From positions 1 through 64,000 of the forward strand of contig CANQUC010000004.1 of NCBI GenBank assembly GCA_947626945.1: a stretch of 64,000 nucleotides of DNA, read 5' to 3'. The stretch is from an uncultured Lachnospiraceae bacterium. GTDB lineage: Bacteria; Bacillota; Clostridia; Lachnospirales; Lachnospiraceae. How positions within the stretch are numbered: position 1 is the stretch's first letter; each line of letters starts with the position of its first letter. A program made the translations under genes and the position numbers. Below the pieces are notes generated by a model, which saw only the letters and a program-made list of their open reading frames with translations, searched no databases and was not told the origin of the DNA. Below are positions 1 to 64,000 of the stretch, one piece after another.

Positions 1-123
1 CAAACCCTAAAATGTTGAATTTAGTCGTCAGTATGGAATTTAAGTTTACATGTGGAATTTACTTTTTCACTCAAGCGACTTCGGTTGAAACTTCCAATTC
101 TATGCAAACCATGGAACTTTCTT

Positions 124-285
124 TCAGGCAATCAGTTTCTCCAGCAGCGCCTCCATTTTCCTGCCGGATCTTTTCCTCACCTTTTCCCCATAGGCTTCGT
201 CAAATCGATATGCTTCCACAAATAAAATGGCCTGCTCCAGCAAATGGACTGCCGCAGTAAAGTCCGCGTCCCACTTCAAAATCCG
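124..285 (-). pseudogene. Possible gene remnant, C-terminal fragment
   Basis: Read on the minus strand, this stretch has an open frame of about 50 codons with an amphipathic, helix-like composition: Lys-Trp-Asp-Ala-Asp near its beginning, Leu-Leu-Glu-Gln-Ala in the middle, and Met-Glu-Ala-Leu-Leu-Glu-Lys-Leu near the TGA at 124-126. The frame is closed upstream by a TAA near 297, and no ribosome binding site precedes any start. It lies just beyond the terminator of the isomerase gene. I read it as the tail of a degraded or truncated gene, but it could be chance. The family is not recognised. Bases 1-123 hold nothing I can identify. Confidence 0.2.
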
Positions 286-303
286 GCACCGCTTTTATGT
301 ACA

Positions 304-340
304 GAAAAACCGGCGCGACTCTCGCCACGCCGGTTTTACC
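304..340 (-). terminator. Rho-independent terminator after the sugar isomerase gene
   Basis: A GC-rich inverted repeat pairs AAAACCGGCG at 306-315 with CGCCGGTTTT at 328-337. On the minus strand the stem is followed by a short T-run. It sits about 70 bases past the stop codon of the isomerase gene and fits the end of that transcript. Confidence 0.8.
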
Positions 341-409
341 GGAAATATTCTATACTTCCTTATGAGCCTCCGCCAAAACAGGACAGCTCCTTTTTCTTTT
401 CAATGCTTC

Positions 410-1888
410 TTATGCGTAGGGATTTTCCGTGGGATACAGCATGCCCTTAGGCTGATTGAACCCGATATCCTCAACGCCCAGATAACGGAACACTTCTACC
501 AGCGCTTTTCCATGATGGCCAAAGGCTACCGCCCCGTGATGAGGATAGTTCTTCGCGATGAGCACATGCCGGTAAAACCTGCCCATTTCCGGAATGGCAA
601 ACACGCCGATGGAGCCAAAGGATCTGGTTGCCACAGGCAGCACCTCGCCCTGAGCCACATATGCCCGAAGCTGGGTGTCTGCAGTGCTTTGCAGACGGAA
701 GAACGTAATATCGCCGGGGGCGATGTCTCCCTCCAGGGTGCCCTGGGTCACTTCCTCAGGCAGATTTCTTGCCATGATCTTCTGATACTTCATCGTGCAG
801 CTGGAAAGCTTGCCGGAAGCGGTGTTTCCGCAGTGGAATCCCATAAAGGTATCTTTGTGGGTATAATTGAACTTGCCCTTGATGTCAGCCTCATACATAT
901 CTGCCGGCACGGAATTGTTGATATCCAAAAGGGTTACCGCGTCCTGGCTTACGCAGGTGCCGATGAATTCGCTTAATGTACCGTAAATGTCCACCTCGCA
1001 GGATACGGGAATGCCTCTTGCAGCCAGACGGCTGTTTACATAGCAGGGCACAAAGCCAAACTGGGTCTGGAAAGCGGGCCAGCATTTGCCCGTAAGGGTC
1101 ACATATTTTCTGTAGCCCTTGTGGGCCTCGATCCAATCCAGAAGAGTCAGCTCATACTGGGCAAGCTTTGGAAGCACCTCAGGCTTCTGATTGCCTGTTC
1201 CAAGCTCTTTCTCCATATCTTTTACCACGTCGGGGATACGGGGATCGCCGTCATGCTTTTTGAAGGCTTCAAACAGATCCAATTCGGAGTTTTCCTCGAT
1301 CTCCACGCCCAGGTCATACAGGGGCTTGATGGGCGCGTTGCAGGCAAGGAAGTTCAGCGGACGGGGTCCAAAGCTGATGATCTTCAGGTTTCTCAGGCCT
1401 ACAATGGCTCTTGCAATAGGCAGAAACTCATGGATCATATCCGCGCACTCTTCCGCGGTCCCCACCGGATACTCAGGAATATATGCCTTAATGCTGCGAA
1501 GCTTTAAATTGTAGCTTGCGTTGAGCATACCGCAGTAGGCGTCTCCTCTGCCGTCCATCAGATCTTTTCCCGATTCCTCGGCTGCCGCCACGAACATCAC
1601 AGGGCCGTCAAAATGTTTTGCAAGCAGCGTCTCTGAGATCTCCGGCCCAAAGTTGCCAAGATATACCACCAGAGCGTCGCAGCCGGCTTTCTTTACGTCT
1701 TCCAGCGCCTGAACCATATGGATCTCGCTTTCCACGATACAGACCGGACATTCGTAAATATCCGCCCCGTCATATTTTGCCTGATAGGCATCCACCAGGG
1801 CTTTTCTTCTGTTTACGGACAGGGATTCCGGAAAACAGTCCCGGCTCACCGCCACGATGCCGACCTTTACTTTTGGGATATTGTTCAT
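410..1888 (-). CDS. L-fucose/L-arabinose isomerase family protein
   Basis: The product of about 492 residues belongs to the L-fucose/L-arabinose isomerase fold family, cytoplasmic metal-dependent enzymes that interconvert aldoses and ketoses. The N-terminal part has the Rossmann-like layout of these proteins, and the C-terminal part carries the histidine-rich Gly-His-His-Gly-Lys and Tyr-Arg-His-Val segments typical of the family (recognition, not a search). The ATG at 1888 is preceded by GGAGGAG at good spacing, which argues against upstream in-frame starts. A xylulokinase gene lies directly upstream, so the pair probably feeds a ketose into the pentose phosphate pathway. The substrate (fucose, arabinose, xylose or another sugar) cannot be read from sequence. 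A sigma-A-like promoter at 1931-1960 suggests it can be transcribed on its own. Confidence 0.8.
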   Translation of the reverse strand: MNNIPKVKVGIVAVSRDCFPESLSVNRRKALVDAYQAKYDGADIYECPVCIVESEIHMVQALEDVKKAGCDALVVYLGNFGPEISETLLAKHFDGPVMFVAAAEESGKDLMDGRGDAYCGMLNASYNLKLRSIKAYIPEYPVGTAEECADMIHEFLPIARAIVGLRNLKIISFGPRPLNFLACNAPIKPLYDLGVEIEENSELDLFEAFKKHDGDPRIPDVVKDMEKELGTGNQKPEVLPKLAQYELTLLDWIEAHKGYRKYVTLTGKCWPAFQTQFGFVPCYVNSRLAARGIPVSCEVDIYGTLSEFIGTCVSQDAVTLLDINNSVPADMYEADIKGKFNYTHKDTFMGFHCGNTASGKLSSCTMKYQKIMARNLPEEVTQGTLEGDIAPGDITFFRLQSTADTQLRAYVAQGEVLPVATRSFGSIGVFAIPEMGRFYRHVLIAKNYPHHGAVAFGHHGKALVEVFRYLGVEDIGFNQPKGMLYPTENPYA

Positions 1889-1930
1889 GGTAAACTCCTC
1901 CTCCATGTAATTTGATTTATTTCTGTTCTT

Positions 1931-1960
1931 ATCATACAAAATTTTATCGACCGCTGTCAA
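1931..1960 (-). promoter_or_regulatory. Sigma-A-type promoter of the isomerase gene
   Basis: On the minus strand TTGACA (1955-1960) and TATGAT (1931-1936) are 18 bases apart. The site lies in the 110-base gap between xylulokinase and isomerase, about 43 bases from the isomerase ATG. Confidence 0.65.
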
Positions 1961-1998
1961 TAGCATGTCTTTCTGACTTTCCTGTTTGTGCTGCCGGA

Positions 1999-3465
1999 TC
2001 AGAGCTTTGCAAACAGAGGACGGCAGGCGGGATAGATCTTTTTAAAGCTTTCATACCTTTTGTCATATTTGGCGGCAAGCGCCGGATCCGGCTCTACCGT
2101 ATCGATAATCCTTACAATCCTCTCGGCTGCTTCCTCCACGTTTTTGTACTCCCCGCAGGCTACCGCCGCCAGCATGGCGCCGCCCAGGGCAGGTCCCTCC
2201 TCGCTTTCGATCACGTCCACCTTCAGGTTCAGCACATTGGCAATGATCTTTTTCCAAAGAGGGCTTTTCGCGCCGCCGCCGCAGATCTTTGTCCGGCAGA
2301 TCCGGATGCCCAGCGCCCGGGCCACCTCCAGGGAATCCCGCAGAGCAAAGGCAACGCCCTCCAGCACTGCCTGGGTCATATCCGCCCGGGTAGTGTCCAT
2401 GGACATGCCGATAAAGCAGCCTCTCGCGTCGGGATCGTTGTGAGGGGACCGCTCTCCCATGAGATAAGGAAGAAAGTACACATGATTTTCCCCTAGTTTT
2501 TCAATGGCCGCCTGCTCTGCCCCATAATCCTTTGTGCCAATGATATCGTCCATCCACCATTTATTGCAGGAAGCGGCGCTGAGCATACAGCCCATAAGAT
2601 GATAATGTCCGTCCGCGTGGGCAAAAGCGTGAAGCGCGTTGTACGGATCCACCCCAAAGGTCTTTGAGGAGATAAAGATGGTGCCGCTTGTGCCAAGAGA
2701 AATATTGCACATGCCGTCTCCTACCGTGCCGGTACCCACTGCCGCGGCGGCGTTATCCCCGGCTCCCGCAGCCACCTTTACCTGATCGGACAGGTCAAGC
2801 TCCCGGGCCACAGACGGAAGCAGGGTTCCCACCGTCTCATAGCTTTCATAAATCTCCGCCAGCTGCTCTCTTCGGACGCCGCAGATCTCCATCATTTCCC
2901 CGGACCAGCAGCGGTTCTTCACGTCAAAAAGCAGCGTGCCGGAAGCGTCGGATACATCCGTGCAGTGTACTCCGGTAAGCCGGTAGGCAATATAGTCCTT
3001 GGGCAGCATGATCTTTTTGATCCTTGCGAAATGCTCCGGCTCCTTGTTTTTTACCCAAAGGATCTTTGGCGCGGTAAATCCGGTAAAGGAAATATTGGCA
3101 GTGTACGCGGACAGCTTTTCTTTGCCGATGACCTGGTTGAGATAATCGCATTCCTCCGCTGTCCTGCCGTCGTTCCAGAGCAGCGCCGGACGGATCACCC
3201 GGTCGTTTTCATCCAGGATGACAAGGCCGTGCATCTGTCCTCCGAAGCTGATGCCGGCCACCTGGGACCGGTCGCAGTCCGCCAGCAGTTCCTTTAATCC
3301 CTCCACGGTCTGGTCATACCAGTCCTCCGGGTTCTGCTCAGACCAGCCGGGATGGGGAAAATAAATGGGGTACTCCCGGGAAAGGATCTTTCGGATCTTT
3401 CCCTCTCCGTCCATGAGCAGCAGCTTTACGGCAGAGGTGCCAAGGTCGATTCCAATGTAAAGCAT
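1999..3465 (-). CDS. xylB: Xylulokinase (FGGY family carbohydrate kinase)
   Basis: Cytoplasmic kinase of 488 residues, probably phosphorylating D-xylulose with ATP to give xylulose 5-phosphate. The N-terminal phosphate-binding motif GIDLGTSAVK, the substrate-loop motif LLWNDGRT with its catalytic-type aspartate, and the C-terminal AGAGDNAAAAVGTG segment are those of the FGGY family, and the length is normal for XylB. The ATG at 3465 has AAAGGAGG at ideal spacing. Only 40 bases separate it from the ECF S-component gene upstream, so it may be read through from the transporter operon, while the isomerase downstream has its own promoter. Kinases of this family vary in substrate. Xylulose is the best guess because of overall similarity and the isomerase partner. 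Confidence 0.85.
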   Translation of the reverse strand: MLYIGIDLGTSAVKLLLMDGEGKIRKILSREYPIYFPHPGWSEQNPEDWYDQTVEGLKELLADCDRSQVAGISFGGQMHGLVILDENDRVIRPALLWNDGRTAEECDYLNQVIGKEKLSAYTANISFTGFTAPKILWVKNKEPEHFARIKKIMLPKDYIAYRLTGVHCTDVSDASGTLLFDVKNRCWSGEMMEICGVRREQLAEIYESYETVGTLLPSVARELDLSDQVKVAAGAGDNAAAAVGTGTVGDGMCNISLGTSGTIFISSKTFGVDPYNALHAFAHADGHYHLMGCMLSAASCNKWWMDDIIGTKDYGAEQAAIEKLGENHVYFLPYLMGERSPHNDPDARGCFIGMSMDTTRADMTQAVLEGVAFALRDSLEVARALGIRICRTKICGGGAKSPLWKKIIANVLNLKVDVIESEEGPALGGAMLAAVACGEYKNVEEAAERIVRIIDTVEPDPALAAKYDKRYESFKKIYPACRPLFAKL

Positions 3466-3505
3466 AACAGTCCTCCTTTGATTTTGATGATCCTGTGATT
3501 TTATT

Positions 3506-4192
3506 TTAAAATATCCCATGTTTTTTTGCAATCCGGTCCAGCTTTTTTCCAACAGGGGCCGACAGCAGCCACAAAAAGACGATGTTGGATACCCCATAGA
3601 CGGCCAGCGTAGGCAAAGACGCAACAGCCGCCGCCCCGTAAGCCTTCCAGGAAAAGCTGCTGTCTATGGAAAGGGCAGCCCACAGGTTCATGACCCCTGA
3701 ATAAAACACTGCCGCAAACAGTCCGTAAAGCACATAGCCCGGCGCTTTTTTCAGAAATTCTTTCAGAAAGGGCAGTCCCGCGAAAAAACCGATCAGCCCC
3801 CAGGCAGCCATCTGAAAGGGCGTCCATGGCCCCTGGCCGAAAAACAGGTTGGAAAGCAGCGCGGCCAGGGATCCTGCCAGAAAGCCCGCGGAAGCGCCCA
3901 TGTAAACTCCGGTAACGGTGACAATGGCCGCCACCGGCTTGAAATTGGGGATCATTCCAAAAATCAGCCTTCCGGCCACCGCCATTGTCACCATGACCGC
4001 CAGGATCACCGTCCGTCTTGTGCTGCCGCTTTTTTTCTCATAGCTGAAATAAAACGGCACGCAGGACAGACAGGCGATCATCATGGATATCATCATATAG
4101 TTTCTGTCCCGGAAAGCGCTGACGCCAGCCGCCAGAAGCCCTATGGACAGCAGCAGCGTCACTGCCCAGACGGCAGCCTGTTTTCTGCTCAT
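3506..4192 (-). CDS. ECF transporter S component (substrate-binding membrane subunit)
   Basis: A very hydrophobic protein of 228 residues with about six membrane segments, the usual size and shape of an energy-coupling-factor S component. It would bind the vitamin or metal in the membrane and be driven by the ATPase and EcfT encoded upstream. The ATG at 4192 has GAGGGGAGG nearby and is preferred over an upstream in-frame start. Its stop is 40 bases from the xylulokinase start. S components show little sequence conservation, so the substrate cannot be named from this gene alone. The two transcobalamin-like genes at the head of the operon make a corrinoid the leading candidate (inference). Confidence 0.75.
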   Translation of the reverse strand: MSRKQAAVWAVTLLLSIGLLAAGVSAFRDRNYMMISMMIACLSCVPFYFSYEKKSGSTRRTVILAVMVTMAVAGRLIFGMIPNFKPVAAIVTVTGVYMGASAGFLAGSLAALLSNLFFGQGPWTPFQMAAWGLIGFFAGLPFLKEFLKKAPGYVLYGLFAAVFYSGVMNLWAALSIDSSFSWKAYGAAAVASLPTLAVYGVSNIVFLWLLSAPVGKKLDRIAKKHGIF

Positions 4193-4209
4193 GGTCTTCC
4201 TCCCCTCTG

Positions 4210-5910
4210 TTACCGCAAAAAGCCGTTCTCTTTGCAAAGGGCCGATACCTGACCGCAGGTTACGGCCTGATGGAACTGCTCTCTGGAGATCCGGCTTGCC
4301 GCGGTGGTGTAAAAAGTATTTTCTGAGAAAAACACCTGAGGCTGATCAAGGGAAATTACGGTTCCGTCAAAGAACAGCCCGCACCGATGGGAAACCTCCG
4401 CGCAGAATTCCACGTCATGACTTACCAGAAGCAGGGTGATCCCCTGATCCGACAACTGCTTCATCAGCCGGATCAGGCCCTGTTTGGCCCAGGCGTCCAG
4501 CCCCTTTGTAGGTTCGTCCAGCAGCAGGATTTCAGGCCGCAGCAGCAGAATCTTTCCCAGAGCCGCCTTTTGCTGCTCTCCGCCGCTGAGGTCGTAGGGA
4601 TGACGCTCCAGAAAAGGAGTCAGCTCCAGAAGCTCTGCCACTTTCCGGATCTGCTCCTGACAGTCCTTTGGCGTTTTCCAGACAAGCTTTGCCGCCTCCA
4701 GAAAATCTTCCCGCACCGTCTCCTTAATGAACAGGGTCTGAGGATCCTGAGGCAGCAGAGACAGGTTTTGTCTGTAAAGACTGCCGTTCTTATAGGCGCT
4801 GATCTTTTTGCCGCCGATTTGAACAGATCCCCTGTGGGGTTTCTGCAGTCCGGCAATCACATGCAGCAATGTGGTCTTTCCGGACCCGTTTCCCCCAAGA
4901 ATGCTGACGATCTCTCCCTTTGCCGCTTCCAGAGAAGCGCCCCTTAAAATATCCGGCTGTTCCCTTTCATAGCGGAACCAGACATTTTTCAGGGAAATCG
5001 CCTTTTCCTTTTCCTCAAAGGTCTTCCCCTCCTCCGCAGGAAGGCTTTTGATCCGGCAGTCAAAATGGGCCGCCAGAAACTCCTTTCCCTCCCGCACCGT
5101 CAAGGGGCCGGGGCCGGGGCAGTCGTACTGATAAAAGATCCGCACGGCGCCTGGCATGCTCTGCAGCAGTACAGGCACCAGAGGATCTTTTTTTTCTTCC
5201 ATTTGCTTCAGCCCGGCGCTGACCTGTCCGGGGGCCGTGTCCATGACGATCTTTCCCCGCTCCATAAGGATGACCCTGTGGGCGGCGGGAAGAACCTCCT
5301 CCAGCCGGTGCTCGCACAAAAGCACCGTCATGCCGAATTCCTGATTCAGCTTTTTCAGGGTGGCGATAAAATCCGACGCCGCGATGGGATCCATCTGCGC
5401 GGTGGGTTCGTCCAGGATCAGCAGCTTTGGCCGCATCAGAAGCACGGAGGCCAGATTCAGCATCTGCTTTTGCCCGCCGGAAAGATCCGCGGTCTTTTTA
5501 TGGAACCACTGGTGGATGCCGAAGTAATTGGCCATCTCCCCCACTCTCCTGCGGATGACCGAAACCGGTTCTCCCAGATTTTCCAGGCCAAATGCCAGCT
5601 CATGCCATACCTTGTCCATAACGATCTGGCTTTCCGGGTTTTGAAGCACAAAGCCGATGTCCGCCGCGGCCTGCCGGTCAGAAAGGGCTTCCTGGGGCGT
5701 TCCCTCAAAAAAGATCTCCCCCTCCTTTACTCCGGCAGGGGCAAGCTCCCGCTTTAACAGGCGAAACAGGGTGGTCTTTCCGCAGCCGGATCTGCCTGAT
5801 ACCACTACAAATTCTCCTTTTTTCACAGAAAAAGACACGTCGTCCAGTGCCTTTTTTGTTTCCTCTCCATAGGAAAATGTCAGATGTTTTACCGCAAGCT
5901 GATTTTCCAC
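4210..5910 (-). CDS. ECF transporter duplicated ATPase (EcfA1-EcfA2 fusion)
   Basis: A 566-residue cytoplasmic protein with two complete ABC ATPase domains in tandem. The first has Walker A at about 39-46 (GRSGCGKT), signature LSGGQ at about 143-147 and Walker B LLILDEPT. The second has Walker A at about 339-346 (GGNGSGKT), signature LSGGEQQ and LLLDEPTKGLD. This fused layout replaces the separate EcfA1 and EcfA2 of many Bacillota. The start is GTG at 5910, with AAGGAG eight bases upstream, and it overlaps the end of the EcfT gene. It powers uptake through the adjacent T and S components. Confidence 0.9.
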   Translation of the reverse strand: MENQLAVKHLTFSYGEETKKALDDVSFSVKKGEFVVVSGRSGCGKTTLFRLLKRELAPAGVKEGEIFFEGTPQEALSDRQAAADIGFVLQNPESQIVMDKVWHELAFGLENLGEPVSVIRRRVGEMANYFGIHQWFHKKTADLSGGQKQMLNLASVLLMRPKLLILDEPTAQMDPIAASDFIATLKKLNQEFGMTVLLCEHRLEEVLPAAHRVILMERGKIVMDTAPGQVSAGLKQMEEKKDPLVPVLLQSMPGAVRIFYQYDCPGPGPLTVREGKEFLAAHFDCRIKSLPAEEGKTFEEKEKAISLKNVWFRYEREQPDILRGASLEAAKGEIVSILGGNGSGKTTLLHVIAGLQKPHRGSVQIGGKKISAYKNGSLYRQNLSLLPQDPQTLFIKETVREDFLEAAKLVWKTPKDCQEQIRKVAELLELTPFLERHPYDLSGGEQQKAALGKILLLRPEILLLDEPTKGLDAWAKQGLIRLMKQLSDQGITLLLVSHDVEFCAEVSHRCGLFFDGTVISLDQPQVFFSENTFYTTAASRISREQFHQAVTCGQVSALCKENGFLR

Positions 5911-6764
5911 AGTATTTTCTCCTTCACATCAATCAAAAAGGGCAGCAAAAACAGCAAAACCAGCAGCAGATCCGAGGCAACTGCCCAAAGGCCGGTCTGC
6001 ATGGCGGAAATGCCGGGATAGTAATGAAAACGGTACATCCCCCCAATGGCGGCCGCCCCGGTTCCCAGAGTCAGGATTCCCATTGCCCCAAGAAGCGTTC
6101 CGTCCCTTTTTTCAAACCGGAACAGGGAAAAATGAGAGCGTCCTTTCAGACCATATCCTCTGGCTTTCATGGAATCCGCCGTCTCCACGGCATTTTCCAG
6201 CATCCAGGTCAGCAGGCTGTCAAACAGCCGCACATGAAACAAAAGCCTGTCCGTCAGACTGTCCTTTGCGTACATGCCCATGGCTTTCTGGGCCTTTCCA
6301 ATCCGCCCCGCCTGTTCCTTTAAAAGAGGGAAGAACCGCAGAGACATGGACAGCACCAGGGAAAGTCTGGGAACAGTTTTGCCAAACAGATACAGAACCT
6401 TGTCGGTGGTAAGCACCGTCTGGTAGCATTTGCACCAGAAAATCACCGATACAATCATGGCCGCCATAGCCGCCCCGTAAAGGATCGCCTCCATTGTGAC
6501 AGGACGGTCGTTCATAAAAAACAGCACCGTTTCCCCGTTATGGGAAAATATGGGATTGAGAACCGCCAGCAGCAAAAACACACCGCAGTAATATGCCAGA
6601 TCTTTCATGGCTGTTTTTACGCCGTTTTCCGCCAGGTAAAACAGAAACGCTCCCCCAAAGGAAGCGGCCAGCGCCGCCGGGTGAACGGCAAACATGGTCA
6701 GAAACAGCACAAGCAGATAATACAGAAACAGCACCGCCGGATGACGGCGGGAAAACTCATTCAT
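5889..6764 (-). CDS. ECF transporter transmembrane component EcfT (CbiQ family)
   Basis: A membrane protein of 291 residues with hydrophobic segments at both ends and a long cytoplasmic region in between. That region contains the coupling-helix motif ADSMKARGYG (the Ala-x-x-x-Arg-Gly type that docks on the ATPases), diagnostic of EcfT/CbiQ. I chose the ATG at 6764 because GGAG lies six bases before it. The ATG at 6776 lacks this. The gene follows the DUF4430 gene after a 136-base spacer packed with hairpins and overlaps the ATPase gene downstream. Confidence 0.85.
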   Translation of the reverse strand: MNEFSRRHPAVLFLYYLLVLFLTMFAVHPAALAASFGGAFLFYLAENGVKTAMKDLAYYCGVFLLLAVLNPIFSHNGETVLFFMNDRPVTMEAILYGAAMAAMIVSVIFWCKCYQTVLTTDKVLYLFGKTVPRLSLVLSMSLRFFPLLKEQAGRIGKAQKAMGMYAKDSLTDRLLFHVRLFDSLLTWMLENAVETADSMKARGYGLKGRSHFSLFRFEKRDGTLLGAMGILTLGTGAAAIGGMYRFHYYPGISAMQTGLWAVASDLLLVLLFLLPFLIDVKEKILWKISLR

Positions 6765-6777
6765 AAAAATCTCCATT

Positions 6778-6919
6778 CCGGAGCGTTTACGCGACGGGGC
6801 GGCGCGAACCTCCAGTTCGCGTCTGCCATCAGAGCTATTTGTGACGCTCCGGCACAAATAGCCAAACGAAGGGACTTCGTTTTGTGAAACAATCAGCACA
6901 TCAGTGTGATTTTTCACAC
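6778..6919 (-). repeat. Hairpin-rich intergenic element upstream of ecfT
   Basis: In about 140 bases there are four inverted repeats: GCTATTTGTG (6834-6843) with CACAAATAGC (6853-6862); ACGAAG with CTTCGT around a three-base loop (6866-6880); GCGAAC with GTTCGC (6804-6820); and TGTGA with TCACA (6905-6918). The nine-base loop of the first, 6844-6852, is exactly complementary to 6778-6786, which lies just upstream of the ecfT ribosome binding site. The stretch could be a structured leader or processing site inside the operon, or a dispersed palindromic repeat. It matches no riboswitch family I can name. Confidence 0.5.
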
Positions 6920-7467
6920 GAATCGCCCTCCCCGTCTTCCCGGGCAATGTCCCGTCCCAGGTCACAGGTATACACAAACCGCAGCACGTCTCCGTCTTTG
7001 GGATAATACCTGCTGCAGCCGGTTTTCCCGGTGCTTCCGTTTACCTGAAACACCCAGCCGCTCAAAGGCCCGCAGGAAAACTCATACAGATACTGGATGC
7101 CTTTGATATAAACTGAACCGTAGGGGTTCTTTTCCTCCCCCTGATATTCCAGCTGGATCTGCTCATAGCGGGTAATGCGCTTCAGCAGATCAAACGCGGT
7201 GTCTCCTTTCCGCAGCACATATTCCTTTGGCGCCAAAATGAACCCGTCTTTTGGAATATGCGTTCCCTCCCGCAGGGCCTGATCCAGCTGCTCCCAGTTT
7301 TTCAGCACGGTCCCGCACTCTATGCTGACCGTCACGGTATCTGATTCATCCGTTATATCATCTGCATGAGTCAGATAATAATCTTCCACCGACTGAAATT
7401 TTGTGCCGGAAACCAGAAGCAGAATCAGCACCGCCGCCAGTCCCAGCATCAGCAGGTCTTTTTTCAT
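6901..7467 (-). CDS. DUF4430 protein, transcobalamin C-terminal-like domain, membrane-anchored
   Basis: A protein of 188 residues with an uncleaved-looking N-terminal membrane segment (about residues 5-21), then an extracytoplasmic domain ending in SGWVFQVNG and a short Tyr-Tyr-Pro-Lys-Asp-Gly-Asp segment. These are hallmarks of DUF4430, which Pfam relates to the C-terminal beta domain of transcobalamin and intrinsic factor. The ATG at 7467 overlaps the preceding gene by four bases, and GGAAGAAGAG precedes it. Its place between an alpha/alpha-barrel protein and an ECF transporter suggests it forms half of a surface ligand-capture complex. The ligand is inferred, not proven. Confidence 0.75.
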   Translation of the reverse strand: MKKDLLMLGLAAVLILLLVSGTKFQSVEDYYLTHADDITDESDTVTVSIECGTVLKNWEQLDQALREGTHIPKDGFILAPKEYVLRKGDTAFDLLKRITRYEQIQLEYQGEEKNPYGSVYIKGIQYLYEFSCGPLSGWVFQVNGSTGKTGCSRYYPKDGDVLRFVYTCDLGRDIAREDGEGDSCEKSH

Positions 7468-9161
7468 GGCTCTTCTTCCTGACCGTCTGCCAGATCCCGC
7501 AGACTCTCCATGGCCTTTTTCTTCTTTTTTCTGTTGATCCAGTCAAGCAGGATCCAGAGGATAATCACTGCCACGGCAATCACGATGAGCACCGTGATCA
7601 CTGAGGACCGCTTTCCCGTCATCAGTTCCTTTTCCGCTTTCAGAAGCTGGTCGTATCCTTCAATCTTTGACCGGTCATAATCGCTGAGCTCATTGATCCG
7701 ATCCTCCAGAAGCAGCGCGTCCTTCGCGTCCATTTTATTCCAGTCCTCTTCCCTCAGAAAATGGGCGCTGATCTCCGTATTGATGGCGTTGATCTCTTTC
7801 TGGATCTGATCGATCTCTTCTTTCTTGTTTCTGAGGCCCGTAAGCACCGCGGTGTACTCGTCCCTGTTCTCAGCGGACTGCAGTTTTTCTAAAAGACGGT
7901 TCACCTCACCGCTGTATTTTGTTGTAACGGCGGCAGGAAGCGCTCTGTATGCCTCCAGGTCCTCCTCGTCAAAAAGCTGTGCTTCCCGGCTGTCCTCCAA
8001 AGCCTCCCCGGTGTATACGTTCACGATATATCCTTTTGTGCCGGAGTCGTTTCCGGGCTCTTTCATGTCAAACAACGGCGGATAATTGCCGTAATAGCGT
8101 TCCAGGGCCGCCAGCGCGCAAAGGGCCTGTCCCCCTGCCATGCTGTTGGATTCGCCGGGCAGACTGTGGGCATAGCCGCCGTCCGCCTGCTGATATTTTG
8201 CCAGACCGTCCAGAAGATCGCTGCTTCCTTTCACGAAACGCTGATCCCCAAGGGGATCGATCCCCGCGGAACACAAAGCGATGATCACCTGGCTTACAGA
8301 CTCGCTGTTTGCCTCTCCCCCGGAAAGGAAATCCCCGTCCGGCTGCTGTGCCTTTCCAAGATAATCGCATGCCTTTTCTACCGCCTCTGCCGTCCGGGCC
8401 TCTTCCCTGTAAGGGGCTAAGGCCGCAACTGCCATAGCGGTTACGTCCACATCAGATGTGGGCCCTGAAAGGCCAAAGCCGCCGTCTTCATTTTGACGGT
8501 CCAGGATGGCTGACACCAGCTGCTGCCGGTCCTGCTTTCCCTGGGGAACGGAATAGTCCATGGCGTCCAGAGTCAGCAGCGACCAGACCAGGCCGTTCAG
8601 TCCCTGAGTTTCCAGCCCATGTCCTGTTTTTTCCTGAAAACCATAGGTGCCGTCCGCGATCAGATCAATGACGGTTCCCCCTTTGTCCTTTCCCATATCC
8701 GCAGGGTCTCCGCCCAGAGAAAGGACTGTAAGCGCGATCCGGTGCCATTCGGTGGCTTTCACCGGATCCAGACCGCCCTCCTCATCGTATCTTTTCTTTA
8801 CATTGCTTCTCAAAGCGGACAGATATCCCTCATAATCCTCTGAAAGGCCCAGGCGTCCCACCGCGATGCCGTACCAGTCTCCCGCCGTGGTGCCGGCCTT
8901 ATCAAGAAAACCGCCGGAAAACAGACTGTCGTCTGCCCCCTGGCCGTTGTCCGCTTTTACCCAGTCTATCAGTGACTGGACCTGTGAGCGGTATCTGCCG
9001 GCGCTTTCCGGGTTCTGGGCGCTCTGTTCTTCCTGAACGGGTTGGGCTTCCTCTGAAGCCTGCAAAGTCCGGGGACCAAAGGCCAGCCCTGTACAGGCGG
9101 CTAAGACGCCGGCTCCCAAAAGCAGCCGCTTCCATCCCATGCGTTTACCGATTTTTTTCAA
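7464..9161 (-). CDS. Membrane-anchored alpha/alpha-barrel protein (prenyltransferase / transcobalamin N-domain-like)
   Basis: An extracellular protein of about 565 residues with a signal peptide at the N-terminus. A helical toroid follows with repeated Asp-Gly-Gly-Phe/Tyr motifs (EDGGFGL, PDGDF, ADGGYAHS), as in the prenyltransferase/squalene cyclase superfamily, which also contains the N-terminal domain of transcobalamin and intrinsic factor. A coiled-coil-rich region comes next, and a C-terminal membrane anchor near residues 521-541 is followed by lysines. No cyclase catalytic DxDD motif is evident. I place the start at TTG 9161, eight bases after an AGGGG site; TTG 9167 is too close to it and ATG 9140 lacks a site. 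The gene leads the ECF operon. Confidence 0.7.
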   Translation of the reverse strand: MKKIGKRMGWKRLLLGAGVLAACTGLAFGPRTLQASEEAQPVQEEQSAQNPESAGRYRSQVQSLIDWVKADNGQGADDSLFSGGFLDKAGTTAGDWYGIAVGRLGLSEDYEGYLSALRSNVKKRYDEEGGLDPVKATEWHRIALTVLSLGGDPADMGKDKGGTVIDLIADGTYGFQEKTGHGLETQGLNGLVWSLLTLDAMDYSVPQGKQDRQQLVSAILDRQNEDGGFGLSGPTSDVDVTAMAVAALAPYREEARTAEAVEKACDYLGKAQQPDGDFLSGGEANSESVSQVIIALCSAGIDPLGDQRFVKGSSDLLDGLAKYQQADGGYAHSLPGESNSMAGGQALCALAALERYYGNYPPLFDMKEPGNDSGTKGYIVNVYTGEALEDSREAQLFDEEDLEAYRALPAAVTTKYSGEVNRLLEKLQSAENRDEYTAVLTGLRNKKEEIDQIQKEINAINTEISAHFLREEDWNKMDAKDALLLEDRINELSDYDRSKIEGYDQLLKAEKELMTGKRSSVITVLIVIAVAVIILWILLDWINRKKKKKAMESLRDLADGQEEEP

Positions 9162-9230
9162 TTTCAAAACCCCTTTTTTGAAGACTTTTTACAATCTGTG
9201 CCGGGGCCTCCCGGCCCCATATCCGGTTAA

Positions 9231-9259
9231 AATATAACATATTTTCCCTGTAAAGTAAA
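9231..9259 (-). promoter_or_regulatory. Promoter of the ECF/transcobalamin-like operon
   Basis: On the minus strand TTTACT (9254-9259) and TATATT (9231-9236) are 17 bases apart. The short leader that follows contains a GC-rich hairpin (GGGGCC with GGCCCC around 9202-9217). A second GC-rich inverted repeat, 9264-9271 with 9279-9286, lies just upstream of the -35 box. I see no B12-box sequence or riboswitch-sized leader. Confidence 0.55.
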
Positions 9260-9297
9260 GTAACCGGGCGCAATGACCGCGCCCGGCTGTCTTACAA

Positions 9298-9333
9298 TAA
9301 AAAAGACAACCAACATGACGGGATTGGTTGTCT
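9298..9333 (-). terminator. Rho-independent terminator after rpsT
   Basis: AGACAACCAA (9304-9313) pairs with TTGGTTGTCT (9324-9333) around a ten-base loop, followed on the minus strand by a T-run. T-rich sequence on the other side may let it work in both directions. Confidence 0.85.
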
Positions 9334-9346
9334 CTCTTTTTTATGC

Positions 9347-9610
9347 TTATGCCATTTTATTAACAGCCTTTGCCAAGCGAGAAATCTTTCTGGAAGCTGT
9401 GTTTTTATGATAAACACCCTTGGAAGCCGCCTTGTCTATTTCAGCGGTGGCTGCCAGCAGAGCGGCCTTTGCGGCTTCAGTATCCTTTGCCTCGATGGCG
9501 GCGTCTACTTTCTTGATTGACGTTTTCACCTTAGATCTGATGGATTTATTTCTTTCGGCTCTGTTGCGGTTTACCAAAATTCTCTTTTTTGCAGATTTGA
9601 TATTTGCCAA
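9347..9610 (-). CDS. rpsT: 30S ribosomal protein S20
   Basis: A basic, alanine- and lysine-rich protein of 87 residues that binds 16S rRNA early in assembly of the small subunit. It begins (M)ANIKSAKKRI and ends in the SRLAKAVNKMA segment typical of S20. The start is TTG at 9608-9610, preceded by AGGAGG at normal spacing. Non-ATG starts are common for rpsT and fit autoregulation by translation (known for the family, not shown here). It has its own promoter at 9687-9715 and terminator, and is divergent from gpr, a common arrangement in Clostridia. Confidence 0.95.
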   Translation of the reverse strand: MANIKSAKKRILVNRNRAERNKSIRSKVKTSIKKVDAAIEAKDTEAAKAALLAATAEIDKAASKGVYHKNTASRKISRLAKAVNKMA

Positions 9611-9686
9611 GATTCTCACCTCCTGCTCATTTGATCTGGTCTTCGCCAAGCCGGACACGGACGTATTGACGGAAACATACTCTTGT

Positions 9687-9715
9687 ATTTTAGATGATGC
9701 CCGTCTCCCTGTCAA
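9687..9715 (-). promoter_or_regulatory. rpsT promoter
   Basis: A consensus-like sigma-A promoter on the minus strand: TTGACA (9710-9715), a 17-base spacer and TAAAAT (9687-9692), about 75 bases from the TTG start of rpsT. Confidence 0.7.
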
Positions 9716-9790
9716 TACATAATTTGCAAAAAATTGCAAAAACTGTTTCCATGCGGTACAGCAAATTTTATGAGAAAGGCGGCAGCTGAC

Positions 9791-10672
9791 ATGTTTGAAC
9801 ATAGCACCACTTCATTTCCCATCCGCACCGATCTGGCCATGGAGGCCGGGGAGCGTTTTACCAAGGATAACGTGGAGATCAGCGGCGTTACCATTGAGGA
9901 GGATTACGACAAAAAGCGGGAGATCACCATTACCAAGGTAGTCATCGAAACGGAAAAAGGCGCCCGGGCCATGGGAAAGCCCAAAGGCACCTACATCACC
10001 ATGGAGGCCCCCAACCTGTCAGTTCCCGACGAAGATTACCACCGGGAAATATCCGTCAGGCTTTCCAAACTGATCCGGGAGCTGATCCCCTGCAAGGACA
10101 AAGAAGACACCTCCGTTCTGGTAGTTGGGCTGGGGAACCGCATGGTAACGGCAGACGCCCTTGGCCCGCAGGTAGCCGACAATCTTCTGATCACCCGGCA
10201 CATTGTAAGAGAATACGGCAAAGCGGCCATGGGGGAGGAGCATGTGTGCCAGATCAGCAGTATCGTCCCCGGCGTCATGGCCCAGACCGGAATGGAGACT
10301 CTGGAAATCCTCCAGGGAATCGTCAGCGAAACGAAGCCGGATTACATCATTGCCATTGACGCGCTGGCAGCCCGAAGCACCAAGCGGCTGAACCGCACGA
10401 TCCAGATCGCGGACACCGGCATCCATCCCGGCTCCGGCGTGGGCAATCACCGCTGCTCCATTTCCATGGAAAGCCTGGGCGTGCCGGTGATCGCCATTGG
10501 GGTGCCTACGGTAGTGGAAGCCACCACCATTGTCCATGACACAAAAGGAGATGTGCAGACCGCGCCTCATCTAAACGGCATGTATGTGACTCCCAAGGAT
10601 ATTGACGAGGCGGTAAAGCGGCTGTCCTTTACCATCTCCGAGGGGCTGAACCTGGCCCTGCAGGCGTCCTGA
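9791..10672 (+). CDS. gpr: GPR endopeptidase, germination protease for small acid-soluble spore proteins
   Basis: A protein of 293 residues that degrades small acid-soluble proteins when spores germinate. It starts with a short propeptide ending in the conserved IRTDLA segment, where the zymogen processes itself in the developing spore. The core carries VVGLGNRMVTADALGP and the downstream PGVMAQTGMET segment, both strongly conserved in GPR. The ATG at 9791 has AAAGGCGG upstream. ATG 9770 lacks a site. It is divergent from rpsT and followed by spoIIP, the usual clostridial order. Forespore sigma-G control is expected from family knowledge, but I could not pick out a convincing sigma-G promoter. 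Confidence 0.95.
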   Translation: MFEHSTTSFPIRTDLAMEAGERFTKDNVEISGVTIEEDYDKKREITITKVVIETEKGARAMGKPKGTYITMEAPNLSVPDEDYHREISVRLSKLIRELIPCKDKEDTSVLVVGLGNRMVTADALGPQVADNLLITRHIVREYGKAAMGEEHVCQISSIVPGVMAQTGMETLEILQGIVSETKPDYIIAIDALAARSTKRLNRTIQIADTGIHPGSGVGNHRCSISMESLGVPVIAIGVPTVVEATTIVHDTKGDVQTAPHLNGMYVTPKDIDEAVKRLSFTISEGLNLALQAS

Positions 10673-10750
10673 CAGAGCCTTGGCAGATCCGCTCCCGCCA
10701 CATAAAAGAACAGGCCTCCGAATATAATAGGGCAGACGGGAGGGGACGCC

Positions 10751-12070
10751 ATGAAGAAAACAAGATCCTTTTACTTTCTATTTGCCGTTTGGACGGTTAT
10801 TCTTGTGATCACCATCGGGTTCCTGGTCCGCGCGCTGCCTGTGATCACTTCTGAAAACTCCCCCGGCAGCCTTTTTCAGAACGCGGTTGCCATCCGCGTG
10901 CTGAAAGACTATGTGCCCGGAATCTATTACGGCGGTATGGAGCTTCGGCAAAAAAGCCGTTCTTTTTTTGAGGATCTGTTTTTCTCCCAGTGGCAGCCCC
11001 TTACCGGTTATGTGCATAGCCACCCGGCGATTACAACTGTGGCGGAAAGCAATGCCGATCCCGACCTGTTTGCCCGGGCACAGCAGGAAAGCCCGGACAA
11101 TGCAGGGGCCGGCGGGCAGGAATCAGACGGTACGGCAGACAAAACCCTGTCGGAGGAAAACCCTCCGGCACAACAGCAGGAAGCCGCCCCCAGCGTCCCG
11201 GACGCTCAGACCGCGGCTGCAGAAACCGGCGTCCAGCCCGCCTCTGTAACCGGCGAAACTGCCCATACGGCCGCGGCGGCCGCACAGCCTCCGGGAATCT
11301 CCTATTCGCCGGAGCAGCTGGGAAATTTTTCTTTTTTGCTGAACACCTTTTTTACGCTGGATCCCACCACGACCATTGACGAATCCCTGTTAAACGCCCC
11401 GGCGCTGCTGTCAAAGGATCTGCGTCTTACCCAGGACAACAGTCTTCCCCAGATCCTGATTTATCACACCCATTCCCAGGAAGAATTTGCCGACAGCACG
11501 CCCAATGATCCCTCCACAAGCATTCTGGGCGTAGGCGATTATCTCACAAAGCTGCTGACAGAACAGTATGGATACAACGTGATCCACAACCGTTCCACCT
11601 TTGACCTTGTAGACGGGGTTCTGGACCGCAATCGGGCCTACTCTCTTGCCCTGAACGAGATCTCCGGCGTTCTGGAAGCAAACCCCTCCGTGCAGGTGGT
11701 CATCGACCTGCACCGGGACGGCATTGAGGGAAACAAAATGACCACCATGATCAATGGAAAAGAAACGGCAAAATTTATGTTTTTCAATGGTCTCAGCCGC
11801 ACTGCCAAAAACGGTGAGATCAGTTACTTATACAACCCTTATATTGCGGACAATCTGGCTTTCAGCCTGCAGCTGCAGCTGGCTGCCGCGCTGTACTATC
11901 CTGACGTGACAAGACCGATCTACCTGAAAAGCTACCGCTACAACCTCCACCTGCGCCCCCGCTGTATTCTGGTGGAAGCCGGATCCCAGAAAAACACCTT
12001 TCAGGAAGAGCTGAACGCCATGGAAGTGCTGGCCGATCTTTTGAACAGGGTACTGAAAGGAGAAGTCTGA
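10751..12070 (+). CDS. spoIIP: Stage II sporulation protein P
   Basis: A protein of 439 residues, the cell-wall amidase/endopeptidase of the DMP engulfment complex. An N-terminal membrane anchor spans about residues 6-28. A long Ala/Gln/Pro/Glu-rich linker follows (roughly 95-185), then the amidase domain with IYHTHSQEEF, VIDLHRDG and the VEAG near the C-terminus, whose His and Glu residues are the expected zinc ligands and catalytic groups. The ATG at 10751 is preceded by GGGAGGGG. A TATAAT-like box with an upstream ATA at 10700-10725 could be a sigma-E promoter, a weak call. Its last 70 bases overlap the end of comEC on the other strand. Confidence 0.92.
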   Translation: MKKTRSFYFLFAVWTVILVITIGFLVRALPVITSENSPGSLFQNAVAIRVLKDYVPGIYYGGMELRQKSRSFFEDLFFSQWQPLTGYVHSHPAITTVAESNADPDLFARAQQESPDNAGAGGQESDGTADKTLSEENPPAQQQEAAPSVPDAQTAAAETGVQPASVTGETAHTAAAAAQPPGISYSPEQLGNFSFLLNTFFTLDPTTTIDESLLNAPALLSKDLRLTQDNSLPQILIYHTHSQEEFADSTPNDPSTSILGVGDYLTKLLTEQYGYNVIHNRSTFDLVDGVLDRNRAYSLALNEISGVLEANPSVQVVIDLHRDGIEGNKMTTMINGKETAKFMFFNGLSRTAKNGEISYLYNPYIADNLAFSLQLQLAAALYYPDVTRPIYLKSYRYNLHLRPRCILVEAGSQKNTFQEELNAMEVLADLLNRVLKGEV

Positions 12071-14487
12071 CCAAACCCCAGCCGGTACGTTCCGTCCGGC
12101 CGCACCTGCAGACAGACGGCGCCCAGGTCCTTTGTGCAGAGTACCCGGCTCCTGACCTGTGCCAGCCGGTTTAACAGCTCCTGATGGGGATGATGATAGC
12201 GGTTGTCCTTTCCGCAGGAGATCAGCGCCACCGCCGGCCGCACCTGCTCCAGAAGCTTCATGGAGGTGCTGCCTTCGGATCCGTGATGGGCGACTTTCAG
12301 CACCTGACAGACCGGCAGCCCCTTTTCCGCCAGCAGCCTGTCCCGGCTTGCGGGCAGGTCTCCCGTAAGAAGCATCCGGAAATTTCCGTATGTAAATGTA
12401 TAAACGGCGCTGGCCGTATTCCGATCCTCCGGCCGTTCCTCTTCTCCCGGCAAAAGACATCGGATCCCGGTCTCCGAAAAGGAAAGCTGGTCTCCCTCTT
12501 TCACCAGCTCCACTCCGGCGCCGGCGGCGGCTGCCTCCCGGATCAGCTTCTGAAACACCGGGTCTTCCTTTCCGCCGTCTGCGTACCGGGCCGCCGCCGG
12601 CAGGATCAGTTTTTTGACCTGCACAAACATTCCGTTTTCTGCCAAAAGCTCCCGGATCCCGGAGATATGATCCTGATCCAGATGGCTGATCAGCACCCCG
12701 TCGATGTGAGAAATGCCCTTTTCCATCAAAAAGGGGCGGATCCGGTATTTTCCCACCTGGCTGACATCGGTGCTGCCTCCGTCCAGAAGCAGGGTCTTTC
12801 CACCGGGAAGCCGCAGGCAGATTGCCTCTCCCTGGCCCACATCCAGCATGTGGATCTGGATTCCCCGATAAGACGCCGGAGCAAGCATTGCCGCCAGGCA
12901 GCAAAGGGGCACCGCAAGCAGAACTGCTTTCCTGACCCGGTTCTGTTTTCCGGCAGATTCTCCGGCGGATTTTCCGGCAGATTCTCCGGCGGACTTTCCG
13001 GCGGACCTTCCGCAAGGCCCTGCCTCGGTTTTCCCTGTCCACTTTTTTCCAAGGAAAATCCCGCCCAATAAAAGGCCGTAAAAGAAAAGGATCCTGCCAA
13101 CCGACGGTCTGCCGGCCACAATCAGGTTTCCCGGAAGAGTCTCTGCCGCCCTGCATAGGATTTCATATCCCCGCAGCAGCAGTCTGCATGGCGTCAGCAG
13201 ACAGGCCGGCAAAACCGGAAACAGTCCCGGAAAAACCATTCCCGATACAGCAGCCGCCATGCCGGACAGAAGCGCAAGCCCCATGGACGGCACCACGACC
13301 AGGTTCAAAAGGAACCCATATGTGGGAACATAATAGGCATGGTACAGCTGGATCGGCAGGGTAAACAGCTGAATCCCCGCAGAGACATACAGGCTTTTGA
13401 AAACAGCCCGCAAGACCGGGTTTTTCAGATTGTCCGCCGGCGAATCCGGCAGCAGGGCAAGGGCGCATACCGCCCCAAAGGAATACTGCAGGGAAGACTG
13501 AAACAGCGCGTAAGGGCGCTCTGCCAGTACAAGAATGGCCGCCAGGGACAACGCGGATGGCATGTCATAAGTACGTCCGGCCACCCTGGCTCCCAGAGAG
13601 ACCAGATACATGATCACCGCCCGAAAGGCCGACACGGACAGACCGGTAAGCAGGCCAAAACAAAGGGTAAACAGGCCTCCCGCCGCCGCGGTGGCCGTCA
13701 TGGGACATCTGCATTTGCGAAGCAGCCGGTAGACACAGGCGCCCAGAAAAGAGATATGGAGACCGGAGATCGCCAGAATATGGGCAATCCCGTTTCTCTG
13801 GAACAAGTCTCTGCAGGCACTGTCCACCCTGTTCTTTTCCCCAAAGAGCATAGCGCAGAGAATTCCCGCCGTCTTTTCGTCGGTCATTTGGTAAAGGCTG
13901 CCGCAAAAACGGCTCTGCAGCTTGAAAAGTCCGTCCCGGAAACGGTCGGTTTTGGAATCCAGCACCGTAATCTGCGGATCCCGGATCCGGTAATCTACGT
14001 TCAGGCTTTTATAATACAGTCGCTGGTGAAACTGGCCGGGGTTGGTGGCTTCCTGAAAAAGGGACAGCCTGCCGGTAACGCGTACTTTCATGCCCGGTCT
14101 TGCAATGATTGCGGTTGAATGGGATTGGGCTGCCATCACCTGATGGTAGCCGGATGTGATCTTCAGATAATAACAGACAGTTTGATCTTTGATTTCATAT
14201 CGAAGGACCTGTCCGGTAACGGTCACCGGATCCCCCTCCGTTTTGTTCAGAGGGCAGGACGGCCCAGCCGCCTGCTCCATCACCTGCCTGCCCCAAAAGA
14301 AGCAGGCAAGCAAAAACGCCGTTCCAAGAAGAAAGGACAGCCGCCGCTTTTTCAACGTAAAGGGCAGCGTAAGCGCCGGGACAAAACCGGCGGTCCAAAA
14401 CGGCAGCCCTGCCCAGGCAGTCATAAGCCCTGCCAGAAAGGCGGCTGCCGCCATACACAAAGGCCTCTTTTTCAATTTATTTTTCAT
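12001..14487 (-). CDS. comEC: ComEC/Rec2 DNA uptake channel protein
   Basis: An 828-residue membrane protein that forms the channel for single-stranded DNA in natural transformation. The layout is classic: N-terminal membrane segments and an OB-like domain, the competence domain with AILAISGLHIS, many membrane helices, then a metallo-beta-lactamase domain starting at HMLDVGQGEA and including SHLDQDHISG and VAHHGS metal-ligand motifs. Just before the last helix lies a low-complexity Ser-Ala-Gly-Lys/Glu repeat encoded by 12946-13010. The ATG at 14487 lies inside the end of the GerMN gene, so the two overlap by 11 bases. The 3' end overlaps spoIIP tail to tail. It is the last gene of the comEA-led operon. 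Confidence 0.92.
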   Translation of the reverse strand: MKNKLKKRPLCMAAAAFLAGLMTAWAGLPFWTAGFVPALTLPFTLKKRRLSFLLGTAFLLACFFWGRQVMEQAAGPSCPLNKTEGDPVTVTGQVLRYEIKDQTVCYYLKITSGYHQVMAAQSHSTAIIARPGMKVRVTGRLSLFQEATNPGQFHQRLYYKSLNVDYRIRDPQITVLDSKTDRFRDGLFKLQSRFCGSLYQMTDEKTAGILCAMLFGEKNRVDSACRDLFQRNGIAHILAISGLHISFLGACVYRLLRKCRCPMTATAAAGGLFTLCFGLLTGLSVSAFRAVIMYLVSLGARVAGRTYDMPSALSLAAILVLAERPYALFQSSLQYSFGAVCALALLPDSPADNLKNPVLRAVFKSLYVSAGIQLFTLPIQLYHAYYVPTYGFLLNLVVVPSMGLALLSGMAAAVSGMVFPGLFPVLPACLLTPCRLLLRGYEILCRAAETLPGNLIVAGRPSVGRILFFYGLLLGGIFLGKKWTGKTEAGPCGRSAGKSAGESAGKSAGESAGKQNRVRKAVLLAVPLCCLAAMLAPASYRGIQIHMLDVGQGEAICLRLPGGKTLLLDGGSTDVSQVGKYRIRPFLMEKGISHIDGVLISHLDQDHISGIRELLAENGMFVQVKKLILPAAARYADGGKEDPVFQKLIREAAAAGAGVELVKEGDQLSFSETGIRCLLPGEEERPEDRNTASAVYTFTYGNFRMLLTGDLPASRDRLLAEKGLPVCQVLKVAHHGSEGSTSMKLLEQVRPAVALISCGKDNRYHHPHQELLNRLAQVRSRVLCTKDLGAVCLQVRPDGTYRLGFGQTSPFSTLFKRSASTSMAFSSS
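12946..13005 (-). repeat. 24-bp tandem repeat inside comEC
   Basis: A 24-base unit at 12946-12969 is repeated exactly at 12970-12993 and followed by a diverged 12-base half unit at 12994-13005. Each 12-base half encodes a Ser-Ala-Gly-Lys or Ser-Ala-Gly-Glu tetrapeptide. Gain or loss of a unit would keep the reading frame. Confidence 0.85.
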
Positions 14488-15412
14488 TCACCTCGATCAG
14501 ATCCCTGTTTTCTTCAAAGGGAACCGCAAAGGTGATCTCGTCGATGAGGGTCCGATCCGTCTCTCCGTTGATGGCAATCTGCACCTGATCCACACCGGGC
14601 AGCTGGCAGAGAGAATTGACAATGGAATACAGGGAGATGGTCTCTTTTACATCCGGAAGAGGCGTCAGAAATTCTTCGCTGAGATTTACATAGCAGACTC
14701 CCTGATCGGTAGAAACGCTCAAAAGCTTTGTTCCCTCCGGTATGGTTCCGATCACGTTTCCGCTTTGGGGCCCTTCCAGCAGTTTTTCCAGCACCACCCG
14801 TTCCTTGGAAATGCCGCTTCCCATTACCGCGTCTTCCGTTACGGGGATCAGCTTGTCTCCTGCCTGGTTGGCAAAATACAGCGTCACGTCGTCCACCTCA
14901 TAGGCGTCGATCTCTTTGTCGGTATTGTCAATAAAATCTTCCGCAGTCATAGGCCCGATCCGGTGTCCTCCCGCATCGGTCAGAGGCTCCTCTCCCAGCT
15001 GAAACTCCACCGTTTCCACCTGAGGGATCTGGGTCAGCGTCCGCACATAGGCCATGCGGCACAGCACCTCCGTGATCCGGTCCATTTCCCGGTAATTTTC
15101 CGAAAAATGCAGGATCAGATTTCCATCGGAAAGCTCTGCTTTTTCCAGGGTGACAGATTCGGGCTTTGCCACCTTACAGTCCGATACATTGGGAGGCGCG
15201 GCCAGCTGCCGAAGCAGTTCGTCGGCCAGCTCTTCTCCCTCAGCGTCGGAATCTTTGGGCTGATAATAGACTGCCGTAACTTTTGTGGATTCAATATTCG
15301 TATAGTAAATGGCATAGCTGCCTTCCGGCTGCTCCTGCCGGTCCTCGCCGCAGGCCGAGAACAGCAGGCACAGCAGCAGGGCCATGCCAAGCGCCAAACT
15401 CCGTTTTTTCAC
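14477..15412 (-). CDS. GerMN-domain lipoprotein (spore germination GerM-like)
   Basis: A lipoprotein of 311 residues. The signal peptide ends in the lipobox LFSACG, so the mature protein should be lipid-anchored outside the membrane. Two GerMN-type beta-alpha repeats follow, visible as the paired segments with Val-Leu-Glu-Lys-Leu-Leu-Glu-Gly and Asn-Leu-Ser-Glu-Glu-Phe in the second and matching Leu-Ala-Asp-Glu-Leu-Leu and His-Phe-Ser-Glu-Asn in the first. I prefer GTG 15412, with GAGGGG just upstream, over ATG 15424 and TTG 15433. The domain is known from GerM of Bacillus sporulation and from LpqB-like partners of histidine kinases. Here it directly follows a histidine kinase gene, which may be meaningful. 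Confidence 0.8.
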   Translation of the reverse strand: MKKRSLALGMALLLCLLFSACGEDRQEQPEGSYAIYYTNIESTKVTAVYYQPKDSDAEGEELADELLRQLAAPPNVSDCKVAKPESVTLEKAELSDGNLILHFSENYREMDRITEVLCRMAYVRTLTQIPQVETVEFQLGEEPLTDAGGHRIGPMTAEDFIDNTDKEIDAYEVDDVTLYFANQAGDKLIPVTEDAVMGSGISKERVVLEKLLEGPQSGNVIGTIPEGTKLLSVSTDQGVCYVNLSEEFLTPLPDVKETISLYSIVNSLCQLPGVDQVQIAINGETDRTLIDEITFAVPFEENRDLIEVNEK

Positions 15413-15435
15413 GTTACCCCTCATTTCCCGCAAAA

Positions 15436-16914
15436 CTAACTTATCATATAGATCAAAGGAACGCGGATGGTAAACTTGGTTCCCTCATTTACAACGCTTT
15501 CCACCTCTACGGCGCCTCTGTGCATCAAAATGGCGCTTCTGGCAATGGACAGCCCCAGTCCCGTGCCGCCGATGGCCCTGGAGTGGGATTTGTCCACCCG
15601 GTAAAACCGCTCAAAAATGTGTTCAAATTCTTCGCTGGGAATACCGATGCCGGAGTCCTCCACCGTCACGGTGAAATTCTTGTGATCCGCGTCCAGCGTC
15701 ACATTGACCCAGCCGTTGTCCTTATTGTATTTGATGGCATTTTCCACAAAGTTGGAAAGGGCCAGCGTCAGCTTTACCTCGTCCGCATCCGCCACTACCT
15801 GGCGTTCGCAAACAAGCACCAGTTCAATGTTGCGCTGTCTGGCAATGGGGCCCAGACGCTTTAAGATCAGCTCCAGCAGCTCGTTGACGTTTACCGGCAC
15901 GATGTTCATATCCGCCGCCGTTTTGTCCATCTTTACCAGGGAAAGCAGATCGTCAATGATCTTGCTTTCTCTGTCAATCTCCTGGGTAATGTCTTTCATA
16001 AACTCCGCATACAGCTCCGCAGGCACATTTTCCTGCTGCAGCAGGGAATCTGCCAGCACTTTCATGGAAGTGATGGGTGTTTTCAGCTCATGGGACACGT
16101 TGGATACAAATTCCTGACGGGAGTCGTCCAGCACTTTCATTCTGGCAATGGTCTGGTTAAAGGCTTCGGAGATCTCTCTGGTTTCCGTGTAGTTCATCAC
16201 ATTGATCTCATCCTTGCCGTAGCCGTCGTAGTGCTGGTGGATCTGTCTGGGAATCCGGTCAATGGGCCTTACAAGTACAATGGAGAGAAACAGCGCCGCC
16301 GTGATCAGTACCGTCAAAAGCACCAGATTCATCACCAGGTTTTTCTGGGCCAGGATCTCCACACTGTCATGAATGGTATCGGTGGAGATTCCCACCAGAA
16401 TCACCCCAATGGTGTCTGTTTCCTCCGGCTTTTCCGCGTTTGCCCTTTTTACGGGCACAGTCAGTTCAATGTAGCGGTTCTGGTCGTTGACCCTGGAACT
16501 GCCGCCGTTTTTAAAGCACAGAAACACTTCCTCGGAAACCATTGTCTTTCCGATGCTCATAGAATAAGTATCCTGGATAATGTGGAAATACTGATCGATC
16601 ACAAGAATGCGGCCGTCATAAAAATTGGCCAGCTGGGTGATCTGCCCGTTGATCACATCGGAGGAAGGATCCTCCATATACTCAGAATTGCTGATCCGGT
16701 TGGCGATCATATCGCACTGTGTCCGCACGTCCATTGTACGCAAAGACACAGCGCGTTCCTCATAATTGCTGAGAATGCCGTACTCCACAAACAGACACGG
16801 CAGAATCCCCACCAGAATAAAAAGAATGAAAAAACGAAATTTTAAACTTTTCAACAGACCCAATCTGTTTTTACTTTTGGAAGAAATAACCAACGCCCCA
16901 TTTCGTATGGACAT
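15436..16914 (-). CDS. Membrane sensor histidine kinase (HisKA/HATPase, PhoR/WalK-like)
   Basis: A 492-residue sensor kinase. One membrane helix lies at about 26-46 and a second at about 193-215, enclosing an extracytoplasmic sensing domain of about 145 residues. A HAMP-like region follows, then the H box SNVSHELKTP with the phospho-accepting His at about 275, and N, G1 (GIGIPSEEFEHIFERFYR) and G2 (GGTGLGLSIA) boxes of the ATPase domain. The start at 16914 overlaps the response regulator gene by 44 bases. The ribosome binding site there is weak, so a start some residues later is possible. It should phosphorylate the regulator encoded just upstream. Confidence 0.88.
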   Translation of the reverse strand: MSIRNGALVISSKSKNRLGLLKSLKFRFFILFILVGILPCLFVEYGILSNYEERAVSLRTMDVRTQCDMIANRISNSEYMEDPSSDVINGQITQLANFYDGRILVIDQYFHIIQDTYSMSIGKTMVSEEVFLCFKNGGSSRVNDQNRYIELTVPVKRANAEKPEETDTIGVILVGISTDTIHDSVEILAQKNLVMNLVLLTVLITAALFLSIVLVRPIDRIPRQIHQHYDGYGKDEINVMNYTETREISEAFNQTIARMKVLDDSRQEFVSNVSHELKTPITSMKVLADSLLQQENVPAELYAEFMKDITQEIDRESKIIDDLLSLVKMDKTAADMNIVPVNVNELLELILKRLGPIARQRNIELVLVCERQVVADADEVKLTLALSNFVENAIKYNKDNGWVNVTLDADHKNFTVTVEDSGIGIPSEEFEHIFERFYRVDKSHSRAIGGTGLGLSIARSAILMHRGAVEVESVVNEGTKFTIRVPLIYMIS

Positions 16915-17560
16915 ACTTCGGCTCGCTTGGATTGGCCTCGATCTTTTCTCTCAGGCGGCGGATATGCACGTCTACCGTGCGCACGTCGCCGGGATATTCG
17001 TAGCCCCAGACAATGTTCAGCAGATTCTCCCGGCTGTATACCTTGTTGGGATTGAACACCAGAAGCTCCAGCACGTCAAACTCCTTTGCGGTAAGGTTGA
17101 TCTCCTTGTCATTGATGTACACCCGCCTGCTCTCGCAGTCCAGCTTCAGCTCGCCTACCTCCACCACTTTGGCTTTGGCCTCCTGCACGGCTTTGTTCCT
17201 GGTTCTTCGGATGATGGCCTTAAGACGGGCTTTCACTTCCAAGATGTTGAAGGGTTTGGTCACATAATCGTCGGCGCCGTATTCCAGGCCAAGAATCTTG
17301 TCCATGTCGTCGCCTTTGGCAGTCAGCATAATGATGGGAACGGAGGAAAAATCTCTGATCTGCTGGCAGACTTCAAAGCCGTCCATTTTCGGAAGCATTA
17401 CGTCCAGCAGGATGATGTCGTATTCGTTTTCCTTTGCAAGATTCAGCGCTTCCTCGCCGTCGTAGGCGCAGTCCACTTCAAATCCATCCTGCTCCAGGCT
17501 GAACCTGATCCCCTTTACAATCAGTTTTTCATCGTCCACTACCAATACTTTCTGTGCCAT
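16871..17560 (-). CDS. OmpR/PhoB-family response regulator
   Basis: A DNA-binding response regulator of 229 residues. The receiver domain (1-120) has the acidic pair Asp9-Asp10, the phospho-acceptor Asp53 in LLDVMLP, a Thr in IIMLTAK and Lys in YVTKPF. The C-terminal winged helix carries LTAKEFDVLELL and DVRTVDVHIRRLREKIE, as in the WalR/PhoP group. It pairs with the overlapping histidine kinase. The target genes are unknown. Its position between comEA and comEC raises the possibility of a link to competence or envelope state (inference). Confidence 0.92.
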   Translation of the reverse strand: MAQKVLVVDDEKLIVKGIRFSLEQDGFEVDCAYDGEEALNLAKENEYDIILLDVMLPKMDGFEVCQQIRDFSSVPIIMLTAKGDDMDKILGLEYGADDYVTKPFNILEVKARLKAIIRRTRNKAVQEAKAKVVEVGELKLDCESRRVYINDKEINLTAKEFDVLELLVFNPNKVYSRENLLNIVWGYEYPGDVRTVDVHIRRLREKIEANPSEPKYVHTKWGVGYFFQK

Positions 17561-17575
17561 TTGATTTCCCTCTTC

Positions 17576-18247
17576 CTAAACAATGATCTTTTCCCGAATC
17601 TTTTCATAAACGGCTTTCTTGATACCGGGAATCTTCATGATCTCCTCAATGGAATGAAACCCGCCGTTTTCCTCTCTGTACTGTATAATGCTGTCCGCCT
17701 TTGCCTCTCCGATGCCGGGAAGCGTCATCAGCGTTTCCCGGTCGGCCCGGTTCAGATCCACAAGGCCGTCCCGCTGCCCGGAGGCTGCGTCTGCGCGCTC
17801 CGGCTGAGACAGATCGGTAACGCCGGCCGCTGCCTCCTCCTTTGTGGGCACATAAACCCGCTGTCCGTCCGAAAGGGCAAGGGCCAGGTTCAGGCTCTCC
17901 GAAGACGCGTCCTCCCTGCATCCTCCCGCCATTTCAATGGCCTCATAGACTCTGGCGAAACAGGGCAGCTCATACACGCCCGGAGCTGCAACCGCGCCGC
18001 ATACATGAACCACCACAGTCTGCTCCGGCGCCCTTTCCGACGTTTTGCCGTCCCCGGGATCAGCCGCCTCCGTCTCCAGAGGAGGGTCTGTCAGGGGAGG
18101 CGCTTCCGGAAAGGATTCAAACCCCTGGGCGCCGCCGCATCCCGTCTGCAAAAGAAAGGCCGCCAAAAGGGCCCACTTTCGGAAGAATGGGAAAACCCCG
18201 TTTTTTTTCCGTAAAACGCCGGATTGCTGATTTTTCATTGTTTTCAC
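17576..18247 (-). CDS. comEA: ComEA-family DNA-binding protein (SLBB plus helix-hairpin-helix)
   Basis: A protein of about 223 residues with an N-terminal hydrophobic segment ending in a lipobox-like LQTGCG, so possibly a lipoprotein. An SLBB domain at about 75-130 (VVVHVCGAVAAPGVYEL) and a C-terminal pair of helix-hairpin-helix motifs (VDLNRADRETLMTLPGIGEA, then IMKIPGIK) are the ComEA architecture. It would bind incoming double-stranded DNA outside the membrane and hand it to ComEC. GTG 18247 has AGGA ten bases upstream. ATG 18238 is an alternative. It heads a five-gene operon ending in comEC. Confidence 0.9.
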   Translation of the reverse strand: MKTMKNQQSGVLRKKNGVFPFFRKWALLAAFLLQTGCGGAQGFESFPEAPPLTDPPLETEAADPGDGKTSERAPEQTVVVHVCGAVAAPGVYELPCFARVYEAIEMAGGCREDASSESLNLALALSDGQRVYVPTKEEAAAGVTDLSQPERADAASGQRDGLVDLNRADRETLMTLPGIGEAKADSIIQYREENGGFHSIEEIMKIPGIKKAVYEKIREKIIV

Positions 18248-18292
18248 AGGCTGACAGTCCTGCCGTCTGAAATGCAGACAATACCTGAGATT

Positions 18293-18321
18293 ATTTTAAC
18301 GAATTTTTTCCATGATTACAA
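18293..18321 (-). promoter_or_regulatory. Promoter of the comEA operon
   Basis: On the minus strand TTGTAA (18316-18321) and TAAAAT (18293-18298) are separated by 17 bases. The leader then contains a small hairpin (GTCTG with CAGAC around 18266-18280). Confidence 0.55.
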
Positions 18322-18353
18322 TAGGATTTTTCAGTATTTTTCTTTTTTTTGCT

Positions 18354-19550
18354 TCAGCCCTGCTGCTCCCTGACCGCTTTTCCAAGAATGTCCGCCATGC
18401 GGTCCACATCCTCCTTTGAGACAATCAGCGGCGGCATCAGGCGCAGGATGTTTGTACCCGCGTTGATCAGGAGCATCCCATGTTCCTGGCAGCCGCGGAT
18501 GATGCCCGCCACCGGGCCGGTAAACTCCAGCCCCCGTATCAGGCCCACGCCTCTTTGCTCCACCACACAGGGAAATTCTTTCACAAACTCCTCCAGCGTT
18601 TTTTCCAGGTAATCTCCCATCTCTCTGACATTTTTCAGGATCCCCATGGATTCATACAGATCAAAAACCTTGGAGGCCGCGGCGCAGACAAAGGGATTGC
18701 CCCCGTAGGTAGTCCCATGATCTCCCGGTTCCAGAGACTGCTCTGCCACGGCTTCCGTCATGGCAAAGGCGCCAATGGGCACTCCGCAGCCAAGGGCCTT
18801 TGCCGACGTAAGGATATCGGGCCTGACGCCATAGTGCTGCCACGCAAACATGCTGCCGGTACGTCCCATGCCGCACTGAATCTCGTCAAAGATCAGCAGA
18901 ATCCCCTTTTCATCGCAGAGCTGCCTGATCCGGCGCAGAAAATCGGGATCCGCCGGATAAATGCCGCCCTCTCCCTGTATGGGCTCCAGAATTATGGCGC
19001 AGGTTTTTTCGCGCACCTGTTCCCGGACACTTTCAAAATCGTTGAACCGGGCAAAACGCACCCCCTCCATCAAAGGGAGAAAGGCTTCCCGGTAATGGGC
19101 GTTTCCGGTAACGGACAGGGCGCCCACGGTCCGGCCATGGAAAGAATGTTCCATGGCGATCACCTCAAACCCGCTGTGACCGGATTTTGTGTAGGCATAT
19201 TTTTTTGCGGCCTTGATGGCCCCCTCTATGGCTTCCGCGCCGCTGTTGGTAAAAAAGACCCGGTCCATCCCGGAGGCCTTTACAAATTTTCGGCCGGCGT
19301 CCCGCACCGGCTGGCTGTAATAATAATTGGACACATGCAAAAGCCTGTCCACCTGCTCTTTTAAGGCCTGATTGTATTCCTCGTTTCCGTAGCCCAGCGC
19401 GCACACGGCAATGCCTGCCGCGAAGTCCAGGTATTCCTTTCCCTCCGTGTCATACAGGTACATGCCTTTTCCGTGATCCAGCACGATGGGATACCGGTTG
19501 TAGGTATGGAGGAGCACCTGTTCCGCCTCTCTGATGATGTTATTCTCCAT
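18354..19550 (-). CDS. argD: Acetylornithine aminotransferase
   Basis: A cytoplasmic PLP enzyme of 398 residues that converts N-acetylglutamate semialdehyde to N-acetylornithine in arginine synthesis. Class III aminotransferase features are clear: [19 protein letters not shown] binds the PLP phosphate, [12 protein letters not shown] contains the PLP-ring aspartate, and the lysine in [12 protein letters not shown] forms the Schiff base. The ATG at 19550 has AAGGAAG upstream and overlaps the last bases of argB by 11 bases. It is the last gene of the argC-led operon. No strong terminator is visible before comEA. Confidence 0.93.
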
Positions 19551-20433
19551 GGTAATATCTTCCTTCCCCGCTGCCAAGAATGGCCGTTCCGATTCCTTTG
19601 TTGGTAAAAAATTCCAGCAGCAGACAATGCTCGATCCTTCCATCCAGGATATGGACTCTGGATACGCCCTGCTCCACCGCGTCAATACAGTTCTGCAGCT
19701 TTGGCAGCATGCCGCCGCCAATATTGCCCTGGCCGATCAGTTCCCTGGCTTCGGGAACCGTCAGCTCGGAGATCAGCGTCTGCGGATTTAAGGGATCCCG
19801 GTAGACCCCCTCAATGTCTGTAAGAAAGGCCAGCTTTTCCGCTTTCACAGATGTGGCGATGGCGCAGGCGGCGTCATCCGCATTGATATTGTAAGTCTGA
19901 AAATCGTCGTCCAGGCCGATGGGACAGATTACCGGAATAAAATCATTTTCCATCAGCGTATTCAAAAGCCCCGGATTCAGATTTTTCACCTGGCCCACAT
20001 ATCCGATGTCCACCCCGCCGGAAAGCTTTTTTTCCACCTGCAGGGTGTTTCCGTCCTTGCCGCTGATGCCAACCGCCTTTACTCCGAGACTTTCCATCAT
20101 GGCAACCAGATTCTTGTTGATCCTGCCCAGAACCATCTCCGCGATCTCCATGGTTTCCTTGTCGGTGACCCGAAGACCGTTTACAAATCTGGGTTCCTTT
20201 CCCGCTTTCTTCACCCATTTGCTGATGGCTTTTCCGCCGCCATGGACGATGATGGGCTTAAATCCCACCAGCTTCAGCAACGCTACGTCGGTGATCACCG
20301 CCCGCTGAAGATTTTTATCCACCATTGCGCTTCCGCCGTATTTGACCACGATGGTCTTTCCTCTGAACCGCTGGATGTAAGGAAGCGCCTCGATGAGCAC
20401 CTCCGCTTTTTCCTGCCATAATTCCATTCCCAT
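19540..20433 (-). CDS. argB: Acetylglutamate kinase
   Basis: A cytoplasmic amino acid kinase of 297 residues that phosphorylates N-acetylglutamate. The N-terminal [10 protein letters not shown] and IIVHGGG motifs bind phosphates, and the conserved lysines near NIGGGMLPK and [10 protein letters not shown] agree with the family. An N-terminal helix precedes the kinase fold, as in the hexameric, arginine-inhibited ArgB enzymes, so feedback control by arginine is likely (family inference). The ATG at 20433 has AAAGGA at good spacing. It lies between argJ and argD. Confidence 0.95.
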
Positions 20434-20450
20434 ATGCTTTGTCCTTTCGT

Positions 20451-21674
20451 CTATGAACGGTAATCTCCGTTGATCTTTACATAATCATAAGTCAGGTCGC
20501 AGCCCCAGGCCGTTGCCTCTGCCTTTCCCTGCTTCATATCCGCCACCGCGGTCACTTCTTTTTCCGACAGGATCTTTGTGGCCAGTTCCTCACTGTAATC
20601 TGTGGCCATGCCGTTTTTTACAAGCTGCAGCCTGCCTGCCGCGCTCTCAATATACAGATCCACCTTTTCCGGATCAAAAGACACGCCGCTGTAGCCAAGG
20701 GCGCAGAGGATTCTTCCCCAGTTGGCGTCGCTGCCGTACAGGGCGGTCTTCACCAGATTAGAAGTGATCACCGCTTTGGAAAGCACTGCCGCGCTTTCCG
20801 GATCCCCGGCATTGACCACAGTTACCGTAAAGAGCTTGGTGGCTCCCTCTCCGTCTCCCGCCATCTGTCTGGCAAGAGATTCCGTCACCATGTGCAGACC
20901 CCTGCAGAAAATATCAAAATCTTCATTTTCCTCTGTGATCGGTTTGTTTTTGGCAAGACCGTTTGCCAGAAGCAGCAGCGTATCATTGGTGGAAGTATCC
21001 CGGTCCACGGAAATCTGGTTAAAGGTGGTCTTCACATCCCGGTTCAGCGCTTTCTGCAGCAAGGGCTTTGAGATGTCCGCGTCTGTGGTCACCACTGCCA
21101 GCATGGTGGCCATATTCGGATAGATCATGCCGGAGCCTTTTGCCATTCCGCCAATGGTAACGGTCTTTCCCCCTGCTTCAAAACACACGGCGCACTCCTT
21201 TGAAACCGTGTCCGTTGTCATAATGGCTTCCGCGGCCATTTTTCCGCCCTCTCTGCCGGGGGAAAGGGCCGCCGCAAGCTTTCTGGATCCCTCCCGCAGC
21301 TTTTCCTGAGGAAGCTGCATTCCAATGACGCCGGTAGAGGCCGTGAGCACCTGTTCCGGCAAAATGCCCAGCTCTTTTGCCACCTCCTGGGCCATGGACC
21401 GGTTGATCTTTCTGCCTTCCTCTCCCGTGCAGGCATTGGCGATGCCGCTGTTGAGCACCACCGCCCGGGCCGCGGGCTGTTCCTTTACCAGCTTCTGATC
21501 CCACAGCACCGGCGCCGCCTTTACCACATTGGTAGTAAAGACTCCCGCCGACAGGGCAGGCGCCTCAGAATAGACCAGGGCCATATCTTTCCGGCCCTGA
21601 TATTTGATCCCGGCTTCCGCGCCGGCGGCGAAAAAGCCTTTTGCCGCGGTTACGCCTCCATCTATAATCTTCAT
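20451..21674 (-). CDS. argJ: Glutamate N-acetyltransferase / amino-acid N-acetyltransferase
   Basis: A protein of 407 residues that recycles the acetyl group from N-acetylornithine to glutamate, and in bifunctional forms also uses acetyl-CoA. The precursor cleaves itself at the Ala-Thr bond, here in the segment [20 protein letters not shown], giving an alpha and a beta chain. I use ATG 21674, seven bases after AAGGA. ATG 21680 is too close to that site. Whether it is mono- or bifunctional cannot be told from sequence, but no classical argA is in the operon, only a small GNAT protein gene upstream. Confidence 0.94.
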
Positions 21675-21693
21675 AATCATTTCCTTTCCGGTT

Positions 21694-22137
21694 TTATTTT
21701 ACTTTTGTGACCACGTTGCTGTCATTCAGGCTCATGTCATAGGAATTGAGATCGTTTCGCATTTCCCAGCCAAGCTTCTGCCAGAAACGGTTTCCGGTCT
21801 CATTGTCTGAAAAGGCCACCAGAGACACCTTATTGATGCCTTCCCTGCGAAGCGCCTCTGTAGTCGCTTTGGCAAGGGCGGTTCCAATGCCCCGCTTTCT
21901 GTACGCGGCGTCCACGCAGACGTGATAAAGACAGCCTCTTCTGCCGTCGTGGCCGCAGAGAACCGCGCCTACGATCCTGCCGTCTTCCTCCGCCACATAG
22001 CTCATATCGGGATTCCGGGCAAGAAAACGCAGGATATTTTCCCGGGAATCGTCAATGCTGCGGATGGCAAAACCCTTGATGCCTTTCCACAGCCTATATA
22101 CCTCCGGATAATCCTCCGGCTTCATACATCTGATCAA
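21694..22137 (-). CDS. GNAT-family N-acetyltransferase in the arginine operon
   Basis: A single-domain GNAT protein of 147 residues. The acetyl-CoA loop appears as VCVDAAYRKRGIGTALAKA (Arg-x-x-Gly-x-Gly type), preceded by the beta strand AVLCGHDGRRGCLYHV. The start is TTG at 22137, with AAGGAG eight bases before it. ATG 22125 has no such site. Its position between argC and argJ suggests a role in making or recycling N-acetylglutamate, but the domain is generic. It could also acetylate another amine. The start choice is firm, the substrate is not known. Confidence 0.75.
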   Translation of the reverse strand: MIRCMKPEDYPEVYRLWKGIKGFAIRSIDDSRENILRFLARNPDMSYVAEEDGRIVGAVLCGHDGRRGCLYHVCVDAAYRKRGIGTALAKATTEALRREGINKVSLVAFSDNETGNRFWQKLGWEMRNDLNSYDMSLNDSNVVTKVK

Positions 22138-22155
22138 TGATTTCTCTCCTTTTTC

Positions 22156-23196
22156 TCACGGAAACAGCGGCGCCATCTGCAGCCCTGTGTTTTCAGGCAG
22201 CCCAAACATCAGGTTCATATTCTGCACAGCCTGACCGGCAGCGCCCTTTACCAGATTGTCCATGGCGCCCATCATGATCACCCGGCCGGTCCGGGGATCT
22301 GTCTGGAAATTCACATCCACAAAGTTACTGCCTTCCACCCACCTGGTTTCCGGGCAGACTCCTTTTTTCAGCACCCGCACAAAATATTCATTCTGATAAT
22401 AATGATCGTAGATCTCCCTCAGCTCCTGCTCTTTGGCGGGCTTTGCAAGGGAAGCATAGGCCGTCACCAGAATTCCCCGGTTCATGGGCACCAGATGAGG
22501 CGTAAAGCTGATGGTCACCGGCCGGCCGGCCGCGTAGGACAGCTGCTCCTCGATCTCCGGCGTATGCCGGTGGCTTGCCACGCCATATGCCTTGATGTTT
22601 TCGTTGACCTCACAGTACAGATTCTGGACCTTGGCTCCACGCCCCGCGCCGGAGGTGCCGGATTTGGCGTCCACAATCAGCGTATCCGGATCTATGAAGC
22701 CCTCTTTTATAAGGGGATAAACAGACAAAAAGGTACAGGTGGGATAGCAGCCGGGGTTGGCCACAAGCCGCGCCTGCTTCACCGCTTCCCGGTTCCGCTC
22801 GCAAAGTCCGTACACCGCCTCCGGGATCAGCTGAGGACTTTTGTGCTCTATGCCGTACCACTGTTCATAAACAGCCACGTCCTTAATGCGGAAATCCGCG
22901 CTGAGGTCGATCACCTTTGTTCCGGACAGGATCTCCTCTGTAAGCACAGAGGCCAGATAGCCCTGGGGCGTTGCGGTAAAGATCACATCCACCTGTTCTG
23001 CCAGAGAAGCAAGCTCCTCATCCACACATTTTTCATCCACGATCCGGAAGAAATTCTGAAAGATCTCTCCAAACGGCCGGTCCGCGTAGCTTCGGGATCC
23101 GTACCAGCAGATCTTGGCATCCGGATGTCCCGTCAGTATTCTCACGATTTCGCCGCCGGCATAGCCGGTAGCTCCGATAATTCCCACTTTGATCAT
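22156..23196 (-). CDS. argC: N-acetyl-gamma-glutamyl-phosphate reductase
   Basis: A cytoplasmic NADPH-dependent reductase of 346 residues, third step of arginine synthesis. The N-terminal dinucleotide-binding motif GIIGATGYAGGE and the catalytic cysteine in VANPGCYPTCTFL are those of type 1 ArgC. ATG 23196 is preceded by AAGGAAGGAA at slightly long spacing. It is the first gene of the argC-GNAT-argJ-argB-argD operon, transcribed away from argG across a shared control region. Confidence 0.95.
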   Translation of the reverse strand: MIKVGIIGATGYAGGEIVRILTGHPDAKICWYGSRSYADRPFGEIFQNFFRIVDEKCVDEELASLAEQVDVIFTATPQGYLASVLTEEILSGTKVIDLSADFRIKDVAVYEQWYGIEHKSPQLIPEAVYGLCERNREAVKQARLVANPGCYPTCTFLSVYPLIKEGFIDPDTLIVDAKSGTSGAGRGAKVQNLYCEVNENIKAYGVASHRHTPEIEEQLSYAAGRPVTISFTPHLVPMNRGILVTAYASLAKPAKEQELREIYDHYYQNEYFVRVLKKGVCPETRWVEGSNFVDVNFQTDPRTGRVIMMGAMDNLVKGAAGQAVQNMNLMFGLPENTGLQMAPLFP

Positions 23197-23244
23197 AAAT
23201 GTCTGTTCCTTCCTTAACCAGTTTTCCTTTCGTTTCTGCGCTTT

Positions 23245-23273
23245 ATCATAACCCAAGATCGCCAGGAAGTAAA
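23245..23273 (-). promoter_or_regulatory. argC operon promoter
   Basis: On the minus strand TTTACT (23268-23273) and TATGAT (23245-23250) are spaced by 17 bases, about 49 bases from the argC start. Confidence 0.6.
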
Positions 23274-23298
23274 GAAAAAATCTGTCCCCATCTCGGAT

Positions 23299-23333
23299 TG
23301 AATAATTATACATTTTTTATGAATAATATGCAA
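23299..23333. promoter_or_regulatory. Pair of ArgR (ARG box) operators between argC and argG
   Basis: TGAATAATTATACA at 23299-23312 differs by one base from the palindrome TGAATWWWWATTCA recognised by ArgR/AhrC. A second, less perfect copy TGAATAATATGCAA lies at 23320-23333. The two copies are offset by 21 bases, two helical turns, the usual spacing for a hexameric ArgR. The pair sits between the divergent promoters and could repress both. Confidence 0.65.
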
Positions 23334-23364
23334 GCTTTATTTTTGAAAATGTGCAGATTTCCAC

Positions 23365-23393
23365 TTGATATTTCAAAATACATAGGGTATATT
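23365..23393 (+). promoter_or_regulatory. argG promoter
   Basis: TTGATA (23365-23370), 17 bases, then TATATT (23388-23393), ending 34 bases before the argG ATG. Confidence 0.65.
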
Positions 23394-23427
23394 GTTTATA
23401 ATTCTATGAATGAGGAGGATCAACTAC

Positions 23428-24639
23428 ATGAAAGAAAAAGTCATCCTCGCCTATTCCGGCGGGTTGGACACCACGGCCATCATTCCCTGGCTGAAAGAAA
23501 ACTATGATTATGATGTCATCTGCGTCTGCGCGGACGTTGGACAGGAAAGCGAGCTGGACGGACTGGAAGAACGCGCAAAGCTCTCCGGCGCGTCCAAGCT
23601 GTATATTGAAGATCTTGTGGACGAGTTTGTGGACGATTATGTGATCCCTACCGTACAGGCCAACGCAGTTTATGAAAATAAATATCTCCTTGGCACTTCT
23701 TTTGCCCGTCCGGTAATCGCAAAGCGCCTTGTGGAAATTGCCAGAAAAGAAGGGGCGGTTGCCATCTGCCACGGCGCTACCGGAAAAGGAAACGATCAGG
23801 TGCGCTTTGAACTGACCATCAAAGCCCTGGCGCCCGATCTGAAGATCATTGCTCCCTGGCGGTGCAACGACACCTGGAAAATGCAGTCCCGGGAAGATGA
23901 GATCGCCTACTGCAAAGCCCACGGCATTGACCTTCCTTTCTCTTCCGACAACAGCTACAGCCGCGACCGGAACCTGTGGCATATCAGCCACGAAGGCCTG
24001 GAGCTGGAAGATCCGGCCAACGAGCCCAACTACGAGCATCTTCTTGTTCTTGGCGTCACACCGGAAAAAGCTCCCGATGAACCGGAATATGTGACGCTCT
24101 CCTTTGAAAAGGGCGTCCCCACGGCTATCAACGGAGAAAAGATGAAAGCTTCCGACATCATCCGCCGGCTGAACCGGCTGGGCGGAAAGCACGGCATCGG
24201 CATCATCGACATTGTGGAAAACCGGGTGGTAGGCATGAAGTCCCGGGGCGTTTATGAGACACCCGGCGGCACCATTCTCATGGAGGCCCATACCCAGCTG
24301 GAAGAGCTGATCCTTGACCGGGATACTCTTTCCTTAAAGAAAGAACTGTCCAACAAATTTGCGAATCTGGTCTATGAGGGCAAATGGTTCACTCCTCTTC
24401 GGGAGGCGCTGCAGGCATTTGTCACCTCCACCCAGCAGCGGGTTACCGGAGAAGTGAAGTTTAAGCTTTACAAAGGCAACATCATCAAAGCCGGCACCAC
24501 TTCCCCCAACTCCCTGTACAGCGAATCCCTTGCAAGCTTTACCACAGGCGAACTGTACGACCATCATGACGCAGAGGGCTTCATCAACCTGTTTGGCCTT
24601 TCCATGAAGGTACGGGCCATGCTGGACGCCGACAAATAA
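23428..24639 (+). CDS. argG: Argininosuccinate synthase
   Basis: A cytoplasmic enzyme of 403 residues that joins citrulline and aspartate with ATP to give argininosuccinate. The ATP pyrophosphatase P-loop [10 protein letters not shown] is at residues 7-16, and [15 protein letters not shown] with the downstream [15 protein letters not shown] segment is diagnostic. ATG 23428 has GAGGAGG upstream. It is alone on the plus strand, divergent from argC, and ends at a strong terminator. No argH or argF lies in the window, so the last steps are encoded elsewhere. Confidence 0.96.
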
Positions 24640-24651
24640 TCAGATCATCAA

Positions 24652-24706
24652 AAGGGCCTTTCCAAACAAAACGTGACCTGTTTGTTTGGAAAGGCTCTTA
24701 TTTTTT
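24652..24706 (+). terminator. Terminator after argG
   Basis: A 19-base inverted repeat, 24652-24670 with 24681-24699, nearly perfect, followed by a T-run. It also abuts the stop of addA on the other strand. Confidence 0.85.
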
Positions 24707-27700
24707 CATGACCTGATCTGACAGGGGATCTCTTTTTCCAGCGCGAAAGAATAGATCAGCGCTTCCCTGACGGGCAGATCCGTCAGCTGCTTCAGGGCCC
24801 TTGCGTAATAGTCAAGCTGCACCTGATATCGCGAAAGCAGCCTGGCCGCTCCGTCCTCTCGGGATACATGGTCTGTCTTATAATCTACGATCACCAGCTG
24901 CCCGTCCTCTGTAAAATATGCGTCTATGATTCCCTGGATCAGCAGCTGCTGATCTGCCGCCGCCTGGGGATATACTGTATTTGCGGGAATGCCGATGACA
25001 AAAGGCTGCTCCCGTCTGAGGGACCCGTCCAGGGCCGCCCTCTTCATCCGCCGGCCGATTTCGGACTTCAGAAATGTCAGGATCTGCCCGCAGTCTATGG
25101 ACGCCGCCTGGGGCGGGGACATGCGCCCCTCCTCCACCAGTCTGTTCAAAAGCTCTTTCACATTTTCCAGGGTAGCTTCCATTTGATAATCCATACATTC
25201 CAGCAGCTTATGATAGGCCGTTCCTCTTTCCGCCGCTTTTTTCTCCGTAGTTGCCCCCGCAAATCTGGGGATCAGAGGTGACACAACAGGCGTCTGATAC
25301 AGCAGGTCTGTTTCTTCCCACTGTTCTGATTCGCTGCCGGAACGCCTTTTCAATTCTGATACGGAAAGTTTATCTCCAAAATTCTGTCTTGGATAGGGAT
25401 ACCGGTAGTCCATCCGCTGTTTCAGCATGTTCCAGACACGGTCCCCCTCTTCCTCGTCCCGGGAATCTGGTTTCATCTCCATGGAAGTTTCTGACGTCCG
25501 GCTTGCGACCCCATCCCCGGTATTCTCCTCCTGCGCAGTTCCAAACAGTTCTTCTCTGGTATAGGACCGGCAGGCGATCAGCTTCTCATCTGTGCCCACG
25601 ATCCTGCAAAGCCACTTCCAGACCCCGGTGGCGGATGCCAGTTCCTGTCTGGTCAGGGCTCCGGCCTCTCCTGTCCGGATCTGATCCGTTTCTTTATGTA
25701 CCGCGGTCAGAATCAGTTTTTCTCTTGCCCTTGTCATGGCCACATACAGGATGCGCATCTCCTCCGCCCGGTTTTCCAGGCGGTTCTGCCGCTTCAGAGC
25801 CTGTTTGAAGGGAGAGGCGAAGCGGACCCTGGTTTTCAGGTCAACGGCGTCTACTCCCATACCCCCCTCTCTGTGCAGCGCCAGAAGCTGCTTTTCGTCC
25901 TGATCGTTAAACTGCTTTCCAAGCCCAGCGGCAAACACAATGGGAAACTCCAGTCCCTTGCTCTTATGAACGGTCATGATCCGCACCGCGTTCATGGATT
26001 CCTGAAAAGCGGGAGCCTCTCCCACATCCATCTGATAACTGCGGATCTGCTCCACATACCGCAGAAAATGAAACAGTCCCCGATAGCTTGTAGCCTCAAA
26101 GGCAAGCGCCTGCTCCACCAGCATGTCCAGATTGGCCTGCCGTATGGCTCCCGCCGTCATGGCAGAGGCATAATCATAATATCCCGTCTCATCATAGATC
26201 TGCCACAGCAGCTCATGTATGGCTGTATCAGGCACCCGCCTGCGAAACTCTTCCAGCTGCCGGTAAAAGTTCTGCAGCCGCGTCCGGAGGCTTTCCTCGG
26301 TTCCGTACACAGCGTAGGCTCTCGCCCCATCGCAGAAGCTTTTTTCCGGAAACGCCACGCGGATAGACGCCAGATCCCCTGAGGAAAAATTTCCTATGGG
26401 AGACGCCAGCACAGCCGCCAGAGGGATCTCCTGCCGTTCGTTATCCACCAGGGCAAGGTAATTTAAAATGGTCTGAATTTCTCTTGTATCGTAAAATCCC
26501 GCCAGAGATTCCGTATAGGCAGGGATTCCAAGCTCCATCAGCGTATTGACAAAGATCTCCGCCCACTGTCCCCGGCTTCTCAGCAGGATCACAATGTCTC
26601 TGTACCCGGCGGTTCTATAAGTACCGCCGTCCCGAATGAGAAGTCCCTTTTTTTCATCGGTCAGGGAAAAGATCCGGTCAGCGATCATCCGGGCTTCCCC
26701 CTCTATCAGATCTCTTCTGCCGCTTCCCTCCTCCATGATCTCCTCGGAAAAATGCAGCACCTCTGTCTGATAGGCGGGATCGTCCTCGTTCTGATACTCT
26801 GCTCCCGGATAAAGGGCCGCCTCCTCATCGTAGGCAATGCCTCCCGTTTCCTGGCGCATCAAATGCCGGAATATGAGATTGACACTGTAAAGCACCTGTT
26901 TTCTGCTGCGGAAATTTTTCCGGAGGCTGATGACCTGGTTGGGGGATTTCTGCCTTGTATAGCTGTCCAGCTTGTCTGTAAACAGCTGGGGACATGCCTG
27001 CCGGAACCCGTAGATGCTCTGCTTCACGTCCCCTACCATAAACAGGTTTTTCCCCTTTTCCTCCTTTTTGGCAATGGCCGTCAGGATGCACTCCTGGAGC
27101 AGATTGCTGTCCTGATATTCATCGATCATGATCTGCTCAAAGTGCTCCCGGAACTTTTTTGCCACGTCTGTGGGCTGTCCGTCCTGATCTGTCAGCACTG
27201 CCAGGGCGGCATGCTCCAGATCGGAAAAATCCAGGATATTTTTTTCCTGTTTTTTTGCCGCAAACCGCCTGCGAAATTCCACCGTCAGACGGATCAGCTG
27301 CTGCGCGGCCGGTCTTGCCAGTTTCATCAGCTCCGGCAGCTTTTCCGGCGGGATCTGAAAATAATCTTCCCGGATCTGCCGAAAGGCCTCCCTTGCTTTT
27401 TTCACCAGGGCGGCAGCCTGTTCCTTTTTTTCCTGACTGCCCTCCGCCTTTCTGGGGGCTGTCAGGCGAAGCGTCTTTTTGGCCTGAAGGATTTTATACC
27501 ACTGCTGCCAGTCCTGTTCAGACATCATGGCGGTCAGGACAGTTTCCTCCCCTTTCAGCGCCTCCAGATAATAGCCCGGTCCGTCCGGGTCTTCCATCAG
27601 CGTCCGGGCCTGACGCAGGTCTTCCCTGATTTCCTCCAGAATCCCGGATACCTGTTCCGTCAGAAACCCTCCCGGCTTTGACTGCTGCAGCCCGGAAAGC

Positions 27701-28308
27701 GTTTCCGCCTCATAAATCCCGCCGCACCCGGACAGCCACGCTTCCGGATCCGGATGGCTCTCCGCATATTCGGAAAGGGTCAGAAGCAGCTCTTCCATAT
27801 GATCGTCGTTTCTCCCGGAGGCAAAATATTCCACAAACTGCAGGAATTCCGGATCTTCCTCTTCAAAGGCCTCCTCCAGAAGCTCTTTCAGCACCTCTTC
27901 CTTCATCAGGCGCAGTTCTCCCTCTTCCGCCACCCGAAAACCCGGATCCAGATCGATCCGGTAAAAATAATTGCGGAGCACATAAGCGCAGAAACTGTCA
28001 ATGGTACAGATCTGGGCGTGATGCAGCAAAGTCATCTGCTTTTGCAGATGGCTGTTGTCCGGATCCGCCGCAAGACGCTCTTCCAGCGCAAGTCCGATCC
28101 GCTCCCGCATCTGGGCAGCGGCCGCTTTTGTAAAAGTTACCACCAGCATCCGGTCAATATCCACCGGATGAGCCTCATCGGTTACAAGGTTCAGGATCCG
28201 CTCCACAAGCACCGCCGTTTTTCCTGCGCCTGCCGCCGCGGAAACAAGCAGATTGCCGTTTCGCGCCAGGATCACCTGCCGCTGTCTGTCTGTCCATTGT
28301 TCCGGCAT
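24706..28308 (-). CDS. addA: Helicase-exonuclease AddAB subunit AddA
   Basis: A 1200-residue UvrD-family helicase with a C-terminal RecB-type nuclease, part of the double-strand-break repair complex that replaces RecBCD in Bacillota. Visible are the Q motif WTDRQRQVI, Walker A SAAAGAGKTAVL at about 23-34, MIDEYQDSN, GDVKQSIYGFRQA, TVHKSKGLEFP, LYVAMTRAREKL, and near the C-terminus the nuclease signature VIVDYKTDHV. ATG 28308 fits the family N-terminus. The gene overlaps the end of addB by 37 bases, so the subunits are probably translationally coupled. Confidence 0.96.
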   Translation of the reverse strand: MPEQWTDRQRQVILARNGNLLVSAAAGAGKTAVLVERILNLVTDEAHPVDIDRMLVVTFTKAAAAQMRERIGLALEERLAADPDNSHLQKQMTLLHHAQICTIDSFCAYVLRNYFYRIDLDPGFRVAEEGELRLMKEEVLKELLEEAFEEEDPEFLQFVEYFASGRNDDHMEELLLTLSEYAESHPDPEAWLSGCGGIYEAETLSGLQQSKPGGFLTEQVSGILEEIREDLRQARTLMEDPDGPGYYLEALKGEETVLTAMMSEQDWQQWYKILQAKKTLRLTAPRKAEGSQEKKEQAAALVKKAREAFRQIREDYFQIPPEKLPELMKLARPAAQQLIRLTVEFRRRFAAKKQEKNILDFSDLEHAALAVLTDQDGQPTDVAKKFREHFEQIMIDEYQDSNLLQECILTAIAKKEEKGKNLFMVGDVKQSIYGFRQACPQLFTDKLDSYTRQKSPNQVISLRKNFRSRKQVLYSVNLIFRHLMRQETGGIAYDEEAALYPGAEYQNEDDPAYQTEVLHFSEEIMEEGSGRRDLIEGEARMIADRIFSLTDEKKGLLIRDGGTYRTAGYRDIVILLRSRGQWAEIFVNTLMELGIPAYTESLAGFYDTREIQTILNYLALVDNERQEIPLAAVLASPIGNFSSGDLASIRVAFPEKSFCDGARAYAVYGTEESLRTRLQNFYRQLEEFRRRVPDTAIHELLWQIYDETGYYDYASAMTAGAIRQANLDMLVEQALAFEATSYRGLFHFLRYVEQIRSYQMDVGEAPAFQESMNAVRIMTVHKSKGLEFPIVFAAGLGKQFNDQDEKQLLALHREGGMGVDAVDLKTRVRFASPFKQALKRQNRLENRAEEMRILYVAMTRAREKLILTAVHKETDQIRTGEAGALTRQELASATGVWKWLCRIVGTDEKLIACRSYTREELFGTAQEENTGDGVASRTSETSMEMKPDSRDEEEGDRVWNMLKQRMDYRYPYPRQNFGDKLSVSELKRRSGSESEQWEETDLLYQTPVVSPLIPRFAGATTEKKAAERGTAYHKLLECMDYQMEATLENVKELLNRLVEEGRMSPPQAASIDCGQILTFLKSEIGRRMKRAALDGSLRREQPFVIGIPANTVYPQAAADQQLLIQGIIDAYFTEDGQLVIVDYKTDHVSREDGAARLLSRYQVQLDYYARALKQLTDLPVREALIYSFALEKEIPCQIRS

Positions 28309-31300
28309 ACCGAACCCTCCATTCTCTCCCAGATCTTTTCCGCGTCCAGCTTCTGCAGACTGCGGTAATCGTAGCAGGAAAGTTTTCTGTCAAATCCGCA
28401 GACACCGCCGTAGGAGCAGTACCGGCAGTTGGTCTCCTGCTCCAGCCGGTAAGGGGACACCGCCGTTTCTCCCGACAGGATCCGTTCTCCCAGCTTTTTT
28501 AAGACGCTGTCGCTGTAATCCATCATAAGCCGCATCTGCTCTGTGGTGGCGGCCTTGGTGCCGGTTTTTGCCAGGGAACCGTCCTGGCGGAAAGAAACCG
28601 GAATCACCGAGGAGGTTTTCGCCCCGCTGCCATCCATCTTTTGAATGATCTGCCCGTCTCCGTTTACATAGCCGTCCAGCCGCAGTTTTTTCAGCATCCG
28701 CTCCCGCAGCAGAGCATCCGGTTCCTCATGGCCGTCACTTTCCTGAAAATAAGCGGGATCCTGATCCAAAAGGGGATCTTCCAGCCGGTAATAAAAAATG
28801 CCGGCGGGAATGATCTGTTTTTCCGGATGCTTTCTTGTTTCCAGAGCCATGGCTGCCTGCAGATATACCACAAGCTGCAGCTGCAGGCCGTGATAAAACT
28901 TCAGCAGGGAAAATTCCTGGCGCCCGCTTTTATAGTCGATGATCCGCAGATAACGGCAGGATCCCTCATCCAGCACATCCATGCGGTCAATCCGGCCGGA
29001 CAGCTCCATCGTCTGTTCCCCCTGAAAAAGGGAAATGGGGTAGATGCCTCCCGCGCCGGAAAAATCCAGTTCAAAATTGGCGGTGGCAAACTGACCCCTG
29101 CGAAGCTGCACGCCAAGAGCCCACACGGTCCGGCGCAAAAGCCGCTTCATCCGCTTTACATGATACCGTCCCCTTGCGGAGGACACAAGCCGTTCGCCTC
29201 CCATGGTGGCAAGGCTTTCCTCCAGACACTGATCGGCCAGCTCGCCCTGCCGTTCTCCCAGCTCATCCGCCATAGACAGTCCCTGAGCGGACAGCTTATT
29301 TGCGTATCGCTCCAGAGCCTCATGAAACAGATTGCCGTTGTCCACCGGAGTAAACTGATGCAGCTGCCGTTCCTGCAGCCTCAGGCCGTACCGCAGAAAA
29401 TGGGCGTAAGGACATCCGGAAAATGTTTCCAGCCTGGTCACGCTTACATGGCTCAGCCCGTCATAAAGGGCTTTCGCAAGATTCTTTCCGATCCCTTCCG
29501 TTTCTCCCGAAAATCCGTGGGCTTCCTGCATCCTGCGGATGTCTTTCCTAAAATCCCCATCGGTCCTCGTCCTCCAAAACAGCTGCTGCCAGAGAGAATC
29601 TGTCTCCCCCTCCCGCAGGGTTTCTCTCAGATAAGAGAGCAGTTCCCCTTTTGTCTCCAGTGAAAATACAGGAGTCCGCTCAGAAAGCCGCTCCACCTTC
29701 AGGTTTGGAAACAGCCTGCAGATCGTCTGGATCAGGTAGGAGGGCTTAAGCTCCTCCCCCGCCGCGGTGCCGCTGCTGCAGCACAGATACAGCTTTTCTG
29801 ACGCTTTGGTCAGAAGCAGATATAAATAAAATCTCTGAATAAAGAAGCTGTCCCGGCTGTCAGGGGCAAGCTCGATGTCTGCCTTCTTCAGATCTTCTCT
29901 TTCCAGTTCCGACAAAACGCTGCCGGCGTTTTGCGCTTTGGGCACGATCCCGTCGTTTAACCCCACAAAAAACAGCACGGATATATCCGTCAGCCGGGTG
30001 CGCTCAATGTCGCCGGCCACAACATAATCCGTTCCCGGAGGCAGCAGCCCGATCCTTGGCGCGGACAGTCCGGCCTCCAGAATCTCCGTATATTCCCGGA
30101 TCCCCATGGGCTCCTCCCCCAGAAGATCCACATACTGGTCAAGCAGGTTCATGATCACCTGATAAACCTGTCCGTATTCCTTTGCCCTGGCAGGCTGCCC
30201 CTCCGCTTCAAAAGCCGCGCGCTTCTGTTCCAGCTGACGCTGCAGACCTTTGCCTGCCAGAAACTCATAAAGGGCTATGGTCTTTTCCCTTACGGTGGTG
30301 TCTTTTTTCTCACACACCTCCGCAAAGGCAGCGATCTCCTCCACAAAACGGCCGCGAACCTCATTGATCAGGGCAAGCTCCTCCGGCGTCATGCCGTCGC
30401 AGGTGCGCACCCATACCTGCCGCCATATAGACAGTCCCCGAATGCCAAAGGCAAGGACATAATTTTCCAGCCGGTCCACCGTCTCCGCGGGAACCTTTGC
30501 CAGACCGCAGCGGAAATAGCGAAATACACTTTCATAAGAAAATCTCTGGGCCACCATCTGCAGCAGCGCCCGGATCATCTCAATCATGGGATTCATCAGA
30601 AGCGGCGCCGTATTGTCCAGGAAATACGGAATCTCATACCGGGGAAAGATCCGTTCCAGATAGCTTCCGTATTTTGGAATGTCCCCGCAGACCACAGCGA
30701 TCTGCCCGTAACGGTAGCCCTCCTCACGGACAAGCCTGCGGATCTCCCTGGCGACAAAAGCAAGCTCCGCCGCGGGATTTTTGGCTTCCGTCAGACGGAT
30801 CTGTCCGGCGGCGTCCTCCTTTGTATAAGCCTTTCCCCGGGGCCGGAACAGATTTTTCTCCAGGTGGGAAAGGGCCGGCGCGTTTTTCAGGCGGCTTTTT
30901 TCTTTTGCCTCCAACCAGACAGCAGGCTCCACCGGAATCCGTTCCTCCCGGGCAATCCTCTGAAGATTTTCCGCGGTTTTGGCGCTGAGGGCAAACAGCT
31001 CCTGCTCCGGCAGACGGCCTCTGCCTGCCGAATCCCTGTCCATGGTCACCGCCGCCATCACCTTTTTCGCCAGACACATCAGATGGTGGAGCAGGCTGTT
31101 CTGCAGGGGGGTAAAGCCGGTAAACCCGTCCAGAACAATGACGCTGTCTTTCACCAGCTCTGACCGGTCAATGACATGGCACAGCGCCGACAGCAGCTGC
31201 TCGGAGGTAATGAACCGCTCTTCCAGATACTGAAAAAAGCCGTCGTACAGAATCCGCAGATCCTCCAGTTTTTCCCGCAGTCCTGCATGGTCTGTATGAT

Positions 31301-31730
31301 CGGCCAGTTTTTCCAGCTGTCCGGGCTCCACCCGGTACTGGATCAGTTCCGACAAAATGGATTTCAGTTCCCGGATCGTGCCCTGCTTTTTGATGCTGCC
31401 CTTTAAAACGGTCAGCTGGTCCTTTTTGTTTTCCGCCACCTTGCGAAGCACCAGCATTTTTCCGGTCTCATCCAATACCGGCACGGCAGCCCCTCCTACC
31501 TGGTCAAATACCCGGTAGGCCAGTCTTTGAAAGCTTAACACGTCAATATTTAAAATACCGGATCTGGGATGCCTGCGGACAAATTCTTTCTGGGTCTGCA
31601 TGGTAAACTGCTCCGGCACGATAAACAGATATTTTGTATCGGGATGGGCTTCTGCCTGGGAAATCACCTGCTGGTACAGATAGGTGGATTTCCCCGCGCC
31701 GCTGGTCCCGATGATCAGCTGTAAAGACAT
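28272..31730 (-). CDS. addB: Helicase-exonuclease AddAB subunit AddB
   Basis: The 1152-residue partner of AddA. The N-terminal Walker A GTSGAGKST is intact. The C-terminal nuclease domain has IDYKSGRQ and the four cysteines of the iron-sulfur cluster that pins the nuclease: one in FSGCPYAHFLRYG and three in CRYCSYGGVCGFD near the end. ATG 31730 is preceded by AGGTG. Only four bases separate it from the upstream DUF2156 gene, so it sits in the long minus-strand run that begins with the glycosidase genes. Confidence 0.95.
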   Translation of the reverse strand: MSLQLIIGTSGAGKSTYLYQQVISQAEAHPDTKYLFIVPEQFTMQTQKEFVRRHPRSGILNIDVLSFQRLAYRVFDQVGGAAVPVLDETGKMLVLRKVAENKKDQLTVLKGSIKKQGTIRELKSILSELIQYRVEPGQLEKLADHTDHAGLREKLEDLRILYDGFFQYLEERFITSEQLLSALCHVIDRSELVKDSVIVLDGFTGFTPLQNSLLHHLMCLAKKVMAAVTMDRDSAGRGRLPEQELFALSAKTAENLQRIAREERIPVEPAVWLEAKEKSRLKNAPALSHLEKNLFRPRGKAYTKEDAAGQIRLTEAKNPAAELAFVAREIRRLVREEGYRYGQIAVVCGDIPKYGSYLERIFPRYEIPYFLDNTAPLLMNPMIEMIRALLQMVAQRFSYESVFRYFRCGLAKVPAETVDRLENYVLAFGIRGLSIWRQVWVRTCDGMTPEELALINEVRGRFVEEIAAFAEVCEKKDTTVREKTIALYEFLAGKGLQRQLEQKRAAFEAEGQPARAKEYGQVYQVIMNLLDQYVDLLGEEPMGIREYTEILEAGLSAPRIGLLPPGTDYVVAGDIERTRLTDISVLFFVGLNDGIVPKAQNAGSVLSELEREDLKKADIELAPDSRDSFFIQRFYLYLLLTKASEKLYLCCSSGTAAGEELKPSYLIQTICRLFPNLKVERLSERTPVFSLETKGELLSYLRETLREGETDSLWQQLFWRTRTDGDFRKDIRRMQEAHGFSGETEGIGKNLAKALYDGLSHVSVTRLETFSGCPYAHFLRYGLRLQERQLHQFTPVDNGNLFHEALERYANKLSAQGLSMADELGERQGELADQCLEESLATMGGERLVSSARGRYHVKRMKRLLRRTVWALGVQLRRGQFATANFELDFSGAGGIYPISLFQGEQTMELSGRIDRMDVLDEGSCRYLRIIDYKSGRQEFSLLKFYHGLQLQLVVYLQAAMALETRKHPEKQIIPAGIFYYRLEDPLLDQDPAYFQESDGHEEPDALLRERMLKKLRLDGYVNGDGQIIQKMDGSGAKTSSVIPVSFRQDGSLAKTGTKAATTEQMRLMMDYSDSVLKKLGERILSGETAVSPYRLEQETNCRYCSYGGVCGFDRKLSCYDYRSLQKLDAEKIWERMEGSVCRNNGQTDSGR

Positions 31731-31734
31731 GGTT

Positions 31735-32634
31735 TCACCTTTTTTCTGTTACAAAACCTTTTTCTACCAAAAACGCCGGCTTGTAGGACAGTTTCGCCAT
31801 CCTGAGCCCTTCCTGGCCGGAATCGTCCTCCCGGTTAATATACCTGTAGCCGGCGGCCTGATGAAGGGCAAACTGCTGGTTGATCATGGGATAAGCCCCC
31901 GGCACCTCTCCAAAGGCCTTTTCAATGTGCACCACATAGGTGTCTTTGGTCACCGGCTCGCCAATGGAAAAGGCCACCACCTTTCCGTCCACCCGCAAAA
32001 GGCCACCGGAAAGGTCAAGCTCTCTGATCAGGCGAAGGGCGTTGAGGGCAACGCACATCTCCGCGTTTTTTTCCTCGTCGTCATCGCAGCCGTTTTCCCG
32101 GCGCCAGACCTCGCCCATCTGAAAACATTCCTCCAGATTGTCTTCTCCAATGGCCTCGTAGCTCCAGCGGCCCTCATAATCTTTCAGGAAACGGTTGATA
32201 TGGTTGCGCTTGCTGTGAAGCTTTTTTCCTGCCAGCGTCCGCAGCTTTTCTCCCTCATAAACATAATCCGCCATGTCTCTGTCATAGGAAATGACAAGCT
32301 CTCCCGGAAACCACTGTTCCAGCAGCGCGAACTGTTCCGGCGTCACGCAGGCCATCTGAAAGGGTTCCCGTTCCTCCAGGCACAGAGAGCGGATCTTCTC
32401 CACCGCCTCTTTCAGGCCCTGTTTCCCCAGAGGGAAACAGTAGCAGGCCGGTCTTCTGTTGGCAGACCGGTAAATGAGGCAGTCATTGAAAATGGCATAT
32501 TCCATAGGATACTCTCTGGACCAGAGGTACAGATTGGCAAATGTCTGTTCACAGCTTCTGCTTTCATTGTACTGCAGGTATTGGTCTAAAAGAGGCTTGT
32601 CTTCCAACGTAATTTTCTGAAATGTAATCTCCAT
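31735..32634 (-). CDS. DUF2156 (phosphatidylglycerol lysyltransferase C-terminal-like) protein
   Basis: A protein of 299 residues without membrane segments, built of two GNAT-like halves as in DUF2156, the domain that forms the catalytic part of MprF lipid aminoacyl transferases. The KLHSKRNHINRFLKDY segment and the C-terminal YINREDDSGQEGLRMAKLSYKP segment are characteristic of free-standing DUF2156 proteins of Clostridia. Because the MprF flippase part is missing, lipid aminoacylation is not assured. An acyl or aminoacyl transferase acting on an unknown substrate is a fair description. It lies four bases upstream of addB. Confidence 0.75.
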   Translation of the reverse strand: MEITFQKITLEDKPLLDQYLQYNESRSCEQTFANLYLWSREYPMEYAIFNDCLIYRSANRRPACYCFPLGKQGLKEAVEKIRSLCLEEREPFQMACVTPEQFALLEQWFPGELVISYDRDMADYVYEGEKLRTLAGKKLHSKRNHINRFLKDYEGRWSYEAIGEDNLEECFQMGEVWRRENGCDDDEEKNAEMCVALNALRLIRELDLSGGLLRVDGKVVAFSIGEPVTKDTYVVHIEKAFGEVPGAYPMINQQFALHQAAGYRYINREDDSGQEGLRMAKLSYKPAFLVEKGFVTEKR

Positions 32635-32669
32635 ATGCAGCTTTTGCTTCTTTCCGCGCTGATGGGCTG

Positions 32670-33083
32670 TTACTGGGCGTAAAAGCTCAACAGCTTCATA
32701 TCTTTGTCAAAGGTAAGCGTGTAGTTGATCTCCGCTTTTTCGTATCCCGCCGTCACCAAAATGACCGCAAGCTGTTCTTCCTGATTGTCCGGATTGGCCT
32801 TTCCAATGACGCTTTCCTTGCCAAAGGCCACAAAGTTTCCGCTGCCGCTCAACAGTTCCAGCACCTGTTCCTCCATGTTTTCCATGGGGTATTTTTTCAG
32901 ATAATCCTCCCGCATCAGCGGAGTCAGCACTTCCGTGGTGCCTTTTACATGAATGTCCGTGATGATCCTCTCTGCCGTGTCTATGATCTGTTGCCTGTCA
33001 AACCCTTCCGCCAGTTTGTTTCCGCATCCGGTAAACAGCAGGCAAAGCAGCAGGGGAACAATCAGTTTTTTGATCTTATTCAT
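32670..33083 (-). CDS. DUF3887-type lipoprotein
   Basis: A small lipoprotein of 137 residues. A basic N-terminus, a hydrophobic stretch and the lipobox LFTGCG mark export and lipid attachment. The remainder has the alpha-beta fold pattern of DUF3887 (a Phe-Asp-x-Gln/Asp N-terminal helix, then LTFDKDMKLLSFYAQ at the end). ATG 33083 has GAGGG five bases upstream and gives a proper signal peptide. The in-frame ATG at 33110 overlaps the previous gene but lacks a site. The function is unknown. Related proteins often buffer or present small molecules at the cell surface. Confidence 0.7.
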   Translation of the reverse strand: MNKIKKLIVPLLLCLLFTGCGNKLAEGFDRQQIIDTAERIITDIHVKGTTEVLTPLMREDYLKKYPMENMEEQVLELLSGSGNFVAFGKESVIGKANPDNQEEQLAVILVTAGYEKAEINYTLTFDKDMKLLSFYAQ

Positions 33084-33102
33084 CAGATCCCTCTTTTCTT
33101 TT

Positions 33103-36100
33103 TCATTCATCCGGGTACAACAGGAACACGGGAGACAAAATACCGTTTGGCTTCAGCAGGTAGCTGTCGCTCCACTGGGTACCGCCGGTCCGGTAAGCGT
33201 CGGGCCCGTACCAGCGGTATTCATCGTTGGCGTTGTGAATGGTTCCAAAGGCGTTGAACCGGTTTCCGTACACGGTAACGCAGATCCGGTGACATCCCGC
33301 TTTCAGGGGGCCAAGCCGCAGCTTGTGAGGGGCGTAGGCAATCACGCCCTTTTCCGCTCCGTCCACGGAAACGCTCATAACAGACCCGCTGAAATGGGGC
33401 ACCTGCAGGATCACCTGTTCCTGATCGGCCGGTATGGACGCCTTCAGCTGGTAAGTGATGTTTCCTGTATAAAAAGGCAGCCCCTGATGAACCACATCAC
33501 CAAAACGGATCTTCTCCGGCCTTTCTGTAATAAAGGCCCGGTCTCCGGCCACGGTTACCCCAAAGTCTCCCAACAGGTAACACCATTCCAGATTGGTCTT
33601 TCTGCCAAAGGGGATCTTTAAGATCAGCTGGTTGGCTCCCTCTTTCAAAGGCGGCAGAGCCACTGTCTGAATACACCGGTCCGCAAACCATCCCCGGGCC
33701 TCAGCCGTTACCTGCCGGCCATTCAGAAAGATCTCCGCGTTTTCCGGCCGTTCCATGGCAAGCATGACGCCGTCCGCGCAGATTTTGGAATCAAAAGTAA
33801 ACCGCAGGGCCGCCTGATGCTCCGGCGTCTCTTTCGGCAGACGCCAGGGCTGGATAAACTTGTCCTGTCTGCGGGGCAGGCCCAGCTGTTTTCTGAACAG
33901 GTTGTCAATGGTCAGGATGTCTGTTTGCTCCTGCCAGTCTCCTCCGTCAAAGGAAAACTCCGCATAGTCCAGAAGCAGTACATTTGGCTCTGACAGAGTA
34001 TAGCTTTCGGGAGCCTGGATCTTATGGGCGTCGCCCTCCGGCAGCTGCGGCGGTTCTTCTGACACGGCGGGAGCGCCGGGGGTCAGAAACAGCAGCAGGC
34101 TGTCTTCCCCGTACAGCTTTTTTTCAAGACAGGTATCCCCGTTTTTCAGCTCTGCGCCGCAGGGACGGATTTCTCCGGTCATGGTATCGTAAACGGCAGG
34201 ATTCCACTGCCCTCTGATGCGAAGCTTATACAGGCACGGCACGTCGGTCATGTTTTTCACCCGGTTTACATGACTGAGGAACAGCCAGCGGTTTTCGTTA
34301 TCCTCCCGCATCTGATAGATCATATCTTCCGTCAGGCTTCCCTTTTTCTGCCGCAGTTCAATGGTCCGGAAAGGAGCCAGGGCTTCCAGAACAGCCGCCC
34401 GGGTAAATTCCGTATGGAGGCAGCGCTCTGCCAGCTTCTCTGCCCGGGTGCTTTCCGCCGCGTCTGCCAGTCTTGGCACTTCCCCCGCAAAAATCACGGT
34501 GCCGCCGGCGTCGGCAAACGCTTCCAGACGATCCAGAGTCGTGCCGCGGATGGTGCGCAGTCCCGGCACCAGCACGGCCTCATACTTCATTTCTCCTACC
34601 GGCAGGCTGTCATTTACGTCCTCCAGAGGGCAGAGACCCGGAAGAAGACTTTCATCGATCAGATCAAAGTCGATCGTGCCATAAAGAAGCCATTTGGTAA
34701 TGTTGTCATAATTTTCATCCAGCTGATCCCGCAGCATCTGGGTCTGAGAGTTGGGCCCGTAGCTGATCCAGTAGGACTCTATTGGAAAAATCACGCCTAC
34801 CTTTACAACAGCCTTTCCTCTTGTGAGGGCCGTGTTCAGCCTGGCAAAATGATCTTCCACATAGGAATACCGGGAATACCAGGGAGACTGATAGCCGATG
34901 GAGGCAGGCCAGTCTCTCTTGGATTCTCCCTCCATGGACATAAAGGTTAAATGGTGACAGCGGATGGTAATGCCAAGAGCCGCCAGCCAGTCTCCCTGAA
35001 GCTTATGTCCCTTGAAATCAAAATCCCAGTTCATGGCGCCGTAGCATTCGCACATGACCCCCTCCCTGCCATACTGGCGGGCCACGCTGACTGCCTGCTT
35101 CGCGGTGGTAAATTCCTTGGCGTCGGTAAGGATGTCAATGCCGGGAAGCTGAAAGCTCCTGTACAGGCGCATGGATTCCGACAGGGCAAGGATCTGGGAA
35201 AACAGTGTCCGTTCCGACATAAAATGCCCGGTGAGGGCAATCCCGTGATCCTGACACCACTGTCCCAGCGTATCTGAAAAAGCAGAGGCAAACCGCTCTG
35301 CCAGGTGATCGTGATAATGATACCGGTGAACGCTGACTTTTCCCTCAGGCAGCTCCCACAGGATCTCGGGCACCACGTCCAGAAGCTCCGTACCGTAAGC
35401 ATTTTGAAATGTCCCATTCATATCGTCGGTATAGGAGAGGGTGGCCCGTCCCTGATCAAAGGGACTTCTGAAAGAAAATTTCCCCGCCATCTGGGGCTCG
35501 TCTGTAAAGATAGAGGGAACCGACCTGCCGAACTCCTCCCCGAGAGCCTGATAATAGCGCTGATGGGTCAGGGCAATAAACCGCTCCACCGCTTTTTTAT
35601 TAAATACGTCGATATAAGTCTGATCGTTGAACCAGGGACTTTCCTCCGCCAGGGAAAGATAGGCATGCCAGACGCGTCCTTCCGATACCGGTTCTTCTTT
35701 CCCGATCCGGCGGTAGGACTTCAGACATCCCTCTTCGTCCAGCACCACCTGATAGGTGGTGAGATAATAGCCCTTTGGCCGGCCTCCCGCCGCGATCTGG
35801 CTTTCAAACTCCTGTCTGTCCCGGCAGAAACCCTCCCGCCACTGATCTGACAGCAGCATAAACCGCTGGCGGTACCGGAAATCCTCTGTCACCACGCCGC
35901 CTGCGGCCCCGGAAGGATACCGGTCCTCGTCGTAGAGATAACAGAACATTCCTTTTTCCCGGGCACGCTGATCGGCCCGTTTTACCAGCTCCATGAACCG
36001 TTCTCCCATATAGGGGGTTTCCAGGCCGGTACGGGCATGGATATGAAACCCTCCAAAGCCCATTTTCTCGTAGATGTCAATCTGCTCATCCACCATTTCT

Positions 36101-36210
36101 TCCGTCACTTCACAGTTCCAGGACCAGAAAGGAGCGCCCCGGTATTCGCCGGTGGGATGAGCAAACAGCTCTCTGGACAGCCGCGGCTGCCCGTTCTTTT
36201 GATAAAACAT
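33103..36210 (-). CDS. Large glycoside hydrolase, GH106-like (putative alpha-L-rhamnosidase)
   Basis: A protein of 1035 residues without a signal peptide, so probably cytoplasmic. The N-terminal half is a TIM-barrel-like domain with GAPFWSWNCEVT, GFGGFHIHARTG and YDEDRYPSG, features of the GH106-related glycosyl hydrolases. A glutamine-amidotransferase-like middle domain and C-terminal beta-sandwich with FLNGRQV and AGCHRICVTVYGNRFN follow. ATG 36210 has AAGGAGG. Family assignment is by general resemblance. With a GH78 gene in the same run, alpha-L-rhamnosidase activity is the best guess. It lies 66 bases after the TraX-like gene. Confidence 0.65.
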   Translation of the reverse strand: MFYQKNGQPRLSRELFAHPTGEYRGAPFWSWNCEVTEEMVDEQIDIYEKMGFGGFHIHARTGLETPYMGERFMELVKRADQRAREKGMFCYLYDEDRYPSGAAGGVVTEDFRYRQRFMLLSDQWREGFCRDRQEFESQIAAGGRPKGYYLTTYQVVLDEEGCLKSYRRIGKEEPVSEGRVWHAYLSLAEESPWFNDQTYIDVFNKKAVERFIALTHQRYYQALGEEFGRSVPSIFTDEPQMAGKFSFRSPFDQGRATLSYTDDMNGTFQNAYGTELLDVVPEILWELPEGKVSVHRYHYHDHLAERFASAFSDTLGQWCQDHGIALTGHFMSERTLFSQILALSESMRLYRSFQLPGIDILTDAKEFTTAKQAVSVARQYGREGVMCECYGAMNWDFDFKGHKLQGDWLAALGITIRCHHLTFMSMEGESKRDWPASIGYQSPWYSRYSYVEDHFARLNTALTRGKAVVKVGVIFPIESYWISYGPNSQTQMLRDQLDENYDNITKWLLYGTIDFDLIDESLLPGLCPLEDVNDSLPVGEMKYEAVLVPGLRTIRGTTLDRLEAFADAGGTVIFAGEVPRLADAAESTRAEKLAERCLHTEFTRAAVLEALAPFRTIELRQKKGSLTEDMIYQMREDNENRWLFLSHVNRVKNMTDVPCLYKLRIRGQWNPAVYDTMTGEIRPCGAELKNGDTCLEKKLYGEDSLLLFLTPGAPAVSEEPPQLPEGDAHKIQAPESYTLSEPNVLLLDYAEFSFDGGDWQEQTDILTIDNLFRKQLGLPRRQDKFIQPWRLPKETPEHQAALRFTFDSKICADGVMLAMERPENAEIFLNGRQVTAEARGWFADRCIQTVALPPLKEGANQLILKIPFGRKTNLEWCYLLGDFGVTVAGDRAFITERPEKIRFGDVVHQGLPFYTGNITYQLKASIPADQEQVILQVPHFSGSVMSVSVDGAEKGVIAYAPHKLRLGPLKAGCHRICVTVYGNRFNAFGTIHNANDEYRWYGPDAYRTGGTQWSDSYLLKPNGILSPVFLLYPDE

Positions 36211-36276
36211 ATACCCTCCTTGCCTGCAGGCGCAGGCGTCTCTTGTCATCTGCCGCCGTTTCCCCGTTTTCCGGCT

Positions 36277-37056
36277 TTACCGCAGATGATTTCCAATAAG
36301 AAACAGGATTAAAATATGAGCGGGATAAAACAGGTAAAACAGATATTTCAGTCCGGATCCTTTCTCCCGGTTGTAAGACAAAAAGAACGGAATGGCAAAG
36401 ACCATCATCCACTGGTAATCGGTATAGAGCACCGCGTTCCAGGAACCGCCTCCCTGCACAAACACCAGAACGGCGTAGATCAGACAGGTGATGCCAAAGG
36501 TGCCGGCCAGCCATTTCGGCTCCTCCCGGTACCAGTAAAACAAAAGCCCCAGCACCACGATCAGAAAACTTCCCTCCGTATACAGAATATTGGGAAGCAG
36601 CCCGCCAAACAAATATTCCAGATGCAGTTCCCCAAATCCGAAAGAGACCATATAGCAGATCATCACGGACACCAGCTGCTCGATGATCACGATCAGGGCA
36701 AGCCGTTTTCCGGATTCCCGGTCCTCCCGGTACATTTCAATGACGGCAATACAGAGCCCTGTCAGAAACAGGGTCGTAAAAAAGTTGTTGGACATGGGCG
36801 CGTAGACATGGTTTCCGCAGATCAGATTCACCACGAAATCCATGATCCCCATGAACAGGCCTGCCAGGTACAGGCGAAGCAGATAGCGGAACTGGCTTTT
36901 TGTGTATTTCATGCTCCACACAAGGCAGAACAGAAAGACCGGCGCGGAAATCCGTCCCAGCCAGTGCATCCACACCGGCATATCCGGAATAAACTGCGCG
37001 ATATGGTCTACAGTCATCAGCAGGAGAGCAATCAGTTTTAAGGCTGTACCCGACAT
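36277..37056 (-). CDS. TraX-family multi-pass membrane protein
   Basis: A protein of 259 residues with about seven hydrophobic helices. The N-terminal LIALLLMTVDHIAQF and the following WLGRISAPVFLF are the typical opening of TraX proteins, membrane acyltransferase relatives named after the F-plasmid pilin acetylase. AGGAG precedes ATG 37056, which overlaps the end of the GH42 gene by 19 bases, so it is clearly in the glycosidase operon. Its acceptor is not known. Acetylation of a glycan or cell-surface polymer is conceivable. Confidence 0.75.
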   Translation of the reverse strand: MSGTALKLIALLLMTVDHIAQFIPDMPVWMHWLGRISAPVFLFCLVWSMKYTKSQFRYLLRLYLAGLFMGIMDFVVNLICGNHVYAPMSNNFFTTLFLTGLCIAVIEMYREDRESGKRLALIVIIEQLVSVMICYMVSFGFGELHLEYLFGGLLPNILYTEGSFLIVVLGLLFYWYREEPKWLAGTFGITCLIYAVLVFVQGGGSWNAVLYTDYQWMMVFAIPFFLSYNREKGSGLKYLFYLFYPAHILILFLIGNHLR

Positions 37057-39083
37057 ACCATCACTCCTAACGGCGGAAGAACCGCCTTTCCTCTGACCGC
37101 TTTTCCTGTGATCAGATCCACTGCCGTCCCAGGTTCCACGGTCTGTTCTTCATCAGAATAATTCAGATAAAAATCATAAGCGGCGCCTTGTTTGATCCTG
37201 CGGTGGAATTCCACTCCCGGCGGCAGAGCTTTTGTCTCCAGACCGGCGTCCTGCCACATCTGCCGGAAAATGGCTTCCATTCCGGCCTCCTCCAGCCGGG
37301 CCGCCGCATAGTATGCCTTTCCCGCTCCGTAAGAATGCGCCGTGACCACAGGGGTTCCCCTGTAGAAATCATCGTTATACACAGCGAGAACCGAAGCCGT
37401 CAGAGGCTTTACGATCTCGCAGTAATCCCGGATCCGGTAAGTGCCCTGTATCGGACTTTCCTCCAGAAACGCGGCGGCGTTCTGCTCCTTTGGATAAAGG
37501 GTATCGATCTCCTCCGTATACAGCCCGAACAGCTCCGTCAGGCCGTCTCCGGGGAATCCGCCCAGATAGCAGAGCGTGGACTGATCCACATATCCGGTGA
37601 TGTAAGTGGAAAGCAGCTGTCCGCCGCCCTCTACAAACTTCTTCATCCGTTCCGCCACACCGGGCTTTAACAGATACAGCATAGGCGCCACGATCATCCG
37701 GTAATCCCCAAAAGACTCCTCCGAAGAGATCAGATCCACCTCCACGCCGTTTTTCACAAACAGCCCAAAGAGCTGAATACAGGTCTGCTCGTATTTTTTG
37801 GTCTTATTGGAAAAAGCCGCCGCATCCTCAATGGCCCAGCGGTTGTCCCAATCAAACAAAATGGCCGCCTTTGCCTTTACAACGCTGCCTGCCACCTCTC
37901 CGACGGACTTCAGGATCCTGCCCACCTCTTCTACGTCCCGGAACACCCGGGTATCGCTTCTGCCAAGATGATCCAGCACCGCCCCGTGATATTGCTCAAA
38001 AGAGCCTCTGCTCTTCCGCCACTGAAAATACTGGACCGTATCGGAGCCGCAGGCAATGGCCTGAAGAGCGGTGATCCGGTGAACCCCCGGCCGCTTTGGC
38101 TTGTTGTATTCATGCCAGTTTACAAGGCTGGGGACACTTTCCATCATCATAAAAGGCCGGTCTTTTTTAAAGGATCTCATAGTTACATGGTCAAAGGCGT
38201 TTTCCACGGAGCAGTCATACAGACTCACATCCGGGTTGCCGTACCTGGGATAGCTGTCCCAGGAGATCACATCCAGCGGCTTTGCCATCTGGTTGTAATC
38301 CAGGGCAGCATACAGGTGCATAAAATTGGTGGTAATGGGAATGTCCGGGGTCTTTTCCCGAAACACCGCCATCTCCGCTTCCAAAAAATCACGGGTGTTC
38401 ACCGTGGTAAACCGCTTCCAGTCCAGATTCAGTCCATGGATGCTTTTTTCTCCATGGGCCACCGGCGGATCGATCTGAGAAAAATCGTTGAACCGGTGAG
38501 ACCAGAAAGTGGTCCACCAGGCCCGGTTCAGTTCCTGAATGTCTCCATGATACCGCGCTCTGAGATACTCCCGGAACTTCTCCGCGCACAGGTCGCAGGC
38601 GCATTCTCCTCCCAGCTCGTTGGAAATGTGCCACAGGATCAGCCCGGGATGGCTGCCGAATTCCTCCGCCAGCCGTTCATCCATTTTTTTCACCAGCTTC
38701 CGGTAGGCCGGCGAGGTGATGCAGTGATTGTGCCGCAGTCCATGCAGGTTTTTGATCCGCTTCATGGATGTGCGGGTTGCCTCCGGATAAGCGGCGTCCA
38801 GCCATGCGGGCCTTGCCCCCGAGGGCGTAGCCAGTATGGTGTAAATGCCGTTTTCATACAGGCGGTCCATGATCTTTCTGAGCCATTCAAAATGGTATTC
38901 TCCTTCCACAGGCTCATAGACAGACCAGGAAAATACGCCAAGGGTCACGGTGTTCACCCCTGCCTGCTTCATAAGCCGCACATCCTCTTCCAGAATGTCC
39001 GGGCGGTCCAGCCACTGCTCCGGATTGTAATCGCCTCCGTGGAGCAGTCCTTTCACCTTGGGAAATAAAGGACTTGTATTCAT
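37038..39083 (-). CDS. Beta-galactosidase, GH42 (copy 1)
   Basis: An intracellular-type enzyme of 681 residues. The GH42 barrel starts with LLHGGDYNPEQWLDRPDIL, the acid/base Glu lies in WHISNELGGEC, and the nucleophile Glu in FMMMESVPSLVNW. Cysteines in HNHCITSP and ECACDLC match the family's zinc site. The trimerisation and C-terminal beta domains are present, and the length is normal. No signal peptide is seen. It should cleave terminal beta-galactosides from imported oligosaccharides; some GH42 members act on alpha-L-arabinosides. It follows a second, clearly different GH42 gene by 16 bases. Confidence 0.9.
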   Translation of the reverse strand: MNTSPLFPKVKGLLHGGDYNPEQWLDRPDILEEDVRLMKQAGVNTVTLGVFSWSVYEPVEGEYHFEWLRKIMDRLYENGIYTILATPSGARPAWLDAAYPEATRTSMKRIKNLHGLRHNHCITSPAYRKLVKKMDERLAEEFGSHPGLILWHISNELGGECACDLCAEKFREYLRARYHGDIQELNRAWWTTFWSHRFNDFSQIDPPVAHGEKSIHGLNLDWKRFTTVNTRDFLEAEMAVFREKTPDIPITTNFMHLYAALDYNQMAKPLDVISWDSYPRYGNPDVSLYDCSVENAFDHVTMRSFKKDRPFMMMESVPSLVNWHEYNKPKRPGVHRITALQAIACGSDTVQYFQWRKSRGSFEQYHGAVLDHLGRSDTRVFRDVEEVGRILKSVGEVAGSVVKAKAAILFDWDNRWAIEDAAAFSNKTKKYEQTCIQLFGLFVKNGVEVDLISSEESFGDYRMIVAPMLYLLKPGVAERMKKFVEGGGQLLSTYITGYVDQSTLCYLGGFPGDGLTELFGLYTEEIDTLYPKEQNAAAFLEESPIQGTYRIRDYCEIVKPLTASVLAVYNDDFYRGTPVVTAHSYGAGKAYYAAARLEEAGMEAIFRQMWQDAGLETKALPPGVEFHRRIKQGAAYDFYLNYSDEEQTVEPGTAVDLITGKAVRGKAVLPPLGVMVCRVQP

Positions 39084-39099
39084 GATTCAACGATTCCTT

Positions 39100-41118
39100 T
39101 CAGAGCTTTTTTAATACCATAACATCATTTGGTGAAATTGTTGTGACGCCGGTCACCTGTTTTCCCGTGATCAGATCTGTAAAACGGTCTGTCTCCAGAT
39201 CCAGGGAGGCTTCCTGCTTATTGTGGTTCAGCACAAACAAAATGTCGTTGCGGTCATTGATCCGTCTTGCAAGCTCCACATGGGCGTCTGCCCTGTAAGG
39301 AGGCCGCACTCCCGCGTCCGCCGCCAAAGCAGCCGCCAGATCGTCCAGAAACGCGCTGTCCGGTTCCGTGCCCAGATAGTAAACCTTTCCGGCTCCGTAA
39401 TCATTTACCGTAAAACAGGGAGTTCCTTTGTAAAAATCATCTCCGTAATTTGCCAGTACCTTTGCCCCTCTCGGATGGATGATGTCGCACTGGTACATGC
39501 AGGAATATTCTGCGCCTTTCAGGAAGCCGCCTTCCATCACCATCCGGTTTCTTTCTTCTTTGGTCAGAGGGTCGCTTTCCTCTACCCAGATGCCGGAAAT
39601 CTCACGCAGGGCGCCGGGATATTCTCCAAATACCGCCTTGCTGTTTTCATCCGCCAGTCCGGACAGGGTGGTGGTCACCAGCGTACCTCCGGCCTCCACA
39701 AAGTCTTTCAGTTTTTCCGGAAGACCCGGCTTCATAATATACAGATACGGGGCGTAGATCACCTTATACCTGGTGAAGTCACCCTCCACGCTGAGCAGAT
39801 CCACCGGAAGATTCCGGTCATAGTGCGCTTTATAAAACCTGCTGACCTTTTTCAGGTAATTGAAATCATCGTTGGGCAGGCAGCGCTTGGAGGCATACTC
39901 CAGGGCCCACCAGCTGTCCCAGTCAAAGAGGATGGCCGTGTCCGCCGGCGTCCTTCCTCCCAGAAAAGCGTCCCCGATCTTCTGCAGTTCCATGCCCAGC
40001 TGGGCGCATTCCCGGAAAGTCCGGGTATTTTCATGGCCAGCGTGAGAGATCACGGCGCCGTGATACATTTCCTGTCCGGCAATGGACTGGCGCAGCTGGA
40101 AGAACAGGCAGGTATCAGAGCCGTGAGCCATGGCCTGATAGCTGAGCATCCGCACCTCCCCAGGCCGTTTCAGCTTGCTGAAAGGCTGCCAGTTCTGCTG
40201 ATTGGGAGACTGTTCCTGCATCATAAAGGATTCGCCGTTCTTCAGTCCCCGCATCAGATCATGCTTGAAAGCCACAAAGGACGGATCCGCTCCGGGAGCG
40301 GGATAATTGTCCCAGGCGGCAATGTCCATGTGCCTGGTCATCTTAAACTGATCCAGCTTTTCAATATGGCCGGAGATATTTGTCTGAATGGTTACGTTGG
40401 GGGTATATTTCCGCAGTACGCGCGCCTCATTTTCAAAACATTCAATGGTAGAATCCGTCATAAACCGCATATAGTCCAGATTGACCGTGGGATTGAAGCG
40501 GTAATCGTCGTTCAGTTCCGTAGGCAGCATGATCTCGTCAAAGTCATAGACCGTCCGCCCCCAGAAGCAGGTATGCCACTGCCGGTTCAGGTTTTCCACG
40601 GTACCATAGCGCGCTTTCAGCCACTGACGGAATTTTTCCTGACAGGTAGGGCAATAGCAGTAAGTACCGTATTCGTTTGCCACATGCCAGAGCACCAGAT
40701 TGGGATAATTCTGATAGCGCTTTGCCATCTGTTCCGCTATGGCTGCCGCCCGCTCTCTGTATTTGGGACTGTTTACGCAAAAGAATACCCGCATGCCGTG
40801 GGTGCGTTTTCTGCCCTGCTTATCCACGGGAAGCACCTGAGGATATTTTTTGGAAAGCCAGGCGGGCTGGGCAGTGGTGGGCGTTGCCAGACAGACCTTA
40901 ATGTCATTTTCCAGAAATTTATCCATCAGCCGGTCCAGCCACTCAAAATCGTAAACTCCCTCAGAAGGCTCCAGCTTTGCCCAGGAAAAAACCGGTAACG
41001 TCACCAGATTGATGCCGGCTTTTCGAAACAGCCGCATATCCTCGTCAATGGTGGCTTCGTCCCACTGATCCGGATTGTAGTCACCGCCGTAGTAGATCCG
41101 ATCTGCGTTTTTGATCAT
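39100..41118 (-). CDS. Beta-galactosidase, GH42 (copy 2)
   Basis: A 672-residue GH42 enzyme without a signal peptide. The opening YYGGDYNPDQWDEATIDED, the acid/base Glu in WHVANEYGTYC and the nucleophile Glu in FMMQEQSPNQQNW are in place, as are the zinc-type cysteines (FFCVNSP, YCYCPTC). The nucleophile context QSPNQQNW is that of the more typical GH42 enzymes, while copy 1 has SVPSLVNW, so the two are diverged paralogues and probably differ in substrate. The ATG overlaps the stop of the GH43-like gene (ATGA), with AAGGAG upstream. Confidence 0.92.
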   Translation of the reverse strand: MIKNADRIYYGGDYNPDQWDEATIDEDMRLFRKAGINLVTLPVFSWAKLEPSEGVYDFEWLDRLMDKFLENDIKVCLATPTTAQPAWLSKKYPQVLPVDKQGRKRTHGMRVFFCVNSPKYRERAAAIAEQMAKRYQNYPNLVLWHVANEYGTYCYCPTCQEKFRQWLKARYGTVENLNRQWHTCFWGRTVYDFDEIMLPTELNDDYRFNPTVNLDYMRFMTDSTIECFENEARVLRKYTPNVTIQTNISGHIEKLDQFKMTRHMDIAAWDNYPAPGADPSFVAFKHDLMRGLKNGESFMMQEQSPNQQNWQPFSKLKRPGEVRMLSYQAMAHGSDTCLFFQLRQSIAGQEMYHGAVISHAGHENTRTFRECAQLGMELQKIGDAFLGGRTPADTAILFDWDSWWALEYASKRCLPNDDFNYLKKVSRFYKAHYDRNLPVDLLSVEGDFTRYKVIYAPYLYIMKPGLPEKLKDFVEAGGTLVTTTLSGLADENSKAVFGEYPGALREISGIWVEESDPLTKEERNRMVMEGGFLKGAEYSCMYQCDIIHPRGAKVLANYGDDFYKGTPCFTVNDYGAGKVYYLGTEPDSAFLDDLAAALAADAGVRPPYRADAHVELARRINDRNDILFVLNHNKQEASLDLETDRFTDLITGKQVTGVTTISPNDVMVLKKL

Positions 41119-42155
41119 ATGCTTTCTCCTTCCTTTTCAGAAAATACCGGTTTGCTTGCGGCAACGGTAATGGACCGCAGGGCGCCGTATACTTCCGTGG
41201 GATCTCCGTCCCTGTGGGGTCTGGTGGCGCAGTAAAAATGATACAGCACCCCGTTGTAATAAATCACCGACGCTTTGTGGGCATGCTCTTCGTCCACGCC
41301 GCCGGGCGTATTGTCAATAATCGGCTGTTCTACCTTCTCCCAGTTTTCCAGATCGGAAGAAAGGGCAAGTCCCTCCCGGGCATGGCCGGTCTCATAGCCA
41401 AAATAAAAATCCAGCCAGACATGCCCGTCTCTTACGATACAGGGATCCGATACAAAACGGCCGTCCCAGGCGCCCGGCGTAACGGAAAGAACCGGATTTT
41501 TCTCACAGCGCTGCCAGTGCAGCAGATCCTTTGACATGGCCATTCCTGTCTGTTCGATCCACCTGGGCCTTGTGTCCTTTGCGTTGTAAAACAGATAGTA
41601 GGTATCTCCCACCGTAATGATGCAGGCTTTGTACAGACCGCCCCGTTCCCAGTCTCCGCCGTCTTTCCAGGAAAAAACCGGAGCATCCAGACGGTGCCAG
41701 TCCATCAGCTGTTCATCCTCCGTCCAGGCAAGCCCGATCTCGGCGGGGCCTGCTTCATAACCTGAGGACGGGTAGGAATGGTAAACCAGCCAGTACTTGC
41801 CCTGAATCTTTTTCAGTCTTGGGGTATCATACAGATTGTCGCTGTCCTTGATGATCCAGGTCGCGCAGGTGCCTATCTTATCCCAGCGGCCGCTGTCCTC
41901 CGGGTCTCTGGGGATGATCACGCCCTTTGGCTGCCAGTGGAGCAGATCGTCGCTGACTGCCAGCGCCGACTGGTATCCTTTCCCGTCAAATCCTGTGTAC
42001 AGCATATAAAACTGATGGTTGTGCCGGAATACAAACGGCACGTCCACCCCCATTTGGTCAAAAGCGCCCTGACGGCCGCTTCCCGTAAGCACCGGACGGC
42101 CATATTTATAAGGCGTCAGATAATTCTGGATCCGTTTGTCTGTTTTCTGAATCAT
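41115..42155 (-). CDS. GH43-like five-bladed beta-propeller glycosidase
   Basis: A protein of 346 residues with repeated beta-propeller strands (HNHQFYMLYTGFDG, GKYWLVYHSY, GDTYYLFYNAKD, GHVWLDFYFGYE, GVLYHFYCATRP) that mark the GH43/GH32/GH130 fold. An Asp in the first blade (FDQMGVDVPFV) and a Glu at the inner face would be the acid-base pair, but I cannot fix the exact family. Likely substrates are arabinose, xylose or fructose linkages, or a galactan side chain. ATG 42155 follows AGGGG. It starts eight bases after the GH78 stop and overlaps the GH42 gene downstream. Confidence 0.7.
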   Translation of the reverse strand: MIQKTDKRIQNYLTPYKYGRPVLTGSGRQGAFDQMGVDVPFVFRHNHQFYMLYTGFDGKGYQSALAVSDDLLHWQPKGVIIPRDPEDSGRWDKIGTCATWIIKDSDNLYDTPRLKKIQGKYWLVYHSYPSSGYEAGPAEIGLAWTEDEQLMDWHRLDAPVFSWKDGGDWERGGLYKACIITVGDTYYLFYNAKDTRPRWIEQTGMAMSKDLLHWQRCEKNPVLSVTPGAWDGRFVSDPCIVRDGHVWLDFYFGYETGHAREGLALSSDLENWEKVEQPIIDNTPGGVDEEHAHKASVIYYNGVLYHFYCATRPHRDGDPTEVYGALRSITVAASKPVFSEKEGESI

Positions 42156-42163
42156 GCCACCCC

Positions 42164-44779
42164 TCATTTCTCCGCGCATCCGCTGCCGCAGCAGATAAAT
42201 TCTCTGCTGCCTGAGCCGATGTCAGTTGTTTTTTTGGTATACTCATCCACAAATTTTCCTTTTACGCCCGGCGGCAGCGTCACTTTCACGTTTACCCGGT
42301 CTTTGTCCCGCTTCCAGTATACCGTGATCTTACCATAAGGATGCCTGTGCCAGGTTTTTACCTCGTCTACCCCCTCCGCAAAGTGAGGGGCAATGAGCAC
42401 TTCATCAAAAGGCTGCTCTCCCCGCATACCCTGAATGCCGGAAAGCCCGGCATAAAACCACTCTTCTCCGCTTCCCAGCATCAGATGGTTCAGGGATCCA
42501 TGAGGCCTTTTCGGATCCGGCCCGTCCCACTCTTCCGTCAGGGTGGTAGCCCCGTTCACCACCTGATAGCCGTAGCCCGGCCGGTCGGTGATGTTCATCA
42601 TCCTGTTCATCACATGGGATCTGCCAAAAACCGTCAGCGCCGCCGTCACGAAAGGATGTCCCACATCTCCGGCAGTGGTGGCATAACCCCGTTTTTCTAT
42701 ATCCTGTTCCAGATATTTCAAAACGCCCGGAACATGTTCTTCCGGCACAAGACCCACCATCAGGCTCATGGCCTGGGCCGCCTGGCTTCCGGTGGCGTAG
42801 CGGCAGGTCTGATCGTCATAAAACTGCAGATTGTACTCTTTTTTGGTTTCCTCCATCAGTTCCGCGAAGCGCCGGGCGTCCTCCTGCCTGCCCAAAAGAC
42901 CGGCCACCCGGTGCATAATGGTCAGATCATAGTAATATACGGCGGTAGCGATTACCGGCACCGGCGTATTCTGACTGTGGGGCACGTTGGGCCCGATGTC
43001 CAGCCAGTCACCCAGTCCGTGATGCAGCACCCGGTGATGGGTTCTGGAGGTCAGATAATCCAGATACCTTTTCATGGTATCGTAATGTCTCTCAAAAATG
43101 CTGCTGTCCCCGTATTTCTGATACAGATACCAGGGATTGATGATGCAGGCACTGCCCCATTCGGGCGAATCCACAAACCCGGTATGGTACTTGGCAAACC
43201 CGGTGACATATTCCGGGCAGATATCCGGTACAAGCCCGTTTTCATGCTGGGAGTCGGCCATATCCTGCTCCGCTTTCGCGTAGAGATTATGTACGTCAAA
43301 ATTGAACATGATGGCCGGCCCGATGAGATGGGTCTGTTCCAGCCAGCCCAGCTTTTCCCTGTGGGGACAGTCCGTAAAAATGCTTTTTGTATTGGAAAGG
43401 ACCGCCTGGATGATGATCTCATGAATCCGGTTAAACAGCTCATTGGAACACCAGAAGCTTCCCGTCCGCTCCATATCCGGATAAATGAACTCTCCCACTG
43501 CCCGGACAATCACAGGTTCTTTTGTTTCCTCCGACGCCAGGGATTCCGGCACGGCGCCCTCCAGCTGCATCCAGCGAAAACCCGTATAGGTAAACAGCGG
43601 CGCGTAAACCTGAATTTCTTCTTCGTTTGTTATATACTGCCAGCCATAGTTGCGCCCGGTGACCCGCTGATCCAGCGAATCCCCGTCGGGGCGCAGAAGC
43701 TCCGCCGTTTTTGTTTTGATGACCGTGCCCGCGGGATTTTTGTTTGACCGGATCACAAGCCGCACCCGGCCGGAAAAATTTTTGCCGAAATCATACAGAT
43801 AGACTCCGGGCCTTGTCTCCCGGACAACGGGCTCATAAGTCTCCATCACTTTCAGAGGCGGCGTCTTTTGGGCCACAAGCTTTCCTCCCGGCGCCTCCAC
43901 AACAGGCGCCGGCCGCCAGTCTTTTCCCTCGGCAAATCCGCCTGTGGAAAATCCCCTTTGCTCCAGCCGCCCGTCGTATATCTCGCCGCCGTAAATGCCG
44001 GAATAGACAACGGGGCTGTCCGCCATCCTCCAGCTTCCGTCTGTGACCACACAGTCCCGGGAGCCGTCCCGGTAATGTATGTTCAGCTGCAGGAGAAATT
44101 TTGCGTATCCATAGCTGCGGGGAAAATAGGTATACCGTCCGGGTCTCTCCGGCACATGGTACATTCCGTCCCCAAGCAGGACGCCCAAAGCGTTTTTTCC
44201 CTCCAGGATCCGGTCTGTCACGTCATAAGACCCATACAGACAGGTTTTTTCATAGACAGTCCAGCCTGGATCCAGCACGCGGTCGTCAGGCTTTTCTCCA
44301 TTGACATACAGTTCATAATGCCCCAGCCCGCAGATGTATAACGTGGCCCGTTCCACCGGCTTTGGCACTGAAAATGTTTTTCGGTAAATATGATGGGTTT
44401 CCCCGTCGGTCTCTCCGATCCAGCTTCCGGTCCAGAGATCCTCTGAGAGCAGCCCCATATGAAAAGAAGCGGGGGCACTTTCGCTCCAGTCTCCGTCGCT
44501 GCCCCACACCTGCACTTTCCAGAAATACCTGGTGTCCGACTGCAGGGCATCGCCCCGGTAGGGCACGTTGACCATGCGGCCGCTTTCCGTCCTGCCGCTG
44601 TCCCACAGGTTGCCCCGGCCTTCTTCCAGAATTTTTTCGCTGTCCGCCACAAGGATCCGGTAAGCCTGCTGCAGCCAGTTTTTCATATCGGTTTTTACAT
44701 TCCAGGAAAACACCGGTTCCGGCTCCTGAATCCCTATGGGCTCCTTTCTGTATTCTGTTTTTAAACATCCGACAGTCAT
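42164..44779 (-). CDS. Alpha-L-rhamnosidase, GH78
   Basis: A protein of 871 residues with the GH78 architecture: N-terminal beta-sandwich domains (TDMKNWLQQAYRILVADS, LYVNGEKPDDRVLDPGWT), then an alpha/alpha-barrel with FTDCPHREKLGWLEQ carrying the general-acid Glu, PEWGSACIINPW, and ATTLTEEWDGPD, and a C-terminal beta domain. No signal peptide, so intracellular. ATG 44779 is chosen; GTG 44791 is possible. It removes terminal alpha-L-rhamnose from glycosides or oligosaccharides. It heads the glycosidase run, behind a promoter at 44832. Confidence 0.9.
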   Translation of the reverse strand: MTVGCLKTEYRKEPIGIQEPEPVFSWNVKTDMKNWLQQAYRILVADSEKILEEGRGNLWDSGRTESGRMVNVPYRGDALQSDTRYFWKVQVWGSDGDWSESAPASFHMGLLSEDLWTGSWIGETDGETHHIYRKTFSVPKPVERATLYICGLGHYELYVNGEKPDDRVLDPGWTVYEKTCLYGSYDVTDRILEGKNALGVLLGDGMYHVPERPGRYTYFPRSYGYAKFLLQLNIHYRDGSRDCVVTDGSWRMADSPVVYSGIYGGEIYDGRLEQRGFSTGGFAEGKDWRPAPVVEAPGGKLVAQKTPPLKVMETYEPVVRETRPGVYLYDFGKNFSGRVRLVIRSNKNPAGTVIKTKTAELLRPDGDSLDQRVTGRNYGWQYITNEEEIQVYAPLFTYTGFRWMQLEGAVPESLASEETKEPVIVRAVGEFIYPDMERTGSFWCSNELFNRIHEIIIQAVLSNTKSIFTDCPHREKLGWLEQTHLIGPAIMFNFDVHNLYAKAEQDMADSQHENGLVPDICPEYVTGFAKYHTGFVDSPEWGSACIINPWYLYQKYGDSSIFERHYDTMKRYLDYLTSRTHHRVLHHGLGDWLDIGPNVPHSQNTPVPVIATAVYYYDLTIMHRVAGLLGRQEDARRFAELMEETKKEYNLQFYDDQTCRYATGSQAAQAMSLMVGLVPEEHVPGVLKYLEQDIEKRGYATTAGDVGHPFVTAALTVFGRSHVMNRMMNITDRPGYGYQVVNGATTLTEEWDGPDPKRPHGSLNHLMLGSGEEWFYAGLSGIQGMRGEQPFDEVLIAPHFAEGVDEVKTWHRHPYGKITVYWKRDKDRVNVKVTLPPGVKGKFVDEYTKKTTDIGSGSREFICCGSGCAEK

Positions 44780-44798
44780 CCTTTGAAACACCTTTCCC

Positions 44799-44840
44799 GG
44801 CAGGCCGCGCCTGCCGCCCCAATATAATAAGATTATAGCA
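44799..44840 (-). promoter_or_regulatory. Promoter and leader hairpin of the glycosidase operon
   Basis: On the minus strand a TATAAT at 44832-44837 is preceded by TG one base upstream, an extended -10 element. The -35 is weak. The short leader holds a stem GGCAGGC (44799-44805) with GCCTGCC (44809-44815) about 20 bases before the GH78 ATG. I found no clear catabolite-response element. Confidence 0.5.
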
Positions 44841-44906
44841 TACCTATGGCTGTTTTTGTTTATTTTCTTTTAAAAAAACAGAGTTTTTTTCGGCCGGTCC
44901 CAGGAA

Positions 44907-44950
44907 ATAAAAAAGGACCCTGCCGTCTGATCCTGTCAGCAGCAAGGTCC
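44907..44950 (-). terminator. Terminator of the J-domain operon, embedded in the gene end
   Basis: GGACCTTGC pairs with GCAGGGTCC (44942-44950 with 44915-44923), followed by T6 on the minus strand. The upstream arm lies within the last codons of the J-domain gene. Confidence 0.7.
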
Positions 44951-45580
44951 CGGAAAACCGCAGCACATGGAAAACGCCATCAGGTTGCAGCACATATCTT
45001 CCATTCCGCCCTGAGGCCGCCCATAGCCGTAGCCCTGGGTCTGGTACCATCCTCCCCCGTTTTGAATACGCTGCAAAAGCGCCTGATACTGATAGTTGCC
45101 CGGCTCCATGGCGGCAGCCCGCTTTGCGCTTTCCAGCGCCTGTGCCTGATTGCCAAGACCCACGCTGGCGGCGGCATGGACAAAATACCACTGAGCCGTG
45201 CGGTTGGAAAACTGGTTCAGGATATTCATGGCCTCCTGATAATGACCGTTGTTTACATAATTCAGCGCTGCCTGAAGCCGGAGATCCTCTTCCGACATAT
45301 TTTGAGTGGCTGTCCGGCCGCCAAAACCGCCAAAGCCTCCAAACCCGCCATAGCCGCCCTGGCCGTAGCTGCCCTGGCTATAGCTCTCTCCGCGCTCCCG
45401 CATTTTCATGATCTGATCATATGCCGTCTGTACCTGCTTGAACTTTTCCTCCGCAAGCTCCGGGTGAGGATTGTTGATATTGGCATCGGGATGATACTTT
45501 CTGCTCAGTCTGCGGTATGCTTTTTTTACTTCCTCATCTGTAGCCTGGGGCGTAAGCCCAAGCACCTTATAGGGATCCAT
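44936..45580 (-). CDS. J-domain protein with Gly-rich linker, helical repeats and cysteine-rich tail
   Basis: A co-chaperone-like protein of 214 residues. The J domain occupies about 1-65, with the HPD motif at 30-32 needed to stimulate Hsp70 ATPase. A Gly/Phe/Tyr-rich linker follows (about 90-105), then TPR-like helices (LNYVNNGHYQEAMNILNQ, ALESAKRAAAMEPGNYQYQA) and a tail with seven cysteines in the last 20 residues (MCCNL, FSMCCG, GPCC). ATG 45580 has GGAGGAAG upstream. The tail could bind metal or a membrane. It overlaps the DUF5685 gene by 14 bases. Confidence 0.8.
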   Translation of the reverse strand: MDPYKVLGLTPQATDEEVKKAYRRLSRKYHPDANINNPHPELAEEKFKQVQTAYDQIMKMRERGESYSQGSYGQGGYGGFGGFGGFGGRTATQNMSEEDLRLQAALNYVNNGHYQEAMNILNQFSNRTAQWYFVHAAASVGLGNQAQALESAKRAAAMEPGNYQYQALLQRIQNGGGWYQTQGYGYGRPQGGMEDMCCNLMAFSMCCGFPGPCC

Positions 45581-46415
45581 CTTTTTTTGCTTCCTCCGCT
45601 TTTTTGGCCCGTATTCTGTCATACCGGACCCAGACTCCGGCGTACAGGATGTTCCGCAGCAGCTGGCCGTCTATGAGCACCGGCAGCTTTTCAAAGGCGT
45701 CTGCCGCCTCCGCCATCCAAATCCTCATGACGGTTTCACAGGTTTCTTCAAAATCTTTCTCACGGGAAAGCCGGAACAGCGGGTTGTAGCGTCCCTTTTT
45801 CCGGTCCTCCTCCAGATCCTCATAGGCGTCCATCAGATAAATGAACCTGCCTATGCCCATGCCCATCTTCTGCAGCTGTTCTGTCCAGACATCTTTTTGG
45901 GGAACAAACAGCTGACTCAGCATTTCTCCCATATAACCGGCCATAAGATCCAGATCCTGGCAGTTTTCTTTTTCCGCCCGCCCAAGCTTTTCAACGGCGT
46001 TTTTTACCGCCCGGCACTGTCTGGGATAACGCTTCTCCAGTTTCCGATAATGACGGGTCAGAAGCTTTGCTCCGGAAAGGGCCGCCAGGTTTTTATCATC
46101 CTGCCAGTCGTCCAGAAAATGGTGATAGGTCAGCACGACGGTCATGTCCGCCCCGTATTCTGTAAAATCCGTTTCCGTGATCAGTTTCTTTCTTGTGGGA
46201 TGAACAAAACAAAAAGCCTTTTTCCGCCGCTTTGGGCACTCATACAGGGCGGTGAGCAAAATGACCAGAAAGGTCATATCATAGCTTAAGGTCAGCTGGC
46301 CAAGCCTGCCGTACTTTTCTTTCAGCTTTTTGCAGAGCCCGCAGTAATAGCTTTGATACAGCTGATACTCCCTGACTTTCAGTTCTCCCTGATTGACGTT
46401 CACATATCCAAACAT
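45567..46415 (-). CDS. DUF5685 family protein
   Basis: A protein of 282 residues, largely helical and soluble, recognised as DUF5685 by its opening MFGYVNVNQGELKVREY and the cysteine motif YYCGLCKKL. Other features are a conserved TYHHFLDDWQDDK segment and LDLMAGYMGEMLSQLF, which recall all-helical enzymes such as prenyl synthase folds without their DDxxD pair. The function is unknown. The gene is coupled to a J-domain gene and preceded by a small hypothetical one. AAGGAG lies 12 bases before ATG 46415. Confidence 0.75.
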   Translation of the reverse strand: MFGYVNVNQGELKVREYQLYQSYYCGLCKKLKEKYGRLGQLTLSYDMTFLVILLTALYECPKRRKKAFCFVHPTRKKLITETDFTEYGADMTVVLTYHHFLDDWQDDKNLAALSGAKLLTRHYRKLEKRYPRQCRAVKNAVEKLGRAEKENCQDLDLMAGYMGEMLSQLFVPQKDVWTEQLQKMGMGIGRFIYLMDAYEDLEEDRKKGRYNPLFRLSREKDFEETCETVMRIWMAEAADAFEKLPVLIDGQLLRNILYAGVWVRYDRIRAKKAEEAKKDGSL

Positions 46416-46421
46416 GGGATG

Positions 46422-46649
46422 TCAGTACTCCTTCTGCACCTGATCTGCCCGCAGATCATAGGTGTCCAGAAACTCCCCAAGCGCCTCCTCGGAGTTGACC
46501 AGCATAATTTCCTGAAACTTTCCGGTTTCTTTGTTTTTAAAACCGGCAGTCTTTTCTCCCGTGCAGATACTGACTCTGATCACGGGCTCCAGAAGCGCCC
46601 GGTCAAAAGACCGCTTTTCAACCTGTTTTTTTCTTTTTTTGAAGAGCAT
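46422..46649 (-). CDS. Small conserved-looking hypothetical protein
   Basis: A soluble protein of 75 residues with a very basic N-terminus (LFKKRKKQVEKRSFD), then alternating beta-like and helical stretches: RVSICTGEKTAGF, FQEIMLVNSEEAL, LGEFLDTYDL. I do not recognise it. It ends six bases before the DUF5685 start, so these genes are almost surely co-transcribed. A weak TAAAGT box near 46685-46695 on the minus strand could be the operon promoter. ATG 46649 fits better than upstream in-frame starts. Confidence 0.6.
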   Translation of the reverse strand: MLFKKRKKQVEKRSFDRALLEPVIRVSICTGEKTAGFKNKETGKFQEIMLVNSEEALGEFLDTYDLRADQVQKEY

Positions 46650-46737
46650 GATTTTGGTTCCCCGTCTTTCCCACAAGATCCAACTACACTTTACCAAAAA
46701 ACCGCCGTAATTTAAAGAGATTTTTTCTTTTTTCCCA

Positions 46738-47919
46738 TTACGCCCGTCTTCTCCTGCTGTTTCTTTCCAGCAGATTGGTAAGGGCTACAAACAGTGCCGC
46801 AAAAAGCAGGATCACCGCTCCGTTGATCAGAAGAGGCTTTATGGAAGCAGCGTCTACCGTCTCCATCTTCCGGATCAGTTCGTTATTTTGAATGAACCAG
46901 TAGGAAGGAAGCAGATGGGCCGCTTTCAGCACTCCCTCAGGCAGCCATTGTACCGGCACAAAAGCGCCGCACAGAAAACTGGAGCCAAGAGCCACCACAT
47001 TGATCACGCCGCTTAGAGCTTCCTTGCCGGGGACCAGGTTTCCGATCAGGAATCCCACCGACAGGGCGCAGCAGGCAAATACAAAGGAGTTGGCCATATA
47101 GCAGAGTCCGTGCTTTGTAAACATGACGTCTTTGATCAGTACCATGCTGATCAGCACATACAGTCCCCAGAGCAGCAGCGTGAACAGACTGTTTGCCAGC
47201 AGCAGACGACGGTTCAGGATTCGATAGTTCATGCCGCTGACCACGGTGCGCCTGTGAATCTGTTTGCCGCGAAAGCTGCTCAGGATCATGGCGATGGCGT
47301 AAACGCATCCGGCCAGAAGACTGTAGTTGGCAAAATTATAATAAAAGGTTGCTCCGGAAAGGGCTTCCGAATCCATACTTCCGGCAGCGGTTGCCGGAAC
47401 CGTTTCCCACAAGATCTCCCTTGCCCGCTTTATAAGCTCTTTTTCGGAATAACCTGCCTGCTGCAGGGTTCCGGCCGTTTCCAGAAAACGCTCCAGCTGC
47501 ATTTCCACATAAGAAGCCTCTGCATCCTTCGTTGATCTGACCGCGAGGGCCGGGCGCTTTCCATCCAGAAAGTCGCTGCCAAATCCCTCCGGGATCCGGA
47601 TGATCATGGCCACATCCCGGTAAAACAGGGCGTCTTCCACCGCCTCATCTTCCTGTGGATCCCCTCCGGAGCCCCCGTCTTTCAAGACAGGCTTCCTGAT
47701 ATTGGCATACTCTTCAAGGTAATCACGCAAAAGGGCGGACAGCCCGGTTTCTTCCTCTTCTCCAAATACATAAATGTCCGGCCTGCTTGCCGAAAAACCG
47801 ACGGCATTGTCCTTTGTCTTAAAATTGAAGCAGGCAAACCCAAGCAGGATCGCCGTAAATAAGATCACCACTCCGCTGTATTTTTTCAGAACCTGAAAAT
47901 AGGTTTTCAAGATAAGCAT
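46738..47919 (-). CDS. ABC-2 type transporter permease
   Basis: A membrane protein of 393 residues with the ABC-2 export permease layout: one N-terminal helix (about 16-31), an extracytoplasmic domain of about 150 residues, then five to six helices from about residue 195, ending in a basic tail. AGGAGG precedes ATG 47919. It pairs with the next permease and the ATPase upstream to form a heteromeric exporter. The substrate is unknown; drugs, peptides or envelope precursors are typical. Confidence 0.85.
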   Translation of the reverse strand: MLILKTYFQVLKKYSGVVILFTAILLGFACFNFKTKDNAVGFSASRPDIYVFGEEEETGLSALLRDYLEEYANIRKPVLKDGGSGGDPQEDEAVEDALFYRDVAMIIRIPEGFGSDFLDGKRPALAVRSTKDAEASYVEMQLERFLETAGTLQQAGYSEKELIKRAREILWETVPATAAGSMDSEALSGATFYYNFANYSLLAGCVYAIAMILSSFRGKQIHRRTVVSGMNYRILNRRLLLANSLFTLLLWGLYVLISMVLIKDVMFTKHGLCYMANSFVFACCALSVGFLIGNLVPGKEALSGVINVVALGSSFLCGAFVPVQWLPEGVLKAAHLLPSYWFIQNNELIRKMETVDAASIKPLLINGAVILLFAALFVALTNLLERNSRRRRA

Positions 47920-47930
47920 TCCGGGCCTCC

Positions 47931-49136
47931 TTAAAGACTTTTGTAGGTCTGGCGCTTCAGCGACCAGACGGAAAGCAGGATCATCAAAAGGGAAAACAGC
48001 AGCAGACTGCCTATATTCAGCCAGTACCGGTTCAGGGTATCATAATAATACAGCGCGTAAAATCCGTCGGTGATCATCGCCGCCGGATTGATCCGATTGA
48101 GCAGCGGGATATTTTTGTCTACCAGATATTTCATGGTGATTCCCATCATGCCTGACAAAAAGCAGCCCAGCATGGTCACGGAAATGATGACGCCGATTTT
48201 TGTGTTTTCGCTTGCTTTTACAAGAGCGCCCACGGCAATGCCCACACACAGGCCGCAGAAACTGCCCGTAAGCGCCAGAAACAGCACGGGAAGAATCTGC
48301 CTGCCGAAATCCACTTTCAGCCCAAACACCAGAAAAGCAAACAGGATCCCAAGGCCAAGAAGCTGTACCACATAGCTGGCGCAGACGCCGCTAAAAATCA
48401 GTCTGCCCTTTCCTGCCGGGCTGACGCTGATGCGCATTCCCTTCCTGCTCATATTGGCAAGCATACTGTTGACGGCGTACATGCCGATGGTGGCGCTGTA
48501 AAGGCATGCCATGGCGATCAGAGTATAATATTCAATTACCGTATACCCAAGATGATCCCCGGATCGGTCCTGAATGTTGGGATTCTCCTGCTTCAGGCCC
48601 TCCAGCACCTTTTCCGCCCTTTCCCGGGCCTCCTCAGGAGATGAAATCCCGGACAGGGCTTTCTGCATTGCGGGAGAATCTGTTACGGCCTGAGAAAGTC
48701 TGGCCTGCTGGAGGATCTGGCTGATCACCTGCTGAAAGATGGTCTGTTCCGTTCCGTTTTCCCGGACCACCACCTGCGGCTCTTTGCCAAGAAGCAGATA
48801 TCCGCGGATCTTGTCCTGATCCAGCAGCTTCTTTGCCTTGCTTTCGGTAACATACTCCATATCAAACAGCCGGTCCGGATCATTCTCCTTGCTCAGGCTT
48901 TTTACAGTTTCCTCCAGAATCTCCCCGGCCGGGTTTTCTCCCTGACCGGCCGCCTGCCCGGCCTCTTCCTTTACAAGGGCAATGGGGATCACCTGCAGTT
49001 TTTCGTCTTTTTCAATGTTGGAAAAGGCAAGGTAAAACAGCAGTCCCAGGATTACCGGGAAAGCGTAGGTCCAGAAGATCAGCATCCGGTTTTTTAACAG
49101 ATATTTCAGGGTATACCTGAAGTTGTGAGCAAACAT
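47931..49136 (-). CDS. ABC-2 type transporter permease
   Basis: A protein of 401 residues with the same topology as its downstream neighbour: an N-terminal helix (LIFWTYAFPVILGLLFYLAF), an extracytoplasmic coil-rich domain to about 195, then a bundle of helices. The two permeases are diverged and likely form a heterodimer. Its ATG coincides with the end of the ATPase gene (the G of the ATG region overlaps the stop), so translation is coupled. Confidence 0.85.
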   Translation of the reverse strand: MFAHNFRYTLKYLLKNRMLIFWTYAFPVILGLLFYLAFSNIEKDEKLQVIPIALVKEEAGQAAGQGENPAGEILEETVKSLSKENDPDRLFDMEYVTESKAKKLLDQDKIRGYLLLGKEPQVVVRENGTEQTIFQQVISQILQQARLSQAVTDSPAMQKALSGISSPEEARERAEKVLEGLKQENPNIQDRSGDHLGYTVIEYYTLIAMACLYSATIGMYAVNSMLANMSRKGMRISVSPAGKGRLIFSGVCASYVVQLLGLGILFAFLVFGLKVDFGRQILPVLFLALTGSFCGLCVGIAVGALVKASENTKIGVIISVTMLGCFLSGMMGITMKYLVDKNIPLLNRINPAAMITDGFYALYYYDTLNRYWLNIGSLLLFSLLMILLSVWSLKRQTYKSL

Positions 49137-50074
49137 CAGTCTCTGAGCTCCTTTCCGGTCAGCTCCAGGAACACGTCGTTCAGGGTAGGCCGTTCTGAAT
49201 AGATCTTGTCATAGCGGACAGATTCCTGCTCCAGAAAGGCCAGCAGCTTTCCAAAGTTGTTTGTGCCTTCTCCGTAGATGATCGTCAACAGGTTCCTGCT
49301 GCGGGTCACTTCCTTTACATGCTCCAGGCCGCGGATGGCCTCCACCTGACGGTCCTCGATCTTTTTCAGCTCCACCGTGACCTTTTCCTCAATTCCGGTA
49401 AGCTCTTTCAGTTCTTCATTGGTGCCCTCCGCGATGATTTTTCCCCGGTCCAGAATGATGATCCGGTCGCAGAGCTGTTCCACCTCTTCCATGTAATGAG
49501 TGGTATAAACTACGGTGGCGCCCCGTTCCCGCAAAACGCGGATCCCGTCCAGAATGCTGTTGCGGCTCTGGGGATCCACCGCCACCGTCGGCTCGTCCAG
49601 AAAGATCAGGCGGGGTCTGTGGGCAATGCCGCAGGCAATGTTCAGACGCCTCAGAAGCCCTCCCGACAGCTGCTTAGGATAAAATTTTACAAATTCCTCC
49701 AGCCCGGTCAGCTCCACCGCTTCCTGTACATACTGCTTCCGCAGGGCTTTCTCCTTTATATACAGTCCGCAGAAATAATCGATATTGTCCCTGACGGTCA
49801 GTTCTTCAAACACCGCCACATCCTGAAATACCACGCCGATCTGTTTTTTGATCTCATAGGCGTCCGGCGTCATGTCCTGTCCGAAAATGCGGATCCTGCC
49901 CCGGTCATAATGAAGCAGGGACAGCAAACAGTTGATGGTGGTAGATTTTCCGCTTCCGTTTGGCCCCAGAAGGCCCAGGATCTCCCCCTCCTCCACAAAA
50001 AAGGAAAGATTGTCCACCGCCTTCAGTTCCTGATAGGTCTTTGTCAGATTCTCCACCTCAATGATTTTCTTCAT
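49136..50074 (-). CDS. ABC transporter ATP-binding protein (ABC-2 exporter)
   Basis: A cytoplasmic ATPase of 312 residues. Walker A LGPNGSGKST at about 38-47, the Q loop VVFQD, a signature LSGGLLRR that is a variant of the usual LSGGQ, Walker B LIFLDEPTVAVDP and the H loop YTTHY are in order. A C-terminal regulatory extension of about 90 residues is typical of daunorubicin-type exporters. ATG 50074 follows AAAGGGGAAAGAGG. It is the first gene of the exporter operon. Confidence 0.92.
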   Translation of the reverse strand: MKKIIEVENLTKTYQELKAVDNLSFFVEEGEILGLLGPNGSGKSTTINCLLSLLHYDRGRIRIFGQDMTPDAYEIKKQIGVVFQDVAVFEELTVRDNIDYFCGLYIKEKALRKQYVQEAVELTGLEEFVKFYPKQLSGGLLRRLNIACGIAHRPRLIFLDEPTVAVDPQSRNSILDGIRVLRERGATVVYTTHYMEEVEQLCDRIIILDRGKIIAEGTNEELKELTGIEEKVTVELKKIEDRQVEAIRGLEHVKEVTRSRNLLTIIYGEGTNNFGKLLAFLEQESVRYDKIYSERPTLNDVFLELTGKELRD

Positions 50075-50184
50075 CCTCTTTCCCCTTTCCAAATACCGCC
50101 GTTGGCCCCGGAACAGGTGCGTAATCATCTCTCTCCTGTTCCTCCGTAAAGCCGCAGATTCTGCCTACAGGCACAAACGTTCTA

Positions 50185-50223
50185 TGTCAAATGTTATTTT
50201 ACCTGATTTTCTCTTTCTGTCAA
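50185..50223 (-). promoter_or_regulatory. Promoter region of the ABC-2 exporter operon
   Basis: On the minus strand TTGACA (50218-50223), 16 bases, TAAAAT (50196-50201). A second TTGACA at 50185-50190 lies just downstream. The 306 bases between the exporter ATPase and the esterase gene hold this promoter, the esterase promoter, and nothing else I can identify. Confidence 0.55.
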
Positions 50224-50292
50224 GTATCCGGGCCCGTCTGCCGGATCCGAAAGCCTGTTGCCCGGAATTGCCAAACTTCCCTTTAAAAAAGC

Positions 50293-50321
50293 TTGTTTTT
50301 CTGCGCTTCATTTTGTATAAT
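50293..50321 (+). promoter_or_regulatory. Promoter of the esterase-fucosidase operon
   Basis: TTGTTT (50293-50298), a 17-base spacer and a perfect TATAAT (50316-50321), 59 bases before the esterase ATG. Confidence 0.65.
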
Positions 50322-50380
50322 GATGCTTAATTGATGGGTTGTATTTTTCCCGTTATGTTCTGAAAGGAATGGTGACTGAT

Positions 50381-51769
50381 ATGCACGGCGTATTTATTGA
50401 AAAAGGCCTGTCTGACTGGCAGATCATCCAGCACTGTCAGGGAAAAGCCCAAATCACCCTGTCCGGCAGCTGGATCGTGCCGAAAGACGCCATCAAGCAG
50501 GGAGTCCGGATGGCGGAGCCCATGATCCGCGTTTTGTCCGAGGAGGACAACACCCAGATCATTCCCTGGCAGATGGCAGAAAGCAAAGCGGATGACCCCC
50601 AGGGCTACCGGGGCACCTGGAATGCCACGCTGACTGTTCCCGCAGGGGGACTGTACCGGATCGAGACCGGTCTGAAAACGACCGCTGTCCGGCCCGGCCT
50701 TGTATGGGTCTTCCGGGGCGATACCCGCTTTCATTTCGGAGTGGGAGACGTGTTTCTGATCGGAGGCCAGTCCAACGCGGCAGGCTACGGCAAAGACACC
50801 GCCTATGATCCTCCGGAGCTTGGCGTACATATTTACCGGAACCGCCGAAGCTGGGACCTGGCTTCCCATCCTCTGAATGAGTCTACCTACAATGCCGACG
50901 CGGAAAACGCGGAGATGGGCGTCTCCGGAAGTTCTCCCTATCTTGCTTTCGGCAAGCAGTTCCGAAAGCTGTCTCATTATCCCGTAGGGCTTATCGCCAC
51001 CGCAAAGGGCGGGATGCCCATGAAAAAATGGGAACCCGGCAGAGGGGGTCTTTACCGAAATATGCTGGAGCAGGCAAAGGCCTGCGGGCCTATTGCAGGC
51101 GTGCTCTGGTATCAGGGATGCAGCGACACCGACCATAAGGCTTCGGAATTCAAAGAACGATATTATACGATGATCGAGCAGTTCCGCAAGGATCTGGGCT
51201 ACCCTGTGAAGTTCTTTACTTTTCAGCTGAACCGGCAGATCACCGGAGAAGACGACCACGCCTGGGGCGTTGTGCGGGAGGCCCAGCGCACGGCTGCCCA
51301 TGACCTTCCCGACGTTTACATCCTGCCCACCATCAACGGCGGACTGTCCGACGCCATTCACAACAGCTGCCATACCTGTGTTCTTCTGGGAGAGCGGCTG
51401 GCGCGCCAGTGCGGTCATGTGCTTTACGGCACACCGGCCTATTTCGCGCCGGAGATCACCGACGCGGTACAGGAAGATGGCCGGCTGCGTCTTCGCTTTG
51501 CCCATGTGAACTCCGGATTTATCATTACCGGAGACAGCCAGAAGGACTGCGGATTTACCCTGATGGATCAGGATCAGAATGTGCTTCCTTTCCAGGGGAT
51601 CAGCACGGATCCGTCGGATCCCGCTTCCATCCTGATCGCCCTGAAAGAGCCGCTTCCCACGGGAGCGACAGTATCTTTCGGCTGGCAGGCCAACCCTGTG
51701 GCCTTTCCCCTGATGGACGAGGAGACATACCTGCCCCCTCTGTCCTTTTATCAATACCCTATCGCCTAG
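50381..51769 (+). CDS. SGNH-type carbohydrate esterase (sialate O-acetylesterase-like)
   Basis: A protein of 462 residues without a signal peptide. The SGNH hydrolase core has the nucleophile Ser in FLIGGQSNAAGYG, the Gly/Asn oxyanion elements, and AGVLWYQGCSDT, the pattern of 9-O-acetylesterase-like enzymes (DUF303/SASA family). A jelly-roll-like N-terminal part and a C-terminal beta domain flank it. It probably removes acetyl groups from sugars before the fucosidase or other glycosidases act. Sialic acid itself is only one possible substrate. ATG 50381 has AAAGGA 12 bases upstream. Confidence 0.8.
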   Translation: MHGVFIEKGLSDWQIIQHCQGKAQITLSGSWIVPKDAIKQGVRMAEPMIRVLSEEDNTQIIPWQMAESKADDPQGYRGTWNATLTVPAGGLYRIETGLKTTAVRPGLVWVFRGDTRFHFGVGDVFLIGGQSNAAGYGKDTAYDPPELGVHIYRNRRSWDLASHPLNESTYNADAENAEMGVSGSSPYLAFGKQFRKLSHYPVGLIATAKGGMPMKKWEPGRGGLYRNMLEQAKACGPIAGVLWYQGCSDTDHKASEFKERYYTMIEQFRKDLGYPVKFFTFQLNRQITGEDDHAWGVVREAQRTAAHDLPDVYILPTINGGLSDAIHNSCHTCVLLGERLARQCGHVLYGTPAYFAPEITDAVQEDGRLRLRFAHVNSGFIITGDSQKDCGFTLMDQDQNVLPFQGISTDPSDPASILIALKEPLPTGATVSFGWQANPVAFPLMDEETYLPPLSFYQYPIA

Positions 51770-51793
51770 GGTTCAGAAAGGATCTTATTTTTC

Positions 51794-53224
51794 ATGATGA
51801 ACAGCAAGCAAGACTGGACAGAACTGTACCGTCAGGCTCCCGACTGGTTTCGGGACGCCAAGTTCGGCCTGTTCTTCCACTGGGGACCTTACAGTGTTCC
51901 CGCCTACAAGAATGAATGGTACTCCAGAAACATGTATGCGAAAGGAAACGGCATCAACCTTTACCATGAGCAGACCTACGGCCCTGTCAGCAAGTTTGGC
52001 TATAAAGATTTTTATGACGGTATGACCGGAGACCGGTTTGACCCGGAAGAATGGGCTGACATGACAGTGCGTTCCGGCGCCCGCTATGCCGGGCCCGTTA
52101 CCGAGCACTCCGACAATTTTTCTCTCTGGAACAGCAGGGTCAATCCCATCAACTGCGTCAATTACGGCCCCAAACGGGATGTGCTTGGAGAATGCGCCCG
52201 CGCTTTCCGCAAGCGGGGGATCCGTCTTCTGACCACGTTCCATCACCAGTGGCTGTGGGGATGGTTTATGTCTTCCGACCCGGACGCGGACGTGTACGAT
52301 CCGGCAAACGAGATCTACTACGGCAAGTCTCTCCCGCTGGAAACCAACCGGTACGCCCCCTACAGACTGCCTGACGAGGCGTTCAACAAAATGTGGATCG
52401 ACAAGGTAATGGAAGTGGTGGACAACTATGATCCGGATCTGGTCTACTTTGACAGCCGTACCAACATCATCTCCGAAAAATACCGCTGGGAGGCGGTTTC
52501 CCATATGTATGGGAAAAAGAAAGACCTGATCCTCTCCCACAAACAGGAAGATTTTCCGGAGAATGTGGGGATTCTGGATATTGAATGCGGCGCGTTTGAA
52601 GAGATCAAGCCTTTCCCCTGGCAGACAGACGACCGGCTGGAGGACAATGTGACCTGGTGCATGGTGCAGGATCCCAAATATAAATCGGCTACCCGCATCA
52701 TCCATCAGCTTTGCGATATCGTATCCAAAAACGGAAACCTGCTGCTGAACGTAGGGCCCTATGCTGACGGATCTTTCCATGAAGACGCCAAAAGGATCCT
52801 GTTTGAGATCGGCGACTGGTTAAAGATAAACGGCGAGGCCATTTACGGCACCCGCCCGTTTGTGATCTCCGGGGAAGGCCCCAGCACTGTAAAGGATGTG
52901 GATTACAACATCGATATGGTCAATGCCCAGCTGGAAAACCAGGCGGGGGACGCGGGGGACGTGAGCCTTACCACATTTACGGATGAGGATTTCCGCTTTA
53001 CCACCAAAGGCTCCACGCTCTACGCCATTGCAATGGGATGGCCCAAAGACCGTACCCTCCGCATCCACACGTTAAAAGCAGGCGGAAACAAAGACCACAT
53101 CCGCTCCGTAACGCTGCTGGCCTCCGGGCAGTCCCTTTCTTTTGACCAGACGGACACGGAGCTTATCGTCCGGCTGCCGGAAAAGAAACCATGCGATCAC
53201 GCCTACGCGCTGAAGATTGAATAA
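51794..53224 (+). CDS. Alpha-L-fucosidase, GH29
   Basis: An enzyme of 476 residues. The GH29 opening WFRDAKFGLFFHWGPYSVPA, the substrate segment GPVTEHSDNFSLWNS with His, HHQW at about 150-153, and the nucleophile Asp at about 220 in DLVYFDSRTN are present. The NLLLNVGP segment and C-terminal beta domain match as well. The context of the nucleophile (Tyr-Phe-Asp-Ser) differs a little from the common Phe-Asp-Gly. No signal peptide, so it acts on imported glycans. AAAGGA lies 12 bases or more upstream of ATG 51794. It follows the esterase by 24 bases. Confidence 0.9.
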   Translation: MMNSKQDWTELYRQAPDWFRDAKFGLFFHWGPYSVPAYKNEWYSRNMYAKGNGINLYHEQTYGPVSKFGYKDFYDGMTGDRFDPEEWADMTVRSGARYAGPVTEHSDNFSLWNSRVNPINCVNYGPKRDVLGECARAFRKRGIRLLTTFHHQWLWGWFMSSDPDADVYDPANEIYYGKSLPLETNRYAPYRLPDEAFNKMWIDKVMEVVDNYDPDLVYFDSRTNIISEKYRWEAVSHMYGKKKDLILSHKQEDFPENVGILDIECGAFEEIKPFPWQTDDRLEDNVTWCMVQDPKYKSATRIIHQLCDIVSKNGNLLLNVGPYADGSFHEDAKRILFEIGDWLKINGEAIYGTRPFVISGEGPSTVKDVDYNIDMVNAQLENQAGDAGDVSLTTFTDEDFRFTTKGSTLYAIAMGWPKDRTLRIHTLKAGGNKDHIRSVTLLASGQSLSFDQTDTELIVRLPEKKPCDHAYALKIE

Positions 53225-53245
53225 ACAATACCAAACAGCAAAAAG

Positions 53246-53294
53246 AAGCCTTCGCAAAACAAAGAACCCCTTTTGTTTTGCGAAGGCTTTTTTA
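53246..53294 (+). terminator. Bidirectional terminator between fucosidase and sortase genes
   Basis: An 18-base perfect inverted repeat, 53246-53263 with 53272-53289, followed by a T-run on the plus strand. A-rich sequence on the left gives a T-run on the minus strand too, where the sortase operon ends. Confidence 0.85.
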
Positions 53295-53339
53295 ATTCAT
53301 GATTTTACAGGGCTTATAGCCCAAGCGGACAGCCCAAGC

Positions 53340-54338
53340 CTACCGCCCTGCGGACGGCCCGGGAGACGGCGCCGGGATGGGCTCGGGCGAAGCCTCCGGC
53401 ACCGGCGCGATGGCGGCGGGCACCGCTGTGGCAGGGGCAGGCGTCTCAGGCGCGGCCGTAGGCGTGATCTCGTCCTTGTAGACCAGTCTTCCCTGCAGCA
53501 CCAGACGGTAGTCTCCCCCGGCGCTTGTACAGGTACAGAGGGTGATGATCTCATCGGTATCGGCAGGCGTCACCCCTGTCTCATACTTGGTCTGAGATTT
53601 CATTTTCTGCAGATAGGCCGTGTACTCCGGCCCCGGAGCCGCAAACCAGGTAAAGGTATCCGATGTATAAAGGGTCTCATGGACGCTGAAGATCTGATAA
53701 CGGTATTTGCCGTTTGGCGTATAATACCAGAAAAACTCATTGCCTGGAAAATACGCGGCGTCCTTGTATTTCCGAAGAGATCCGAACATGGTGCCGTTTC
53801 TCATGTTGTGGCCGTAAATGATCGTATTGGTATGGCTGTGGCCGTCCCTGATCATACCCTCCACATAGATCTCGCCATAAATGTCCGACGCGCCGCTGAT
53901 GTCATGCTTCAGATAAAAATCACTGCCCGCCCGGTACAGCACCGGATAACTTACCACAGGAAGGGTTTCAAATTCCAGATAACCGATCACTTCGCTGTTC
54001 TTTGCTTTCCAGGCGGCAAAATCCACGTTTCGGATGGCGTAATTGGGATTCAGGGGGATGGGATAGAGAAAACCGGACCGCAGGGCCGCAAGTCCCCCGT
54101 TTACGTCGGTCAGATACCTGGGCCAGTTTGGATCCTCCGGCCGCCAGGGCCCGTCCTCCTCAAACGCCATATGGAGATACCGGTAATGCGGCAGCTCTTC
54201 ATCGATCATTGCCTGAATAAACGGATCTCTTTGTCCCGGCTTCAGGAAATAATTGTATAGCTCCAGTCCCATCAGGACAACGGCGCCCACGATCACCACC
54301 GCCAGGCAGACGACAATGATCTTCTTTCCCCTACTCAA
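53340..54338 (-). CDS. Class B sortase
   Basis: A membrane-anchored transpeptidase of 332 residues. The N-terminal helix spans about 7-24. The sortase core has His177 in IIYGHNM, Cys270 in TLCTC and Arg278 in GGDYRLV, the catalytic trio. Class B is suggested by the long N-terminal part and the DxxGxIYV-like segment. After residue 290 comes an unusual 40-residue tail rich in Pro, Ala, Thr and Glu. The start is TTG 54338, nine bases after AAGGA. It follows the cysteine desulfurase gene. No substrate with a sorting signal lies nearby. Confidence 0.88.
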   Translation of the reverse strand: MSRGKKIIVVCLAVVIVGAVVLMGLELYNYFLKPGQRDPFIQAMIDEELPHYRYLHMAFEEDGPWRPEDPNWPRYLTDVNGGLAALRSGFLYPIPLNPNYAIRNVDFAAWKAKNSEVIGYLEFETLPVVSYPVLYRAGSDFYLKHDISGASDIYGEIYVEGMIRDGHSHTNTIIYGHNMRNGTMFGSLRKYKDAAYFPGNEFFWYYTPNGKYRYQIFSVHETLYTSDTFTWFAAPGPEYTAYLQKMKSQTKYETGVTPADTDEIITLCTCTSAGGDYRLVLQGRLVYKDEITPTAAPETPAPATAVPAAIAPVPEASPEPIPAPSPGPSAGR

Positions 54339-54358
54339 TGTGCTTCATCCTTTCGTAA

Positions 54359-55513
54359 CTAATGTCTGCTGTACCTCCGCAAAAGAGGCAGCAGTTCTCC
54401 CAAAACCTCCATACAGTACCGGACTTCCTCCTGTGTGTTATAGACACTGAAGCTGAACCGGATGGTGGCGTCCAGAAGCGCTTTTTCCAGACCGATGCTC
54501 TTCAGCGTTTCGCTGATCCCCGGTTTATTGGACGCGCAGGCGCTTCCTGAGGACACATAAATTCCCTTGTCTTCCAGGGCATGCAGCAGTACCTCGCTTC
54601 GGATGCCCCGAAAGCTGGCGCTGACAATATGGGGCGCCCCCTCTCTTTTTTCCGGCCCGTTCACCGTAACGCCCTCCAGCCGCGAAAGTCCGTCCAGAAA
54701 AGATTCACGCAGACTGTACAGCCGCTCCCGCTTTTCTTCCAGGTTTTCATAGCATTCCTTTGCCGCCTGGGCAAATCCGGCGATACCGGGAACATTTTCC
54801 GTTCCGGAGCGAAGATTTTTCTGCTGTCCGCCTCCAAACAAAATGGGGCGGATCTTTGTTTTCTCATTTACATACAAAAGGCCGATCCCTTTGGGGCCAT
54901 GAATTTTATGGCCGCTTGCGGACAGCAGATCAATGCCGGTCCGCTTTGGGTACAGCCGGAATTTTCCAAATCCCTGCACGGCGTCCACATGAAACAGACA
55001 GCCGGGACAGCGGGTCCTGATCCGGGACGCGATCTGTTCCAGAGGCTGCAGAGACCCGATCTCATTATTGACCATCATCACGGAGACCAGAATGGTCTCT
55101 TCCGTAAGGGCATTTTCCAGAGCCTCCAAAGACACAACGCCTTTCCCGTCCACCGGCAGCGCCGTAATCTCAAATCCAAGCTCCCGCAGATGGTCCATGG
55201 CCGCGCTGACGGATGGATGTTCAATGGCCGTGGTGATCAGATGCTTTCCGGCCCTCTGATTGGCAAGCGCCCCGCCGATAATGGCCAGATTATTGGATTC
55301 CGTGCCTCCGGACGTAAAAAACAGTTCTTTTTCCTGTACTTTCATAATGGAAGCCAGCGCCGTCTTTGCTTCCCTGACGCAGTTTTCCGCCTCCATGCCC
55401 AGTTTGTGCAGGGAGGAGGGGTTGCCGTACTGTTCCGTCATCACTTTCTGCACTGTCCGCGCCACGGTTGGGCTGCAGCAGGTAGTGGCCGAGTTGTCAA
55501 AATAGATTTCCAT
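54359..55513 (-). CDS. Cysteine desulfurase (NifS/IscS family)
   Basis: A PLP enzyme of 384 residues that takes sulfur from cysteine as a persulfide for iron-sulfur clusters or tRNA thiolation. The PLP lysine is at about 203 in SASGHKIHGPKG, the PLP-stacking His in AIEHPSV, and the active cysteine at about 326 in SSGSACAS. The short active loop without the longer IscS insertion suggests the NifS-like group used for tRNA modification or a dedicated partner. No iscU or thiI is adjacent. ATG 55513 starts 30 bases after rsmE. Confidence 0.93.
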   Translation of the reverse strand: MEIYFDNSATTCCSPTVARTVQKVMTEQYGNPSSLHKLGMEAENCVREAKTALASIMKVQEKELFFTSGGTESNNLAIIGGALANQRAGKHLITTAIEHPSVSAAMDHLRELGFEITALPVDGKGVVSLEALENALTEETILVSVMMVNNEIGSLQPLEQIASRIRTRCPGCLFHVDAVQGFGKFRLYPKRTGIDLLSASGHKIHGPKGIGLLYVNEKTKIRPILFGGGQQKNLRSGTENVPGIAGFAQAAKECYENLEEKRERLYSLRESFLDGLSRLEGVTVNGPEKREGAPHIVSASFRGIRSEVLLHALEDKGIYVSSGSACASNKPGISETLKSIGLEKALLDATIRFSFSVYNTQEEVRYCMEVLGELLPLLRRYSRH

Positions 55514-55543
55514 GAATGTTCCTTTCTGAATGGGGGAACGCGG

Positions 55544-56281
55544 TCAGCTCTCCAGCGCAAACATCAGCACCGAAAGCGCGCAGAGCCCTGCCGTTTCCGT
55601 CCTGAGAATTCTTTTTCCCAGGGAGATGGGAGCCACTCCCCGTTCCCTGGCCAGATCGATCTCTCGTTCGTCAAAGCCGCCTTCCGGCCCGATAAAAACC
55701 CCTATGGACATTCCGCTTTTCAGCGTGCCCAGGATCTTTCTTGTTTCTTCCATGCCCGTTACCCGCTCATAGGGGATCAGGCTTTGATCCAGCTTTTGTC
55801 CGTAGTCAAATGCCTGAGCCAACGTCATTACCGGCATGACCCGGGGGATCATGGCTCTTCCCGACTGCTTTGCCGCGCTTTCCGCAATGGCCTGCCACCG
55901 TTTCAGCCTGGCCTCCTGTTTTTTGGAATCCATCTTTACAATGGTGCGCCCGGTGATCACGGGAATGATCTCATAAGCCCCAAGCTCCACCGCTTTCTGA
56001 ACGATCCAGTCCATCTTGTCCGCCTTGGGCAGTCCCTGAAAGAGATACAGCCGGGAATCCAGTTCCCTGATCTCACTGGTTTTTTCCAGAATGTCCAGCA
56101 GGATCTCATCCGGTAAAAATTCCCGGATCCGGCACAGATAGCCGTGGTAATTGCCGTCATAGATCTGCAGCTGCTCTCCCGGCTTCATCCGCAGTACATT
56201 TTTGATATGATTTACATCGCTTCCGGTGACCGTCACCGTATGTTCCCCGATCTGCTCCGGCCGCGCAAAAAACTGATTCAT
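55544..56281 (-). CDS. rsmE: 16S rRNA (uracil1498-N3)-methyltransferase
   Basis: A SPOUT-class methyltransferase of 245 residues that methylates U1498 of 16S rRNA. An N-terminal PUA-like domain (about 1-70) precedes the knotted domain with FIGPEGGF and the C-terminal LGKRILRTETA, the AdoMet-binding signature of RsmE. The length is normal. It starts 20 bases downstream of prmA, a pairing widely conserved in bacteria. Confidence 0.94.
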   Translation of the reverse strand: MNQFFARPEQIGEHTVTVTGSDVNHIKNVLRMKPGEQLQIYDGNYHGYLCRIREFLPDEILLDILEKTSEIRELDSRLYLFQGLPKADKMDWIVQKAVELGAYEIIPVITGRTIVKMDSKKQEARLKRWQAIAESAAKQSGRAMIPRVMPVMTLAQAFDYGQKLDQSLIPYERVTGMEETRKILGTLKSGMSIGVFIGPEGGFDEREIDLARERGVAPISLGKRILRTETAGLCALSVLMFALES

Positions 56282-56301
56282 TCCGTCACCCCGCCTGATC
56301 T

Positions 56302-57261
56302 TCAGGCCCGTCTGGCCGTAATGCCGACCCAGTCGTTCTGCCTGGTCACTTCCTCAATGGCAAATCCGTTTTCCAGAAGAGCCCGGCATACTTCCTCTTC
56401 CTTTGTATTTAAAATCCCGGAAGTCAAAAACAATCCGTTTTTTTTCAGATGGGCTCCCGCCACCGACGCCAAAGATACGATCACATCCGCCAGAATATTT
56501 GCCACAACCACATCATAACAGCCGTATCCTGCCTTTTTGGCGGTCTCCTGTCCCTCCAGCAGATTGCCCTGAAAAACCTCATACCGGTATGAAGGGATCT
56601 GATTTGCATTCATATTTTCAGGCACCGCGGCCACAGCCGCCGGGTCAATGTCAACAGCTACCGCCCTGGCAGCTCCCAGCTTCAGCGCCAGAATGGAAAG
56701 GATCCCGCTCCCGCAGCCTACGTCCAGCAGCGTTGTCTGCTCATTTACATGTTTTCTCAGCTGCCTCATGGCCAACTGGGTAGTCTCGTGCATTCCGGTG
56801 CCAAAGGCGGTTCCCGGATCGATACGGATCAAAAACGGATACCGCTCTTTTTCCTGATCTGTTATCTCATGCCAAGATGGTATGATGTATACATCATCTA
56901 CTGTAAAGGGGTGAAAAAATTGTTTCCAATTGTTGATCCAGTCCTCATCTTCCGTTACGTCCCGTACAATGCGGCAGCTTCCCGCATCCGCGTAAGACGC
57001 CAGCAAAGCAAGCCCCTGCCGGACCTGCTCCAAAAGGGCGGTCTCCTCTGCCCCCTCTTCCAGATAAAAACTCACATACGCCTTTCCGTCGTCTCTGGGC
57101 AGCTCAGGCAGGATGTCGATATACAGCTGTTCCTTTTCTTCCCGTGTGATCGGCTGACGGTCCTGAATCTCCAGCCCCTCAATGCCAAGCTCTGTCAGCA
57201 TTCCGCAGACCAGATCCTCTGCCTGTGTAGTTGTCTCCACGGTAAATTTCGTCCATTTCAT
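56302..57261 (-). CDS. prmA: Ribosomal protein L11 methyltransferase
   Basis: A cytoplasmic enzyme of 319 residues that trimethylates ribosomal protein L11. An N-terminal substrate-binding domain is followed by the methyltransferase fold with PGTAFGTGMHETTQLA, LLDVGCGSGILS (motif I), and VVANILAD (motif IV). AAAAGGACC precedes ATG 57261. It leads the prmA-rsmE-desulfurase-sortase run behind a clear sigma-A promoter. Confidence 0.95.
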   Translation of the reverse strand: MKWTKFTVETTTQAEDLVCGMLTELGIEGLEIQDRQPITREEKEQLYIDILPELPRDDGKAYVSFYLEEGAEETALLEQVRQGLALLASYADAGSCRIVRDVTEDEDWINNWKQFFHPFTVDDVYIIPSWHEITDQEKERYPFLIRIDPGTAFGTGMHETTQLAMRQLRKHVNEQTTLLDVGCGSGILSILALKLGAARAVAVDIDPAAVAAVPENMNANQIPSYRYEVFQGNLLEGQETAKKAGYGCYDVVVANILADVIVSLASVAGAHLKKNGLFLTSGILNTKEEEVCRALLENGFAIEEVTRQNDWVGITARRA

Positions 57262-57324
57262 GGTCCTTTTTCCTGTCCTTGCCGTCGTTTTTTATGGGGG
57301 CGCCTCTTTGGCTGCTTATGGGTC

Positions 57325-57353
57325 ATTATATCAAATATCCCGTTTTGTGACAA
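57325..57353 (-). promoter_or_regulatory. prmA operon promoter
   Basis: On the minus strand TTGTCA (57348-57353), 17 bases, TATAAT (57325-57330), 64 bases from the prmA start. Confidence 0.7.
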
Positions 57354-57387
57354 CTGTTTCGGCCAGGTTTCTGTTTTTTTCCATGGA

Positions 57388-57416
57388 TTGCTTTTTTTGT
57401 CATTGTCTGTTACAAT
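57388..57416 (+). promoter_or_regulatory. pduL promoter
   Basis: TTGCTT (57388-57393), 17 bases, TACAAT (57411-57416), 40 bases before the pduL ATG and back to back with the prmA promoter. Confidence 0.6.
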
Positions 57417-57456
57417 AGATTCCGTTAACCGCTTTTATCATGCAAAGGAGTATCAG

Positions 57457-58098
57457 ATGAGTACAAAGATTCCCATAGAGATCTCTGCGAGACATGTCCA
57501 TCTTTCGCAAAGTGATTTTGAATATCTGTTTGGAAAGGGCGCCCAGCTGACGCCCGCAAAAGAACTGAGCCAGCCCGGCCAGTATCTTGCCAAGGAGCGC
57601 ATCACCATTATCGGCCCCAAAGGCCGGTTTGAAAACATTGCGGTTCTGGGCCCTTTCCGTAAGGAAACCCAGGTGGAGCTTGCCATCACCGACACGAGAA
57701 AATTCGGCGTCAAAAGCGTGATCCGCCAGTCCGGCGATATCGCGGACACCCCCGGCTGCACCCTGTCCGCCAACGGAAAAACCCTGGACATTCCAAGAGG
57801 GGTCATTGTTGCCAAACGCCATATCCACATGACGCCCAGCGACGCCATCCGCCTTCATGTGGCGGACAACGACGAAGTGTTTGTCATTACGGAAAGCTAT
57901 GAACGGGCGCTGATCTACGCGGATGTGGTAGTCCGCGTACACAAAGACTTCCGCCTGGCCATGCACGTTGATACCGACGAGGGCAACGCCTTTGCCAGCG
58001 ATGACAACCCCTACGGCGTCATCCTCAAACTGTTTGACGGCAGCGCCTACAATCTGCATATGTGGGCGGAAGAACTGCTGGAGGGGATCCAGCGTTAG
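57457..58098 (+). CDS. pduL: Phosphate propanoyltransferase (PduL-type phosphotransacylase)
   Basis: An enzyme of 213 residues that exchanges phosphate and CoA on short acyl groups (acetyl or propionyl). Two PduL repeats are visible, each with zinc-binding histidines: SARHVHLSQSD near the start and AKRHIHMTPSD in the middle, plus a His near the C-terminus (YNLHMW). There is no long N-terminal encapsulation peptide and no shell protein gene nearby, so this is a free cytoplasmic enzyme probably serving acetate or propionate metabolism. AAAGGAG precedes ATG 57457. The stop overlaps the S26 peptidase stop on the other strand by four bases. Confidence 0.92.
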   Translation: MSTKIPIEISARHVHLSQSDFEYLFGKGAQLTPAKELSQPGQYLAKERITIIGPKGRFENIAVLGPFRKETQVELAITDTRKFGVKSVIRQSGDIADTPGCTLSANGKTLDIPRGVIVAKRHIHMTPSDAIRLHVADNDEVFVITESYERALIYADVVVRVHKDFRLAMHVDTDEGNAFASDDNPYGVILKLFDGSAYNLHMWAEELLEGIQR

Positions 58099-58556
58099 GT
58101 TCTGTTTTTCAGCAGTTTTTTGATCTTTGCAAGGGGAATCTGGATCCAGGGCCGGATGGGCCGAAGCAGCAGCCACAAACCGGCGGCTCCCCGGTACAGG
58201 GGATTTTTTACGGAAACAGTTTTCCCCTTTCTCACAAAAGCTGTCAGCACGCCTCTGATCTGATCCGCCTCCAGGGGGCCCTCCACTTCCGTCTGATTAT
58301 CTCCTACGAAATAAAACCCTTCTCCCTTTTTTTTCCATATGCGGTGCAGCACCAGGATGCTTTCTTTCCGCCTGTAAAGCGCCACGTCTCCCCGCTTCAG
58401 TCCGGCAGGATCCGCGGGAGCGATCACCGCCTGATCCCGGCCGGGAGTAAACAGCGGATACATGCTGAATCCCCGGGGCGACACCTGCACAGTCTTTCCT
58501 TCCATCAGCAGCTTTTCCAGGTCCATTGGGATGGCTTCTGTCATTTCTTTTTCCAT
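58095..58556 (-). CDS. S24/S26-family signal peptidase-like protein, Ser/His type
   Basis: A protein of 153 residues resembling SipW/ER-type signal peptidases. The nucleophile Ser31 lies in RGFSMYPLF and His71 in LVLHRIW takes the place of the usual lysine. GDVALYRR and the YFVGDNQ box follow the family. There is no N-terminal membrane helix. A hydrophobic, proline-containing stretch at about 125-142 and a basic end could touch the membrane. Together with the neighbouring leader-bearing proteins it may be the leader protease (inference). Similar small S26 proteins accompany peptide-maturation clusters. The ribosome binding site is weak. Confidence 0.7.
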   Translation of the reverse strand: MEKEMTEAIPMDLEKLLMEGKTVQVSPRGFSMYPLFTPGRDQAVIAPADPAGLKRGDVALYRRKESILVLHRIWKKKGEGFYFVGDNQTEVEGPLEADQIRGVLTAFVRKGKTVSVKNPLYRGAAGLWLLLRPIRPWIQIPLAKIKKLLKNRT

Positions 58557-58672
58557 AAAATTTTCATTCCCGTTTTCCGGCAGCTTTGCTTTCTGCCTTT
58601 ATTGATAAGAATATTGTAGCATTCATTCAAAAAAAATGCTATAATGGTTTTATCTATTTGGGGGGATCACTC

Positions 58673-59836
58673 ATGAGAGCCAATCAGGATTATCTGTTAA
58701 AAGAAATCACCGGCATATACTATCTGCTCCCCTACGGGCAGAATATCGCCGATCTGAAACGGGGCATCCGGATCAATGAAACCGGCGCTTACATCTGGAC
58801 GCTGCTGCAAAACGAGCAGGATCCGGACACGCTTCTGGATTGCCTTGCCCATCGCTATCAGGCTTTTCAAAAAGACCGGGCAGTGCTGGAAAAGGATATG
58901 GGACGGTTTCTCAATCTTTTGCGTACATACGGGATGCTTTTGGACGATTCTCTTCCGGAGGCCGCCAATGAGCCCTGCTTCTGCTGTCTGAAGATCGGAG
59001 GCCTTCACATCAGCCTCTGCGGACCGGAACCGGTTTTCTCAAAAGACTTTTTTCCCTATCGGACAGATCTGACGGATCACGGGGATCTGAACGTACAGGT
59101 TCATATCGGAGCGCCCCGAAAAACCAAAAACGGCCCTCTGATCCTCCGGAACAGAGAGCTGATTATCTGTGATCTGGACAGGGAATACCTGATCCTGTTT
59201 CCAAAAGCCGAACAGATCGTGGAAGCCCACCTTTCCAAAGAGGGCAGCCGTATTGATTTTTACTGCCGTCCGCCTTTTTCGGAGTCTCTTGCGGCAGATC
59301 TGTTTCACGCCATCCGGCTGGCATTTTTGTATCTGGCGCAAAAACACGGGCTGTTTGCGCTGCATTCGGCTTCCGTTCTGTACAAAGAACGGGCATGGCT
59401 GTTTGCCGGCCACTCCGGCATGGGCAAATCCACTCATGTCAAGCTCTGGAACCGGCTTTACGGCGTTCCTGTCCTGAACGGAGACCTGAATCTGCTGGTC
59501 ATGGAAAAGGGCGTTCCAAAAGTATGCGGTACTCCCTGGTGCGGCACTTCCGGCATTTCCGATCCCCAGAATCGCCCTTTGGGCGGCATCATTCTTCTTG
59601 GACGCTCTGTGGACAATGTCTGCGAAGAGCTGTCTCCCGATGAAAAAGCGCTGCTGATCATGCAGCGCCTGATCTCTCCTTCCTGGACGGAAGAACTGTT
59701 TGATCGCAATCTTGCTTTTTCCGAAGAACTGGCCGCGCACACGGCTGTCTGCCGTCTGCGCTGCAACAAGGAGCCCTCCGCGGCCAAAACCGCCAAGGCA
59801 TGGGTGGATCATATCCAGCCGGGCCCCGCTTCCTGA
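58673..59836 (+). CDS. PqqD-like/HPr kinase-like fusion protein
   Basis: A protein of 387 residues. The N-terminal 90 residues look like a PqqD-type leader-recognition domain (YYLLPYGQNIADLKRGIRIN, then IWTLLQ). The C-terminal half resembles HPr kinase: HSASVL with His231, Walker A AGHSGMGKST at about 245-254, and a Walker-B-like LNGDLNLL with Asp271. Related kinases phosphorylate some lasso peptides. Here it probably binds a shared leader and modifies the attached chain (inference). GGGGGG precedes ATG 58673. A TATAAT at 58640-58645 with a poor -35 may be the promoter. It is the only plus-strand gene of the right-end cluster. Confidence 0.7.
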   Translation: MRANQDYLLKEITGIYYLLPYGQNIADLKRGIRINETGAYIWTLLQNEQDPDTLLDCLAHRYQAFQKDRAVLEKDMGRFLNLLRTYGMLLDDSLPEAANEPCFCCLKIGGLHISLCGPEPVFSKDFFPYRTDLTDHGDLNVQVHIGAPRKTKNGPLILRNRELIICDLDREYLILFPKAEQIVEAHLSKEGSRIDFYCRPPFSESLAADLFHAIRLAFLYLAQKHGLFALHSASVLYKERAWLFAGHSGMGKSTHVKLWNRLYGVPVLNGDLNLLVMEKGVPKVCGTPWCGTSGISDPQNRPLGGIILLGRSVDNVCEELSPDEKALLIMQRLISPSWTEELFDRNLAFSEELAAHTAVCRLRCNKEPSAAKTAKAWVDHIQPGPAS

Positions 59837-59869
59837 CAAACCGGGTCTTTTCCGGTCTTATAAAGGCTT

Positions 59870-60862
59870 TTATGCGCCCACAGCCCAGGGCGCATATTTT
59901 TTTACCGCCCAGGCAGGCAGAGCGAGAAGCGCTGCCGACAACACCATACAGCAAACAGGCAGGATCCACTGACTGGCAATCCCCACCCGCTGACAGACTC
60001 CATAAAACACAATGCGGACCACGCCCCCAAAGGCGTAATAAAACAACGTATTGGCTCCCAGAAAAGACAGGATTTTTCGAAAGCCGGTTCCGGCAAGCCG
60101 CTTTGCCCCGTAAAGCACAGGCAGCAGAATCACCAGAGACAAAACAAAAAAGCACAGCGGCGCCGGAAAACGCTGGGCATGAATGTCCGTCCCGCCCGGC
60201 GAAACTAACACCAGAGCCACATACGCCGCCAGAAGAAGCAGGATCACCGCCGGCTTCTCGGCTTTTTTTCGGATCGGTTCTTCATACTGTCTGTACAGAT
60301 ACCCAAGAGCCATATAAAACACCATTGCGCAGGCAAGCTCCAGCTGCCAGACGCATTTCACCTTCCAGACGCACATATCCAAAGCTCCCAGTATCATCAG
60401 CCCAAAAGACAGGCCCAGCAAAAGGGCGTCTTTCCAGCGCCCGCCAACCTTGTCCCGCGCCTTTATGAGCCCGTAAAACAGCAGGGAGCTTACAAACAGA
60501 CAGGACACAAACCACAGTTCGTCGTCACGGCAGCAGATCTGCAGGAGAAACCCGATCACTCTGCCCTTTAAGCTGCCGCCGCCCATGACATAAGCCATGG
60601 CCACCCGTATGAACCCCAGTACAAAAAAAGGGATCAGAAGCCTTTTTGCCTTGTTCTTCAAAAAAGCGGAAAAACTGCTTTTTGTGGAAAAGGTGTAGCC
60701 GGAAGCAAAGAAAAACATGGTCAGAAAAAAGGGCGTGAAAAATCGCCTGTAAAGCTCCGGCGGATAGCTGTGGCTCAAGATCACACAGAGGATCAGGATC
60801 CCTTTCAGCACATCCAGCCATTGGATTCTGTTTTTTTCCGTTTTTTTCATTTCCTGTTCCAT
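59870..60862 (-). CDS. Acyltransferase family 3 membrane protein
   Basis: A protein of 330 residues with about ten membrane helices. The N-terminal WLDVLKGILILCVILSHS with its histidine is the typical start of acyltransferase 3 (OafA/YrhL-like) proteins, followed by FTPFFLTMFFFASGYTF. They move acyl groups to sugars or other exported compounds. AAAGGA lies at good spacing before ATG 60862. The gene lies 35 bases after the ABC exporter, so it belongs to the leader-protein cluster by position, and its acceptor might be one of those products. Confidence 0.8.
   Translation of the reverse strand: MEQEMKKTEKNRIQWLDVLKGILILCVILSHSYPPELYRRFFTPFFLTMFFFASGYTFSTKSSFSAFLKNKAKRLLIPFFVLGFIRVAMAYVMGGGSLKGRVIGFLLQICCRDDELWFVSCLFVSSLLFYGLIKARDKVGGRWKDALLLGLSFGLMILGALDMCVWKVKCVWQLELACAMVFYMALGYLYRQYEEPIRKKAEKPAVILLLLAAYVALVLVSPGGTDIHAQRFPAPLCFFVLSLVILLPVLYGAKRLAGTGFRKILSFLGANTLFYYAFGGVVRIVFYGVCQRVGIASQWILPVCCMVLSAALLALPAWAVKKYAPWAVGA
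59872..59903 (+). terminator. Terminator after the PqqD/HPr kinase-like gene
   Basis: ATGCGCCC (59872-59879) pairs with GGGCGCAT (59888-59895), followed by a T-run. It overlaps the last codons of the acyltransferase gene on the other strand. Confidence 0.8.
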
Positions 60863-60897
60863 GTGGTTTTCCTTTCCTGATCTTTCCGGCCCCGGGA

Positions 60898-62676
60898 TCA
60901 GAAATCCCGCACCATTCTGTCAATCTCGTCCTCATTTAACAGCACGCATTTCCTGTCCCGGATGGCGTATACCCGATTGCAGATATTTAAAACGGTAGGC
61001 CTGTGGGTAGTCACCACACAGGTACGGGGATAGCTGTCCCGCATAATATTTTTCAGAACTTTCCGTTCTGTGGCCACGTCCAGAGCCGAGGTGGCCTCAT
61101 CCAGAAGCAGCACCGGTGATTTGCGCAGAAGCGCTCTGGCAATGGAAAGCCGCTGGGCCTGTCCCTCGGAGAAACCGCCGCCCCGCTCCTTGATTACGCT
61201 GTTGATCCCGTCGGGAAGCTTTTCCACAAACTCCCAGGCGCAGGCCATCTTTAAGACTTCCTCAATTTCCTGATCGGTCGCGTCCTCTTTTACGTTCCGC
61301 ATGTTTTCCGCAATGGTTCCCGAAAACATGGTATTGCCCTGGGGCACATAGGAAAACAGCTTTCTGGTAGAAGGCCCCAGCGGAATCTCATCGGCAAAGG
61401 TCTCCCCTTTTCTTCCGCCGCACACCGCCGCCATGCCGTCCTGAGCAGGTATCAGCGACAGCAGCAGGCGGAGCATGGTAGTCTTTCCCTCTCCCGAGGG
61501 CCCTACCAGCGCCACCACCTCATGGGGATCCGCCTTCATGGACGCGCCGTCAAATACAAGGGTGCCTGTTTTGTATGCGTATTTCACCTGATCCAGACGC
61601 AGGCTGACCCCTTCTTCCCTGTGCTTTTCCGCGAACCGCAGCACCAGATCGTCATCGCTGTAGTCCTCCCGGGGCATTTCCACAATATCCATAAGACGTC
61701 CGGCGGAAGTGGTAAGCCCGATCACCCCGGGCACAAGGGAAGTCAGATTGTGAAGAGTCCCGGTAAGCTGGCCGGACAGGCCCAGGAACATGGTCATGGT
61801 ACCGTAGCTGATGGCCCCGCTCCAGACCCGGTAAATCCCCCAGCCGTAAGAAAGATAGGACACCACAAGGCCCACGGTGTTCAAAAGCAGGGAGGTTCCC
61901 ATAGACATTTTCTGAAAATCCAGCTTCATGTGAATGTAATCCTTTTGCAGCTGTTTCAGATTGGCAATATACAGACGGATCAGGTCAAAGGCCTTGATGG
62001 TCTGAATATTGGAAAAAGCTTCCTGATTAAACCCGGACATTTTTGCCGCCATGGCTGCGCTGCGCTTGTTATTATTGACCATACGCCGCATCAGCGTCTT
62101 GGACAGCAGCAGGCTTACCGGCATGCCCAGAAAAGCAAACAGGGCAAAGGTCCAGTCGTGATAAACCACCATGGCAAAGGTACTGATAAACCGGAACAGA
62201 TAAATAATGGTATTGGGAATAAAGCTCAGCACACCGCTGGAAATCGTGGAAGCGTCGGAGCTCCACCTGGTCAGCAGATCTCCCGTATGATAGTTGGTGA
62301 GAGATTCCCAGTCTGTTACCAGGATCTTTTCAAAAATATCCGCCTTGATCTCCGAATCCACCCGCATGCTGACCCAGGTGGACGCGTAATCCGAAAGCAT
62401 GCTCAGCAGCGTGGTGACCACATTCAGAACGATCATAGTCACAAAGGTTTTGACCACTTCTCCGGTCTGTCTTCCGGTAATGATATCCACCAGATCCTTG
62501 GATACCAGGCTGGTGATCAGACCGATCACGGTGCCGACCAATCCAAGAGCCGTATAAAATACCATGGCAAGCCAGTATCGCTTCGCATATCCGTAAATCC
62601 ACCTGATCTGCTTTCTCATCTCCTGGAGCCTGCCTGCCCGGATACGGGAAAAGATAAATTTCAGCTTTTCTTTCAT
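60898..62676 (-). CDS. ABC exporter with fused membrane and ATPase domains
   Basis: A 592-residue half-transporter of the exporter (MsbA/LmrA-like) class. Six helices fill roughly residues 35-310. The ATPase domain has Walker A LVGPSGEGKTT, the Q loop YVPQGN, signature FSEGQAQR (Glu for the second Gly of LSGGQ), Walker B VLLLDEATSALD and the H loop TTHRP. There is no C39 peptidase domain, so leader removal must be done by another enzyme, perhaps the S26 protein nearby. The gene follows the leader-protein genes, separated by a terminator hairpin. Confidence 0.9.
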   Translation of the reverse strand: MKEKLKFIFSRIRAGRLQEMRKQIRWIYGYAKRYWLAMVFYTALGLVGTVIGLITSLVSKDLVDIITGRQTGEVVKTFVTMIVLNVVTTLLSMLSDYASTWVSMRVDSEIKADIFEKILVTDWESLTNYHTGDLLTRWSSDASTISSGVLSFIPNTIIYLFRFISTFAMVVYHDWTFALFAFLGMPVSLLLSKTLMRRMVNNNKRSAAMAAKMSGFNQEAFSNIQTIKAFDLIRLYIANLKQLQKDYIHMKLDFQKMSMGTSLLLNTVGLVVSYLSYGWGIYRVWSGAISYGTMTMFLGLSGQLTGTLHNLTSLVPGVIGLTTSAGRLMDIVEMPREDYSDDDLVLRFAEKHREEGVSLRLDQVKYAYKTGTLVFDGASMKADPHEVVALVGPSGEGKTTMLRLLLSLIPAQDGMAAVCGGRKGETFADEIPLGPSTRKLFSYVPQGNTMFSGTIAENMRNVKEDATDQEIEEVLKMACAWEFVEKLPDGINSVIKERGGGFSEGQAQRLSIARALLRKSPVLLLDEATSALDVATERKVLKNIMRDSYPRTCVVTTHRPTVLNICNRVYAIRDRKCVLLNEDEIDRMVRDF

Positions 62677-62697
62677 GAATACGCCATCCCCAAATAC

Positions 62698-62752
62698 ACA
62701 AAAAAAGGCGCTGCAAAACGGGAACTTTCTCTTTTTCCCAATTTTGCAGCAC
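62698..62752 (-). terminator. Terminator between leader protein 1 and the ABC exporter
   Basis: GCTGCAAAA (62742-62750, read on the minus strand) pairs with TTTTGCAGC (62710-62718). An inner GGGAA/TTCCC extension follows, then a run of seven T. It likely limits readthrough, giving more precursor than exporter. Confidence 0.85.
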
Positions 62753-62808
62753 CCGTCTGATCATTTGAAACCGTCAGGCTTCAGCAGCATCGCCAAACCC
62801 CGTAACGA

Positions 62809-63249
62809 TTAGTCAAGTTTGCCCTGTACGTTGGTCTCATGCAGGCAGGTGATCGTGGCGCCTGTGCATGCGAGAGCTCTTGTAGTCGCTTCGTCGCCGG
62901 TGCTGACCCATACCTTGTAGGTCATGAGATCGCCGGACTTATATGCGTCTGCAAGCAGCGTTCTTGTAATGGTAACCGTGTTGCCGCTCACCTGCGTGTC
63001 AAACTCTGAACACGCGTTTGACAGGTTGGCACTGAATGTAAGCACAACTGTGGTAGAACCGGAAATGTGCTCAGCAGCAACATTGTGCGTACAACGAATC
63101 TCAAACACCTTATGGCTTCCATTCCAAGCCTGAACAGCCACCGGATTAACGGTCCAGCAGTTTGTGGAGCTCTGGGCGCCGCTGGCGGCGTATACGCCCT
63201 CTGCCAGTTCATCATTGGCAACCACAACAGGGGCTTCATACTTGTTCAT
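62809..63249 (-). CDS. Leader-bearing exported protein 1 (EGVYAASG leader, beta-rich body)
   Basis: A protein of 146 residues. Residues 1-24 are a leader ending in EGVYAASG, 19 of 24 identical to the next gene's leader. The rest, 25-146, is rich in Thr, Ser and Val, with alternating patterns (VFEIRCTHN, TTVVLTFSAN, NTVTITRTL, MTYKVWVST) that suggest a beta-sandwich, and five cysteines at about 31, 53, 80, 128 and 135. It is far larger than a classical peptide core. AxA before Ser-Gly could be a cleavage site. GGGAGG precedes ATG 63249. I do not recognise the body. Confidence 0.75.
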   Translation of the reverse strand: MNKYEAPVVVANDELAEGVYAASGAQSSTNCWTVNPVAVQAWNGSHKVFEIRCTHNVAAEHISGSTTVVLTFSANLSNACSEFDTQVSGNTVTITRTLLADAYKSGDLMTYKVWVSTGDEATTRALACTGATITCLHETNVQGKLD

Positions 63250-63267
63250 TTTAATTCCTCCCAAAAC

Positions 63268-63311
63268 AAAACTCTCATAAAACTCTCATACAGGCCGAAA
63301 CAGTTCGGCCT
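63268..63311. repeat. Direct repeat and hairpin between the two leader-protein genes
   Basis: AAAACTCTCAT occurs twice in tandem (63268-63278 and 63279-63289). Next to it AGGCCGAA (63292-63299) pairs with TTCGGCCT (63304-63311) around a four-base loop. On the minus strand there is no T-run directly after the stem, so it may be an RNA-stability hairpin rather than a terminator. Confidence 0.6.
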
Positions 63312-63361
63312 TTTACTTCCAATAAACATCTCACCCATGACGCTCTCGCGCCGACTTTCCA

Positions 63362-63709
63362 TTACATGTTCCAATCAGTTACAGGATCGTTGGGCCCATA
63401 GCCCTTTGCCTCCCATGAGGGTTTCCGCTTGCCATTGTCTACATCATAGCTGGACGCGTTGCCGGATTCAACATAGTGGGTTGTCAACCCACAGGCATCC
63501 GCTGTGAAAGCGGGACAGCCAAGGCAGCCAAACTGCTGCTTGTAGCCACGGGTTACCCCTGCCCAGTCAGAATAGTCAGGTGCCTGATAAGTTCCCTGCA
63601 TGTAAATGCTGTCGCATCCGATGGCATTTTCCACAGTACCGCTGGCGGCGTATACGCCTTCTGACATTTCTTCGTTGGCCATTACAACAGGCGCTTCGTA
63701 TTTCCTCAT
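63362..63709 (-). CDS. Leader-bearing exported protein 2 (EGVYAASG leader, short Cys/Tyr-rich body)
   Basis: A protein of 115 residues. Its leader, 1-24, nearly matches that of protein 1, while the body is unrelated: Cys at 32, 62, 65 and 73, the last three in FGCLGCPAF and ADACG, with many Tyr, Gly and Asp residues. The shared leader with different bodies implies one set of maturation or export proteins serving several products. GGGGAGG precedes ATG 63709, behind the strongest promoter in the region. The body is not recognised. A modified peptide, a surface protein or a bacteriocin are all possible. Confidence 0.75.
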   Translation of the reverse strand: MRKYEAPVVMANEEMSEGVYAASGTVENAIGCDSIYMQGTYQAPDYSDWAGVTRGYKQQFGCLGCPAFTADACGLTTHYVESGNASSYDVDNGKRKPSWEAKGYGPNDPVTDWNM

Positions 63710-63763
63710 TTTAAATTCCTCCCCTCTCCAATATTTCACCCATAAGCATCTATAATTGTATTT

Positions 63764-63793
63764 ATTATATAATAAATCATCATTCTCTGTCAA
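63764..63793 (-). promoter_or_regulatory. Strong promoter of the leader-protein genes
   Basis: On the minus strand a perfect TTGACA (63788-63793) and a perfect TATAAT (63764-63769) are 18 bases apart, 54 bases before the ATG of protein 2. Confidence 0.75.
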
Positions 63794-63866
63794 CAGTCCA
63801 AAGCCGGGTTTTCCATTTTTTTCCGACTCTTTTTTCTTTTTCAGAATCCCAAAAAAGGCCTGCCGT

Positions 63867-64000
63867 CTACTGTTCAAAAAGCCGGAGCTTTTCCATGAGC
63901 TTACTGCGGCTGCCCGCCTTTTTCAACACTTTGATGGTGGAAACGTTCCGCAGTTTTCTGTTGTTGCGGAGAAAACGGATCAGGGTCATGATCCAGAGCG
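63867..64000 (-). CDS. C-terminal end of an unidentified gene, cut by the window edge
   Basis: The minus-strand frame ending in TAG at 63867-63869 is open to the window edge. The visible 43 residues are very basic and helical (LIRFLRNNRKLRNVSTIKVL, then KLMEKLRLFEQ). They suit the tail of a cytoplasmic enzyme or a membrane-proximal segment. The family cannot be told from this. Its orientation and position put it upstream of the leader-protein genes, so it may be another member of that cluster. Confidence 0.5.
   Translation of the reverse strand, partial: LWIMTLIRFLRNNRKLRNVSTIKVLKKAGSRSKLMEKLRLFEQ

Follow-up and report, generated by a model that had tools for sequence, protein, structure and literature searches.

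Genes at the locus

The window, by which we mean the whole 64 000-nucleotide stretch of DNA that was analysed, comes from an uncultured member of the Lachnospiraceae, a gut-type bacterium. The following genes and features lie at its end:

58095..58556, minus strand: S26 (archaeal-type signal peptidase I-like) leader peptidase, LppS-like, 153 aa
58673..59836, plus strand: PqqD (RRE) domain fused to an HprK-like kinase, 387 aa
59870..60862, minus strand: membrane acyltransferase (Acyl_transf_3; PF01757, E 6.7e-25), accessory
60898..62676, minus strand: MsbA-like ABC exporter without a C39 peptidase domain, 592 aa (PF00664, PF00005)
62701..62750, minus strand: intrinsic-terminator-like hairpin separating the precursor genes from the exporter gene
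62809..63249, minus strand: precursor B, 24-residue leader plus a 122-aa body modelled as a beta-sandwich (class B)
63362..63709, minus strand: precursor A, 24-residue leader plus a 91-aa four-Cys body (class A)
63867..64000, minus strand: 3' end of an NTP_transf_5 nucleotidyltransferase gene (whole gene 63867-65060 on contig C4)

The two precursor genes each have an ATG start with a GGAGG-type ribosome site upstream, and the true start of the ORF at 62809 is 63249, which gives a product of 146 aa. Their leaders (MNKYEAPVVVANDELAEGVYAASG compared to MRKYEAPVVMANEEMSEGVYAASG) have 19 of 24 residues in common, while the bodies are unrelated and cluster separately when all are searched against all; alignment and clustering thus agree with the initial annotation, which had noted both the common leader and the unrelated bodies. 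The hairpin that follows the precursor genes has a predicted RNA fold of -27.9 kcal/mol (z -5.5), with a run of U after it.

The initial annotation had listed four neighbours of the precursor genes: a Ser/His S26 peptidase, an ABC exporter lacking a C39 protease, a PqqD/HPr-kinase-like fusion and an acyltransferase. The peptidase holds up well, in that Ser and His are invariant among 22 homologues (the GD motif is kept in 21), although its best model, TIGR02228 for archaeal signal peptidase I, scores below cut-off (E 2.9e-9). The exporter does too: it matches MsbA_rel at E 4e-70, below the equivalog cut-off, and a domain search returned only ABC_membrane and ABC_tran above cut-off, with no C39 domain, so that double-glycine export of the C39 (PCAT) type was rejected. 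For the fusion, the PqqD half is secure (residues 58-118, E 5e-10, above cut-off), whereas the P-loop kinase-like region after it matches the HprK-related models HprK_rel_A/B only weakly, the best value being E 6.6e-6 in one homologue. The acyltransferase does not belong to the core; among leader loci it is confined to G000 and G001, the two genomes examined from this genus. Reading beyond position 64 000 supplied a core member that had been missing, the NTP_transf_5 gene (PF14907, E 8e-35), homologues of which lie near leader genes in 15 leader genomes.

Leader distribution and cargo

We surveyed 397 genomes of Lachnospiraceae and found the leader in 23, of which 22 also encode the PqqD-kinase fusion; the remaining assembly is 68% complete. 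This co-occurrence gives a Fisher p of 7e-32, or 3e-23 when the seed genomes are left out, both raw values without correction for ancestry. Exporters of 52-97% identity occur in 22 of the 23 leader genomes, and 19 have the S26 gene; most of the other cases are loci truncated at contig ends.

Behind the leader stand bodies of 53-138 aa that fall into recurrent protein families: the 42 leader-bearing bodies form three multi-member classes, one pair and six singletons. Class A, with nine members, and class C are small and Cys-rich, and the bodies of classes A and B are conserved domains, not hypervariable cores. Leader genes also occur in trans, away from the system genes (genomes G036, G031, G024, G343 and G428), which is the behaviour expected of an address tag. 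A single leader thereby serves several unrelated protein families, some of them encoded elsewhere. The contrary idea, that the leader is merely the usual N-terminal segment of a single fold beside unrelated neighbours, can draw on the fact that one broad class takes 22 of the 42 bodies; yet the same leader precedes all the other groups as well, its presence alone predicts the fusion outside the seeds, and it fits the YxxP motif bound by RREs. We consider this idea next to untenable, and rejected it on account of the unrelated bodies and the leader/fusion co-occurrence.

Sequence searches of the PDB with bodies A and B gave nothing convincing, and body B has no Pfam match above cut-off, whether to a carbohydrate-binding module (CBM) family or to any other. 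The AlphaFold2 model of body B (pLDDT 85, pTM 0.80) nevertheless retrieves CBM2-type domains first in a fold search (Z 9.2-9.0; 6qfs at 2.5 A over 96 residues), with other sandwiches, such as mu-homology domains, reaching a slightly lower Z of 8.5. Body B is accordingly described here as a CBM2-like sandwich in a modelled sense only, by fold resemblance without a sequence match. The model of body A is too poor to use (pLDDT 49), and the fold search covered body B alone.

Relationship to LPP and lasso peptide pathways

In May 2026 a pathway for Linear Polyphosphorylated Peptides (LPP) was reported from Bacilli (PMC13381572). The window's gene set is a clostridial variant or counterpart of this pathway, a relationship that the initial annotation missed; the set is therefore not a new kind of system. 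LPP loci contain a SpI-like (archaeal-type) S26 leader peptidase with Ser-His-Asp, a discrete RRE, an HprK-like kinase, an NTP transferase and an MsbA-like exporter within polysaccharide loci, and each has one to three precursors of 35-200 aa with the pattern YxxPxVLxHQxIxFETxxS (PMC13381572). With the lpp cluster of P. alginolyticus the window shares these core gene kinds, including a Ser-His-type S26 leader peptidase and an MsbA-like exporter, as well as the absence of a cyclase, the polysaccharide neighbourhood, the number and length of precursors, a YxxPx[VIL] leader, and a conserved Ser closing the shared N-terminal block. It shares too the RRE residues D70 and N33, which in LppB hold the leader Tyr and Pro (PMC13381572): the fused RREs keep N33 in 19 and D70 in 21 of 23 homologues. 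Direct comparison of window proteins with lpp proteins was limited to the RRE segment of PDB chain 9x8z, which is the second match of the fusion in a PDB search (E 0.0018) after TbiB1 (E 1.3e-4).

There are also differences. The LPP kinase is a separate HprK-like gene, whereas here it is fused to the RRE, both in the window and in the 22 relatives examined, and a second, discrete RRE lies in the pel operon; a split kinase/PqqD form is found in genomes G260 and G049 and in Butyrivibrio pNP243. Plasmid records, searched for LPP clusters of Bacilli, yielded a Butyrivibrio relative and otherwise only distant hits. The leader block is EGV[YF]xASG in place of HQxIxFETxxS, a string EGVYAASG that a literature text search did not match. 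Finally, the bodies, of 53-138 aa, belong to recurrent families that include one modelled as CBM2-like, and the system occurs with Pel, in Lachnospiraceae. The main text of the LPP paper, supplements not covered, mentions neither Clostridia nor kinase-RRE fusions nor Pel (PMC13381572). The present data extend the LPP-type pathway to a further family.

Paeninodin-like and pseudomycoidin lasso peptides offer a second comparison, with a PqqD-type RRE, an HprK-like kinase, a nucleotidyltransferase-like enzyme, an exporter, a [Y/W]xxP-type leader (Tyr here, Trp in paeninodins) and a phosphorylated Ser, only predicted in our case. Here, however, the protease is of the S26 kind and the cargo greatly exceeds lasso cores in size. 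Neither a macrolactam cyclase nor a B2 cysteine protease could be recognised in the ORFs surrounding the precursors, system genes having been compared with Pfam and NCBIfam and other ORFs read or compared with queries; this agrees with the absence of a cyclase noted at the outset, and lasso peptide identity was rejected. We also considered HPr-rel-A, which we take to be a system of a TIGR04352 HprK-related kinase with a PqqD partner. The window kinase scores 13 bits against TIGR04352, far below the family cut-off of 200, and it is the S26 peptidase, the exporter and the leader cargo that define the system here.

Proposed mechanism

We think it probable that these genes form a clostridial version of an LPP-type system, in which a leader directs modification, processing and export, with cargo that most likely acts in or on the Pel matrix. 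What the sequences establish is the gene content, the conservation of the leader, the co-occurrence, the RRE residues and the Pel linkage. The five steps that we propose are inferred by analogy with LPP and lasso biochemistry. RRE (PqqD) domains would bind the common leader at YxxPx[VIL]; the fused HprK-like kinase would phosphorylate the invariant Ser23 within the EGV[YF]xASG block; the NTP_transf_5 enzyme may then add a sugar or nucleotide to the Ser23 phosphate, by analogy with PsmN, a nucleotidyltransferase-type enzyme whose substrate in a lasso pathway is phosphoserine; the S26 peptidase would cut in or beside the EGVYAASG block, whether after residue 21, 22 or 24 not being settled; and the MsbA-like exporter would secrete the several unrelated kinds of cargo. 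The initial annotation had envisaged a common leader by which different proteins reach a single kinase or tailoring enzyme, a single protease and a single exporter, an outline that the co-occurrence supports, its chemistry remaining inferred.

Ser23 is likely the phosphate acceptor because every one of the 42 leaders has Ser, never Thr, at this position; it resembles in this Ser3 of LppA, for which the S3T variant is not phosphorylated (PMC13381572). Besides the Tyr predicted to bind the RRE, Ser23 is the sole hydroxyl residue common to all cargo. Secretion and trimming might instead proceed without phosphorylation, the kinase being inactive or acting on another substrate and the fusion serving as a leader-binding export chaperone. 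The weak kinase model matches are in keeping with such a chaperone, as are the apparent replacement of one Asp (NGD) in the His-Lys-Asp-Asp motif that lasso kinases are reported to have, and motif departures in G252, G294, G398, G430 and G136. We nonetheless judge it unlikely: most of 23 fusion homologues, down to ~30% identity, retain HSAS, the P-loop SGxGKST, NGD and GxPWCG, Ser23 is strictly invariant without having an RRE role, and the nucleotidyltransferase near leader genes is of the PsmN kind.

Linkage to the Pel operon

PelG occurs in all 23 leader genomes, as compared to 47 of the 374 others (raw p 1.5e-19). Of the 22 leader genomes that could be assessed, 20 have a second, discrete PqqD gene directly before pelD, as compared to none of ~44 leader-less Pel operons. 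These pel-operon PqqDs match chain 9x8z (E 1.4e-7) and lasso RREs, with D70 invariant in 16 aligned sequences and N33 present in most. The window's genome encodes PelD with an N-terminal SDR domain, PelE-like and PelA-like proteins, PelF and PelG, as in the Gram-positive pelDEADAFG operon (PMC7112168), from which it differs in the PqqD before pelD and the leader system downstream. That paper makes no mention of PqqD (PMC7112168), and a literature search combining PqqD with the pel operon found nothing beyond an unrelated Pseudomonas study. As judged from the genomes sampled, a Pel operon with its own PqqD is the constant companion of the leader system; absent from the initial annotation, this pairing is what is new here.

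The Pel and PqqD associations reflect shared ancestry in part. A PelD tree gave four supported independent pairs for the ancestry-corrected test of leader against pel-operon PqqD, nearly all in the same direction (sign test p 0.125); with four pairs significance is out of reach, and about four independent co-changes remain after correction.

That the cargo serves in or on the Pel matrix is the most likely reading, an inference from context and fold alone. A system for signalling or antimicrobial action, with bacteriocin-like or signal cargo and a Pel linkage incidental to a shared polysaccharide island, would suit the several cargo kinds per locus, the small Cys-rich bodies of classes A and C, and the patchy distribution of LPP loci in Bacilli, typical of conflict genes (PMC13381572). 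It is hard to square with PelG in every leader genome and a PqqD gene heading most of their pel operons, with the conserved domains of classes A and B, and with the lack of any recurrent immunity-like gene noticed beside the cargo (no systematic search was made), and we regard it as improbable. For the matrix reading, we tentatively suggest, as one possibility among others, that CBM-like and Cys-rich proteins are tagged on an N-terminal Ser with phosphate and sugar, trimmed, exported together with Pel, and retained in the matrix or linked to it, the pel-operon PqqD delivering leader proteins to the Pel machinery or tying their processing to Pel production. If true, biofilm matrix proteins would here be made by a RiPP-type route. 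The role of LPP is unknown, its discoverers calling a biofilm role tempting but untested (PMC13381572); the clostridial form, with Pel in every leader genome sampled, an RRE heading the pel operon and a CBM-like cargo, points to a concrete, testable function.

Outlying genomes

Genome G136 has the fusion with a divergent leader (no YxxP) and no PelG, and G051 and G025 have the fusion alone. A leader search beyond the family, in 391 genomes of the class, returned only weak, short matches. Three of these are in G452 and include peptides of 48-49 aa whose leader is related but different.

Locus organization

The source genome is 2.07 Mb in size and 98% complete; the window covers the opening 64 kb of its contig C4, which is 88,251 bases long. 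Two genes at the window's right end, A and B, bear out the initial annotation's description of a shared leader (24 residues, 19 identical) on unrelated bodies, and each ATG start is preceded by a clear ribosome site. They lie in the following arrangement:

58095-58556, S26 peptidase gene
58673-59836, plus strand, gene for a fusion of a PqqD (RRE) domain with an HprK-like kinase
60898-62676, ABC exporter gene, confirmed by domain content to lack C39
62701-62750, strong terminator-like hairpin (-27.9 kcal/mol, z -5.5) between the precursor genes and the exporter gene
62809-63249, minus strand, precursor B gene (146 aa, leader-bearing)
63362-63709, minus strand, precursor A gene (115 aa, leader-bearing)
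63867-65060, NTP_transf_5 gene, running past the window edge

Given its position, the hairpin may allow precursor output to exceed that of the exporter. A membrane acyltransferase gene also lies among the genes around the precursors. Reading past position 64,000, as had been proposed, we found the NTP_transf_5 gene to be followed by genes of glycosyltransferase-like and flippase-like type, by genes for DUF4832/DUF4874 proteins, and then by a Gram-positive-type Pel operon encoding a PqqD protein (86 aa), PelD with an SDR domain, a PelE-like protein, an 800-aa membrane protein, a PelA-like DUF2194 protein, PelF, and PelG. The 800-aa protein (L004:4887-7277 and relatives) has no Pfam match, and in leader-type pel operons its gene is flanked by those for the PelE-like and PelA-like proteins; several leader-less operons have just a 22-29% identical relative, not at that position. 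At 53340-54338, a few kb from the system, lies a gene resembling class B sortases (TIGR03064 match below cut-off); its homologue in G001, a genome of the same genus, is 68% identical.

Co-occurrence across the family

A profile built from 12 leaders found matches (E 1e-5 or better) in 23 of 397 family genomes. The near-full-length PqqD-kinase fusion occurs in 25, and 22 of these are leader genomes (Fisher p 7e-32, or 3e-23 after dropping seven seed genomes); we counted the G252 fusion, whose match is split in two pieces yet is one ORF. The sole leader genome without a fusion is 68% complete. Of three genomes with a fusion and no leader match, one, G136, encodes a divergent leader protein next to it, and the other two have the fusion alone. 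Among leader genomes, 22 have the exporter, 19 have S26 and 15 the NTP enzyme, absences mostly reflecting loci truncated at contig ends or at the limit of the stretch fetched. Of the neighbours initially listed, exporter, fusion and S26 thus recur, and the acyltransferase is limited to the window's genus. This co-occurrence supports the proposal that a common leader routes different proteins to one kinase or tailoring enzyme, one protease and one exporter, with the modification and cleavage steps still inferred.

The consensus of 42 leader proteins is KxYE[KR]PxVxxxxxxAEGV[YF]AASG. Its Pro is kept in 41, and the Glu of EGV, Ser23, and Gly24 in all 42 (with G136 numbering moved back one residue); conservation ends at Gly24. 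Of the bodies, 22 belong to one large class, nine to a four-Cys class and three to a small four-Cys class; two form a pair, and six are singletons. Since leader genes are sometimes distant from the system or on separate contigs (G036, G031, G024, G343, and G428), a single system may also act on trans-encoded cargo.

Association with Pel

Of the 397 genomes, 70 have PelG (PF16933), and every one of the 23 leader genomes is among them (raw p 1.5e-19); in these it mostly lies on the same contig as the leader locus, within 5-20 kb of it. Raw Pel/leader p-values are too strong because of shared ancestry. Mapped onto a tree of PelD, the leader label takes five changes; only four independent pairs can be drawn on supported branches, nearly all in the same direction (sign test p 0.125), a pattern of joint loss or gain.

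Searching upstream of pelD with a PqqD profile built from leader genomes, we found a discrete PqqD in 20 of 22 assessable leader genomes, no more than about 30 bases from pelD or overlapping it in 19 and 505 bases off in one; none was found in G343 or G428, and the region is cut in G027. The same profile found none before pelD in ~44 leader-less Pel operons, including seven whose PelD shares 47-50% identity with that of the window's genome; given the profile's origin, a very divergent PqqD there could escape detection. The system's tie to Pel is strong, and is unreported in the papers searched.

Body B had no sequence match in the searches made. Its structure model, a confident one, is a beta-sandwich (pLDDT 85, pTM 0.80) for which CBM2-type cellulose/chitin-binding domains rank top (Foldseek E ~1e-4, Z 9.0-9.2), other sandwiches scoring close behind (Z 8.5). 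A carbohydrate-binding cargo beside an exopolysaccharide operon is attractive but unproven.

Relation to the LPP pathway

The Linear Polyphosphorylated Peptide (LPP) pathway of P. alginolyticus has the same parts list as the window's system. According to the main text of PMC13381572, its kinase places several phosphates on core Ser3 (S3T and S3Y remaining unmodified), its peptidase cuts after FET, and its RRE presents the leader, residues D70 and N33 holding the leader Tyr and Pro. In PDB, window-type RREs match TbiB1, a lasso RRE, and chain 9x8z, the latter being, in our reading of its name and residue spacing, LppB. With N33 and D70 placed on the 9x8z segment through their spacing of 37, the fused RREs keep the equivalents in 19/23 and 21/23 sequences, respectively. 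The shared parts, RRE residues and PDB matches indicate that the system most likely works like LPP, as a clostridial branch. The discrete counterpart of LppB may be the PqqD of the pel operon. LPP has, by definition, a separate kinase, whereas the window's system has the fusion, and the leader blocks differ. That main text (supplements not covered) names neither Clostridia, PqqD-kinase fusions nor Pel. Since the 2026 LPP paper the system is not a new kind, but a distinct clostridial variant, and its tie to Pel renders the unknown LPP role testable.

Phosphorylation, sugar addition and cleavage are inferences. One kinase acting on unrelated bodies would need its acceptor in the shared leader part, where, besides the RRE-binding Tyr4, Ser23 is the single hydroxyl residue common to all leaders and is never Thr. 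The best-supported inference is that Ser23 would be the counterpart of LppA Ser3. PsmN, the nucleotidyltransferase for pseudomycoidin, adds hexoses to the phosphoserine of that peptide (PMC9266682), which by analogy makes a phospho-sugar on Ser23 plausible. If the product retains Ser23, cleavage must come before it; a cut after residue 22 would place an aromatic residue (20) and a small one (22) much like F-3 and T-1 of LPP, and cleavage after residue 21 or Gly24 remains possible. Described HprK models match the kinase part only weakly, and of the His-Lys-Asp-Asp motif of lasso kinases one Asp appears replaced in it.

Related systems

Beside related PqqD/S26/ABC sets, proteins adjoining response-regulator-like genes (L095:10225-11037, L106:6883-7689, and L109:7111-8028) have a YxKPx[VL] leader-like stretch near the N-terminus (e.g. 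MSKKVYNKPQVTLEEL) and, judged from this motif, are possibly another RRE client; Butyrivibrio fibrisolvens D1 plasmid pNP243 (L123) has a histidine kinase annotated at the corresponding place. The plasmid encodes a split system (separate PqqD, HprK-like kinase and S26, with the exporter in two ORFs) and a Cys-rich 57-aa precursor (MKKAYVKPELKASMNGTLEGVYACPDY...), and also holds a lasso-like set. G452, from another family of the class, encodes 48-49 aa peptides with a related leader (MKNYIKPTANVNSFVSENVIAASG...; L115, L121, and L122), their genes lying directly downstream of those for large proteins of secreted appearance.
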